Made by a program: the position numbers and the translations under genes. DNA of 45,439 nt from Candidatus Bathyarchaeota archaeon (GTDB taxonomy: Archaea; Thermoproteota; Bathyarchaeia; TCS64): the NCBI GenBank assembly GCA_016783485.1, contig JADHWM010000006.1, forward strand, positions 1 to 45,439. Reading direction: 5' to 3'. A model generated the notes under the pieces. That model was not told where the DNA came from, made no database searches, and saw only the letters and a list, made by a program, of their open reading frames with translations. Shown piece after piece: positions 1 to 45,439 of the stretch (positions are counted from its first letter, which is position 1; every line of letters starts with the position of its first letter).

Positions 1-212
1 GCGAGCCCCGTGAGCGGGGCGGTGTTATCCGTGATCATCCCGAGGATGCCCTTCTGCCACTCGGAGAAGATGAGCTTGAATCCGCTCTTCACCCCCTCCA
101 GGGAGGAGATGAACAGGAATATCCCGAAACCCAGGACGATGAGGAGGCGCACCTTCTTGCTGGAGAGGATGGGGACCCCGTCCCAGACCGAGCCCACGCC
201 TCTCCTCGACAT
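1..212 (-). CDS. N-terminal fragment of a membrane protein, possibly a Na/Pi-cotransporter-like permease (truncated by window edge)
   Basis: Reverse-strand reading from ATG at 212 gives MSRRGVGSVWDGVPILSSKKVRLLIVLGFGIFLFISSLEGVKSGFKLIFSEWQKGILGMITDNTAPLTGL: TM segment followed by a motif resembling Na/Pi symporter N-termini. Family call is weak because only 70 aa are visible. Confidence 0.45.
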   Translation of the reverse strand, partial: MSRRGVGSVWDGVPILSSKKVRLLIVLGFGIFLFISSLEGVKSGFKLIFSEWQKGILGMITDNTAPLTGL

Positions 213-423
213 CCGCTAAATCAACATCCCGATGTTTGGTCTCGGAGCCGTCGATGCCCCCCTCGTAGACCGATGCTGCCTACGCTTTGGGGTGTATCCG
301 GGTGTTTGGCCCGTGGAAACGGCTCTCAAATGTATCGCTTTTATCGCAGATTTATAGAATAAAAGTCTAATTTCTATAGAATATATAGGCTATGAGGGCC
401 TCTATATATAACCCCAGGCGGGC

Positions 424-1008
424 TCAGGACGGGGTTTCGAGGCCGAACCCCTCCAGCATCGACCTCAGCCTCGAGAGCGGCAGCCCAACAACGTTCTCGT
501 AGCAGCCCTCGATCCTCTCGACGAGCGCGCCTCCAGCTCCCTGAATGGCGTAGCCGCCAGCCTTCCCTATCGGCTCCCCGGTCGAGACGTACTCCCCGAT
601 CTCCTCGCCGGTCAAGGGATGGATCCAAACCTTGGTCTCGACGACGGCGACATCCCTTCTCCCCGTCTCCGCATCCAAGACAGCGAGCCCCGTGAGCACT
701 TTGTGCATCCTACCTTTGAGGGCTGCAAGCATTACCCTAGCCTCCAGCGGGTCCTCCGCCTTACCCATGATGATGTCGTCGACCACCACCACAGTGTCCG
801 CTCCAACAACCAGCCCCTCACTTAAACCCCCTGCGACCTCGCTCGCCTTGGCAGATGCGTTCCTTGTGACGACTTCCCTGGGATCGCCCTCCTGCGTCTC
901 CTCAACGCCATCCGGGGCGATCACATCGAAGGGGACGCCGAGCCTCTCCAATAGCTCCCGGCGCCTGGGTGAGGTTGAAGCCAACACGATTTTAAACGGT
1001 CGAGTCAT
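424..1008 (-). CDS. maf: Maf-like nucleotide pyrophosphatase
   Basis: IVLASTSPRRRELLERLGVPFDV, VVGADTVVVVDDIIMGKAEDPLEARVML and GYAIQGAGGALVERIEGCYENVVGLP are Maf/HAM1-like family motifs. Confidence 0.93.
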   Translation of the reverse strand: MTRPFKIVLASTSPRRRELLERLGVPFDVIAPDGVEETQEGDPREVVTRNASAKASEVAGGLSEGLVVGADTVVVVDDIIMGKAEDPLEARVMLAALKGRMHKVLTGLAVLDAETGRRDVAVVETKVWIHPLTGEEIGEYVSTGEPIGKAGGYAIQGAGGALVERIEGCYENVVGLPLSRLRSMLEGFGLETPS

Positions 1009-1059
1009 ATTCTCTTCTGCTCCAGTGGAATCGACTCGAGATTAAAGGATGGTGCACGA

Positions 1060-1629
1060 TTGGAGAGAATCTACTACGCTGGGATCGAGACCCCCTTTGG
1101 GACCGTCTGGGCCGCCAAGACGAAGAAGGGGCTGGTTCAGGTCCACGCCAACGGTGAGAGGGACAGCTTTATCGCGGAGTTGAGCCGGAGGGTCCCTGGG
1201 GATTATATCGAGGACCCCTCCATGTTCGAGGCTCTCGAGGAGGGGCTCAGGGAATGGGGAGAGGGGAAGCCTGTGACATTCGACATGCCCTTCGACCTAC
1301 GTGGGACGGAGTTCCAGAAGGACGTCTGGCGGGCCATCCACGCGATACCCCACGGGAAGCTCTCCTCCTACAAGAGGCTCGCCGAGGCCATCGGCAGGCC
1401 CAAGGCTGTAAGGGCGGTGGGGAACGCGGTGGGCTCCAACCCCTGCGGCCTTGTCATCCCCTGCCACAGGATCATCTGGTCCAACGGGGGGCTCGGCGGC
1501 TTCGGCGGGGGCTTCGACCCCGAGAGGCTGAACAACAAGAGGAGGCTCCTCATGACCGAGGGGGTCCTCCCCAGGGTGGAGGGGAAGCCCGAGAGAGAGG
1601 CGGACCTCACCAAGCTCTTCGAAGACTAA
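1060..1629 (+). CDS. ogt: Methylated-DNA--protein-cysteine methyltransferase (MGMT/Ogt)
   Basis: Active-site PCHRII motif in [34 protein letters not shown] start. Confidence 0.95.
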
Positions 1630-1661
1630 GACATTCCCTTTACCGGTCTCAGATAAACGGC

Positions 1662-2297
1662 TTACACCCATGCCTTGCAGATGTTCACGCCCTCGACCGC
1701 AGACTTCGCAAGCGCGTCGACGCCGGCCCCTTCAGCGAATTCGTCTGTCACCGTTGCGCCGCCGACCACGATCTTCACCCTGCTCCTCAGCCCCTCTTTC
1801 TCCAGCATCTCAACGATCAACGGGAACTGCTCCAGATTGGTGGTGAGCAGGGCCGACAGCCCGAGGATGTCGGGGCTGTGCTCCTTGACGGCCGCGACGA
1901 TGGCCTCGGCGGAGACGTCGACCCCCAGGTCTATCACCTCGAAGCCCGCGGTGCCCATCAGGGTCGTGAAGATGTTCTTCCCTATGTCGTGGATGTCCCC
2001 GGCCACCGTTGCCATGACGATCTTCCCCCGCTTGACGCCTCCCCGACCGCTCAGGTGGGGCTCCAGAACCTCCAGGGCCTCCTTCATGGTCTCCCCGGCG
2101 ATTATGAGGGACGTGACGAAGTACTCCCCGGCCTGGTACTTCTCACCCACGACGTCCATCCCCTCCGAGAGGACGCTGATTATCTCTTCCGCTTCTACGC
2201 CTTGATCGAGGGCTTCCTGTGCCTTCCCCTTCAGGAGGTCCACGTCGAACTCCACCAGGGCGGACTTGATTTCACTGAACAGCTCTTCATTTGCCAT
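1662..2297 (-). CDS. Corrinoid (B12-binding) protein, MtbC/MtmC-like methyltransferase component
   Basis: B12-binding DxHxxG motif in GDIHDIGKNIFTTLMGTAGFEVIDLGVDV; N-terminal B12-binding-2 helical region. Confidence 0.93.
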   Translation of the reverse strand: MANEELFSEIKSALVEFDVDLLKGKAQEALDQGVEAEEIISVLSEGMDVVGEKYQAGEYFVTSLIIAGETMKEALEVLEPHLSGRGGVKRGKIVMATVAGDIHDIGKNIFTTLMGTAGFEVIDLGVDVSAEAIVAAVKEHSPDILGLSALLTTNLEQFPLIVEMLEKEGLRSRVKIVVGGATVTDEFAEGAGVDALAKSAVEGVNICKAWV

Positions 2298-2302
2298 TTA
2301 TT

Positions 2303-3475
2303 TCACAGCTCCGCGTTGAATTCGTCGACTAACTCTTTCACGAGCCTGATCCTTTCCACGTCCCCGTTCGCCGGGAGGAGGTCCGAGATTCCGAGGATGA
2401 GCCTCGGGTAGAACGCCTCCATTAGTTCCCGCACGTGGCTCTCCAGGGTCTCCACGGGGGTCCAGGGGCACATGTGGACGGCTGGTATCCCGTCCCGCAG
2501 GAACATGTCCCCCATCCCCTCCTTCATCTCCTCAATGGTGACGTCCCCCTGGGGCAGCGGTGTGACACATTCGAGGCCGTCGAGCCCGGTTTCCCCCACG
2601 AGGGGGAGGAGCTGCTTCAGGTAACCGTCGAAGTGGGATGATGCCACCATGCCCTGGGCGTGGACTAGGGGCATCACACGCTGGTAGAAGGGGATGACGT
2701 ATTCCTTGAAGTAGGGAGGGGGGCAGAGGTCATGGTGCATGTTGTCCCCGAAGTTGAGCTCCGCGACGGGCTTGCCCCTGTAGGCCTCGATCTGCTTGAC
2801 GTGCTCGGCCTCGAGTACTCCCATGAACTCCTTCATCTCCTCGGGGTGCCTCCAGATCATGGTGACTGTCTTCTTGAACCCCATGATCCCCACGATGAGC
2901 CACATGACCGGGCTTCTCTCGAGGTTGGCCCTGAGGGGTATCGCGTCACCGTAGCGTACCTTTCCCCACTTGTAGCGGCTCTGGTCCCACCCGTAGCTCC
3001 TCTTCTCAAGGATGTACTCGAAGACCTTGAGGTCGTCCAAGTCTTTCAGGTAGTACTCGACGTTCATGAGGCTGGTCCCGTGCTCTGTGTACCTCTGAAC
3101 CTGGCGCAGGGTTCCCACGGGGGTCCTGTACTCGGTGATGACGTAGTCGTCCTCGCTCTCACCCATGTACCCGGACAGTCTCCTGGTCCATACCTCGACG
3201 TCGTCCCCATCCACGGCATTCAGGGCGAAGTAACCCGAGAGCTCCGAGCCTATCCTCCTGGGCCCCCAGACCTCCCTCGGGGGGACACCGAGGTCCCCGT
3301 AGACCTCGTCGAGGTACATGCCATGATACCTCTCAGGCAGGGTTCCCGCGTTGAAATTTACGTCGTACCAGTGCCTCAGCCGCGGCTGGAAGACCAGGGG
3401 GCTGCCCTTCTTCTTCTCGTAGACCGCCATCAACTCTTCGTACATGCTTGACCCTCGAATACCCCGTTTGATCAT
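2303..3475 (-). CDS. Uroporphyrinogen decarboxylase (URO-D) family protein, probable corrinoid-linked methyltransferase
   Basis: URO-D-like barrel segments (HFDGYLKQLLPLVGETGLDGLECVTPLPQGDV, GISDLLPANGDVERI); immediately upstream of the corrinoid protein gene. First downstream in-frame Met (MYEELM) is an alternative start. Confidence 0.82.
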   Translation of the reverse strand: MIKRGIRGSSMYEELMAVYEKKKGSPLVFQPRLRHWYDVNFNAGTLPERYHGMYLDEVYGDLGVPPREVWGPRRIGSELSGYFALNAVDGDDVEVWTRRLSGYMGESEDDYVITEYRTPVGTLRQVQRYTEHGTSLMNVEYYLKDLDDLKVFEYILEKRSYGWDQSRYKWGKVRYGDAIPLRANLERSPVMWLIVGIMGFKKTVTMIWRHPEEMKEFMGVLEAEHVKQIEAYRGKPVAELNFGDNMHHDLCPPPYFKEYVIPFYQRVMPLVHAQGMVASSHFDGYLKQLLPLVGETGLDGLECVTPLPQGDVTIEEMKEGMGDMFLRDGIPAVHMCPWTPVETLESHVRELMEAFYPRLILGISDLLPANGDVERIRLVKELVDEFNAEL

Positions 3476-3584
3476 AGAATCATGCTATTGGGTTAAAGAA
3501 TTCACGCCTATGCAGCGAACCTCTCGGGGAATTGACCGTTAACGTTTTCCCGATAGTCGTACCCCTTCTATATGTGAGAGTTAT

Positions 3585-5084
3585 ATGCGTATAGTCACCG
3601 GGACCATCTCCCATGAGACCAACGTTCTATCCAACATCGCGACCGACCTCGAGCAGTTCAGGAAGAGGCGCCTCCTCTACGGGGAGGAGGTCTTCGATTA
3701 CCACAGGGGCACCAAGACTCCCGTGGGGGGCCTCATGGACGGATGCGCGATGCACGGCTTCGAGCTCGTGCCCACGGTCTTCGCTTCAGCGACCCCCTCG
3801 GGGACCATCACGGCCGAGGCCTTCGATACCCTTCTGGGGCAGATCCTTGAGGGCATAGAGGATGCAGGGGTTATAGACGGGGTCGCCATGCATCTCCATG
3901 GCGCCGGCGTCGCTGAGAACCACGACGACATCGAGGGGCGTGTACTCGCAGAGGTGAGGAGAGTCATCGGGGACAAGCCCCTGGTCTCCACGTTCGACCT
4001 CCACGCCAACCACACGAGGCTCATGGTGGAGAGCGCCGACGTCCTCATCGGCTACGACACCTACCCCCACGTGGACGGCTACGAGAGGGGGGTCGAGGCC
4101 ATCGACGTCATCGCGAGGCTACTAGATGGCAGCCTGGTGCCCACCAAGGCGTTCAGGCAGCCCCCCATGATGCCCGCCCTCCAGGCCCAGTTCACAGGGA
4201 AATACCCCATGAGCCGCCTCATCGAGGAGGCCCACAGGATGGAGGGGATGGAGGCGGTGGAGACCGTCACGGTGGCCGCCGGCTTCCCCTGGTCCGACTT
4301 TGAGGACGTGGGGCTCAGCTTCATCGTCACCACCAACGACGACCAGGCACTGGCCGACCGGCTCGCAGACGAACTGCAGGACCTGGCCTGGGGCATGAGG
4401 AGGGACTTCCTGGTGAAGCCCGTCCCCGTGAGGGACGCCCTGAGGAGGGTGAAGAAAGCGACCGGAGGGCCCTATATCCTCGCGGACATCGGGGACAACC
4501 CGGGAGGGGGCGCTCCCGAAGACGGGACCGTGGTCCTGAGGGCCATCCTCGAGGAGGGCCTAGAGGGAGGCGTCCTCGCTGTGATGTGGGACCCCGAGGC
4601 CGTCGAGAAAGCATCCACTTCCGGCATAGGCACCCAAGTCACGGTGGAGCTGGGCGGGAAGACCGATGACCTCCACGGGAAGCCCCTGGAGGTGACCGGG
4701 ACAGTGAAAACCGTCACCGACGGCAAGTGGATCGTGAAGGGCCCCATGGGCACCGGCTCCGAGTCCGACATGGGGGAGACCGTCGTCCTCCTGGTCGGGG
4801 GGAACGAGGTGATCGTGACGAGCAAGCGCCTCCAGCCCATGGACCTGGAGCTCTACAGGAGCCTGGGCATCGAGCCCACGGAGAGGCGTTTCATCGTGGT
4901 CAAGTCCTCGGTCCACTACCGGGCGGCCCACATGCCCATCGCAGTGGAGGTCATCGAGCTGGACACCCCGGGGCTCACGAGCCCCCGCCTCGCGGGGTTC
5001 GGCTTTAAGAAGCTGAGGAGGCCCATATTCCCCCTGGACGTGGAGATGCTGGGGATCACCGAGCTCAAGTCCATGGACGAGTAG
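3585..5084 (+). CDS. M81 family metallopeptidase (MlrC-like)
   Basis: ISHETNVLSN, STFDLHANHT, GYDTYPHVDGYERG and DIGDNPGGGAPEDGT are MlrC/M81 motifs. Confidence 0.92.
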   Translation: MRIVTGTISHETNVLSNIATDLEQFRKRRLLYGEEVFDYHRGTKTPVGGLMDGCAMHGFELVPTVFASATPSGTITAEAFDTLLGQILEGIEDAGVIDGVAMHLHGAGVAENHDDIEGRVLAEVRRVIGDKPLVSTFDLHANHTRLMVESADVLIGYDTYPHVDGYERGVEAIDVIARLLDGSLVPTKAFRQPPMMPALQAQFTGKYPMSRLIEEAHRMEGMEAVETVTVAAGFPWSDFEDVGLSFIVTTNDDQALADRLADELQDLAWGMRRDFLVKPVPVRDALRRVKKATGGPYILADIGDNPGGGAPEDGTVVLRAILEEGLEGGVLAVMWDPEAVEKASTSGIGTQVTVELGGKTDDLHGKPLEVTGTVKTVTDGKWIVKGPMGTGSESDMGETVVLLVGGNEVIVTSKRLQPMDLELYRSLGIEPTERRFIVVKSSVHYRAAHMPIAVEVIELDTPGLTSPRLAGFGFKKLRRPIFPLDVEMLGITELKSMDE

Positions 5085-5128
5085 CCCGGGGAACATTTAT
5101 TTATCGAACATGGGTCCCTTCCGGTGAT

Positions 5129-6268
5129 ATGTCCAGTAAGGCGCTTGAAGGTATAAGGGTCCTCGACCTCACCCACGCCCACGCCGGCCCCATCTGCACC
5201 ATGTTCATGGGCTCCATGGGTGCCGAGGTCATCAAGATCGAGCCTCCCTGGGGGGAGATGACCAGAATGTTCCCGCCCCTCGTTCAGGGAGTCAGCCCCT
5301 ACTTTGCGTTCCTCGGTCGCGCCAAGAAGGGGGTCACCCTCGACCTCAAGAACTCCCGGGGGAAGGAGATGTTCCTCGAGATGGTGAAGAAGGCTGACGT
5401 TGTCATGGAGAACTTCAGCCCCGGCACCATGGACCGGCTGGGCCTCGGCTGGGAGACCCTCAAGGAGACCAATCCCAGCATCATATTCGCCTCCGTCTCC
5501 GGATTCGGGCAGACCGGCCCCTGGAAGGACCGCCGGAGCTTCGACACCATCGCCCAGGCCACCAGCGGATACATGTGGCTCATGCAGGACGAAGTCGACC
5601 CCGAGGGGCCCCCCATATACGCCGCCGACGCCATCGCCGACACTATACCGGGCCTCACCTGCCTCGCCGGAATCCTCGCCGCCCTCAACCACAAGCGCAA
5701 CACCGGCCAGGGACAGCGGGTGGACGTCGCCCAGATGGACGCGATGATCGCGACGATGCAGAGCTTCAGCTTCTGGAAGCTGGCCGGCACCACATTCACG
5801 AAAGCGAGGCTCAGCTCCGGGATGGTCAGGGTCTCGGGGCTCCACAAAGCCAGGGATGGCTACGTGATGTTCAGCCTCCCCGCGGGGCGTATCACCGAGT
5901 GGCTCAAGGAGAGGATGGGGGTCGAGGAGCTCACCTTCGATGTGGTCGCCGAGTGGATCGGGGACCGCCCCGTGGACGAGGTCGTGGAGATCCTCGCCGA
6001 GACAGGGGTCCCCGTCGGGAAGGTCCACAACCTCGACGAGGTATTCGAGAACGAGCAGGCCAAGGCCCGGGAGATGTTCGTCAACGTGGACCACCCCACC
6101 CTGGGCGAGATCACCCTCCCCGGGTTCCCCATAAAGTTCTCCGAGACCCCCGGGGACAACACCGCCCCCGCACCCCTCCTGGGGCAGCACAACGCAGAGG
6201 TTTTCGGCGAGCTCCTGGGGCTCACCGAGGAAGAGGTCAAGAGCCTGAGGAGAGAAGGGGTCATCTAG
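5129..6268 (+). CDS. CaiB/BaiF (family III) CoA-transferase
   Basis: LEGIRVLDLTHAHAGPICTMFMGSMGAEVIKIEPP, VVMENFSPGTMDRLGLG and SVSGFGQTGPWKDR motifs. TATA-like 'atttatttat' ~30 nt upstream. Confidence 0.94.
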   Translation: MSSKALEGIRVLDLTHAHAGPICTMFMGSMGAEVIKIEPPWGEMTRMFPPLVQGVSPYFAFLGRAKKGVTLDLKNSRGKEMFLEMVKKADVVMENFSPGTMDRLGLGWETLKETNPSIIFASVSGFGQTGPWKDRRSFDTIAQATSGYMWLMQDEVDPEGPPIYAADAIADTIPGLTCLAGILAALNHKRNTGQGQRVDVAQMDAMIATMQSFSFWKLAGTTFTKARLSSGMVRVSGLHKARDGYVMFSLPAGRITEWLKERMGVEELTFDVVAEWIGDRPVDEVVEILAETGVPVGKVHNLDEVFENEQAKAREMFVNVDHPTLGEITLPGFPIKFSETPGDNTAPAPLLGQHNAEVFGELLGLTEEEVKSLRREGVI

Positions 6269-7349
6269 CCTCCAGCAGTGACCGATAAGCCTCGATGTGC
6301 AGGTCGATGACTTTCTCTCTCCCGTGGACCTCCGAGACATAGGAGCGCCCCCTCTCTCCGAGTTCCCTCCATCTGTCCCCTTCCAGGAGCCACCCCAGCC
6401 CGGCCTCCAGCAGGCCCTCCGATGCGTGGAACCCGAACCTGCTCGAGAAGCCGTCGGGGTCGTGGAAGCTCAGGATGGCGCATCCGTGGGCGGCAGCCTC
6501 GAGGAACGATACGGGGAGGCACTCGCTCACGCTGGTGTTCACCAGGATCCAGGCGCTCCCTAAGACCGATGATTTCTCATCTCCATCCAGGAAACCGGGC
6601 ATCGCCAGGTTGGGTGTGCCACCGTGTTGTGCCCTCAGAGGCATGTCCCTCCCTCTATCGTGAGCGGCGCCGACAGCGATGAATTCCACATCGGGAAATC
6701 TCATGGCGAGCTCGAGGAACAGCTCAGGCCTTTTCTCACCGTCGAACCTCCCCAGGAAGCACACGGTGGGCCCATCAGCCTTCCTTGGGGGTTTCTCGGG
6801 GACGTCGACGGGGTTCGGTAGGAATCCTGGTTCACTCACGAGACCGTACATTTCCCTAACTTTGGGGCGAATGTAGTTGGCCTGACAGTAGACCTCATCC
6901 ATCTCTCCGACGGTCCGCCTCAGCCTCCCGCTGAACAGCTCGTTGAAGAGCCTTCGCCTGAGCGGATAGAACTTGTTCACTTGTTTCCAGTCGTCCCTTG
7001 TCTTCGGGTTCTGGCAGGTCAGGGCATGGACCCGGTAGGGCATCTCCCTCTTGGCGAGGATGCTCCCCCAACTCGGCTCCTCCGAGTGGTAGACGTCGGC
7101 GTCGCATTGCCTGTAAATGGGTCTGGTTAACGGGTAGGAGTACAATGGGAATCCGTGGACCCGCATCCCTTCCGCCTCCTCGACGGCCCCCTGGCCTTCC
7201 CCCTTCGGGGCGACCACGGTGACCTCGACGCCCCTCTCAACGAGCCCCGCACCGATGTCACGGGTGACCTTTCCTATCCCCCCGTACCTCCCCCATCCGA
7301 AGAACTCGGTCGAGACGAGGCAGACTGAGAGATCCATCCCGCTAAACAT
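6261..7349 (-). CDS. Glycosyltransferase family 4 (GT-B) protein
   Basis: GWGRYGGIGKVTRDIGAGLVERGVEVTVVAP N-terminus, VCFLGRFDGEKRPELFLELA and SVSECLPVSFLEAAAHGCAIL donor-site motif. Stop overlaps the convergent CoA-transferase gene by 8 nt; MDLSV (7337) is an alternative start. Confidence 0.88.
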   Translation of the reverse strand: MFSGMDLSVCLVSTEFFGWGRYGGIGKVTRDIGAGLVERGVEVTVVAPKGEGQGAVEEAEGMRVHGFPLYSYPLTRPIYRQCDADVYHSEEPSWGSILAKREMPYRVHALTCQNPKTRDDWKQVNKFYPLRRRLFNELFSGRLRRTVGEMDEVYCQANYIRPKVREMYGLVSEPGFLPNPVDVPEKPPRKADGPTVCFLGRFDGEKRPELFLELAMRFPDVEFIAVGAAHDRGRDMPLRAQHGGTPNLAMPGFLDGDEKSSVLGSAWILVNTSVSECLPVSFLEAAAHGCAILSFHDPDGFSSRFGFHASEGLLEAGLGWLLEGDRWRELGERGRSYVSEVHGREKVIDLHIEAYRSLLEAR

Positions 7350-7387
7350 ATTGTTAAATAAAATTAAAACTATGCTGGCCCAGGGCG

Positions 7388-8518
7388 TTGAGAGTCCTCG
7401 CCGTCACCCCCTCCTATCCCAGGTTCCAGGGCGACTACCACGGGCGTTTCATCCACGACCACTGCAAAGCGCTCCACGAGAGCGGGGCCCAAGTCACAGT
7501 CCTCGCCCCACGGAGCAGGAGCACACGCCCCTTCCCAACCCCCTTCGAGGTGGACCGGTTCCCTTCCATGCCCTCTAAGAGGCTGGAGCTCCTCCCGGAG
7601 AGGACCATGAAGGGAGCCCCGGTGCCCCATCTTGCCCAGATCCCCCCCTACATGGCTTCAGCTTACATCCGTCTAGCGGACCAGACCACGGACATTGTCC
7701 AAGCTCACTGGGCGATCCCCCTGGGGTTCATAGCCGCCCTCACACCCAGAAAGGCTCCTCTAGTGGTGACCTGCCACGGGAGCGACTGCACACTGGCCTA
7801 TAGTAATCCTTGGTTGAGGCCCTTCGTAAGGAAAACCTTCTCACGAGCCACAAGAGTCGTCGCAGTCTCCGACTATATCCGCCGAATCGCCGTCATCCTG
7901 GGAGCCCGAGACGTGGAGGTGATCTACCTGGGCGTGGACCTCGAGAGGTTCCACCCCCCGGCGGATAAGAGGGAACTTCGTGAGCGGATGGGGCTCCCCG
8001 TCGACCGCCCGATCGTGGGGACCCTGGGCAGGCTGGTGCGGGATAAACGGATAGGCGACTTCATCGAGGTCGCCAGACTCATCGCGGATGAAATCGACGC
8101 AATCTTTCTTATCGGGGGAACGGGCCCGGAGGAGGCACGCCTGAAAGCCTTGGCCAAGGGGCGTGACGAGATCGTCTTCCTCGGCGAGACCCACGACCCG
8201 GCGGGGTTCCACGGGCTCTGCGACGTCTCGGTGCTGGCCTCTGTCCGGGAGGGGCTCTCCATCTCCCTCCAGGAGGCGATGGCCACGGGCTGCGTGCCTG
8301 TAGCCAGCGACGGGGTGGGATGCCGCGAACTCGTGAAGGATGGAGAAAACGGCTTCCTCTTTCAGCCAGGCGATGTTTATAGCCTCGCCCAGAAGACTCT
8401 ATTGGCTTTGGAAGATCCATCCCTGGGGATGCAGGCCAGAGAGACCATCCAGGAAGGTTTCGATATCAAAGAAAACGTATTGAGGTACATACGTCTCTAC
8501 GAAGGGCTGCTCCGATGA
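7388..8518 (+). CDS. Glycosyltransferase family 4 (GT-B) protein
   Basis: RVLAVTPSYPRFQGDYHGRFIHDHCKAL, VGTLGRLVRDKRIGDFIEVARL and SVREGLSISLQEAMATGCVPVASDGVGCRELV. TTG start. Confidence 0.93.
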   Translation: MRVLAVTPSYPRFQGDYHGRFIHDHCKALHESGAQVTVLAPRSRSTRPFPTPFEVDRFPSMPSKRLELLPERTMKGAPVPHLAQIPPYMASAYIRLADQTTDIVQAHWAIPLGFIAALTPRKAPLVVTCHGSDCTLAYSNPWLRPFVRKTFSRATRVVAVSDYIRRIAVILGARDVEVIYLGVDLERFHPPADKRELRERMGLPVDRPIVGTLGRLVRDKRIGDFIEVARLIADEIDAIFLIGGTGPEEARLKALAKGRDEIVFLGETHDPAGFHGLCDVSVLASVREGLSISLQEAMATGCVPVASDGVGCRELVKDGENGFLFQPGDVYSLAQKTLLALEDPSLGMQARETIQEGFDIKENVLRYIRLYEGLLR

Positions 8519-8622
8519 CTCTTAGAGGAGCATGTCGTCTGTAGGTCCGATTCACACACGTGAGCTATTATAAAATCGCTCCAAGATCGCTGTGGGGTTC
8601 ACCCTTCGGGGAAGGTTATACT

Positions 8623-8922
8623 ATGGAGCGCAGGTCGAAGCTGGAGATCTATCTGGAGGTCCTCCAGATCATCAAGGGAGGCACGTCCAAGCCGACCCGA
8701 ATCATGTACAACGCCAACATATCCTGGCAGCCCTTGATGCGGGTCCTCGGATCTATGATGAATCAGGGCCTCGTGAGGGAGATCGACGTCAGCGACACGG
8801 GGAGGAAGCGGGATAAGCGGACCACCAAGATCTACGAGATCACCATGAAAGGCGAGCAAGTGGTCAGATACTTCAGGGGAGCCAAGGAGCTCGGGATCGA
8901 CGAGAACCTGATACCCGTCTGA
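8623..8922 (+). CDS. Archaeal winged-helix DNA-binding protein
   Basis: MERRSKLEIYLEVLQIIKGGTSKPTRIMYNANISWQPLMRVLGSMMNQGLVREI...YEITMKGEQVVRYF: the common archaeal small wHTH architecture. ATG at 8623 preferred over the ORF-track start 8560. Confidence 0.85.
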   Translation: MERRSKLEIYLEVLQIIKGGTSKPTRIMYNANISWQPLMRVLGSMMNQGLVREIDVSDTGRKRDKRTTKIYEITMKGEQVVRYFRGAKELGIDENLIPV

Positions 8923-9016
8923 TCCTCCGTCTTCCTATCAACCCTTTTTTAAGAGCGGCGGACCGCACGAGTCGTCCCTTTATTATCCTCTAGATCAATG
9001 ATGCTTCGACACGGTC

Positions 9017-9658
9017 ATGGTCATTGTCGCCGGCGTGGACGAAGCGGGTCGGGGCCCAGCGATAGGCCCCCTAGTCGTCGCGGCGGTGAGCTTCCAGGAG
9101 GCAGCGGCGGATGATCTTTTCTCCATGGGCGTGAGAGACTCCAAAACCCTCTCGTCGAGGAGGAGGGAGTTCCTCGCAGTCGAGATCAAGGAGATCTCGG
9201 AAGGCCACTCATACTTCGAGCTCCCGCCCTGGGCCATCGACAAGGTGGTGAACCGCGGCCAGAAGCTCAGGAAGCTGAACTATCTCGAGGCGATGGCCAT
9301 GGCGAAGGCGATAAGGGATCTTCATCCCGAAAGGGTCTATGTGGACACCGCTGACGTCCTTCCCGACAGGTTCAGGGATGACATACTGAGGGTTCTGGGC
9401 TGGAGGCCTCACATCGTCTGCGAGAAGAAGGCCGATATCAATTATCCCGTGGTATCCGCGGCGTCCATCCTCGCCAAGGTGAGGCGGGACCTCCTCGTCT
9501 CCAACCTGAGGGAGATCCACGGGGACTTTGGCTCGGGCTATCCCAGCGACCCCAAGACCGTCGCCTTCATCGAGTCATGGTTCCAGGAGAACGACCTGCC
9601 CCCTCCATACATGAGGGGCTCCTGGAAGACCGTAAAGCGGTATACCTCCCCGGGCTAG
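9017..9658 (+). CDS. rnhB: Ribonuclease HII
   Basis: IVAGVDEAGRGPAIGPLVVAAV, DSKTLSSRRRE and VYVDTADVLPDRF; catalytic DEAGRG motif. Confidence 0.96.
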   Translation: MVIVAGVDEAGRGPAIGPLVVAAVSFQEAAADDLFSMGVRDSKTLSSRRREFLAVEIKEISEGHSYFELPPWAIDKVVNRGQKLRKLNYLEAMAMAKAIRDLHPERVYVDTADVLPDRFRDDILRVLGWRPHIVCEKKADINYPVVSAASILAKVRRDLLVSNLREIHGDFGSGYPSDPKTVAFIESWFQENDLPPPYMRGSWKTVKRYTSPG

Positions 9659-10347
9659 GGCTTGAGCCTCGACACGACGAGCGCGTGGTCCTTCTCGAAG
9701 GGATCGAGTTCTAGAGACTCATCGATTTCGAAACCTCCTTCCCTGAGCTTCTCGATCTCAGCCGCGTAGATCCTCTGAGGGGCCTTCGTCACGTCGATGC
9801 TCCTGGACTTCACAGCCATGACCGCCCAACCCCCAGATTTGAGGAACACCCTCGCGTTCTCGACGACGATGCCCGCCTGATCGGGCTGGGCGACGTCCGC
9901 GTAGATCCCATTGACCTTGGGGACGTTTACGGAGTAGGTTCTGGGGCGCCGGGCGTCTCCGAGGATGGGGGAGACGTTGTCTCTGTGCTTGGCCAGGCCC
10001 TCTATGAGGTCTCTGATGGGGCGGGGCGCAAAGTCGACGCCCCAGACGTGACCCCCGACCCCGATGATGTCCGAGACGTGGGAGCATGTGGTCCCGGAGG
10101 CCACGCCGAGGTAGAGCACCTTGTCCCCCCGGGATATGGGCATCACCCCGAGGCCCTTCCGGATGGCCGCTGCGAGCTTGCTCCTGTAAGGATTCCAGGT
10201 GCGGTACTCAACGCCATCGACGGTGACGAGCTGCTCCCCGTAGAACCTTCTCCCCGGGGTGAGGTTCAGCGTGGCGAGGGCCTCCCCTGATTCACCTTCA
10301 AGCGCGTAGACTCCGGGGAAGAAGCGTTTGGGACTCAAATCAAGCAC
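9655..10347 (-). CDS. flpA: Fibrillarin-like rRNA/tRNA 2'-O-methyltransferase
   Basis: RTWNPYRSKLAAAIRKGL, VLYLGVASGTTCSHVSDIIG, GIYADVAQPDQAGIVVENA motifs. Confidence 0.96.
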   Translation of the reverse strand: MLDLSPKRFFPGVYALEGESGEALATLNLTPGRRFYGEQLVTVDGVEYRTWNPYRSKLAAAIRKGLGVMPISRGDKVLYLGVASGTTCSHVSDIIGVGGHVWGVDFAPRPIRDLIEGLAKHRDNVSPILGDARRPRTYSVNVPKVNGIYADVAQPDQAGIVVENARVFLKSGGWAVMAVKSRSIDVTKAPQRIYAAEIEKLREGGFEIDESLELDPFEKDHALVVSRLKP

Positions 10348-10389
10348 TGAAGAAGCGTGTGCTCAGTGAAAAATGCATCCCTCGCCCGG

Positions 10390-10644
10390 TCAGGCCTCGG
10401 CCTCGACCTGCTGCTCCATCATCTTCGCTTGGTCGATGGCGAGCTTTTGGAGCCACGCCATGGGGGGCCTAAGCTCCCCTACCCTCTTCGCGAAGTGGTG
10501 GCAGTTGAGGTAGGCGGGGGTGTTACAGATCCTCCTGAAGAAGTCGCCGGTGATGTAGATGTCGCAGTCGTGGAGGTAGGGGCAGTCCTTTCGGTTAAGC
10601 TTCTTCTGGAAGGCCTCTGATAGCGTCGTCAACCCGATCCACAC
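10390..10644 (-). CDS. Small Cys-rich hypothetical protein (possible metal-binding)
   Basis: 84-aa ORF (GTG start) directly upstream of and co-directional with flpA; CX5C and CX7CHH spacing (CPYLHDC ... CNTPAYLNCHH). Confidence 0.6.
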   Translation of the reverse strand: MWIGLTTLSEAFQKKLNRKDCPYLHDCDIYITGDFFRRICNTPAYLNCHHFAKRVGELRPPMAWLQKLAIDQAKMMEQQVEAEA

Positions 10645-10805
10645 ACGCCTGTGACTTGTTTATAATCTGTATCAGTAATTCCTGATCATCGGATTTATAC
10701 TTAACTGTATCAGGGTTTAGTAACTGTTTTCCGGTATCCGAAAGCACATCTCCCCCCCGCTGTATATTTTAAGTATATGTAAAGAAACGACTGAACGAGT
10801 GAAAA

Positions 10806-11081
10806 ATGTCCGCCAAAGATAGAATCTACGTGGGCTCGAAGCCGATCCTTGCCTACGTCACAGCGGTGGTCACCTCCCTGTCCCGATCCGACAGCGTCAG
10901 CGTCATGGCTCGGGGGAGAGCCATAAGCACAGCCGTCGACGTCGTGGAGATGACCAAGAGGAGCTTCCTCTCCGATCTCGTTGTCGATGGCATTGATATA
11001 GGGACGGAGAGGCTCGGGGAAGCCGGCGCAGAGCGGAACGTTTCGACGATCTCGATTCAACTGACCAAGCCCAAGGTGTAG
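10806..11081 (+). CDS. albA: DNA/RNA-binding protein Alba
   Basis: IYVGSKPILAYVTAVVTSL...VSVMARGRAISTAVDVVEMTKRSF...IDIGTE is Alba; upstream AT-rich TATA-like 'tatattttaagtata'. Confidence 0.95.
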   Translation: MSAKDRIYVGSKPILAYVTAVVTSLSRSDSVSVMARGRAISTAVDVVEMTKRSFLSDLVVDGIDIGTERLGEAGAERNVSTISIQLTKPKV

Positions 11082-11130
11082 GTGAATCTGGCGACCCGGA
11101 CGACTCCATGGTCCTTTGAGATGCCCGCAA

Positions 11131-12306
11131 TCACTCTGTGGCTTGTCTCTCCGATTCCTCATCCAGCTGCCTCCTCAACTCGGCCCCTATGGGGTTCCCC
11201 GAGAAGGCGTCTGCCCTAGCGGCTAGGGATATCTTCGCGGCGAGGGTCCTGGCCGCCTTCCCCCTGAGATTGCGGGGCTTGGCGTGGATGTAGGGATGCT
11301 GGAAGATGAGGCCGTGCTTGGGGGGCTTGGCCCCCGTCTTCTTGGAGCGGAACAGGGCCTTCTCGGCCCCCAGGATCTGTACCGTGCCGGAGGGCATCAT
11401 CGCGAGCCTTTTGAGGCCCCCGGCCTTCTCGAGGAGCTTCGCGGCAAGCACGGGGCCGGCCACCACTGAGAGGTTCGGGACCGCCTCCTCTGCGATGCTC
11501 ATGATGTGGGCTTCCAGGGATTCCCTGTAGGAGTAGAGGGAGACGAGGTTGGCGGCGAGGCTCCTGAGATGCTCCTCGTCCTCGGACAGTAGAGGTGCTC
11601 CCATCGAGTCCTCGCTGGCGGAAAGAATCCTCTTCACCCTGTCCCCCAGCTCGAACTCTCCCAGATTCTCGGGGGAGAAGTTGGACCTGTCCCCGAGCCT
11701 CTCGACAAGTATAGCGTAAATATTGTGATCATCGACGGCGCGGCTCAGCTCGGGGAAGTGGAGGCCGTACCATTCCCGGAGCTTACCGGAGAGCACGTTC
11801 AGGGACTTGTCTAGCTCGATGAGGAGCTGCGCCGTCTGTATTATCGTCGCCCCCCGTTCCGACTGGGCCTTCTGAACGTCCTTCCTCGTCCTTAGGACCG
11901 AGACCTCTCGGCTCAGCGCGTAGTACTGCGTCCTATCCTCGACCGCCCTGAAGTCCACCGCGATGCTCTCGATGTTCTCCCTGACAAAGTCTTCGGGCCC
12001 AGAGTCCTCCACGATCTCGACGTTCACCCCGGCTCCCCTCAGAGCGTCGGCCAGGGGCTCGTTCGATATCATAACCGTCTCGAACCCCCTATGGACGAGC
12101 TTCTCCACCATCTCCGACATCTCCTTGGAGGGCTCTCCCGCGGCGTGCCTCTCGAGGGCCGCGTTAATTTGCTTCGCGTCTCGGGGGTAGATGACGCGTT
12201 CGACTATGTCGTTGTCCCCTGTAACTGCGAAGATCCCTATCAATGTCTCCACGACGTGGATCTTGCTCCCTGATTCAGTGTTCCCGTTCAATCGTCGTAA
12301 CTCCAA
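11131..12306 (-). CDS. nop5: Nop5/Nop56-like C/D box RNP core protein
   Basis: LRKWYG-like GKLREWYGLHFPELSRAV, Nop domain PNLSVVAGPVLAAKLLEKAGGLKRLAMMPSGTVQILGAEKALF...KHGLIFQHPYI. Confidence 0.95.
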   Translation of the reverse strand: MELRRLNGNTESGSKIHVVETLIGIFAVTGDNDIVERVIYPRDAKQINAALERHAAGEPSKEMSEMVEKLVHRGFETVMISNEPLADALRGAGVNVEIVEDSGPEDFVRENIESIAVDFRAVEDRTQYYALSREVSVLRTRKDVQKAQSERGATIIQTAQLLIELDKSLNVLSGKLREWYGLHFPELSRAVDDHNIYAILVERLGDRSNFSPENLGEFELGDRVKRILSASEDSMGAPLLSEDEEHLRSLAANLVSLYSYRESLEAHIMSIAEEAVPNLSVVAGPVLAAKLLEKAGGLKRLAMMPSGTVQILGAEKALFRSKKTGAKPPKHGLIFQHPYIHAKPRNLRGKAARTLAAKISLAARADAFSGNPIGAELRRQLDEESERQATE

Positions 12307-12343
12307 AGGTTTTCAAATATGCACGCACGTAGTTGTCAACAAG

Positions 12344-13264
12344 ATGTCCCAATTAAGCCTATCAGTAGATATCGCGGGCCTCAGGCTGCGGAACCCGACT
12401 ATGAACGCGGCCGGGGTCCTGGGAATATCCGCCTCACTCCTGAAGCGGGTCTACGAGGGGGGTGCCGGAGCCGTCGTGACGAAGAGCTTGGGGCCTGCTC
12501 CCCGATCTGGGCATTTCAACCCTACGATGGTAATCGTGGAGGGAGGAGTCCTCAATGCGATGGGTCTACCAAACCCCGGGGCTGAATACTTCGTTTCGGC
12601 GATCAAAGCCCTCAGGGCCGAGGGCGTGCCCGTGGTCGCGAGTTTTTTTGGGGCATCTATCGAGGATTTCAGGGATGTCGCCGAGCTGCTCTCGGAGGCG
12701 GGCGCCGACGCTCTCGAGGTGAACGTGAGCTGCCCCAACGTCCAGGAGGAGCTGGGCATGCTGGGGGCCGACTGCCTCAACACCGAGAAGGTCACTGCGG
12801 CGGTGAAAGAGGTCTCCAAGCCCCCCGTCTTCGTGAAGCTCTCCCCCAACGTCACCGACATTGCCGAGATCGCAAAGGCTGCCGAGATGGGCGGGGCAGA
12901 CGCGATCACGGCTGTGAACACCCTCAAGGGTATGGCCATCGACGCCGATTTCAAGAGGCCCATCCTCACCAACGTGACCGGGGGCCTCTCGGGCCCGGCT
13001 CTGAAATCCGTGGCGCTTAGATGCGTCTGGGACATCGTGCAAGCCGTGGATTTACCGGTCGTAGGCTGCGGTGGCGTAGCGAACTGGAGGGATGCCGTGG
13101 AGTTCATGCTCGCAGGGGCCTCAGCGGTGGAAGTCGGAACAGCGATTAGGGAGCGGGGCTTCGGCGTCTACAAGGAGATAACCACCGGGATTGAGGGCTA
13201 TCTCGAGGCCAACGGGTTCGGGAGCATAAAGGATATCGTGGGCCTCGCCCAGGAGGCAGCATGA
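12344..13264 (+). CDS. pyrD: Dihydroorotate dehydrogenase (class 1B-type catalytic subunit)
   Basis: LSVDIAGLRLRNPTMNAAGVLG, EVNVSCPNVQEELGMLG, VFVKLSPNVTDI, GCGGVANWRDAVEFMLAGASAVEVGTA. ATG at 12344 preferred (upstream ORF extension overlaps nop5). Confidence 0.95.
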   Translation: MSQLSLSVDIAGLRLRNPTMNAAGVLGISASLLKRVYEGGAGAVVTKSLGPAPRSGHFNPTMVIVEGGVLNAMGLPNPGAEYFVSAIKALRAEGVPVVASFFGASIEDFRDVAELLSEAGADALEVNVSCPNVQEELGMLGADCLNTEKVTAAVKEVSKPPVFVKLSPNVTDIAEIAKAAEMGGADAITAVNTLKGMAIDADFKRPILTNVTGGLSGPALKSVALRCVWDIVQAVDLPVVGCGGVANWRDAVEFMLAGASAVEVGTAIRERGFGVYKEITTGIEGYLEANGFGSIKDIVGLAQEAA

Positions 13265-14058
13265 TGAGGGCTGCTGTGATAACCCGGGTCCTCAGGATGG
13301 CTCCGGACATGGTCACCCTATATTTCGAGGACGAGGAATGCTCCAAGGCCTCTCCGGGCCAGTACGCCATGATCTGGATCCCCGGGGGCGAGGAGATCCC
13401 CATGTCCCTCTCAACCATCAACCCCGGAGGCGAGTCCTCACTAACCGTGAGGGATGTCGGCGAGGCCACCAAGACCCTCTGCGACATGAAGGAGGGAGAC
13501 AAGGTGGGAGTCCGGGGGCCCTTCGGGAGAGGATACACCGTCTCCGGTGATTCGCCTCTTCTGGTGGCGGGGGGTACGGGTGTAGCATCCTTGGCCCCGC
13601 TTGCAGAGGCCTTCGTCGAAAGAGGTGTCAAGCCAACGTTCATCCTCGGCGCCAAGACCGAGTCGGATCTCGCATTCAGGGACAGGCTTGAGAATCTTCT
13701 CGGCGACAGCGTTGTCCTCGCCACAGATGACGGCTCCTGCGGCTTCGAAGGCTTCTCCTCCCAGTGCGCCGTCAAGCTCATGGACGAGGGAAGCCCTGAC
13801 ATCATCTATACATGCGGGCCCGAGCTAATGATGGTCTCCGTCTTCGACGAGGCAGAGTCCCGGGGCATACCCGTCCAGGCCAGCCTCGAGAGGTACATCA
13901 AATGCGCCCACGGCCTCTGCGGGAGCTGCGCCATCGGCCCCTACAGGGTATGCATGGATGGCCCCGTCTTCGACTCGGAGAAGCTCCGGGAGGTCAGGGA
14001 GGATTTCGGCTCTCGCAAGATGGACCCGACGGGGAAGATCGTCGGGGTCGACCACTAG
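13261..14058 (+). CDS. pyrK: Dihydroorotate dehydrogenase electron transfer subunit (FAD/2Fe-2S)
   Basis: LLVAGGTGVASLAPLAEAFVERG (NAD/FAD site) and C-terminal 2Fe-2S Cys cluster IKCAHGLCGSCAIGPYRVCMDGPVF; ATGA-type overlap with pyrD. Confidence 0.94.
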   Translation: MMRAAVITRVLRMAPDMVTLYFEDEECSKASPGQYAMIWIPGGEEIPMSLSTINPGGESSLTVRDVGEATKTLCDMKEGDKVGVRGPFGRGYTVSGDSPLLVAGGTGVASLAPLAEAFVERGVKPTFILGAKTESDLAFRDRLENLLGDSVVLATDDGSCGFEGFSSQCAVKLMDEGSPDIIYTCGPELMMVSVFDEAESRGIPVQASLERYIKCAHGLCGSCAIGPYRVCMDGPVFDSEKLREVREDFGSRKMDPTGKIVGVDH

Positions 14059-14098
14059 GACTGCACGTGTTATTAGCCAGTAGCCTCAAATCTCATGC

Positions 14099-14845
14099 AT
14101 GGTCGCAGGAAAAGCCGAGGTAGAACTTCTTTTCCACTGCTTCTACATGCCCCTCGGAGTGACGGGAGGCCACCCTGTCCTCAGCATCCGATGGCCCCTC
14201 ACCCCCATGCCCGAGCCCGAGATCGCCGAGATCTTCGAGACCCTCACATTCAACCTGGGATCGACGAACACGGTCCTCATCAGGGACGAGGGGATGAACG
14301 TCGTCGTGGACCCCGGTATCCTCCAGCTCGGGAGGTATGGTGCCTTCCAGAAGAGGTTGGCGGAGCTCGGTCTGGAACCCGGGGACATCGACATGGTTGT
14401 GAACACCCACTGCCACTACGACCACATCGAGGCCAACTACCTGTTCAAGGGGAAGCCCCTCGTCGTCCACGAGAAGGAAATCGAATATTGCAGTAACCTC
14501 TATTGGCCCGAGTTCACCGAGGCCTTCATGGGGATCATGGAGATAGACGCCGTCTCCGGGGAGAAGAAGCTCTCCGAGAACTTGAGGGTCATAGAGACCC
14601 TGGGCCACACCCCCGGGAGCATCTCGGTCCTCGCCGAGACCGAAGAGGGACTCGTTGCCTGCATCGGGGACGCCGCGATCGTCAGGGAGGATCTCCTGGA
14701 GTTCAGGGTGCCCTCCGTGGTGACCAAGAACATCGCCCCCGAGGTGAGCGTCAACAGCCTCAAGAGGATCGCCGCCCTGAATCCCTTCATGGTGGTCCCG
14801 GGGCACGACGCGCCCTTCGACCCCAAAACCGGGAAAGCTTTATAG
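14099..14845 (+). CDS. MBL-fold metallo-hydrolase
   Basis: Metallo-beta-lactamase motif NTHCHYDHIEAN, ETLGHTPGSISVL, VVPGHDAPF. Confidence 0.93.
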   Translation: MVAGKAEVELLFHCFYMPLGVTGGHPVLSIRWPLTPMPEPEIAEIFETLTFNLGSTNTVLIRDEGMNVVVDPGILQLGRYGAFQKRLAELGLEPGDIDMVVNTHCHYDHIEANYLFKGKPLVVHEKEIEYCSNLYWPEFTEAFMGIMEIDAVSGEKKLSENLRVIETLGHTPGSISVLAETEEGLVACIGDAAIVREDLLEFRVPSVVTKNIAPEVSVNSLKRIAALNPFMVVPGHDAPFDPKTGKAL

Positions 14846-14877
14846 AGCCCTACACGGTAGGGTTTGGCGGTAATAAT

Positions 14878-15060
14878 ATGCCTACACACGGCTCACTTAC
14901 GAAGGCGGGCAAGGTCCGGGCCCAGACCCCCAAGATCGAGGGTACGGTTCGGAAGCAACTGCCCCCCAGACGGAAGAACAGATCAAACTACAAGAAGAGA
15001 GTACTCGCAGCCCCAGACCCCTTCGCCCAGCGTGGGGGGGGTCGACGGCGGCGGAGATAG
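14878..15060 (+). CDS. rps30e: 30S ribosomal protein S30e
   Basis: MPTHGSLTKAGKVRAQTPKIEGTVRKQLPPRRKNRSNYKKR...: S30e. In frame within ORF 14503..15060; ATG at 14878. Confidence 0.93.
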   Translation: MPTHGSLTKAGKVRAQTPKIEGTVRKQLPPRRKNRSNYKKRVLAAPDPFAQRGGGRRRRR

Positions 15061-15102
15061 CTCCTTTAACCTTTTAACACCCCCTTCTTAGAGATCCCCG
15101 AG

Positions 15103-16686
15103 TTGGAGACCGCCCTCAGGACTATCGTTGAAAGGCTCCTCGCCATTCCTTTCCCCGACAGGGGGGACGTTGAAAGGGTCAAGATCGAGGTGAGCAGGGA
15201 ACACGGCCTCCCCGGCATCCCGGGGAACGCCGAGATCATCGGGTCCCTCAATCCCGAGGAGAGAACCCGCCTCATCCATGTCCTGAGGAGAAAGGAGGCT
15301 CGCGCCCTGAGCGGCGTCAACGTCGTCGCGGTGATGACTGAGCCCCGGGCCTGCCCCCACGGGAGGTGCGCCTACTGCCCGGGCGGCCCCGACGACGGGG
15401 TCCCCCAGAGCTACACCGGCCATGAGCCGGCCTCCATGAGGGGCGCCCAGAACGAGTACGACCCCTTCAAGCAGGCCATGAGCCGCATCGAGCAGCTGAG
15501 AGCCATAGGCCACGAGGTGGACAAGGTCGACCTCATCGTGATGGGGGGCACGTTCCCGGCTTCCCCGCCCGAGTACCAGGAATCTTTCATCCATGGATGC
15601 CTTGACGCCCTCAACGAGAGACATTCACCCAACCTGGCTGAGGCGAAGTCCTTTGCAGAGGGGGCAAGGATCCGTAACGTGGGCATCACGGTCGAGACCC
15701 GCCCCGACTCCCTGAATCCCGCCGAGGTGGACAGGCTCCTGGGGCTCGGGGTGACCCGGGTCGAGCTGGGCGTCCAGAACGTCTATGATGATATCTACGA
15801 GCTCGTCGAGAGAGGCCACACGGTGCAGGACGTAATCGACGCGACGAGGCTCCTGAAGGACTCGGGGCTCAAGGTCTGCTACCACATGATGCCCGGCCTC
15901 CCCGGATCCAGCTCCGAGAGGGATCTGGACGGGTTCAGGGAGATCTTCGATAATCCTGCCCTCAAGCCCGACATGATCAAAATCTACCCCACGCTAGTCC
16001 TCGAGGGGACCAAGCTCCACGGATGGTGGAAGGACGGCTCCTATGCTCCCCTCACGACGGAGCAGGCTGTGAAACTCGTCGCCGAGATGAAGGAGTCCGT
16101 GCCCCCGTGGACTCGGATAATGAGGGTCCAGAGGGATATCCCCAGCACGATCATCGAGGCCGGCGTAGACAAGACCAACCTGAGGCAGCTGGTCCACGAC
16201 GAGCTAGCCAAGCGGGGAAAGCGATGCAATTGCATCCGCTGCAGGGAGGTGGGCCACAGGGACGGAGGGGAGCCTGCGCCTGAAAACCTGGAGGTCAGGA
16301 GACGGACCTACGAGGCGTCAGGGGGTATCGAGCACTTCATCTCCGTGGAGGAACCAAAAGGGGATACCCTCGTGGGATTCATCAGGCTCAGGATCCCCGC
16401 GGACAGCCCTCACCGGCCCGAGGCGGAGCCCTCCTCGGCATTCATCAGAGAGCTCCACGTCTACGGTCCCATGGTCCCCGTTGGTTCCCGTCTCGACTCG
16501 GGATGGCAGCACATGGGATGGGGCAAGAGGCTCCTGGAAGAGGCGGAGAAGGTTGCATTTGAGGAGCACGGTGTCGAGAAGCTGCTCGTGATGAGCGCCC
16601 TGGGGACCAAGGAGTACTATGCCAGACTGGGGTACGGGAGGGACGGGGTTTACGTCTCAAAGCGCCTCCCCGGGGGAAACATTTAA
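15103..16686 (+). CDS. elp3: Elp3 radical SAM / GNAT protein (tRNA U34 modification)
   Basis: CPHGRCAYCPGGPDDGVPQSYTGHEPASMRGAQNEYDP radical-SAM cluster, GGTFPASPPEYQESFI, C-terminal GNAT (GWGKRLLEEAEKVAFEEHG...YYARLGY). Confidence 0.97.
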   Translation: METALRTIVERLLAIPFPDRGDVERVKIEVSREHGLPGIPGNAEIIGSLNPEERTRLIHVLRRKEARALSGVNVVAVMTEPRACPHGRCAYCPGGPDDGVPQSYTGHEPASMRGAQNEYDPFKQAMSRIEQLRAIGHEVDKVDLIVMGGTFPASPPEYQESFIHGCLDALNERHSPNLAEAKSFAEGARIRNVGITVETRPDSLNPAEVDRLLGLGVTRVELGVQNVYDDIYELVERGHTVQDVIDATRLLKDSGLKVCYHMMPGLPGSSSERDLDGFREIFDNPALKPDMIKIYPTLVLEGTKLHGWWKDGSYAPLTTEQAVKLVAEMKESVPPWTRIMRVQRDIPSTIIEAGVDKTNLRQLVHDELAKRGKRCNCIRCREVGHRDGGEPAPENLEVRRRTYEASGGIEHFISVEEPKGDTLVGFIRLRIPADSPHRPEAEPSSAFIRELHVYGPMVPVGSRLDSGWQHMGWGKRLLEEAEKVAFEEHGVEKLLVMSALGTKEYYARLGYGRDGVYVSKRLPGGNI

Positions 16687-16718
16687 CCCTCGGGCGCCTG
16701 GAATAGCGATGGCTGAAC

Positions 16719-17021
16719 ATGTTCATCGTCACATACCGCTACAACCTTCAACCGGAGAAGTCCAGGGACTATATCCCGCTGGAGCAGAAAGCGATCCAGA
16801 TCTACCTCGAGCATGGCTGCCTCGGAGTTGAGATCTACAGGGACCCTCAGAACCCCCGGAAATGGATGGAGATCAACAAGTACCACGACGAGAAGCACTA
16901 CGAAGAGGTGTCCGCCGCGGTCGAAGGGGATCCGAGGATCGAGGCACTCTTCGAGGAGTTCCTGGGGCTATTTGAGCAGGGGAATGCCCCGCAGAAGGAC
17001 ACATATCTCAGGATGCTCTGA
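16719..17021 (+). CDS. Small protein, possible dimeric alpha-beta barrel (ABM/monooxygenase-like)
   Basis: 100 aa, MFIVTYRYNLQPEKSRDYIPLEQKAIQIYLEHGCLGVEIYRDPQNPRKWMEINKY pattern consistent with the ABM-like fold; TATA-like 'aacatttaa' upstream. Confidence 0.65.
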   Translation: MFIVTYRYNLQPEKSRDYIPLEQKAIQIYLEHGCLGVEIYRDPQNPRKWMEINKYHDEKHYEEVSAAVEGDPRIEALFEEFLGLFEQGNAPQKDTYLRML

Positions 17022-17056
17022 GAGACACATCAATACTTCCCGTACCATGGATTGAC

Positions 17057-17806
17057 TCAGACGAACACCTTCTCCTCGGGGTATATCTCCACGCCTGACT
17101 TCCCGATGGAGTAGGGCATCATCTTCTTGGGGAACTTTTGGCCCCTGAGCTTCTTGATCTGGAAGACCTCCGTCATCACATTCTTCGAGCGGATGTTGTG
17201 CATCACGAACACTCCTTGAGCGAGATACGCTTCGGGTCCAAACCTCTGATTGTCTATCGACTCCTCCGGGAGCTCCCCCAGGAGGATCGTGGTGAGCCTC
17301 ATCTCCGTGAGACCCTTGATGAGCTTCAGGAGCTGTTGCCTCTGGATGAAAGGCTTCTCGTATTGGAAGAGGAGCCCCGACACGGAGTCGATGACGCAGC
17401 GCCTAGCCGTAGGGATCAGCCGTCTCTTCGCGGTGCTCACCAGCCCCAGGACGCTGTCGATGCTGAAATCCTCTGTGCCCAACGCTCCCTTGATCCTGTA
17501 AGTCCCCGCCGGGGCATCAATGTCCATGGGGGAGGCGTCCACCAGGGCGAGCTTGTGCCTTGTCTCCTGGGAGATCATATCCCACCCAAAGTTCTCCCTG
17601 GCGTTGTTGACGATGGAGAATGGGGGCTCGTCGAGGGTGACGTAGATCCCTGTCTCATCGCTTTCAGTGATGCCGTTCAAGATGTACTGGACGCCGAAGG
17701 TCGTCTTCCCGGCGCCCGGACCCCCCAGTAGGAGGTAGCAGTATCCTTCGGGGAGCCCTCCTCCGAGGATTCTGTCGAGGTTCGTGATTCCAGTCTTGAC
17801 CCGCAT
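17057..17806 (-). CDS. KaiC-like RecA-superfamily ATPase
   Basis: MRVKTGITNLDRILGGGLPEGYCYLLLGGPGAGKTTFGVQYILNGI with Walker A GGPGAGKT; CVIDSVSGLL Walker B region. ATG at 17806 preferred over TTG at 17827. Confidence 0.93.
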   Translation of the reverse strand: MRVKTGITNLDRILGGGLPEGYCYLLLGGPGAGKTTFGVQYILNGITESDETGIYVTLDEPPFSIVNNARENFGWDMISQETRHKLALVDASPMDIDAPAGTYRIKGALGTEDFSIDSVLGLVSTAKRRLIPTARRCVIDSVSGLLFQYEKPFIQRQQLLKLIKGLTEMRLTTILLGELPEESIDNQRFGPEAYLAQGVFVMHNIRSKNVMTEVFQIKKLRGQKFPKKMMPYSIGKSGVEIYPEEKVFV

Positions 17807-17842
17807 CGATTTTCGCCTATCTAACAAGATAGTTAACTAAAA

Positions 17843-19150
17843 TTACTTCAATTCAAGCAGCATAATCTCACTGGTGATGAGGGCCAGCTCCCTCTCAGAC
17901 AGTGTCTGGGGATGAACGGGAATGAGTAGTATGCCCCGCTTCGCCATGAAATCGAACCTTATCTCCTGGATGAACGTATAGACGATATCGAACTCGAAAC
18001 GGCTTATCAGGTATTCGAGCCCATCCAGGAGCATAATGGGAGAAACATTGTTCTCAAGGTAATCTGAGATGACCCTGTTGACTTCCTGGAGATTCGAGAC
18101 GTGCCTGTGCCCCATCATCTCCCTAGAGGAGATCAATATAATGTTCTCAGAATGGATGCCGTATTTCGTCTCCAGTTCTTCGGGGTTCTCCCGTGTCAGA
18201 CAGACTCCGGGGACACCATGGAACGTGAGGTCGCTGTATATCCGGAAGGCCAACTCGTGCTCTGAACACAGATAGCTGCAGCCCTGCGACACGCCGTTCA
18301 ACTTGAAAACGAGTTCCCTTAGATTCGACTCGGCGAGTTTTTTCTCGGTAATATCCCTGAAGACCACTCGCTTGGTGTTCAGGTTGCCTTCATTGTCGAA
18401 CTCTTCAGAGAAATCAAGTATGGTATCGATAATGGATCCGTCTTTCCTTCTCAGCAGCCACTCGGACCCGTTGAGGTCGGTGGAGAGATCGAATGTGGAG
18501 GGCCTGTTGGCGCCGCCTGATGGTTCATCTACTCTCAACCGAGAAATGTGCCCGTCTAGGATCTCGTCTTTCGAGAAGCCCAGGTCGTCCGCCATAGTCC
18601 TGTTGATGCTTCTGACGATCCCTTGGGTATCGACGCTGAGATACATCACGGGGGCGTTCTCGTAGAGGTCGTCCAGCAGGAGCCTCTGCCTCTCTATCTC
18701 CCTCTGGGCCGCCTTAAACCGGGTTATCCTCTCGAGCCGGCTGATGAGGTCCCTGGCGTTGACCGGTTTGAGCAAAAAGGCGTCAGCCCCCTGGTTCAGA
18801 GAGCCCACAGCGGTCTCCACGGTGGCTTCACCCGAGACCATCATGATCCCCATGTTGGTATCGTTCTGGCTCAGCAGGCGGAGAACCTCAACCCCATCGA
18901 TGTCTGGCAGACGAATATCGATGATAGCCGCGTCGAACTCGTGTTCCTGTGCCGCTTGTAGAGCATCCGCGCCGTTATATACGGAAACAACTCCATACCC
19001 GACCTCATTGAGGATCATCTCGAGGCTCTCGCACAGATTCCTGTCGTCGTCCACTATCATGACTTCGAGTCTGGACCCCTCTTGCTGACCATTTTCTCTC
19101 AAATTATCGGACCCTTCAATTCTTGTCAAAGTTGTTTCCGAGCGTATCAT
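17843..19150 (-). CDS. Response regulator receiver - PAS - DUF835 domain protein
   Basis: Receiver: VMIVDDDRNLCESL...AAIIDIRLPDIDGVEVLRLL...VSGEATVETA...DAFLLKPV; PAS with PAC-like tail VVFRDITEKKLAESNLRELV; C-terminal DUF835-like SPIMLLDGLEYLISRFEFDIVYTFIQEI. Start uncertain (19150 ATG or 19180). Confidence 0.88.
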   Translation of the reverse strand: MIRSETTLTRIEGSDNLRENGQQEGSRLEVMIVDDDRNLCESLEMILNEVGYGVVSVYNGADALQAAQEHEFDAAIIDIRLPDIDGVEVLRLLSQNDTNMGIMMVSGEATVETAVGSLNQGADAFLLKPVNARDLISRLERITRFKAAQREIERQRLLLDDLYENAPVMYLSVDTQGIVRSINRTMADDLGFSKDEILDGHISRLRVDEPSGGANRPSTFDLSTDLNGSEWLLRRKDGSIIDTILDFSEEFDNEGNLNTKRVVFRDITEKKLAESNLRELVFKLNGVSQGCSYLCSEHELAFRIYSDLTFHGVPGVCLTRENPEELETKYGIHSENIILISSREMMGHRHVSNLQEVNRVISDYLENNVSPIMLLDGLEYLISRFEFDIVYTFIQEIRFDFMAKRGILLIPVHPQTLSERELALITSEIMLLELK

Positions 19151-19457
19151 GCCCCTTTTAAACTGTGCCCATGAAGCCAAAGTAAACGATTCTTTCAGGA
19201 TTTGGCTCGATCACCTTTTCTCTCCTCACTATACTCGAAATGCCCACTGGCTTGGAGGCTAATCCACGCGCGCATCACCCCCTTTTCGATATTAGATAAA
19301 TAGATTATTACGGAATCCGACATAGCGTTGAAAACGCCGTATATTGAATGGGTCGTGCAAGCCAACCTGACGGTAACCCCAATTGGCTATCTAGAAATCA
19401 ATGGTTTCTTGCAGTACCAAATATAAGCCCCTGCGGCATAGGAAGTTCTGATTCATA

Positions 19458-20789
19458 ATGGGCGAGGACTCTCTGCAGGGCTACAGGGGGAGACTCAAAG
19501 TGGCCCTCGAAGCCATCGGAGCCGGGATCGGGGACCAGATCAAGGTGGAGTCCGGGGGTGCGGTGTACGAGGGGTCCCTGATGCCCCGCCTCGAGAGCGA
19601 TGACGAACATCACGTCGTACTCAAACTCAGGAACGGCTACAACCTCGGGGTCAACTTCGACGCCTCCACACAGATCGAGCGCGTAGGCGAAGCCGAGAAG
19701 CCCGAGTTCAAGCCCCCACCCCTTCCCACCATGAAGGAGGGGCTCCCCCGGGTGAGCATCGTGAGCACCGGGGGAACCATCGCGAGCCGTGTCGACTACA
19801 CCACGGGGGGAGTCCATGCGGCTATCTCGTCCAGGGACCTTCTTAGCATCGTCCCCGAGCTCTCCGACTTTGCGGCCGTCGACGCGGACATTCTCTACAG
19901 CGTCTTCAGCGAGGACATCGATTCACGCCACTGGACCGGGATGGCCAGGATGGTGGAGGAGAAGGTCGACGAGGGTGTGGAGGGCGTAGTCATCACCCAC
20001 GGAACCGACACCCTCGGATACTCCGCGGCGGCCCTCAGCTTCGCCCTGAGGAACCTGCCCATCCCCGTCATTCTCGTGGGTTCTCAGAGGAGCTCCGACC
20101 GGCCCAGCAGCGACGCCGCCACGAACCTGGTGGGAGTTGTCACCGCCGCTGCGACTGCCCCCTTCGCCGAGGTGGTCCTAGGGATGCACGAGACCACGTC
20201 GGACACCAGCATCGTGTTCCACAGGGGCACCAAGGTGAGGAAGTGCCACACCAGCGCAAGGTACGCTTTCCAGTCCGTCAACGCCGGGCCCCTCGCCAGG
20301 GTGGTCGAGGGAAGGGTGGAGATGCTGGAGGACGATTATCGAAGAAGGAATGAGGGCCCCCTCGAGGTCATGGACGGCTTCGAGGAGAAGACCGCCCTCG
20401 TGAAGTTCCACCCGGGCTTCCAGCCCAAACTTGTGGATTGGTTCGTCGACGATGGTTACAGGGGGCTGATCCTGGAGGGGACGGGCCTCGGCCACGTGAG
20501 CACGGGTCTCTACGATGTCATCGAGAGGGCCGTCGAGGAGGGGCTCTACGTCGGGATGACCTCCCAGTGCATCTGGGGGAGAATCGACATGGACGTCTAC
20601 ACCACGGGCCGGGAACTCCAGCATCTGGGGGTCGAGCCCCTGGGGGACATTCTCCCGGAGACCGCCTACGTGAAGCTGATGTGGGCCCTCGCCAACTCCG
20701 AGGACCTGGAGGGGGCGAAGGCGCTTATGCGGGAGAACATCGCGGGCGAGTACTCGGACAGGACCCTCTACACCGGGAGGTTCGGCTGA
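19458..20789 (+). CDS. gatD: Glu-tRNA(Gln) amidotransferase subunit D
   Basis: L-asparaginase-like VSIVSTGGTIASRVDYTTGGVHA, ITHGTDTLGYSAAALSFAL, VGSQRSSDRPSSDAATNL with N-terminal GatD extension. Confidence 0.96.
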   Translation: MGEDSLQGYRGRLKVALEAIGAGIGDQIKVESGGAVYEGSLMPRLESDDEHHVVLKLRNGYNLGVNFDASTQIERVGEAEKPEFKPPPLPTMKEGLPRVSIVSTGGTIASRVDYTTGGVHAAISSRDLLSIVPELSDFAAVDADILYSVFSEDIDSRHWTGMARMVEEKVDEGVEGVVITHGTDTLGYSAAALSFALRNLPIPVILVGSQRSSDRPSSDAATNLVGVVTAAATAPFAEVVLGMHETTSDTSIVFHRGTKVRKCHTSARYAFQSVNAGPLARVVEGRVEMLEDDYRRRNEGPLEVMDGFEEKTALVKFHPGFQPKLVDWFVDDGYRGLILEGTGLGHVSTGLYDVIERAVEEGLYVGMTSQCIWGRIDMDVYTTGRELQHLGVEPLGDILPETAYVKLMWALANSEDLEGAKALMRENIAGEYSDRTLYTGRFG

Positions 20790-22687
20790 TGGACTACGGG
20801 AAGCTGGGGCTCAAAGTTGGCCTAGAGATCCACCAGGAGCTCGCCACCGAGCACAAGCTCTTCTGCCAGTGTCCCCCCGAGCTCTTCAAGGAGGAGCCCG
20901 AGTACACCTTCCTCCGACGCCTCAGGCCCAGCCAGAGCGAGCTAGGGGAGATCGACCCCGCAGCCCTCTTCGAGTTCATGAAGGGGAGGACGATGCTCTA
21001 CGAGGCGAACAGGGCCACCAGCTGTCTCGTCGAGATGGACGAGGAGCCCCCGGGGCCGATGAACCCCGAGGCCCTGGACGTCTGCCTCACATTCGCTCTC
21101 ATGGCCGACTCCAAGCCAGTCGACGAGGTCCACGTGATGAGGAAGATCGTGGTCGATGGCTCCAACACCACCGGGTTCCAGAGGACATGCGTCGTGAGCC
21201 TGGGGGGTTCAGTCGAGTCCGAAGGCAAGACCTACGGCATCCAGCACGTGGGCCTCGAGGAGGACGCCGCGAGGAAGGTCGGGGACGAGGGGGAGGTGAG
21301 CCGCTACAGGATCGACAGGCTCGGGATACCCCTCATGGAGGTTGCCACCGACCCGGACATCTATTCCCCGGAGGAGGCCGAGAGGGTGGCCCTCGCGGTG
21401 GGGCGCCTCCTGAGGGCCACCGGGAAGGTGAGGAGGGGCCTCGGCTCCATACGGCAGGACGTGAACATCTCCATCACCGACGGCGCCCTCATCGAGATCA
21501 AGGGGGTACAGGAGCTCGGCCTCGTCTCCAAGGTCGTGGAGTACGAGGTCCAGAGACAGGTGGCCCTCCTGGGGCTGACCGAGGAGCTGGCAGGTCGAGG
21601 CGTCGGGGAAGGGGATCTCAATGGAGACATAGTTGACGTCTCAGTTCTCTTCAAGGGGACCAAGAGCCGTATCCTCAAGAACGCCCTTAAAAATGGGGGA
21701 AAAGTCCTCGCCGTCAGGCTCTCCGGCTTCGCGGGGATAGTGGGAAGCGAGCTCTGTCCCGGAAGGAGGCTCGGCACCGAGATGGCCGACCACGCCCGCT
21801 TTCACGGGGGGGTCAAAGGGATATTCCACACGGATGAGCTCCCCGCCTACGACATATCGGAGGGAGAGGTCCAAGCCCTCAAGGAGCGAATGGGGGCGGA
21901 GGCATTGGACGCTGTGGTCATAGTGGCTGACGATGAGGGCAAGTCAAGGAGGGCTCTCGAAGCTGTAGTCGCTAGAGCTAAACAAGCGCTTCATGGGGTT
22001 CCCCGAGAGACGAGGTCAGCGAACCCCGACGGAACCACCCACTTCACACGGCCCCGCCCCGGAGCGGCGAGAATGTACCCCGAGACCGACGTAGTCTGCA
22101 TCACCGTCACCTCTGAGAGACTCGAGGCATTAAAGATGGCACTCCCGGAGATGCCCGAGGAGAAGCTAGAACGGATCAAAGCCGATTATGGCCTTAACGA
22201 GAAGCTGGCCCGACAGATAGTGAACTCGATCCACACCGAGTTCTTCGAGGAGCTGGCGAAAGAAGGCATGGGAGACACCACGCTCCTCGCGGTCACCCTC
22301 ACGGAGACCTTGAAGAGCCTGGAGCGGGATGGGGTTCCCGTCGGAAGCCTCGATGAGCCAGTGATGAAGGGTGTCTTCACCTTGGTTAACGAGGGAAGGA
22401 CGGCCAAAGAGTCAGTCCCCGAGCTCCTGGCATGGCTCTCCTCTAACCCGGAGCGGTCCGCAGACGAAGCCCTTGGCTCCCTCGGCCTCGGGATGATGAC
22501 CGGCGAAGTGCTGCGGGAGCTGGTCGAGGCAAGGGTCTCCGAGAAGTCGGAGATGGTTGAGCAGATGGGGATGAAGGCGTTCGGTCCCCTCATGGGGCTT
22601 GTTATGGGGGAGGTCCGGGGGAGGGCCCGGGCGGAGGACGTGCAAGCCCTCCTCAGGGAGGCCCTCCAAGCAAGGCTGAAACGTTAA
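20789..22687 (+). CDS. gatE: Glu-tRNA(Gln) amidotransferase subunit E
   Basis: LGLKVGLEIHQELATEHKLFCQCPPEL, GSIRQDVNISI, PRPGAARMYPETDV; TGATG overlap with gatD stop; longer ORF-track start 20438 rejected. Confidence 0.96.
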   Translation: MDYGKLGLKVGLEIHQELATEHKLFCQCPPELFKEEPEYTFLRRLRPSQSELGEIDPAALFEFMKGRTMLYEANRATSCLVEMDEEPPGPMNPEALDVCLTFALMADSKPVDEVHVMRKIVVDGSNTTGFQRTCVVSLGGSVESEGKTYGIQHVGLEEDAARKVGDEGEVSRYRIDRLGIPLMEVATDPDIYSPEEAERVALAVGRLLRATGKVRRGLGSIRQDVNISITDGALIEIKGVQELGLVSKVVEYEVQRQVALLGLTEELAGRGVGEGDLNGDIVDVSVLFKGTKSRILKNALKNGGKVLAVRLSGFAGIVGSELCPGRRLGTEMADHARFHGGVKGIFHTDELPAYDISEGEVQALKERMGAEALDAVVIVADDEGKSRRALEAVVARAKQALHGVPRETRSANPDGTTHFTRPRPGAARMYPETDVVCITVTSERLEALKMALPEMPEEKLERIKADYGLNEKLARQIVNSIHTEFFEELAKEGMGDTTLLAVTLTETLKSLERDGVPVGSLDEPVMKGVFTLVNEGRTAKESVPELLAWLSSNPERSADEALGSLGLGMMTGEVLRELVEARVSEKSEMVEQMGMKAFGPLMGLVMGEVRGRARAEDVQALLREALQARLKR

Positions 22688-22775
22688 AGCGTAGAGTTAG
22701 CTGCCCGTTTCCGGCCTGCGGCGCCCACCTCAGAATCATTAAATAAAATGCAGTTAATGTTTGATCGGATGCGAA

Positions 22776-23603
22776 ATGAAAGTATACATCTCATTTGACA
22801 TGGAAGGCGTGTCCGGAATCGCGGGCGGTGGGATGACTGGGCCGAACCCTAATACCCCCTCAGCCTACCCGAGGGGCCAGAGGTTCTCCACGGACGACGT
22901 GAAGGCCGCCATCGAGGGCGTACTCGAGGTCGACCCGGACGCGGAGATCTGGTTCAACGACGCTCACGGGAAATCCATGAACGTCTACTTCGAGGAGTTC
23001 CCGGAGAACGTCAAGATAATCGTCAACTCCGCGGAGCTCTTCGACGAGGCCCTCGGGATAGACGAAACTTTCGACGCCCTCATCTGCATAGGCTCCCATG
23101 GCCACCCAATCCAGGTTGACGGCGTGCTTTGCCATATCTGGGACGTCAGGGAGCTGGAGTTCAACGGGAAGAGCCTCACCGAGACCTGCCTCAACGCCTC
23201 CTTGGCCGGTTACTATAAGGTTCCCCTCGTGATGATATCGGGGGACGAGGACAGCCTGGATTACATCACCCAGAACATCTCGACCAAGATAGCGACAGCA
23301 CCGGTCAAGAAGGGGATAGGCAGGTACGCAGCCGTGTCCCTGCATCCGAAGAAGGCGCAAAAACTCATCAAGGCGGCGGTAATCGATGGCCTGAAGAGGC
23401 GCCACGAGATCCCGCCTTTCGAGTTCAAGACTCCCATCACGGTGGACATCACCTACAAGGACCAAGGAGGGGCCTTCAACAACGTGTTCTTCCTGCCACA
23501 GGACGAGAGGATCTCCGGCGACAAGGTCAGATTCGTCGCAGCCGACGCCAAAGAGGCATACTACGGCTTCCTCGCCCGAGACAAGTTGAGCAAGAATAAA
23601 TAA
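22776..23603 (+). CDS. M55 family metallopeptidase (DppA-like D-aminopeptidase)
   Basis: MKVYISFDMEGVSGIAG, NDAHGKSMNVYFEEFPE, CIGSHG motifs of the M55 family. Confidence 0.93.
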   Translation: MKVYISFDMEGVSGIAGGGMTGPNPNTPSAYPRGQRFSTDDVKAAIEGVLEVDPDAEIWFNDAHGKSMNVYFEEFPENVKIIVNSAELFDEALGIDETFDALICIGSHGHPIQVDGVLCHIWDVRELEFNGKSLTETCLNASLAGYYKVPLVMISGDEDSLDYITQNISTKIATAPVKKGIGRYAAVSLHPKKAQKLIKAAVIDGLKRRHEIPPFEFKTPITVDITYKDQGGAFNNVFFLPQDERISGDKVRFVAADAKEAYYGFLARDKLSKNK

Positions 23604-23679
23604 TCTTGGGGTATGATGCCCCTTTTTACATTGAACGTAATTTGAAGACAAGCGCCCGTCCTGATATGTAGAACCTAAT

Positions 23680-23707
23680 TCAAGCACTGAGACGGGGTCT
23701 CACTTGA
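23680..23707. repeat. Imperfect dyad/hairpin TCAAG-cac-TGAGAC-ggg-GTCTCA-CTTGA in the intergenic region
   Basis: Direct reading: 5+6 complementary pairs with a 3-nt bulge and GGG loop. Confidence 0.6.
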
Positions 23708-23795
23708 TCGCCTTGGAGACGACGCTGTCGCGCCGTTATAGTATTATATTCTAAGACCGTAAGTATTACCGTTTATCTCAATCAGATGTGATCTC

Positions 23796-24242
23796 ATGGA
23801 GCGGCCACCATTCCACCTCAAAGTAAGGATCGGAGACATGGAAGTAGAGCTCGGAGGGGACAAGGATGAGGTCCTGTCCACGCTCGACGAGCTCTCAAGC
23901 ATCGTCGGGAAGGTGACCAGCGCTTTCGAGGTTGAGAGCCTCGTCCTCCCGGAAGTCCCTGAGCAGACGGAGGTTGAGCCTGCTTCGATACTCGACTATC
24001 CAAAGATCAACAGGACCAGCAAGTGCGGCGACGCCGTCGTGGCCCTCCTGACCACGGACTGGGGCAACAGCCCCCGGACCATCTCCGAGCTCAGGGAGGC
24101 GATGGAGGCCAACGCGATCTTCTTCCCCAAGACCACCCTCTCCGGAGTCCTGGTCTGGCTCGTCAAGAAAGGCCGGATCAGGCGGTGGAAGGATAAGAAG
24201 AAGGGCTACCTCTACGTGATCAACGAACCGGAGACGACGTGA
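23796..24242 (+). CDS. Hypothetical protein, N-terminal beta-rich segment plus C-terminal winged-helix-like domain
   Basis: FHLKVRIGDMEVELGGDKDEVLSTLDELSSIV then TISELREAMEANAIFFPKTTLSGVLVWLVKKGRIRRWKDKKKGYLYVI (HTH-wing pattern). Confidence 0.72.
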   Translation: MERPPFHLKVRIGDMEVELGGDKDEVLSTLDELSSIVGKVTSAFEVESLVLPEVPEQTEVEPASILDYPKINRTSKCGDAVVALLTTDWGNSPRTISELREAMEANAIFFPKTTLSGVLVWLVKKGRIRRWKDKKKGYLYVINEPETT

Positions 24243-24709
24243 TGGCCCGCATATCCCTCGCCATCAAGACCCCGTTCGGGGAGATCAACGTCCACGGCGA
24301 CACCACTAAAGAGGTCCTGGAGGTCCTCTCGAAGCTCGATCAGGACTTTGTGAGCGAGGTGAACGACAGGGTCTCCGAACTCCTCGTGACCCAGGCGAAG
24401 GACGACCTGAAGGGGATAATCGAGATCGGGCGGGACGGCCCCATCATCGTCACCAAGAAGAAGCTCTCCCACTACGCGTCCATAGGCCTCATCCTCTACG
24501 CCCTGCGGGAGCACCAATCCAGCTCCCGTGAGATCACCAAGAGGCTGGCGGCGAGCGGGAAGAAGGTCACTGTCCCCGCCAGGCTCCACGAGATGAGGAA
24601 GCGAGGCCACATCTTCAAGCCGGTGGACCGGGCCCCCTACTACAAGCTCTCCACCAGGGGCGTAAAGTGGATCGAGGAGGAGGTCTTGCCTCCCCTCAAG
24701 AAGAAATAG
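24242..24709 (+). CDS. Hypothetical protein with the same N-terminal segment plus winged-helix-like C-terminus
   Basis: ISLAIKTPFGEINVHGDTTKEVLEVLSKLDQDF parallels the upstream protein; C-term SSSREITKRLAASGKKVTVPARLHEMRKRGHIF...YKLSTRGVKWIEEEV wHTH. Start codon overlaps the preceding stop. Confidence 0.72.
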   Translation: MARISLAIKTPFGEINVHGDTTKEVLEVLSKLDQDFVSEVNDRVSELLVTQAKDDLKGIIEIGRDGPIIVTKKKLSHYASIGLILYALREHQSSSREITKRLAASGKKVTVPARLHEMRKRGHIFKPVDRAPYYKLSTRGVKWIEEEVLPPLKKK

Positions 24710-24711
24710 GC

Positions 24712-25029
24712 CTAGAGGCCCCTCTTGTCGAGCCTATCTGTCAGATTCTGGACAGTCACCAGCAAGCCCAGTAGTATCTCCTTGCTGTCGCAGGAGTAGG
24801 ACCGGGCCCTGAAGGGCGCCCGCTGTATGAGGTCTTTCTCCAGGAGTTTCGCGACGGTCCTCTCCGTCGCCTTGGATGTGAGACCTACCTCGCTGGAGAT
24901 CTCCCCAACGGTCAAGGTTTTCCCCGTCCCCAGGAGATGGAAGAAAACGATGTTCTGGCTGGGGGCCTTGCTGAGCCCGAGGATGGCCTCCATCTTATCG
25001 TTGAGGTTTCCTAGTTTCTCTTCGGACAT
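24712..25029 (-). CDS. Mini winged-helix protein (array member A, 105 aa)
   Basis: LTVGEISSEVGLTSKATERTVAKLLEKDLIQRAPFRARSYSCDSKEILLGLLVTVQNLTDRL wHTH plus C-terminal amphipathic helix. Confidence 0.78.
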   Translation of the reverse strand: MSEEKLGNLNDKMEAILGLSKAPSQNIVFFHLLGTGKTLTVGEISSEVGLTSKATERTVAKLLEKDLIQRAPFRARSYSCDSKEILLGLLVTVQNLTDRLDKRGL

Positions 25030-25041
25030 GGGATAAACACC

Positions 25042-25302
25042 CTATTCCTTCTTTATATCTCTGTAGAGCTTCATGAGGATATCGTAGGGGTTCACGGCGG
25101 AGAGGTAGCCCGCAGGGCTCTGGGTCACCAGGCCCTTGTCCTTCATCTCGGCGAGCCTCGCCCTCACCGTCGAGGGCTTCAGGTTGGTGCCCTCGGCGAT
25201 CTGGGATGGCTTGAGAGGCGCCCCCCGGAAAGTCAGGTAGCTGAGAACCTGGAACGCCACCGTGTCCAGCTTTAGCCCGTTCAATTCCGCCTCCCGGCTC
25301 AC
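25042..25302 (-). CDS. Mini winged-helix protein (array member B, 86 aa)
   Basis: LKPSQIAEGTNLKPSTVRARLAEMKDKGLVTQSPAGYLSAVNPYDILMKLYRDIKKE. Confidence 0.8.
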   Translation of the reverse strand: MSREAELNGLKLDTVAFQVLSYLTFRGAPLKPSQIAEGTNLKPSTVRARLAEMKDKGLVTQSPAGYLSAVNPYDILMKLYRDIKKE

Positions 25303-25306
25303 AGTC

Positions 25307-25561
25307 TCACCTGTCCAGATAGCTCTCCAAGAGCTTCACTATGATGGGCCCCAGCTTGTACCTGTAGACTCCCCGGGAGACCCTGTCCACGAGTCCCTTG
25401 TTGTGGAGGTTGAAGAGGGCTATGTTCACGGCGTTCACTGTGATCCCTAGGGCGTTGGCGATCTCCTGAGACGATAAGGGCTCCCCCTGCTCAATCAGGT
25501 AGAGAAGGACCTGACGCTGGCTTTCGGCCCGCCTCAGCCCGTCGAGCTCTTCGGAACCCAT
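25307..25561 (-). CDS. Mini winged-helix protein (array member C, 84 aa)
   Basis: LSSQEIANALGITVNAVNIALFNLHNKGLVDRVSRGVYRYKLGPIIVKLLESYLDR. Confidence 0.8.
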   Translation of the reverse strand: MGSEELDGLRRAESQRQVLLYLIEQGEPLSSQEIANALGITVNAVNIALFNLHNKGLVDRVSRGVYRYKLGPIIVKLLESYLDR

Positions 25562-25579
25562 CTCAAACCCGGCCCGTGT

Positions 25580-25849
25580 TTAATCTCTGCGTATCACGTT
25601 CGTGAAGAGGTCGGAGACGATGTCCGTGAAGGGGACCTTTGACTTGTAGGATCTATCCCTCTCCTGGGTCACATACTTTTTGGAGAACAAGGCTCTCAGC
25701 GCGGGTCGCACCGTGCCGGGGGAGATCCCTGTATCCTCGGCTATCTGGGTGGGGCTCGAGGGCCCCTCGAAGGCGAGGTAGATCAGAACCTTGAACTGAC
25801 TGCTCTTAGGACTGAGTTCCTTCAACGCTTTTTCCCATAACTTCGACAA
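25580..25849 (-). CDS. Mini winged-helix protein (array member D, 89 aa)
   Basis: SSPTQIAEDTGISPGTVRPALRALFSKKYVTQERDRSYKSKVPFTDIVSDLFTNVIRRD. Confidence 0.8.
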   Translation of the reverse strand: MSKLWEKALKELSPKSSQFKVLIYLAFEGPSSPTQIAEDTGISPGTVRPALRALFSKKYVTQERDRSYKSKVPFTDIVSDLFTNVIRRD

Positions 25850-25858
25850 TGGAACCCC

Positions 25859-26104
25859 CTACCTCTCCCGCTTCTCGAGAGCCTCGACACGGTCCATGAG
25901 GCCGATGAGGATCCCCGATACATCAGGCGTGTAGCTTCCCCTCCCCTCCCGCTTCAGCATCCCCTCCTCGCAGAGCTTCGCGTAAACAGCCTTCACGGAG
26001 TTGTACTTCGCCCCCAGTTTCTCCGCCATCTCGCTGGGACCCAGGCTCGGGTCGGCGAGGAAGGTCCTGAAGACGTGTTCTTTGAGAGAATAATCGTGTT
26101 TCAT
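25859..26104 (-). CDS. Mini winged-helix protein (array member E, ~81 aa)
   Basis: LGPSEMAEKLGAKYNSVKAVYAKLCEEGMLKREGRGSYTPDVSGILIGLMDRVEALEKRER; ATG at 26104 (or 26113). Confidence 0.78.
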   Translation of the reverse strand: MKHDYSLKEHVFRTFLADPSLGPSEMAEKLGAKYNSVKAVYAKLCEEGMLKREGRGSYTPDVSGILIGLMDRVEALEKRER

Positions 26105-26189
26105 GATATACATCCTACTTTTTCCGAATCTTCTTATTAACTTTACTTTTGGGTTGAAGACCGAGTCCGGTAAGGTACGAACATTTTAT

Positions 26190-26245
26190 GAGCGTGGTAA
26201 TTTCTTCCTTTATATATAAAACGACCTTTTTCGGAAATTACGCTC
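26190..26245. promoter_or_regulatory. Inverted repeat (GAGCGTggtAATTTC ... GAAATTACGCTC) flanking a TATA-like stretch in the divergent wHTH-array/NurA intergenic region
   Basis: Left arm 26190-26204, right arm 26234-26245; 12 complementary positions with a 3-nt bulge; 'tttatatataaaa' lies between the arms. Confidence 0.55.
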
Positions 26246-26315
26246 GTCCCGATCATAGGGTTTAAATATCCAGGAAAAAAAGTGTTGTATGTATTCCTTC
26301 TGAGGTCGATGATAG

Positions 26316-27380
26316 GTGCTCACGTACAGGGAAAAGGCGGATGTAGAAAGCGACCCCCTCGACCTCCATGCGCGTCCGAATCTGTATTTATCGATACGGA
26401 ACCTCCTCCTGGACGAGGTGACGAGCCAGGTCGAGGGCGACATGCCCGCGGTGAAGGAGCTTGCGAAGGTGATCCGGGAGGAGATCGCGATACACTCCGC
26501 CACGAAGAGGGATCCCTTCAGCGAGGTGGCGGGGGTGGACGCGGGGAGCCACATCCTCCCCCTCGCCTCGAGGCGCTTCGCGGTCATCAGCGCCCTGGCC
26601 TACTCTTTCCCCTCGGGGAGGCGTTTCTTTCTGGAGCCCGAGTCTTTCTGTTTCCCGTACCGCATCGAGGGAGGGCGGCTCGGGGGCATCATCAACACTC
26701 GGCGGGAGGCTAAGCTCTTCGAGACCGCAACTCAGTACGTTGAGAGCGATCCGGAGGCCCGGCTTATCTTGGTGGATGGTCCCCTGGTGTTCAGCAATTG
26801 GTGGAGCAGGGCTGGAGGGGAGGCGGATAGGCAGCGCCTCATAACCGCGGTCAGGGGTTTCCTCGACGTGTGCCGCGAGAAAGGTGTGTCGGTGGCCGGC
26901 GTCGTCAAGCGCCCCTCGGCCCGGTACCTCGTCTACAACCTGGGGCTCCAGAAGGTGACGGAGCTCCCCGACTCGTTCCTCCTCCTCCACGCCTTGAGGC
27001 CGGGGGAGAGGACCGATATCTTCTCCCCGAGATCCGCAGTCCAGAAGGCGGTACGGGCGACCCCCTTCATGGACGCTATCGGCCACCCCATCTACTCGTT
27101 CTACATCCGCCTCTCTCGGGAGTGGTCCATCCCCCCGGTGAGGATCGACCTCCCCGCATACTGCCTCGGGAGCCTGGACGACGTGGCCGACTACTGCTAC
27201 GGCTCCAGCGTCTGGAGGGGCATCCCGTTGCCCATCGTCCGGGCCGACGAGGAGGTGAAGGTCTCGAGGCGGTTCATCGGGGAGGTCTACAGGGACATCG
27301 TGGGTAGGGTGGGGAGAACCACTGGCGAGATGAGCCACTTGGCTCCGTACTGGGGTGAGGGGCAATGGATGGGAGCATGA
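26316..27380 (+). CDS. nurA: NurA-domain 5'-3' nuclease
   Basis: VAGVDAGSHILPLASRRFAVISALAY, LILVDGPLVFSNW and GVVKRPSARYL are NurA motifs; followed by HerA. Confidence 0.87.
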   Translation: MLTYREKADVESDPLDLHARPNLYLSIRNLLLDEVTSQVEGDMPAVKELAKVIREEIAIHSATKRDPFSEVAGVDAGSHILPLASRRFAVISALAYSFPSGRRFFLEPESFCFPYRIEGGRLGGIINTRREAKLFETATQYVESDPEARLILVDGPLVFSNWWSRAGGEADRQRLITAVRGFLDVCREKGVSVAGVVKRPSARYLVYNLGLQKVTELPDSFLLLHALRPGERTDIFSPRSAVQKAVRATPFMDAIGHPIYSFYIRLSREWSIPPVRIDLPAYCLGSLDDVADYCYGSSVWRGIPLPIVRADEEVKVSRRFIGEVYRDIVGRVGRTTGEMSHLAPYWGEGQWMGA

Positions 27381-28903
27381 CCGTCGGATACACGTACAGC
27401 GGTACCGGGGAGTACCGGGTCGACGAGATCACCGTGATCCTCGTCAGGGGCAAGGAGCTCGCGAAGGGGGACCTCGTCTACGTCGAGCACCCCAAGAATG
27501 GCTCTCCGGTGGTCTATCAGGTGACCGGGGTTCACCCCCACAGGAGGGTCCGGGAGTACGAGGAGGCTCTTCTCCAGGAGGGGAGGGTCTTGGGGGACCC
27601 GGAGGGCACCACGATCCACGCCCGGGCCTACCAGTGGGGGTGGCTCGATGAGGCCGGGAGCCTCAGGCCCCTCAGGCACCCCATAAGCCCGAATACCCCC
27701 GTCCGCATCGCGGAGAGGGAGGTCATCGCCAGGTTCACGAAGCCCAACGGCGAGTGGAAACTCCTCCTGGGCACCGACCCGAGCACCGACCTCGACGTCG
27801 AGCTAGGGGTTTATCCCCTGATCCGGCAGAGCGCTCTCATCTGCGGGGCGGTCGGGACCGGGAAGACGACAACCGCGGTCTCCATGGTCGCAAGGGCCGC
27901 CAGCCTGAATCCCCCTGTCCGGTTCTTCGTGGTGGACAAGGACGGGGAGTACTCGAGCCTCATCGAGCGTCTCGGCATCGACAGGGTTCTCAAGGTCCCG
28001 TGGATGCGCTTCTTCCAGCCCTCGGATATCCCCTGGGAGGACTATCTCGCCGAGTTCGGATGGCAGAAGACATGGTGGAACGCCAAGATACTGGTCAAGG
28101 CGTTGAAGGTCCTCTACGCTCAGGCCTCACCGGTCACGAAGCATAACCTGAGGAAGGCGGTGGAGTACGTGGGGGCGGAGTCCCTCGGGTTCAACAAGAA
28201 GGCGGACGAGTTCGAGCAGTACCGACAGCAGGTGATGAACGCCATCACGGGCTCCCGGCTGATACCGGACGGAGACCTGATGCCCCTCGACCCTGTGGAC
28301 CTCCTCAAGGATCGCCATGTCGTCATCATGGACATCTCCACCGGCAAGGACACATGGTCCCAGAAGCATCTAGTCGTCGCCCAGGTCCTCCGGAGGATCT
28401 TCGGGGAGGCCCTGGAGAACCGGAGGTTCGGGTGCGTCGTGGTCCTCGAGGAGGCGATGTACTACGCTCCCCAGCGGGGGGTCTTCGACCTCGGGGACAA
28501 GGACGCCCGGGGGAAGCTCCTGGGAGTCGTGAAGGAGATCGCCACCAACGGCGGACGGAACGGAGTGGGCCTCTGGATCGTCACTCAGCGCCTCGCTACG
28601 GTGGACAAGACCGTGGTGACACAGTGCGCGAACAACATCATCTGCCACAGCCTCGAGGATCTGGACAGGCAGCGCCTCGCCGAGATCGTGGGGGACGAGT
28701 TCAGCCGTCTCATCGGGGACCTCCCCCAGGGAGAGGCTATCGTGAAGGGGACGGCCCTCAAATGCCGTTTCCCCATATGGGTCAAGGTCCTCCCCGAGGT
28801 CTACCCGGCCTCGGCGACAACGACCCCCATGAGCAGGTTCGTCCACATGGAACTCGCATCCCAGGGCGAGGCCCCCCAGCCTCAGATAGCCCTGGACGAC
28901 TGA
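27365..28903 (+). CDS. herA: HerA-like DUF87 ATPase/helicase
   Basis: HAS-barrel-like N-term, Walker A LICGAVGTGKTTT, Walker B CVVVLEEAMYYAP, VGLWIVTQRLATVDKTVVTQCANNIICHSLEDLDRQ. ATG at 27377 (ATGA overlap with nurA stop) is an alternative start. Confidence 0.9.
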   Translation: MDGSMTVGYTYSGTGEYRVDEITVILVRGKELAKGDLVYVEHPKNGSPVVYQVTGVHPHRRVREYEEALLQEGRVLGDPEGTTIHARAYQWGWLDEAGSLRPLRHPISPNTPVRIAEREVIARFTKPNGEWKLLLGTDPSTDLDVELGVYPLIRQSALICGAVGTGKTTTAVSMVARAASLNPPVRFFVVDKDGEYSSLIERLGIDRVLKVPWMRFFQPSDIPWEDYLAEFGWQKTWWNAKILVKALKVLYAQASPVTKHNLRKAVEYVGAESLGFNKKADEFEQYRQQVMNAITGSRLIPDGDLMPLDPVDLLKDRHVVIMDISTGKDTWSQKHLVVAQVLRRIFGEALENRRFGCVVVLEEAMYYAPQRGVFDLGDKDARGKLLGVVKEIATNGGRNGVGLWIVTQRLATVDKTVVTQCANNIICHSLEDLDRQRLAEIVGDEFSRLIGDLPQGEAIVKGTALKCRFPIWVKVLPEVYPASATTTPMSRFVHMELASQGEAPQPQIALDD

Positions 28904-28906
28904 GGC

Positions 28907-29590
28907 CTATTCCCTGAGGGCTTTCTCCAACGCCTTCTCGGCGATCTTCCCCGCCACATGGATCGGTGAATCCCCGAAAAAGCGGTCCACCTTTCTAGAG
29001 GCGAGGCAGGGATAGATCTGGACAAGGGTGCCAGCGCGGGGCTTCGCATCACCGACTTTGGTGCCCGGGAGCTTCTCCGCCATGTAGTGAGTGGAGCCGC
29101 AGGGTGCGCCCCTCAGGACGTCGACGCACTGAACCTTCCCGTCGACCACCTCGACCTCCAGCCCGGGGGCGCCAAATAGCTCCGCGAAAGCGTCGATCTG
29201 GGGCACCCCCACGGGTGTGAGAGCACAGAATGTTCGGGGGAAAACGATTTCCACGTCCATCTCCTCGACATAGCCCCCGATCTGCCGTTCCAGCCCACGA
29301 GGGAGCCATTCATAGTCGTCCACCGGGGCGATTACAGCCCCGACTTTGAGCTTTTCCAGAATGCTGGGTATAAGGGTGAATGCTGATGGGCTCTCCCCCA
29401 TGAAAAGGACGAGGTCCCAGCTCCCTCCTAAGCCCATGTCCTCGACGATCCCCTCGGGATCATCGATCATCACCGGCAGACCCCCGGGTATCACCGATTC
29501 CTCGATCACCCAGTCCTGCGGCGCACGACGCCTCAGGTTCAACAGGATCCGCTCCCCGTAGGCACCCTGGGTGAAGACGATGAGCCTCAT
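28907..29590 (-). CDS. DUF166 family protein
   Basis: CDVLRGAPCGSTHYMAEKL and PIHVAGKIAEKALEKAL match the archaeal DUF166 pattern. Confidence 0.8.
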   Translation of the reverse strand: MRLIVFTQGAYGERILLNLRRRAPQDWVIEESVIPGGLPVMIDDPEGIVEDMGLGGSWDLVLFMGESPSAFTLIPSILEKLKVGAVIAPVDDYEWLPRGLERQIGGYVEEMDVEIVFPRTFCALTPVGVPQIDAFAELFGAPGLEVEVVDGKVQCVDVLRGAPCGSTHYMAEKLPGTKVGDAKPRAGTLVQIYPCLASRKVDRFFGDSPIHVAGKIAEKALEKALRE

Positions 29591-29669
29591 ATCAAACCCT
29601 CAGGGTCCTAGAGATCAAGGCGTTATAAACCCTCTGCGAGGGGGGACCATATTAAATCGGTCGAGCACC

Positions 29670-30113
29670 ATGATCCTGGACATGAGTGGGAGGCGCCTCT
29701 ACCCCGATAAGCCCATGGTGGGCGTCGGAGTCCTGATCCAGAAAGACGATCGGTATCTGCTGATCAAAAGGGCGGCGGAGCCCGACGCGGGCCTCTGGTC
29801 TGTCCCAGGGGGAATGGTGGAGCTGGGGGAGAGGGCGAAGGAGGCCGCCAAGAGGGAGGCACTGGAGGAGACGGGGCTCGAGGTGGAAATCGTGGGGGTT
29901 CTCGGGGTCGTCGACAAGATCGTCGAAGGAGACGGGAAAAGGATCAAGTTTCACTTCGTCATCGTCGACTATCTGGCCAACCCCGTGGGAGGCTCGTTGG
30001 AGGCGTCCTCGGACGCCCTGGATGCGAGGTGGGTCAAGCCCGCAGACTTTCATGACTACGAGATGTCTCCTACCCTCGTTGTTCTCCTGAAGAGGATCGG
30101 CCTCTACCCCTAA
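29670..30113 (+). CDS. NUDIX hydrolase
   Basis: Nudix box in GGMVELGERAKEAAKREALEETGLEVEIVGV; ATG at 29670 (or 29682). Confidence 0.94.
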   Translation: MILDMSGRRLYPDKPMVGVGVLIQKDDRYLLIKRAAEPDAGLWSVPGGMVELGERAKEAAKREALEETGLEVEIVGVLGVVDKIVEGDGKRIKFHFVIVDYLANPVGGSLEASSDALDARWVKPADFHDYEMSPTLVVLLKRIGLYP

Positions 30114-30129
30114 CCGGGGAGGCCCCTAT

Positions 30130-31335
30130 CTATCCCTTCACTCCGCAGATCTTGCACGCCAGCCATGCGTATACTTTGATGGATTCGAGATACTCGTCGA
30201 CCCTGACGTGGTCATGGCTGGTGTGGGCGAACCTTTCCTCTCCCGGTCCGAAACCTATCACCGGGGTCCCCTCCCAGGCGTAGAACTTGCCGTCGGTACC
30301 GAAGGTCCAGACCTTGGTCTCCGTCTCATGTCCGAGGGCTTCAGATACGGCTTCCTTCGCCTCCTGGACAATGGGGTGTTCCTCAGGATCCGTGTAGAAG
30401 CCGGTGAAGCTCCTCTCTGTACCCGGGCGCCTCGTGGTCACCACCTCGGCCTCGAGCTCTGGATCCACCTCCTTCATCGAGGCGATCAACCCTTCCAGAT
30501 CCTCCACCAGAGCGCCGACGGAGTAGTCCGGATTGTTCCTGCAGTCGATGTGGAATCTGCACTCCTCGGGCACCACGTTGGAGGTGTCGGGCTTCACAGA
30601 GATCCGGGTGATCGCGATGGAGGTCCTCCCGTAGAGGGGATGGTCGGGGAGCCTCGGGATGAGATCCGCCCTTATCTTGGAGATGATCTCCGCTGCCTTG
30701 TAGAGGGCGTTGACGCCTCGTTCCGGGGCGCTCGCGTGGCAGCTCCTCCCCTTAACCACGACGTCTGCTCTCACTCCGCCCCGGTGCCCCAGGGCGACCT
30801 TCATCTCGGTCGCCTCCCCGATCACCACGAGGTCTGAGGTGAATCCGCTCTCCTCGATCGTGGCCTGGGTCCCGGCTCCTCCCACCTCCTCGAGGGCGAC
30901 GGCGGCGACCTTGAAATCCCCTTCGAGCTGGATGCCGAGGTCCTTGATGACCTTCCCCGCCATCACCATGGCGGCGAGGGCCCCCTTCATATCCGAGGCG
31001 GCCCTGCCGTAGACCACCTCCCCCTCGACTCCGAACGCCGATCCGTCCATCAGCCTAGCGGAGTACGGCTCATCCATGTCCCCCGGGGGGACGTGGTCGA
31101 GGTGGCCGTTGAACAGGATGCTCCTGCCCGCTCCCGCCCCTCTGATCGTGCCCATGACGTCGCCGAGACGGTCCACATTCACATCGTCGAAGCCCGAGGC
31201 CTTCATCTCCTCGGCGGTGACCTTGGCAGCTTCCCCTTCTTCACTGCTCGGGCTGGGGGTCTGGATCAGCCTCTGGAGGAAAGAGATGGCGTATCCCCGG
31301 TTCTCCTCGACCATCCTCGAGATATCATTCAACAT
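30130..31335 (-). CDS. M20 family peptidase/deacylase (ArgE/DapE/ACY1-like)
   Basis: SILFNGHLDHVPPGD, VYGRAASDMKGALAAMVMAGKVI, VALEEVGGAGTQATI; ATG at 31335 preferred. Confidence 0.94.
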   Translation of the reverse strand: MLNDISRMVEENRGYAISFLQRLIQTPSPSSEEGEAAKVTAEEMKASGFDDVNVDRLGDVMGTIRGAGAGRSILFNGHLDHVPPGDMDEPYSARLMDGSAFGVEGEVVYGRAASDMKGALAAMVMAGKVIKDLGIQLEGDFKVAAVALEEVGGAGTQATIEESGFTSDLVVIGEATEMKVALGHRGGVRADVVVKGRSCHASAPERGVNALYKAAEIISKIRADLIPRLPDHPLYGRTSIAITRISVKPDTSNVVPEECRFHIDCRNNPDYSVGALVEDLEGLIASMKEVDPELEAEVVTTRRPGTERSFTGFYTDPEEHPIVQEAKEAVSEALGHETETKVWTFGTDGKFYAWEGTPVIGFGPGEERFAHTSHDHVRVDEYLESIKVYAWLACKICGVKG

Positions 31336-31452
31336 GACCTTCAAGTCTCCTCGTTCAGATTTAAAGAAATACCCTCCTCGGAAGCTTAAAGCGATAAATA
31401 GGTGTTTTTGCATTATCTCTATCCCTCAAGGAAGAGGAAAGTGTGACCAAAA

Positions 31453-32484
31453 ATGGGGAGAAGATTATTGATCGCCCTCGGGGGCAACGCCATCAAGCGG
31501 AGGACCGAGGAGGGGACCACGGCTCAGCAGCTGAGCAACGTCGCGATCACTTGTGAGCAGATCGTTAAGCTTATCGAGAGGCAGGGTGAGGGGGACCGGA
31601 TCGCCATCACCCACGGGAACGGGCCCCAGGTGGGCAACCTCTTGGTACAGCAGGAGGCCGGATCTGGCATCGTCCCCGCGCAGGCCTTCGATGTGGTGGG
31701 CTCCATGAGTCAGGGTCAGATCGGCTACATGTTCCAGCAGACCCTCCAGAACTATCTCAAGAAAGCGGGCGGCGACGCTGCGGATGTCCCGGTGGTTGCG
31801 GTGGTCAACCAGGTCCTGGTGAGCCCCGACGACCCCGAGTTCCTCGACCCTACTAAGCCCATCGGCAACTTCTTCTCCCGGGAGGAGGCGGAGGAGCTCG
31901 CCCGGACCCAGGGATATGTCATCGACCCCCCGGCCGGGGAGGAATATCGCGAGGAGAAAAGGACGGGCTTCGTCATCAAGCGAGTGCTCCCCGAGGGCTC
32001 GAGCCCCAAACCCTACAGGAGGGTGGTCCCGTCCCCCGATCCTATCGCTAACGTAGAGGGGGGAACTATCAGGAGCCTCGTAGATCAGGGCGTCGTTGTC
32101 ATCGCGTCGGGAGGCGGCGGCATCCCGGTCATGAAGGAGAACGACAACGGCGAGCTCAAGGGTGTGTTCGCGGTCATCGACAAGGACAAGGCCGGGGAGA
32201 GGATGGCCGAGGCCATCGATGCCACCGACTTCCTCGTCCTCACAGATGTGGAGCACGCGATGCTCAACTACGGGAAACCCGACCAGGAGCCCGTGGGGGA
32301 GGTCGGCCTCGAGGAGGCGGAGAGGCTCCTCGCCGAGGGCCACTTCCTCCGGGGGAGCATGGGCCCCAAGGTGGAGGCCTGCATCCGCTTCGTCAAGTGG
32401 GGGGGAAGGAGGGCCACCATCACTTCCCTGGACAACGCCGTGGACGCCATCGACGGGAAGACAGGCACCCACATCGTCCCCTGA
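31453..32484 (+). CDS. arcC: Carbamate kinase
   Basis: LLIALGGNAIKRR, ITHGNGPQVGNLLVQQEA, VVASGGGGIPV-like VVIASGGGGIPVMKE, GSMGPKVEACIRFVKWGGRRATITSLDNA. Confidence 0.96.
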   Translation: MGRRLLIALGGNAIKRRTEEGTTAQQLSNVAITCEQIVKLIERQGEGDRIAITHGNGPQVGNLLVQQEAGSGIVPAQAFDVVGSMSQGQIGYMFQQTLQNYLKKAGGDAADVPVVAVVNQVLVSPDDPEFLDPTKPIGNFFSREEAEELARTQGYVIDPPAGEEYREEKRTGFVIKRVLPEGSSPKPYRRVVPSPDPIANVEGGTIRSLVDQGVVVIASGGGGIPVMKENDNGELKGVFAVIDKDKAGERMAEAIDATDFLVLTDVEHAMLNYGKPDQEPVGEVGLEEAERLLAEGHFLRGSMGPKVEACIRFVKWGGRRATITSLDNAVDAIDGKTGTHIVP

Positions 32485-32549
32485 TCCTCCCTTTGCTTTC
32501 TCTCAAATTTTTTATATCGTTAATGCAGGGACCTTCTAGTGATGCGTTC

Positions 32550-33479
32550 ATGGTAAACGCTGAGACGTTCAAGGGACGAAACATCATCTCCATGAGGGAG
32601 TTCGATCGCGCCGAGATCGACTTCGTCCTCGACACGGCCGACGATATGGTCAAGCTGGAGCAGGAGAGATCCGACCTCCTCAAGGGGAAGGTCCTGGCGG
32701 CCTTATTCTTCGAGCCCAGCACAAGGACCCGGCTCAGCTTCGAGTCCGCCATGAACAGGCTGGGCGGGAGCGTGATAGGCTTCGCGACCCCCGCGGGCTC
32801 CTCGGTTGAGAAAGGGGAGTCCCTCGCCGACACCATCAGGACCGTGAGCCAGTACTCGGATATCATCGCGATGCGCCACCCCGACGAGGAGTCCTCGAGG
32901 ATGGCTGCCAAAGTGGCCTCGGTCCCGGTGATAAACGGGGGCTCGGGCCCCTGGGAGCACCCAACCCAGGCCCTCCTCGACCTCCACACCATCAGGACGG
33001 CGAAGGGGACCATCGACGGCCTCAACATCGCCCTCGCGGGGGACCTCAAGTTCGGCCGGACCACCCACAGCCTCGCCGTAGCCCTCAGGAACTTCGACGT
33101 CAAATGCCACTTCGTTTCCCCCGACTCCCTCAAGATGAGGCAGGACGTTATCGACGACGTCGAGGGGAAGCTGGACTACACCGAGACCGAGGACCTGAAG
33201 TCCATACTGCCCGAGATGGATATCGTTTACGCCACGAGGATCCAGAAGGAACGGTTCTCCGACCCCGCGGACTATGAGAGGCTCAAGGACGCCTACCTCA
33301 TCGACAAGGAGTTCCTTAGGGGCGCCAAGGAGGACATGAAGCTGATGCACCCTCTCCCTAGGATCAACGAGATCTCCACCGACGTCGACGACACGCCTCA
33401 CGCCCTCTACTTCAAGCAGATGAGGCACGGGATCTATCTCAGGATGGCCCTACTAGCCCTGGTGCTGGGAGCGGTCTAG
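32550..33479 (+). CDS. pyrB: Aspartate carbamoyltransferase catalytic subunit
   Basis: FFEPSTRTRLSFESAMNRLGG, GGSGPWEHPTQALLDLHTI, ALAGDLKFGRTTHSLA, MHPLPRINEISTDVDDTPHALYFKQ. TATA-like 'attttttatatcg' upstream favours 32550 over 32523. Confidence 0.96.
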   Translation: MVNAETFKGRNIISMREFDRAEIDFVLDTADDMVKLEQERSDLLKGKVLAALFFEPSTRTRLSFESAMNRLGGSVIGFATPAGSSVEKGESLADTIRTVSQYSDIIAMRHPDEESSRMAAKVASVPVINGGSGPWEHPTQALLDLHTIRTAKGTIDGLNIALAGDLKFGRTTHSLAVALRNFDVKCHFVSPDSLKMRQDVIDDVEGKLDYTETEDLKSILPEMDIVYATRIQKERFSDPADYERLKDAYLIDKEFLRGAKEDMKLMHPLPRINEISTDVDDTPHALYFKQMRHGIYLRMALLALVLGAV

Positions 33480-34117
33480 GGCGTCTCTCCGAGGAAGAGG
33501 CTCCTTATCCTTTGCCATCGCCCCTCCTCCTCTTTGTTGCGTCGTATCCTGATCTCGTTCTCGAAGGCCTCGGGGACGCAGTACAGGTAGATCTTGTGGG
33601 ACCCTATGGTGTAGTGGGGGGGCTCCGAGGATTTATCGGTGGCCCAATTGTGGATCGGAAAGTCATGGCTCACGACCCTGGCTCCATCCCCGAGTTCCTC
33701 CTCGAGCTTGGGCCTGAGCTTAGAGTTGCCCGAGGTGGTGAGATACATCGTCACGACGGAAGCCAGGGAGAGATCCACCTCGAAAAAGTTGGCGTTCACG
33801 ACCTCGATCCTGTTCTCAAGGCCACTGTTCTCGATCTTCTCACGTAGGGGCTCCACCATCGAGGGATTGATGTCGTAACCGACGGCTCGCTCGGCCTCGA
33901 ACTCCTCGATGGCCATGAAGAGGATCCTGCCGTCCCCGCAGCCCAGGTCGTAGACAACGTCGTCGACGCCCACCCCTGCGAGCTTCAGCATCCTCCGGAC
34001 CACGTTGACGGGAGTCGGGACAAAAGGCGCCACACTTTGGGGGACATCCCCCCAACTGAGGAAAGGGTTATCCCGTCTCAGGCTCGAGAACCCGTCCTCT
34101 CGCCAACTCCCCGGCAT
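33476..34117 (-). CDS. SAM-dependent class I methyltransferase
   Basis: VDDVVYDLGCGDGRILFMAIEEFEAERAVGYDINPSMV motif I; FVPTPVNVVRRMLKLAGV upstream. Confidence 0.88.
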   Translation of the reverse strand: MPGSWREDGFSSLRRDNPFLSWGDVPQSVAPFVPTPVNVVRRMLKLAGVGVDDVVYDLGCGDGRILFMAIEEFEAERAVGYDINPSMVEPLREKIENSGLENRIEVVNANFFEVDLSLASVVTMYLTTSGNSKLRPKLEEELGDGARVVSHDFPIHNWATDKSSEPPHYTIGSHKIYLYCVPEAFENEIRIRRNKEEEGRWQRIRSLFLGETP

Positions 34118-34208
34118 CAGTCTATCCTCCTCAGCGGGTGGTATAATATGTTTCCCAAATGAGCGTAACTCTCAAATGGGCGGCCCCCGTGATCCATCAT
34201 GGTTTTCA

Positions 34209-34691
34209 ATGGATCTCAAAGCCGTGAAGATGGAGACCCCCGAGGGGTGCAACCTCATCCTGGGCCAGAGCCACTTCATCAAGACCGTGGAGGACCTCTA
34301 CGAGGCGATGACCACCTCGACCCCCACGGTAAAGTTTGGCCTCGCCTTCTGCGAGTCCTCCGGGGATCGCCTCGTCCGGGTGGAAGGCAATGACGAGGGG
34401 CTCAAGGAGGCCGCGGCGGGCAACGCCCTGAGGCTCGGATGCGGCCACTCCTTCGTGATACTGATGAGGGACGCCTTCCCCATCAACGTCCTGAACCAGA
34501 TCAAGGTGGTCCCCGAGGTCTGCACCATCTACGCCGCCACGGCGAACCCCCTGGAGGTCGTGGTGGCTGAGACGGAGCAGGGTAGAGGGATACTCGGGGT
34601 CATCGACGGCCATCCACCTCTGGGTGTCGAGGACGAGGAAGCGGTGCGTTGGAGGAAGGAGATCCTCCGGAAGTTCGGGTATAAAACCTAG
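34209..34691 (+). CDS. Adenosine-specific kinase (DUF355) family protein
   Basis: NLILGQSHFIKTVEDLYEAM, GLAFCESSGDRLVRVEGND, NVLNQIKVVPEVCTIYAATANPLEVVVAETEQGRGILGVIDG; ATG at 34209. Confidence 0.92.
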   Translation: MDLKAVKMETPEGCNLILGQSHFIKTVEDLYEAMTTSTPTVKFGLAFCESSGDRLVRVEGNDEGLKEAAAGNALRLGCGHSFVILMRDAFPINVLNQIKVVPEVCTIYAATANPLEVVVAETEQGRGILGVIDGHPPLGVEDEEAVRWRKEILRKFGYKT

Positions 34692-35407
34692 CTCCGGGGG
34701 CTCAGCAGCTTTTCGAGGACGGACGGGATCTCCTCGATCTCGAGTTCCCCGCTTGTCTCCTTGAGCTTCCCCACCGTGGAGTACCTCTCGATGATGGGGA
34801 AGGTCTGCCTCTCGTAGACCTCGAACCTACGCCGTATGATATCCTCTTTGTCGTCCTCACGCTGGATGAGCTTGCCCCCGCATTCATCGCAGACCCCCTC
34901 CACCTTGGGCATGATGTCCTTGAGATGGTAGATCGCCCCGCACTTCGAGCATATCCTCCGGAGGGAGAGCCTGACCACGATGGCCTCCGGTCTCGCCGAG
35001 ACCGCGACAACGTAGTCGATCTTGGCGTCCAGTCTCTTGAGGATCCTGTCGAGGGCGATCGCCTGATTCATGCTCCGTGGGAAGCCGTCCAGAACGAAGC
35101 CTTTTCCCACGTCGGGCCTGCTGAGGCGCTCCTCCACGATCGTGATGACTATGTTATCGGGGACCAGCTCTCCCCGATTCATGTATCCCTCGGCGACGAG
35201 GCCCTCCTCGGTCTCGTTGAAGGCCGCCTCTCTCAGCATGTCGCCGGCTGTTATCACCGGGATATCAAACATCTTTCCGATGATCCTCGCCCTGATACCC
35301 TTGCCGGAGCCCGGGGGGCCCATCACGATAATCCGCGTATATAATCCTCCCGAGGTACTGGATCGGGGAGTGCCGTACACGTTATAACTATTTCGCCTAT
35401 TCCTCAT
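34688..35407 (-). CDS. adk: Adenylate kinase (zinc LID type)
   Basis: IIVMGPPGSGKGIRARIIGKMFDIPVITAGDMLREA, GFVLDGFPRSMNQAIAL, Cys4 LID CSKCGAIYHLKDIMPKVEGVCDECGG. Start position uncertain. Confidence 0.93.
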   Translation of the reverse strand: MRNRRNSYNVYGTPRSSTSGGLYTRIIVMGPPGSGKGIRARIIGKMFDIPVITAGDMLREAAFNETEEGLVAEGYMNRGELVPDNIVITIVEERLSRPDVGKGFVLDGFPRSMNQAIALDRILKRLDAKIDYVVAVSARPEAIVVRLSLRRICSKCGAIYHLKDIMPKVEGVCDECGGKLIQREDDKEDIIRRRFEVYERQTFPIIERYSTVGKLKETSGELEIEEIPSVLEKLLSPRS

Positions 35408-35448
35408 GGCTTTAATACGATGGACCTTCACATTCTACGGGTGACACC

Positions 35449-35676
35449 TTGGAGCCCAACTATCAGTCTTTCACGATCCTCGGCCTCATCCTGATCGTCT
35501 CCGGGCTGCTGCTGGTCCTGCTCCCCTTTCTGGCCCGTTATCTCCCGAGTCTCGACCAGGTGCCATGGTTCCTGATCTGGGTCTACAGGAGGGACGGCTT
35601 CTACTTCGTGACGTCCCCTCTCCTGATCCTTCTCTCCCTGCTATCCCTGATCGCACAATTGTACGGGAGGAGATGA
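35449..35676 (+). CDS. Small two-TM membrane protein (DUF2905-like)
   Basis: LGLILIVSGLLLVLLPFLARYLPS...VPWFLIWVYRRDGFYFVTSPLLILLSLLSLIAQL. Confidence 0.62.
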   Translation: MEPNYQSFTILGLILIVSGLLLVLLPFLARYLPSLDQVPWFLIWVYRRDGFYFVTSPLLILLSLLSLIAQLYGRR

Positions 35677-35681
35677 CGGGG

Positions 35682-36605
35682 CTACTCGATGAGGCTCTCC
35701 ATGCATTGAAGCATCAGTAGCCTGAGCCCCTCGAAACGCGGAGCGATGCCCTCCAGGATATCTAACCTGTCCATCTCCTGGAGCGCGACTCGGCAGGCGT
35801 TGCTATCGGTGAACCGGCCCAATCTCTGGAACGTCTCCTTAAGGGTTTTAATCTCTTCCACGTCAACCGGGCCTCCGATACTCTCGGCGAGATACAGGTC
35901 CCAGAGCAGGAGGTAGGATTTCACGAAGACCTCGTGGAGCTCCAGGTCGAAGCTCTCTATCCCTTCATAATGGGCGAGCCTCTCCGCGTCCCTGTGAGCT
36001 ACGGAGAGGATAGCGTAAGCCTCCTCCTTGATCTCTTCGGCCTTCCTCTCCGTGACGGCAGAGAAGAGGCCCCGGACGTCCATGGTGACGGGGGCTACTA
36101 CTCCGAGGGACTCCATCTCTATCACGACGCTCTCCGCCTCGGCGATGCTACTCGACATAAGCTCCCATCTCGGCTCCCCGTGGAGCGCTGCGAGGATCTG
36201 GAAGATCTGATCCACTATCTCGAGGACCAGGCTTATGTGGTGGACATGGGACTCCCGCTCACTCCTCCTCGCGGCCTCCTCCCGCTCAGCGGCCTCCCTC
36301 CGTTTCTCGATGTCTGCATCGATCTTGGCCTTAATCGCCTCGAGGCCACTCATGTCCTCGGAGAAGAAGAGGGCCTCAAGGCTTTCCTCGCTCTCCTGGT
36401 ACTCGATCTTGATCCGGATCATGCTCCTGAAGGGGGGCTGCTTCTCCTCGATGGAGGTGGATATGGCCTCGGAGAGGGTGATCCCCATGACCTCCTCGAG
36501 CCTCTTGCTGAAGACGCCTTTCTCCTCCTTGATGACGATCCTGTCTTCCTCTATCTCGAGGGTCCCAGTCTTCCCCCTGGCCAATCTTCCCCTGATCCCG
36601 GGCAT
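35682..36605 (-). CDS. Conserved-looking hypothetical: possible PH-like N-terminal domain plus alpha-helical C-terminus (tubulin-locus component)
   Basis: MPGIRGRLARGKTGTLEIEEDRIVIKEEKGVFSKRLEEVMGITLSEAI...IRIKIEYQESEESLEALFFSEDMSGLEAIKAKIDADIEKRR; ATG overlaps stop of the upstream gene (ATGA at 36602-36605). ORF-track extension to 36959 lies in an alternate frame of the upstream gene. Confidence 0.75.
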   Translation of the reverse strand: MPGIRGRLARGKTGTLEIEEDRIVIKEEKGVFSKRLEEVMGITLSEAISTSIEEKQPPFRSMIRIKIEYQESEESLEALFFSEDMSGLEAIKAKIDADIEKRREAAEREEAARRSERESHVHHISLVLEIVDQIFQILAALHGEPRWELMSSSIAEAESVVIEMESLGVVAPVTMDVRGLFSAVTERKAEEIKEEAYAILSVAHRDAERLAHYEGIESFDLELHEVFVKSYLLLWDLYLAESIGGPVDVEEIKTLKETFQRLGRFTDSNACRVALQEMDRLDILEGIAPRFEGLRLLMLQCMESLIE

Positions 36606-38944
36606 CAGGTGAGCCTCCGGAGGGAGTCGCCCACCTCCTCGAGGGGGGTCTCCCTTGAGTGGCTCCTCAGGTAGAGCTTGAGATACTCCCTCCCAAACTT
36701 CTCGGAGACCCCGAGATCCTCGAGGCGGACCTCGTGGTTGTTTGCTAGTATCCTGTCGATCTTCTTCTCGAGGATCGCGTAGTTGAGGAGGAGCTCCCGT
36801 CTCTCGTTGTAGTACTCGATGGTGTCCACGGCCTCGTCGATGTAGCTGAGGATCCTGTAGAGGTGGCTGATGATCTCGCTGATCTCCCTGTTCCCGTAGT
36901 CGTTGATGACCTCTAGGCTGGTGTTCATCCTGTCGATGAGGGTGAGGTTCTTGTTCCACTCATAGTCCTCGAGGGGCATCAGGGAGTCGATGGTCCTCTC
37001 CAGGTCCCTGAGGTGGTCGTAGAGGATCCCGATGACCCGGGCCACGACGTCGACGGTGGCGAGGATGGTGTCCCTGATGAGGATGACCCTGAGCACCTTG
37101 AGGTCGGCCCCGTCCCCGCTAAAGTCCTTCACCTCGAGCTCCCCGGCGAGCTCCTTGATCATGTAGAACCTGTCCCCGAGGATGGGGAGGAGGGTGTACT
37201 CCCGTTTACTCAGCTCTATGATGGTCTCCACCGAGTCCTTGATGGGCTGGGTGGACCTCTCGATCTCCGCGGAGTACTGCTTCTCCCAGTTCTTGAGACT
37301 GGAGACGATGGCGTCGACGATGATCCAGGGGTCCTCCTTGTCGGCCTCCTCCCGGGAGATCTGGAGTATGGGGCTCACCCCGGGGAGGTTGGGCTCGAAG
37401 AGGCTGTGAATGATCTCGTAGATCCTGTCCGAGGTGAGGATCAGCTCCTCGACGAGGGAGCCCCCCGCCTCCACTAGCTCCCCGATGTAGGCTATCTTTT
37501 CCTCGACGGACGCGTCTTCAGGGGGGTCATCAATCACGGGGGCCTTGATCGCGAGGCCGAGCTCCTGGATCTCCTTCGCCGCCTCGAGGTACTCGTACTT
37601 GGTGGAGATGATATGGTCGTCGATGGCGACCCCCAGCTGCAACTTGAAGTTGGTGACGTCGTCGTTCATCTGGGCGAAGACCCTCCTCATGTACCCGTCC
37701 ACATCCTTCAGCTTGGGGTTGGCCGAGAGCTTGGAGAGGATGTCTCTGAGCTCGTCCGCGGCCACGAGCATCCGGGTCCTGAGGGTCATGAAGGAGGTGG
37801 GCCGGGATCCCCGGGTCTCCTCGATGAAGTTCACGTAGCTCTCGATCTCCCCGAGGAGCTCCTCCGCCTTCCTCGATGTCTCCTCCACCCGCCTCTCCAG
37901 GACCTCCCTGATGTCCACGAAGTACCTCGAGAGGCTCACGGGGGTCGAGAGGACCACCGTGAAGACCGTGGAGAGGACAAGTATCGACTGGTCCACGACG
38001 GCTCCGAAGGCGAGGGGTCCCCTAAGGGTCCCCAGGAGGACGAAGAAAGCGACGTTGGTCACGGAGGCGGTTGCGGTGGGTATCGTGTAGATCATCGCCT
38101 CCTCGTATCTCCGGGGGAGCTTGGATTTCTTCAATGGCTCGGGGAGCTTCAATGAGATGAGGGCGGCCACCGAGATGAGGGCCCCGATGATGATAATGAA
38201 CATGAGCATCCCGGGGAGGGAGTTGATGAAGCTCGCCATGGCCGGGTCGATCACCCCCCCGTTCCTGGTCGCCGCGAGGAGCTGCCCCCCGATGACGCTG
38301 AATATCTTGTAGATCTCCGAGAGGCTGACCTGCCTCATCGCCTCCTGGATGTCGACGAAGATAACGTTCAGAGGTGCGTAGAGGGGCGGAGGGACCCCGA
38401 CGCTGAAGGTCTTGAGGTACTGCATCAGTTGCAGCGGGAGGGAGATGGACGCATAGTATGAGATGGTCACGATGATGCCCCTCCTGTTGTAGATGGTCGC
38501 GAAGATCAGGATCAGGGGGACGGCGAAGTAGAATGTCTCGGTGAAGAAGAGGAGGGAGACCGCCAGGATGCCGATGTCCATAGCTATAATCGAGATGTTT
38601 GTGGTGAGCATGGGGGGTAATATGAAGAAGGGTACCACCAGGATGACCATGGCCAGCAGCCTCATCCAGGGGCCGGGGAAGAGCTCGAAGAAACCGATCC
38701 GGGAGAGGTGATAAAAGAGGCCCAGAAGGATGATCATGCTCCCCGTGAAGGCGCCGATGGGAGGGTTACGGTATGTGGCGTAGGCGACGAGAGCCGCAAC
38801 GATGAAGGGCAGGGGGAAGGGGAACAGGGGGATGAGGGTGAATGCGAGGGACATGCTCGCAGCCGTCACGACTAGGGTGATGAATTTCCCCGCGGCCTCC
38901 GAGGCCCGGGGGTCCGTGATCAGCGAGATACCCATGTCCTCCAC
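36605..38944 (-). CDS. Polytopic membrane protein with long C-terminal helical/coiled-coil domain (tubulin-locus component)
   Basis: 779 aa; several strongly hydrophobic segments within the first ~345 residues, then ~430 predominantly helical charged residues. GTG start 38944 or ATG 38935. Confidence 0.85.
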   Translation of the reverse strand: MEDMGISLITDPRASEAAGKFITLVVTAASMSLAFTLIPLFPFPLPFIVAALVAYATYRNPPIGAFTGSMIILLGLFYHLSRIGFFELFPGPWMRLLAMVILVVPFFILPPMLTTNISIIAMDIGILAVSLLFFTETFYFAVPLILIFATIYNRRGIIVTISYYASISLPLQLMQYLKTFSVGVPPPLYAPLNVIFVDIQEAMRQVSLSEIYKIFSVIGGQLLAATRNGGVIDPAMASFINSLPGMLMFIIIIGALISVAALISLKLPEPLKKSKLPRRYEEAMIYTIPTATASVTNVAFFVLLGTLRGPLAFGAVVDQSILVLSTVFTVVLSTPVSLSRYFVDIREVLERRVEETSRKAEELLGEIESYVNFIEETRGSRPTSFMTLRTRMLVAADELRDILSKLSANPKLKDVDGYMRRVFAQMNDDVTNFKLQLGVAIDDHIISTKYEYLEAAKEIQELGLAIKAPVIDDPPEDASVEEKIAYIGELVEAGGSLVEELILTSDRIYEIIHSLFEPNLPGVSPILQISREEADKEDPWIIVDAIVSSLKNWEKQYSAEIERSTQPIKDSVETIIELSKREYTLLPILGDRFYMIKELAGELEVKDFSGDGADLKVLRVILIRDTILATVDVVARVIGILYDHLRDLERTIDSLMPLEDYEWNKNLTLIDRMNTSLEVINDYGNREISEIISHLYRILSYIDEAVDTIEYYNERRELLLNYAILEKKIDRILANNHEVRLEDLGVSEKFGREYLKLYLRSHSRETPLEEVGDSLRRLT

Positions 38945-38983
38945 GACACTTTATATGGATTAGATTATAACTTGTGTCCTCAG

Positions 38984-40129
38984 ATGGCGTCGAGCGATAG
39001 CGGCCCCAACATTATGAGATGGGTGAAGAATCATATCGACGGTATTCTCCCCGTTATACCCAGCCAGATGGCGATATCGGTGGGGCAGTACGCCTATAAA
39101 TCCTTGATGGATTCCAGGAAGTTCTACAGTAAAGACGCTCCCGCCCTCCTCCGGGTCATCCATAGGAAGGAGGCAGAGCTCCTCGGCGCAGCCGGCGGAA
39201 ACGAACCGGAGAAAACGATCCAGTTCGATACCGCGTTCGAGCCCCATTACTGGTTCGACATCCATACCTTCCTCAGGGAGGACTCGATCTTCCTGGAATC
39301 CTTCCAGGGGAATATCTTCGATTATCAGGAGGAGTTCGTGATCCTGGGCTCCCTCGGAGAAGGGGTCACCGCCGGGGCCCTGCCCATTTTGAACGAGCAT
39401 CTGGTTCAGGGACAGAAGGACGCCCTGCTCGTGTCGGTGTTCCCTTCTGTGACCCACAGCTCCGACGCCCTCTTCAACGCCTTCTCATCCCTGGGCCTCC
39501 TCCTCAGCCAGGGCTCCGGGCCCTTGCTTCTCCTGGACCGGGCCCGGCTCGACGACTTCATAAGCGTGAACAGGGAGGGGGACAGGCTCTCCGGGGACCT
39601 CGTGCCGAGATATCTCGTGGAGCTGCTCCTCGATAAAGAGGGCATCGTGAAGGATCTGGTCAAGCTGTCCCGTTCCTTCCGGGTAGAGCTCTTCACGGTC
39701 CTAATGGCGTCGGGTTCGAGCCTCGAGATCTATGAGAGCCTGAGGAACATCCTGGACATCACCTTGGAGCAGCCTCTCCTGGATTTCGATATCTCCACCG
39801 CCTCCATCATTTATGTCCTCGTCAAGGCGCCTCTGAGGCTGCAGGGGAGGCTCACCAAGGGGTTCATAGAGCTCGAGGTGAACCGCTGGCTCAAGGAGAG
39901 GCTCGAGATCGATGTCCCCCAGATCTGTGAGCCCATCTACGTGGACGAGCTCAACGACAGGATCGACGTCGTCATCCTCGTGGGGGGCTTCGACACGGAT
40001 CGCCTTTTCGAGACTGTGAGTGAGAGGGTTTCCCGCTTCGACAACCTGATCAAGGAGCACGGCTTCTACGATAAGGACGTCTGGGCAAAGATCTGTGGGA
40101 CCCTCCTCCCAGGGGTGGAGGAGTCCTAG
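38984..40129 (+). CDS. Divergent FtsZ/CetZ-tubulin superfamily-like protein with degenerate nucleotide-binding signature
   Basis: EEFVILGSLGEGVTAGALPILNEHL sits where FtsZ/CetZ have the GGGTGxG T4 loop; LLVSVFPSVTHSSDALFNAFSSLGLLL...LLLLDRARLDDF resembles the CetZ segment after T4; ASIIYVLVKAPLRLQGRLTKGFIELEVNRWLKE...DRIDVVILVGGF resembles the FtsZ/CetZ C-terminal domain. Confidence 0.6.
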   Translation: MASSDSGPNIMRWVKNHIDGILPVIPSQMAISVGQYAYKSLMDSRKFYSKDAPALLRVIHRKEAELLGAAGGNEPEKTIQFDTAFEPHYWFDIHTFLREDSIFLESFQGNIFDYQEEFVILGSLGEGVTAGALPILNEHLVQGQKDALLVSVFPSVTHSSDALFNAFSSLGLLLSQGSGPLLLLDRARLDDFISVNREGDRLSGDLVPRYLVELLLDKEGIVKDLVKLSRSFRVELFTVLMASGSSLEIYESLRNILDITLEQPLLDFDISTASIIYVLVKAPLRLQGRLTKGFIELEVNRWLKERLEIDVPQICEPIYVDELNDRIDVVILVGGFDTDRLFETVSERVSRFDNLIKEHGFYDKDVWAKICGTLLPGVEES

Positions 40130-42780
40130 CGCAGCTTCTTGAGGAGTTCCTCGAGGGACGGGTTGTGCTCCACGAGGAAGCTCCTGGAGAGGCTCGCCTC
40201 GAAATCCGAAGCCCTCCTGTTGATCCTCTCCATCTCGTCGTACGACGCCAGATCCTCAACCTTTCCTCGTGCCCCCACCACGACGATCCGTATCACCCAG
40301 GGATCCCTTGCCGCGACCTCCCTCACGGTTATGGTCTTGGAGACGTCCCCGGTGACATAGCCCGCCAGGGCCGTGTTTAGCTCCTGGGTGAGGTCGGAGT
40401 CCCAGAGGCCGGGGGGAGACTGGACTGTGACCCATAGGTAGTCGGATCGGAAGCTGGACTTCAGCCCCATGATGTTGGGGGTCCTGTAGACCCTGACCAC
40501 GCTCCGCATGTAATCCTTGAAGTGCTCTACGTCCAGGATCTCGGTGAGGATCCCCTCCCTGCTCAGGGCGTCCTCCTGCTCGGTGACGATCTTGTGGATG
40601 ATCTTCACCTGCTCCTCCTGGGTGAGCTCCGTGGTCCTCTCGTAGAACTTCTTGGACTTGATTATCTCGGAGAAGAGGGCCTGGTACTCCTTCGCGAGGT
40701 CTAGGATGGCGGTGAGCTTCTTCCTGTAGTCGGATGTGACCTCCAGTTTCTTCAGGAGGTCCTCGTAGAGCTCGATCACCTTCTCCACGCTGTCCATGTC
40801 GTCGGTGAGGTTGAGGGTCTCCTCGTCGCTGACCCGGAGCTCCCGCTCGATCTCCTTGAGCCTGTCCCGGGCGTAGCGCTTCTTCCCGAACCGTAGGAAT
40901 CCCCCCGACTCCTTCTCGTACTTGTCCTTATCGAACTCCTTCCTCTTTTTCCGCTCCTCGAGGCGGAAGATCTCGTTCTCGACCCCCTCCCTCCTGCCCC
41001 TGAACTTGCCGATGAGGGCCTGGAGGTAGGTGAGGTGCTCGTCGATCATCTTCACCTCGTCCTGGGGGGTCCTCACCATGAGCTGGAGGAGGTGGTAGAG
41101 GGTGGTGAGCTCCGACTTTATCTCCTGGAAGTTGATGGGCTGCAGCTCATCTTGGGGAAGGATATCGTAGCGCCTGATCATGGCGTCGGTGAGGTGCCGG
41201 GTCTCGTTGTAGAACCTGAGGATCTCCAGGGTCTTGTCCGTGAGCTCGGCGATGTTCATAAAGTCCTCGAGGAGCCTCTTCTGCTGCACACTGAGAACCT
41301 GGGAGCTGGGGACCAGCTGCTGGAGCCTCTCGAAGATGGCGCCCTTGAGCACCCCGAAGTCCGTGTGGGTCCTCATGAGGTTCTTCATGAGCCCCTCGAG
41401 GTTGTCCTGGTACTGGCCGTCCTCCCCCTGGAGCACAAGGTTCACGATGGAGTCCTCGATGGTCCCGTCCTCGGCCATCACCTTGATCGTGGTGATGAAC
41501 TGGAGGGCCTCATCGATCCAGTCCCTGATCTGCCCCTGGACCCCCCTGATGTAGAGGTTGTAGTCCTCGTCGAAGCGGGGGCTCCCGTGGACCAGCTGCC
41601 GGAGCTTCTCGTCGAACTCGTCCTCGCTGAAGGCGTTGGTCCTGATGAGGTACTGCTTGTAGAGCTGGGAGACCTCCCGGTGCTTCACACCGAGGACGGC
41701 GTTGATCATCTCGAGGACCTCAAGCTTCTCGAGCCTGATCGTCTGGAGCTGCTGCATCATCTCCAGCTTCGACTTGAACGCGTTGACGTAGGCGTCCACG
41801 GGGTAGTTGACCTTAACCATGCTCAGGGTGTGGATGTTGTTCTCCCCGAGGCCGACCTCGGTCCCGATGCCGCTGAGCACGTCCGCCATGTCAAAGTCCA
41901 TGAGGACGTAGATCATCTCGGTGACCATCTCGTCCACCTCGTCCCTGGCCAAGATAATATTCCCCGTCTTGGAGTACGCCGGCATCAACGGGAGGAAGAG
42001 CATCGCGTTGAAGGGGTTCCTGTAGACCTCACCGAGCCCCTTCACGATGGCCTCGTTGGTCTCCCGGTTCAGCACCGAAGAGAACTCCATGACCGCGTTG
42101 TACCCCGAGTAGCCCTTAGCCGGGGGGTCGTCGCCCGCGCAGGGGAGGATGCCCATCCCGATGATGGGGACCCCGGAGCCCACCGATGCCCGGAGGTGGC
42201 GGGCGAAGTCGAGGATGATGCCGCTGCCGGTGCCCCCGCCGAGGCCGAAGATGATGAGTATGATGGGGCTGGTGATGGAGGAGAGGGCGTGATCCTTGAA
42301 CATGTTAATGAGGGACTTTATGATGCCCAGCTGGTAGTAGTTGAGGGTATAGATCGCCTTCGCCAGGGACCTCCGCCTCCCGGCGCCTCCCGCAAGGGGA
42401 GGGATCGCCACCGTGGAGGGGAGCCAGGGGTTGTACTTCTTGACCTTGATCCCGTCGTTGGTGAGGTGCTCCTTGAACTTGTGCTGGACGAAGTCGAACA
42501 TCGCCTCGGCGCTGGGAAACTTTATGGACTGGGCTATGAGGCTGAGGCGTTCCTGGGGGACCCCGTTCCGCTTCATCACCTCGGTGACAATCTTGTGGGT
42601 CTCCTCGAGGCTCTTGATGTCCGGGTCGGCGATGTCGAGAGCCATCAACGAGAGCCGCGAGACTCCCGTCTCGAGGAGGTCCATGGTCTTCTCGTTCCTC
42701 AGGAATGACTCGACGATGTTCGTCCCCGCCCCTCCTAGCCCAACGATGTGAATAGTGCTCGAGTATCCGCTCTCCGCCAT
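40126..42780 (-). CDS. Tubulin/FtsZ-superfamily GTPase with large predicted coiled-coil insertion
   Basis: T1-like IHIVGLGGAGTNIVESF (res 10-26), T3-like SLMALDIADPDIKSL, tubulin signature IILIIFGLGGGTGSGIILDFARHL (GGGTGSG res 181-187, nt 42220-42240), T7-like MDFDMADV (DxDxxD, res 295-300), ~440 aa predicted helical region (res ~330-770) and C-terminal beta domain WVTVQSPPGLWDSDLTQELNTALAGYV...DPWVIRIVVVGARG. Confidence 0.9.
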   Translation of the reverse strand: MAESGYSSTIHIVGLGGAGTNIVESFLRNEKTMDLLETGVSRLSLMALDIADPDIKSLEETHKIVTEVMKRNGVPQERLSLIAQSIKFPSAEAMFDFVQHKFKEHLTNDGIKVKKYNPWLPSTVAIPPLAGGAGRRRSLAKAIYTLNYYQLGIIKSLINMFKDHALSSITSPIILIIFGLGGGTGSGIILDFARHLRASVGSGVPIIGMGILPCAGDDPPAKGYSGYNAVMEFSSVLNRETNEAIVKGLGEVYRNPFNAMLFLPLMPAYSKTGNIILARDEVDEMVTEMIYVLMDFDMADVLSGIGTEVGLGENNIHTLSMVKVNYPVDAYVNAFKSKLEMMQQLQTIRLEKLEVLEMINAVLGVKHREVSQLYKQYLIRTNAFSEDEFDEKLRQLVHGSPRFDEDYNLYIRGVQGQIRDWIDEALQFITTIKVMAEDGTIEDSIVNLVLQGEDGQYQDNLEGLMKNLMRTHTDFGVLKGAIFERLQQLVPSSQVLSVQQKRLLEDFMNIAELTDKTLEILRFYNETRHLTDAMIRRYDILPQDELQPINFQEIKSELTTLYHLLQLMVRTPQDEVKMIDEHLTYLQALIGKFRGRREGVENEIFRLEERKKRKEFDKDKYEKESGGFLRFGKKRYARDRLKEIERELRVSDEETLNLTDDMDSVEKVIELYEDLLKKLEVTSDYRKKLTAILDLAKEYQALFSEIIKSKKFYERTTELTQEEQVKIIHKIVTEQEDALSREGILTEILDVEHFKDYMRSVVRVYRTPNIMGLKSSFRSDYLWVTVQSPPGLWDSDLTQELNTALAGYVTGDVSKTITVREVAARDPWVIRIVVVGARGKVEDLASYDEMERINRRASDFEASLSRSFLVEHNPSLEELLKKLR

Positions 42781-43782
42781 CTAGTTCTCCTCCATCTCCT
42801 TCAACTTGTCATTTATCTCCTGGAGCTTCTGGCCCAGGTTCCTGTCCGTCCTCGAGGCCCTCAATGTGAGCCCCTCGAGCTCCCTGATCTGGTCCTCCAC
42901 GATCATCCTGGTGAACGAGAGCCTCCCATTGGCCCTGAAGAACAGGGCGCCCAAGATGACAGCCAGCGCCCCGAGCCCCCCGACGGCCGGGAGGAAATAC
43001 TTCTCCTGGAACGTGGCCTCGGTCCTGATCGGTGGGATATCGATGTCGATGGACTCGAGGATGCTCTGGGCGGTCCCCACGAAGCCGGCCTCCGCCTGGA
43101 CCTCGGCGAGGGCGATGAGACTCTCGAAGAGCCCTGTGAACGCGGGGTCGACCTGGGTCACCAGGTAGCCCTCCAGATCCGCCTGCCGCTGGCCCAGGTA
43201 GTACCTGTAGCCGTCGATCTCCGAGTCGATGACCGTGAGGGCGATCTCGTCGAGGAGGCTCCCGTCAGGCCCCGTGAGCTGGATGAACCTGTGGCTCACC
43301 GGCTTGTGCAGACTCTCCCCGTGGCCCAGGTCCGTCACGGTCCGGTCGCTGGGTATCCTCCCGAAGGTGGAGACGCTGTATCTCCCCTCGATCTGCCTGA
43401 ACTTGAACTCCGCCTCGTTGGGGTTGTAGTCCTCGGTGAGGTTGAGCTCAGTGGTGTGGATCTCCCAGTAGCGGTCGATGTTGCTCGCGTGGTTCAAGTT
43501 CACCGAGAGGGTGAGGTTCGCGTAGGCCGCCGTCAGGTCCACGTCGAGGAAAATGGTTATGTTGTACTCGCCGCCGGCTAGGAGGGGGGTGTTCTGGATG
43601 TCTTTGTCCAGCTCGAAGTCGCGCTCCAGGACCAGCTGCTTGGATGAGAGATCCACGACCTTGTACGCCACGATCCATCTCCCATCCACTCCCGACGCCT
43701 CAAATGCGAGGAGAGGAGAAATGATTAAAATGAATAATAATGCCGTTAATCTGGTTCTGCGCAAATCTGTGTGTACCCCCAA
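42781..43782 (-). CDS. Predicted signal-peptide, extracytoplasmic domain, single-TM, cytoplasmic coiled-coil membrane protein (tubulin-locus component)
   Basis: N-term RLTALLFILIISPLLAFEASG; beta-rich body; TM YFLPAVGGLGALAVILGALFF; C-term coiled coil ...LTLRASRTDRNLGQKLQEINDKLKEMEEN. Its TAG directly abuts the ATG of the tubulin-like gene. Confidence 0.82.
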   Translation of the reverse strand: MGVHTDLRRTRLTALLFILIISPLLAFEASGVDGRWIVAYKVVDLSSKQLVLERDFELDKDIQNTPLLAGGEYNITIFLDVDLTAAYANLTLSVNLNHASNIDRYWEIHTTELNLTEDYNPNEAEFKFRQIEGRYSVSTFGRIPSDRTVTDLGHGESLHKPVSHRFIQLTGPDGSLLDEIALTVIDSEIDGYRYYLGQRQADLEGYLVTQVDPAFTGLFESLIALAEVQAEAGFVGTAQSILESIDIDIPPIRTEATFQEKYFLPAVGGLGALAVILGALFFRANGRLSFTRMIVEDQIRELEGLTLRASRTDRNLGQKLQEINDKLKEMEEN

Positions 43783-43785
43783 CTA

Positions 43786-43801
43786 CCTTGATATAACAAG
43801 G
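43786..43801. repeat. Small perfect-arm dyad CCTTG-atataa-CAAGG just upstream of the membrane-protein gene
   Basis: Direct reading; 5-bp arms around an AT-rich core. Confidence 0.4.
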
Positions 43802-43907
43802 AATTTAACTTGTGCGTCGGTTTTTTCCACGTTTACCATCATATGAATTCTATGAATCGGGCTGTGACGACCGGATTTGAATAAAGGACGGAGGATTGGG
43901 CCCATTT

Positions 43908-45395
43908 TTAGTATGTGCGGGAGACGTAGGCGATGTACTTGCCCCCGTCGCCGCAGACCAGACAGTCCCCCGTGGGCTCCTCGTGCCTCTCCCAGAGGGT
44001 CCCCCTCACCTCCCCGGCGACCTGATCCTTGATCTCGAAGGCGCAGGAGGGGTCTCCGCACCAGTTCACCCTGACGATCCGCCTCTCGTCCATGTGGCTC
44101 TTCAGCTCTTCCAGGCTGGAGGCGTCGGCGAGTTCGCTCTCGAGGCGTTCCCGGCTCTTGGCGGTTATGTTTGTCTGTATCTCGGCGGCCAGGGCGGTCA
44201 CCTCCTCGACGAGGTTGTCGAGCTGGACCTTCTTCTTCTCCTTCGTGTCTCTCCTGACCAGGGTCACGGCCCTCGCCGTGGCCTCTCGGGGCCCCAGCTC
44301 GGCTCGGATGGGGACGCCGAACATCTCCCACTTGTAGTATTTCTCTCCCGGCCTCAGCCTGTCGTCGTCGTCGAGGGCCACCCTGAAGCCCCCATCGCTG
44401 AGGATCGCTTTGACCTCGTTGGAGTATTCGGACACCAAGTCCTCCTTCCCCTTGAAGGGGATGGGGACGATGACCACCTGCCTGGGGGCCACCACGGGCG
44501 GGAGCACGAGGCCGTTGTCGTCGCCGTGGTGGGCGATGGTGGCGGCCAGGGTCCTCCCCATCCCCATGCCGTAGCACGTGGTGGAGGCGTGGGCCCTGTT
44601 CCCGTCGTCGTCCTCGTAGGTGAGCTCGAAGGCCTCCGCGAAGTTCTCGCCGAGCTGGTGGACGGTGCCGATCTGGTTGACCTTCCCGTCGGGGTTCCAT
44701 GTGTCGAAGGCGAGGCTGTAGACCGCGCCCGCGAACTTGTCAAAGTCGGGGCGCTTCAGTATCATGTAGCTGAGCCCCAGGGCGTCGTAGACGGAGCGGT
44801 AGGCCTCCACGCCCACCTTCACCTGTCTCTCGGCGTCCTCGAAGTCGACGTGGGCTGTGTGGGCCTCGTTCCATAGGAACTCCCTTCCCCTGAACAGGGG
44901 CCGGGTGGCCTTGGTCTCGTACCTGTAGACGTTGCAGGTCTGGTGCATCCTCAGGGGGAGGTCGGCATGGCTCCGTATCCAGATCTTGAACATGGGGTAG
45001 ATCGCGGTCTCCGATGTGGGCCTGAGGAGGAGCCTCCGTTCAAGCTCGTTCTCCCCGGCGTGGGTGATCCAGAATACCTCGGCGGAGAAGCCCTCGATGT
45101 GGTCCTCCTCCTTCTGGAAGGTGTCCTCGGGGATCACCACGGGGAACTGCATGGGCTGGTGGTCTGTGGCTTCCAGTTTCTCCTCGAGCATCTGGTAGAT
45201 GCGCTTCGCGATGCTGTAGCCCCATCCCCGGTAGACCGAGAAGCCTTTCACGGGGTATCTGTCGTCGACTATCTCTGCCTCCAGGAGCACCTTGTCGAAC
45301 CACTCGCTGAAGTTGTCGAACTTTTCAGTCTGGTTATCGGTCAAATCATGCACCTTCTGCTGAATGATGGGTGTGGCTAGGAAAAAGTCCGTCAA
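43908..45395 (-). CDS. proS: Prolyl-tRNA synthetase (archaeal/eukaryotic type)
   Basis: FSVYRGWGYSIAKRIYQMLE, LLLRPTSETAIYPMFKIWIRSHADLPLRMHQTCNVYRYE, PLFRGREFLWNEAHTAH, TTCYGMGMGRTLAATIAHHGDDNGLVLPP, C-terminal YVSRTY. Confidence 0.96.
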   Translation of the reverse strand: MTDFFLATPIIQQKVHDLTDNQTEKFDNFSEWFDKVLLEAEIVDDRYPVKGFSVYRGWGYSIAKRIYQMLEEKLEATDHQPMQFPVVIPEDTFQKEEDHIEGFSAEVFWITHAGENELERRLLLRPTSETAIYPMFKIWIRSHADLPLRMHQTCNVYRYETKATRPLFRGREFLWNEAHTAHVDFEDAERQVKVGVEAYRSVYDALGLSYMILKRPDFDKFAGAVYSLAFDTWNPDGKVNQIGTVHQLGENFAEAFELTYEDDDGNRAHASTTCYGMGMGRTLAATIAHHGDDNGLVLPPVVAPRQVVIVPIPFKGKEDLVSEYSNEVKAILSDGGFRVALDDDDRLRPGEKYYKWEMFGVPIRAELGPREATARAVTLVRRDTKEKKKVQLDNLVEEVTALAAEIQTNITAKSRERLESELADASSLEELKSHMDERRIVRVNWCGDPSCAFEIKDQVAGEVRGTLWERHEEPTGDCLVCGDGGKYIAYVSRTY

Positions 45396-45439
45396 TAGGG
45401 AATATATTCACCCATCTTCCCGCGTGATAATCCAGTTGT

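Follow-up and report, generated by a model that had tools for sequence, protein, structure and literature searches.

We identified a compact locus of four conserved genes and an optional fifth, centred on a tubulin-like GTPase, in an archaeal genome that is 70% complete (G000). We consider it about an even bet (probability roughly 0.5) that this locus specifies a tubulin-superfamily cytoskeletal machine, tethered to the membrane, which does not act in cell division and most likely organises or remodels the cell envelope. The superfamily of the GTPase, FtsZl1, is already known; what appears from the sequences to be new is its set of partners, namely a dead paralogue and two membrane proteins without a known family. 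The locus offers a compact four-gene FtsZl1/Tubulin_2 system suited to expression and testing. Positions are those of the window, meaning the whole 45,439-nucleotide stretch of DNA that was analysed.

Organisation of the locus

All five open reading frames, here named P1 to P5 (Table 1), are present at 35682-43782 where the first-pass annotation had placed them, as borne out by gene calls, frame length and substitution rates. The 884-aa frame of P2 far exceeds the stop-free runs found in Markov-simulated DNA of the same composition (mean 233 codons, maximum 427), and in comparison with the nearest relative (L018) each gene has a dN/dS of 0.10-0.30. All five are under purifying selection.

The genes are tightly packed. 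P1 and P2 abut at 42781/42780, the stops of P2 and P3 have a CTAG in common at 40126-40129, and P3 and P4 diverge from a 39-nt spacer, all as previously described; the P4/P5 junction, which had been read as an ATGA at 36602-36605, is in fact a TGATG at 36607-36603 with one base in common. P5 starts at the ATG at 36605 and P3 at the ATG at 38984, and the TTG at 43782 assigned to P1 is the least certain of the starts.

Table 1. Coordinates of the genes and sequence features of the locus.
Feature	Position	Strand	Description
P1	42781..43782	-	333 aa, membrane protein
P2	40126..42780	-	884 aa, Tubulin_2/FtsZl1-type GTPase; aligned with 22 relatives
P3	38984..40129	+	381 aa, pseudo-tubulin, convergent to P2; 19 relatives
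P4	36605..38944	-	779 aa, polytopic membrane protein
P5	35682..36605	-	307 aa, soluble protein, facultative partner
Divergent P3/P4 spacer	38945..38983	+	39 nt; TATA-like TTTATATG centred 30 nt 5' of the P3 ATG
P2 T1 loop VGLGGAGTN	42718..42744	-	aa 13-21; GLG start and second glycine in 19/19 covering rows
P2 T4 signature loop GLGGGTGSG	42220..42246	-	aa 179-187; GGG-G-S-G invariant, 22/22 rows
P2 T7-like motif DFDMAD	41881..41898	-	aa 295-300; D297 and D300 invariant, 22/22 rows
P2 helical insertion	40561..41793	-	about aa 330-740
P3 degenerate T4 equivalent GSLGEGVTAG	39347..39376	+	GGGTG[ST]G missing, 19/19 rows

The spacer between P3 and P4 is short in most relatives (22-63 nt), and the TATA-like element within it would presumably serve as a promoter. 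An ACCTAAA(A/G)CCTTAT-like motif is common to the P3/P4 spacers of L068, L069, L070, L071, L073, L075, L077 and L081, and is possibly a bidirectional promoter element. We additionally noted an open frame of 557 aa antisense to P2 (41035-42708), which is most likely a side effect of coding sequence rich in G+C, and a 75-aa protein with two TM segments (35449-35676) that adjoins adk and is retained even in the absence of the module (L128).

Conservation, co-occurrence and loss

The distribution of the genes was surveyed across 199 genomes of the class (a single fixed set, mostly MAGs), with the sampling overall lying within the phylum of the window. P2 was found in 32 of these genomes, P1 in 31 and P4 in 31, the set being spread over 12 genera. 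All 31 genomes with P1 also carry P2; of the 31 with P4, 30 do and one does not. The corresponding Fisher p-values (2e-35 for P2 with P1, 4e-32 for P2 with P4; 199 genomes) overstate independence, since the genomes are related.

Gene order is also conserved. In two families of the class we identified P1-P2, a convergent P3, a divergent P4 and then P5 where present, with tight spacing throughout, so that the conservation of gene neighbourhood proposed in the first-pass annotation as a check on the locus is evident both in co-occurrence and in order. Distant genomes in the phylum have the arrangement P1-P2-P4-P3 together with a P5 candidate (L027, L067 and L079), assigned by position only, its resemblance to P5 being weak (E 1e-3 to 0.2). 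P1-P2-P4-P3 was likewise found in L080, and the window's own gene order in L082.

We additionally identified losses of the module. At the proS-adk site, where the window has the module, G006 has none. The same site in G002, a sister genome from the window's genus, carries a scar (L127:4294-4848, between proS and an intact P5) in which P1 is represented by its start and P4 by several stretches, still in order, one of them with a stop. P5 is also present without P1-P4 in a second sister genome, G003. The remnants beside an intact P5 show that the module was inherited and subsequently lost within the window's genus, with P5 outliving it, and a patchy module that can be lost within a genus is not essential. 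Conversely, P5 was not detected beside P4 in several full loci. Thus, the core of the system is P1-P4, and the five-gene unit initially proposed does not hold: P1-P4 are a conserved four-gene unit with an optional fifth gene, and more than neighbours.

The tubulin-like GTPase P2

P2 matches Pfam Tubulin_2 (PF13809) at 54.8 bits against a cut-off of 27 (E 1.2e-14), and by this profile is a member of the Tubulin_2/FtsZl1 superfamily. It is not a canonical FtsZ, scoring 18.6 bits with TIGR00065 against a cut-off of 295.2. In a tree limited by long branches it falls within Tubulin_2 and separate from the crenarchaeal TM-fused FtsZl1 proteins, and unlike the latter (L064 and L065) it has no N-terminal transmembrane helices.

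The catalytic T7 motif of FtsZ is NxDxxD. At the equivalent site in P2, the end of predicted H7, the invariant D297 and D300 lie inside an 'FD-x-AD' block, which from its position, motif and order is a candidate T7. We retain the word candidate because Makarova & Koonin (PMC2875224) found no identifiable T6-H7 in FtsZl1; P2 with its invariant D-x-x-D differs in this respect from FtsZl1 as described there. The motif bears on whether a catalytic T7 loop, which filament turnover requires, is kept in FtsZl1 proteins.

The earlier reading of P2 as a tubulin-like GTPase carrying a long helical insertion is upheld by the Pfam match, by a heptad pattern at aa 557-685 and by the AF2 model, whose only confident part (aa 592-666) is helical. 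Mean pLDDT was 37 for P2 and 42 for P3, from alignments of three rows (window, L018 and L019). FtsZl1 proteins are described as having an extended coiled coil and then a largely helical C-terminus. In P2, strand-like conserved blocks can be seen by eye in aa 740-884; this region has no profile match, and no C-terminal tubulin domain was detected by profile comparison.

A lone P2-like protein with a C-terminal zinc-ribbon-like extension was found in G035, adjoining a Cdc6/AAA-like gene (L028:8408-11290), suggesting that P2 may work without partners. In G376, on a single-contig stretch, the P2 frame is split into two ORFs of 417 and 454 aa (L067:8514-11170), which may reflect a frameshift, a pseudogene or a true split; this genome bears a second Tubulin_2 protein (L108).

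P3, a motif-dead tubulin relative

The assignment of P3 uses a profile of the 19 P3 rows only, a first iterated profile having also drawn in P2. All 25 PDB matches to it at E<=1 belong to the tubulin/FtsZ superfamily, the best being Asgard AtubB2 (3.6e-6) and CetZ (7.6e-5), in keeping with the original description of a degenerate FtsZ/CetZ-like protein. PF00091 gave a weak match in nine of the 19 members (best 3.8e-4), comparison with the FtsZ profile gave E 4e-4, and P1, P4 and P5 had no match to FtsZ in the same kind of comparison. The equivalents in distant genomes align with P3 over 234 columns (2e-14). Foldseek with the AF2 model of P3 returned noise only.

Both GGGTG[ST]G and the T7 acids are missing in 19/19 P3 rows, as is the T1 glycine pattern in the rows that cover it. 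Judged by these motifs and matches, P3 is a tubulin-superfamily protein devoid of nucleotide-binding and T7 motifs, or a 'dead tubulin'. The distant P3 proteins at L027:7949-8989 and L067:13383-14393 start with a Cys4 zinc-ribbon-like motif.

Membrane and accessory proteins

Hydropathy averaged over relatives agrees with the topologies first suggested for the membrane proteins. P1 has a signal or TM segment at aa 12-24 and a single TM segment at aa 264-279, separated by a conserved, acidic extracytoplasmic domain and followed by a positively charged cytoplasmic tail with a heptad pattern (aa 286-333). P4 has several TM segments at about aa 25-335 and then a helical domain of approximately 440 aa (aa 340-779).

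None of P1, P4 and P5 gave a significant, consistent family match in Pfam, NCBIfam or PDB. A PH-like fold had been suggested for the N-terminus of P5, for which neither Pfam nor PDB yielded a match. P4 has weak coiled-coil-like PDB matches, including a chemoreceptor and GldL, that are not significant (E 0.19-0.2).

Proposed mechanism

Characterised relatives of FtsZ and tubulin form filaments, a point also argued by Makarova & Koonin, who in 2010 predicted FtsZl1 to be a membrane-remodelling system with lineage-specific membrane partners (PMC2875224). GTP binding and polymerisation by P2, physical contacts between the proteins and a role at the envelope are all inferred here from knowledge of the family.

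By its motifs, P2 carries the two halves of a tubulin-type active site, which could allow it to form homopolymers driven by GTP; it would bind GTP and build filaments in which the T7-like acids of one subunit complete the active site of its neighbour, while the helical insertion may stick out as an arm for contacts. P3 lacks both halves. At a filament end it would therefore supply no hydrolysis trigger and might act as a cap or seed, or else as a hydrolysis-dead co-subunit, setting filament length or stability. Whether a tubulin unable to use GTP caps or regulates one that does use it is a question that P3 raises.

P1 would cross the membrane once, with its cytoplasmic heptad tail as an anchor and its extracytoplasmic domain as a sensor or surface contact. 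P4 would keep the complex in the membrane and offer its large helical domain to the filament, and P5 may be an optional adaptor. The assembly as a whole would organise or remodel the envelope, as proposed for FtsZl1 generally (PMC2875224).

Comparison with known systems and alternative explanations

The nearest described systems are those of FtsZl1/Tubulin_2. As in the part of PMC2875224 considered here, P2 combines an N-terminal tubulin-like domain with a following region that is predicted to be coiled-coil or helical, the locus has operonic membrane partners, and it occurs beside canonical FtsZ. However, the defining FtsZl1 partners named there are a VWA protein, a P-loop GTPase, an OmpA-like protein and a protein kinase, and no such partner is found at this locus, which instead adds a tubulin paralogue with dead motifs and two membrane families that Pfam does not contain. 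We found no VWA domain in P1-P5 by Pfam, and none of VWA, kinase, GTPase or OmpA was a conserved neighbour among the flanking genes, which were Pfam-scanned in part; the absence of VWA and OmpA partners noted in the first-pass annotation thus stands. Apart from scattered neighbours, none of which read as VWA, the locus showed no other conserved gene family.

It is possible but doubtful that the locus is simply the archaeal branch of the complex predicted by Makarova & Koonin, differing in its lineage-specific partners only. P2 scores above the Tubulin_2 cut-off and branches within that family, and both remodelling and lineage-specific membrane partners were already predicted in PMC2875224. However, the defining partners are not conserved here, whereas an Agrobacterium Tubulin_2 locus has VWA; the crenarchaeal TM-fused type (SSO1376 type; L064 and L065), which shares the Tubulin_2 domain, the phylum and a tie to the membrane, has its TM helices fused at the N-terminus and branches separately, with neighbours other than P1, P3, P4 and P5; and the part of PMC2875224 considered makes no mention of a dead tubulin paralogue. 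A later review treats Tubulin_2 as divergent and sets it aside (PMC9871819). The literature that we searched held no description of the gene set, and no experimental study of any FtsZl1/Tubulin_2 protein, a family known since 2010. The archaeal partner families A1-A2 in the supplement of the 2010 paper may overlap with P1, P3 or P4. The earlier suggestion of a distinct system is retained for the conserved unit and its membrane proteins without known family, and set aside for P2 itself, which falls in the known superfamily.

Among solved structures, CetZ (PDB 3zid, 4b45 and 4b46) and the Asgard tubulins (9f6v) come nearest in sequence to P3 and P2. Their PDB chains are about 350-430 aa long, whereas P2 contains a large insertion and P3 no longer has the nucleotide motifs. 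FtsZ with its SepF anchor (PMC8178401) is another tubulin-fold polymer tethered to the archaeal membrane, and is an analogy of layout only: P2 lies far under the ftsZ cut-off, and no SepF-like partner was recognised at the locus.

A transmembrane machine for transport, secretion or signalling, with P4 as channel or transducer, P1 as a receptor on the outside and the two tubulins as a switch instead of a filament, is in our view unlikely. Such a machine would fit the presence of two membrane proteins, of which P1 has a conserved extracytoplasmic domain, and the non-significant matches of P4 noted above, and a reviewer of PMC2875224 suggested transport or signalling for FtsZl1. Yet the locus has no conserved gene for an ATPase, for substrate binding or for secretion, and P2 retains a T7-like motif, which suits subunit-to-subunit activation.

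In contrast to the envelope role that we favour, a module for cell division, standing in for FtsZ or assisting it, is highly improbable. Among the 32 genomes with P2, 17 encode Snf7 (CdvB-like) proteins without a canonical FtsZ and three encode neither, which speaks for such a module; however, six have FtsZ only and six have both, and the genome of the window encodes two canonical FtsZ proteins in addition to P2. The module does not track the division machinery and, as it occurs with FtsZ or CdvB alike, is not a divisome. Moreover, close relatives have lost the module and persist, suggesting that division proceeds normally without it. If independent of both FtsZ and CdvB, the module would represent a separate layer of archaeal cell organisation.

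There is similarly very little to recommend a mobile or defence-related cassette, which would account for the patchy distribution, as viral contigs scanned with P2 and P4 and plasmids searched with P4 yielded no relatives, PADLOC gave no convincing match (best E 0.012, for P5), the conserved neighbours include no mobility gene, and the absence in the window's genus is a deletion with remnants and not an empty insertion site.

For the envelope-organising machine itself, we put forward tentatively, as something short of an even chance, a more specific form: a division-independent system in which an active tubulin-like polymer is joined by an obligate hydrolysis-dead paralogue and by two membrane proteins, both from new families, and which would be ancestral in several Thermoproteota classes and so far undescribed as a system.

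Tubulin_2 loci on bacterial plasmids resemble the present locus in having two tubulin-like genes close by, and differ from it in their neighbours, which include a CbbQ-type ATPase and VWA in Agrobacterium (L107) and other genes in Rhodococcus (L104). In both plasmids, a small gene lies between the two tubulin-like genes (L107:5854-9513 and L104:6082-9662, respectively).
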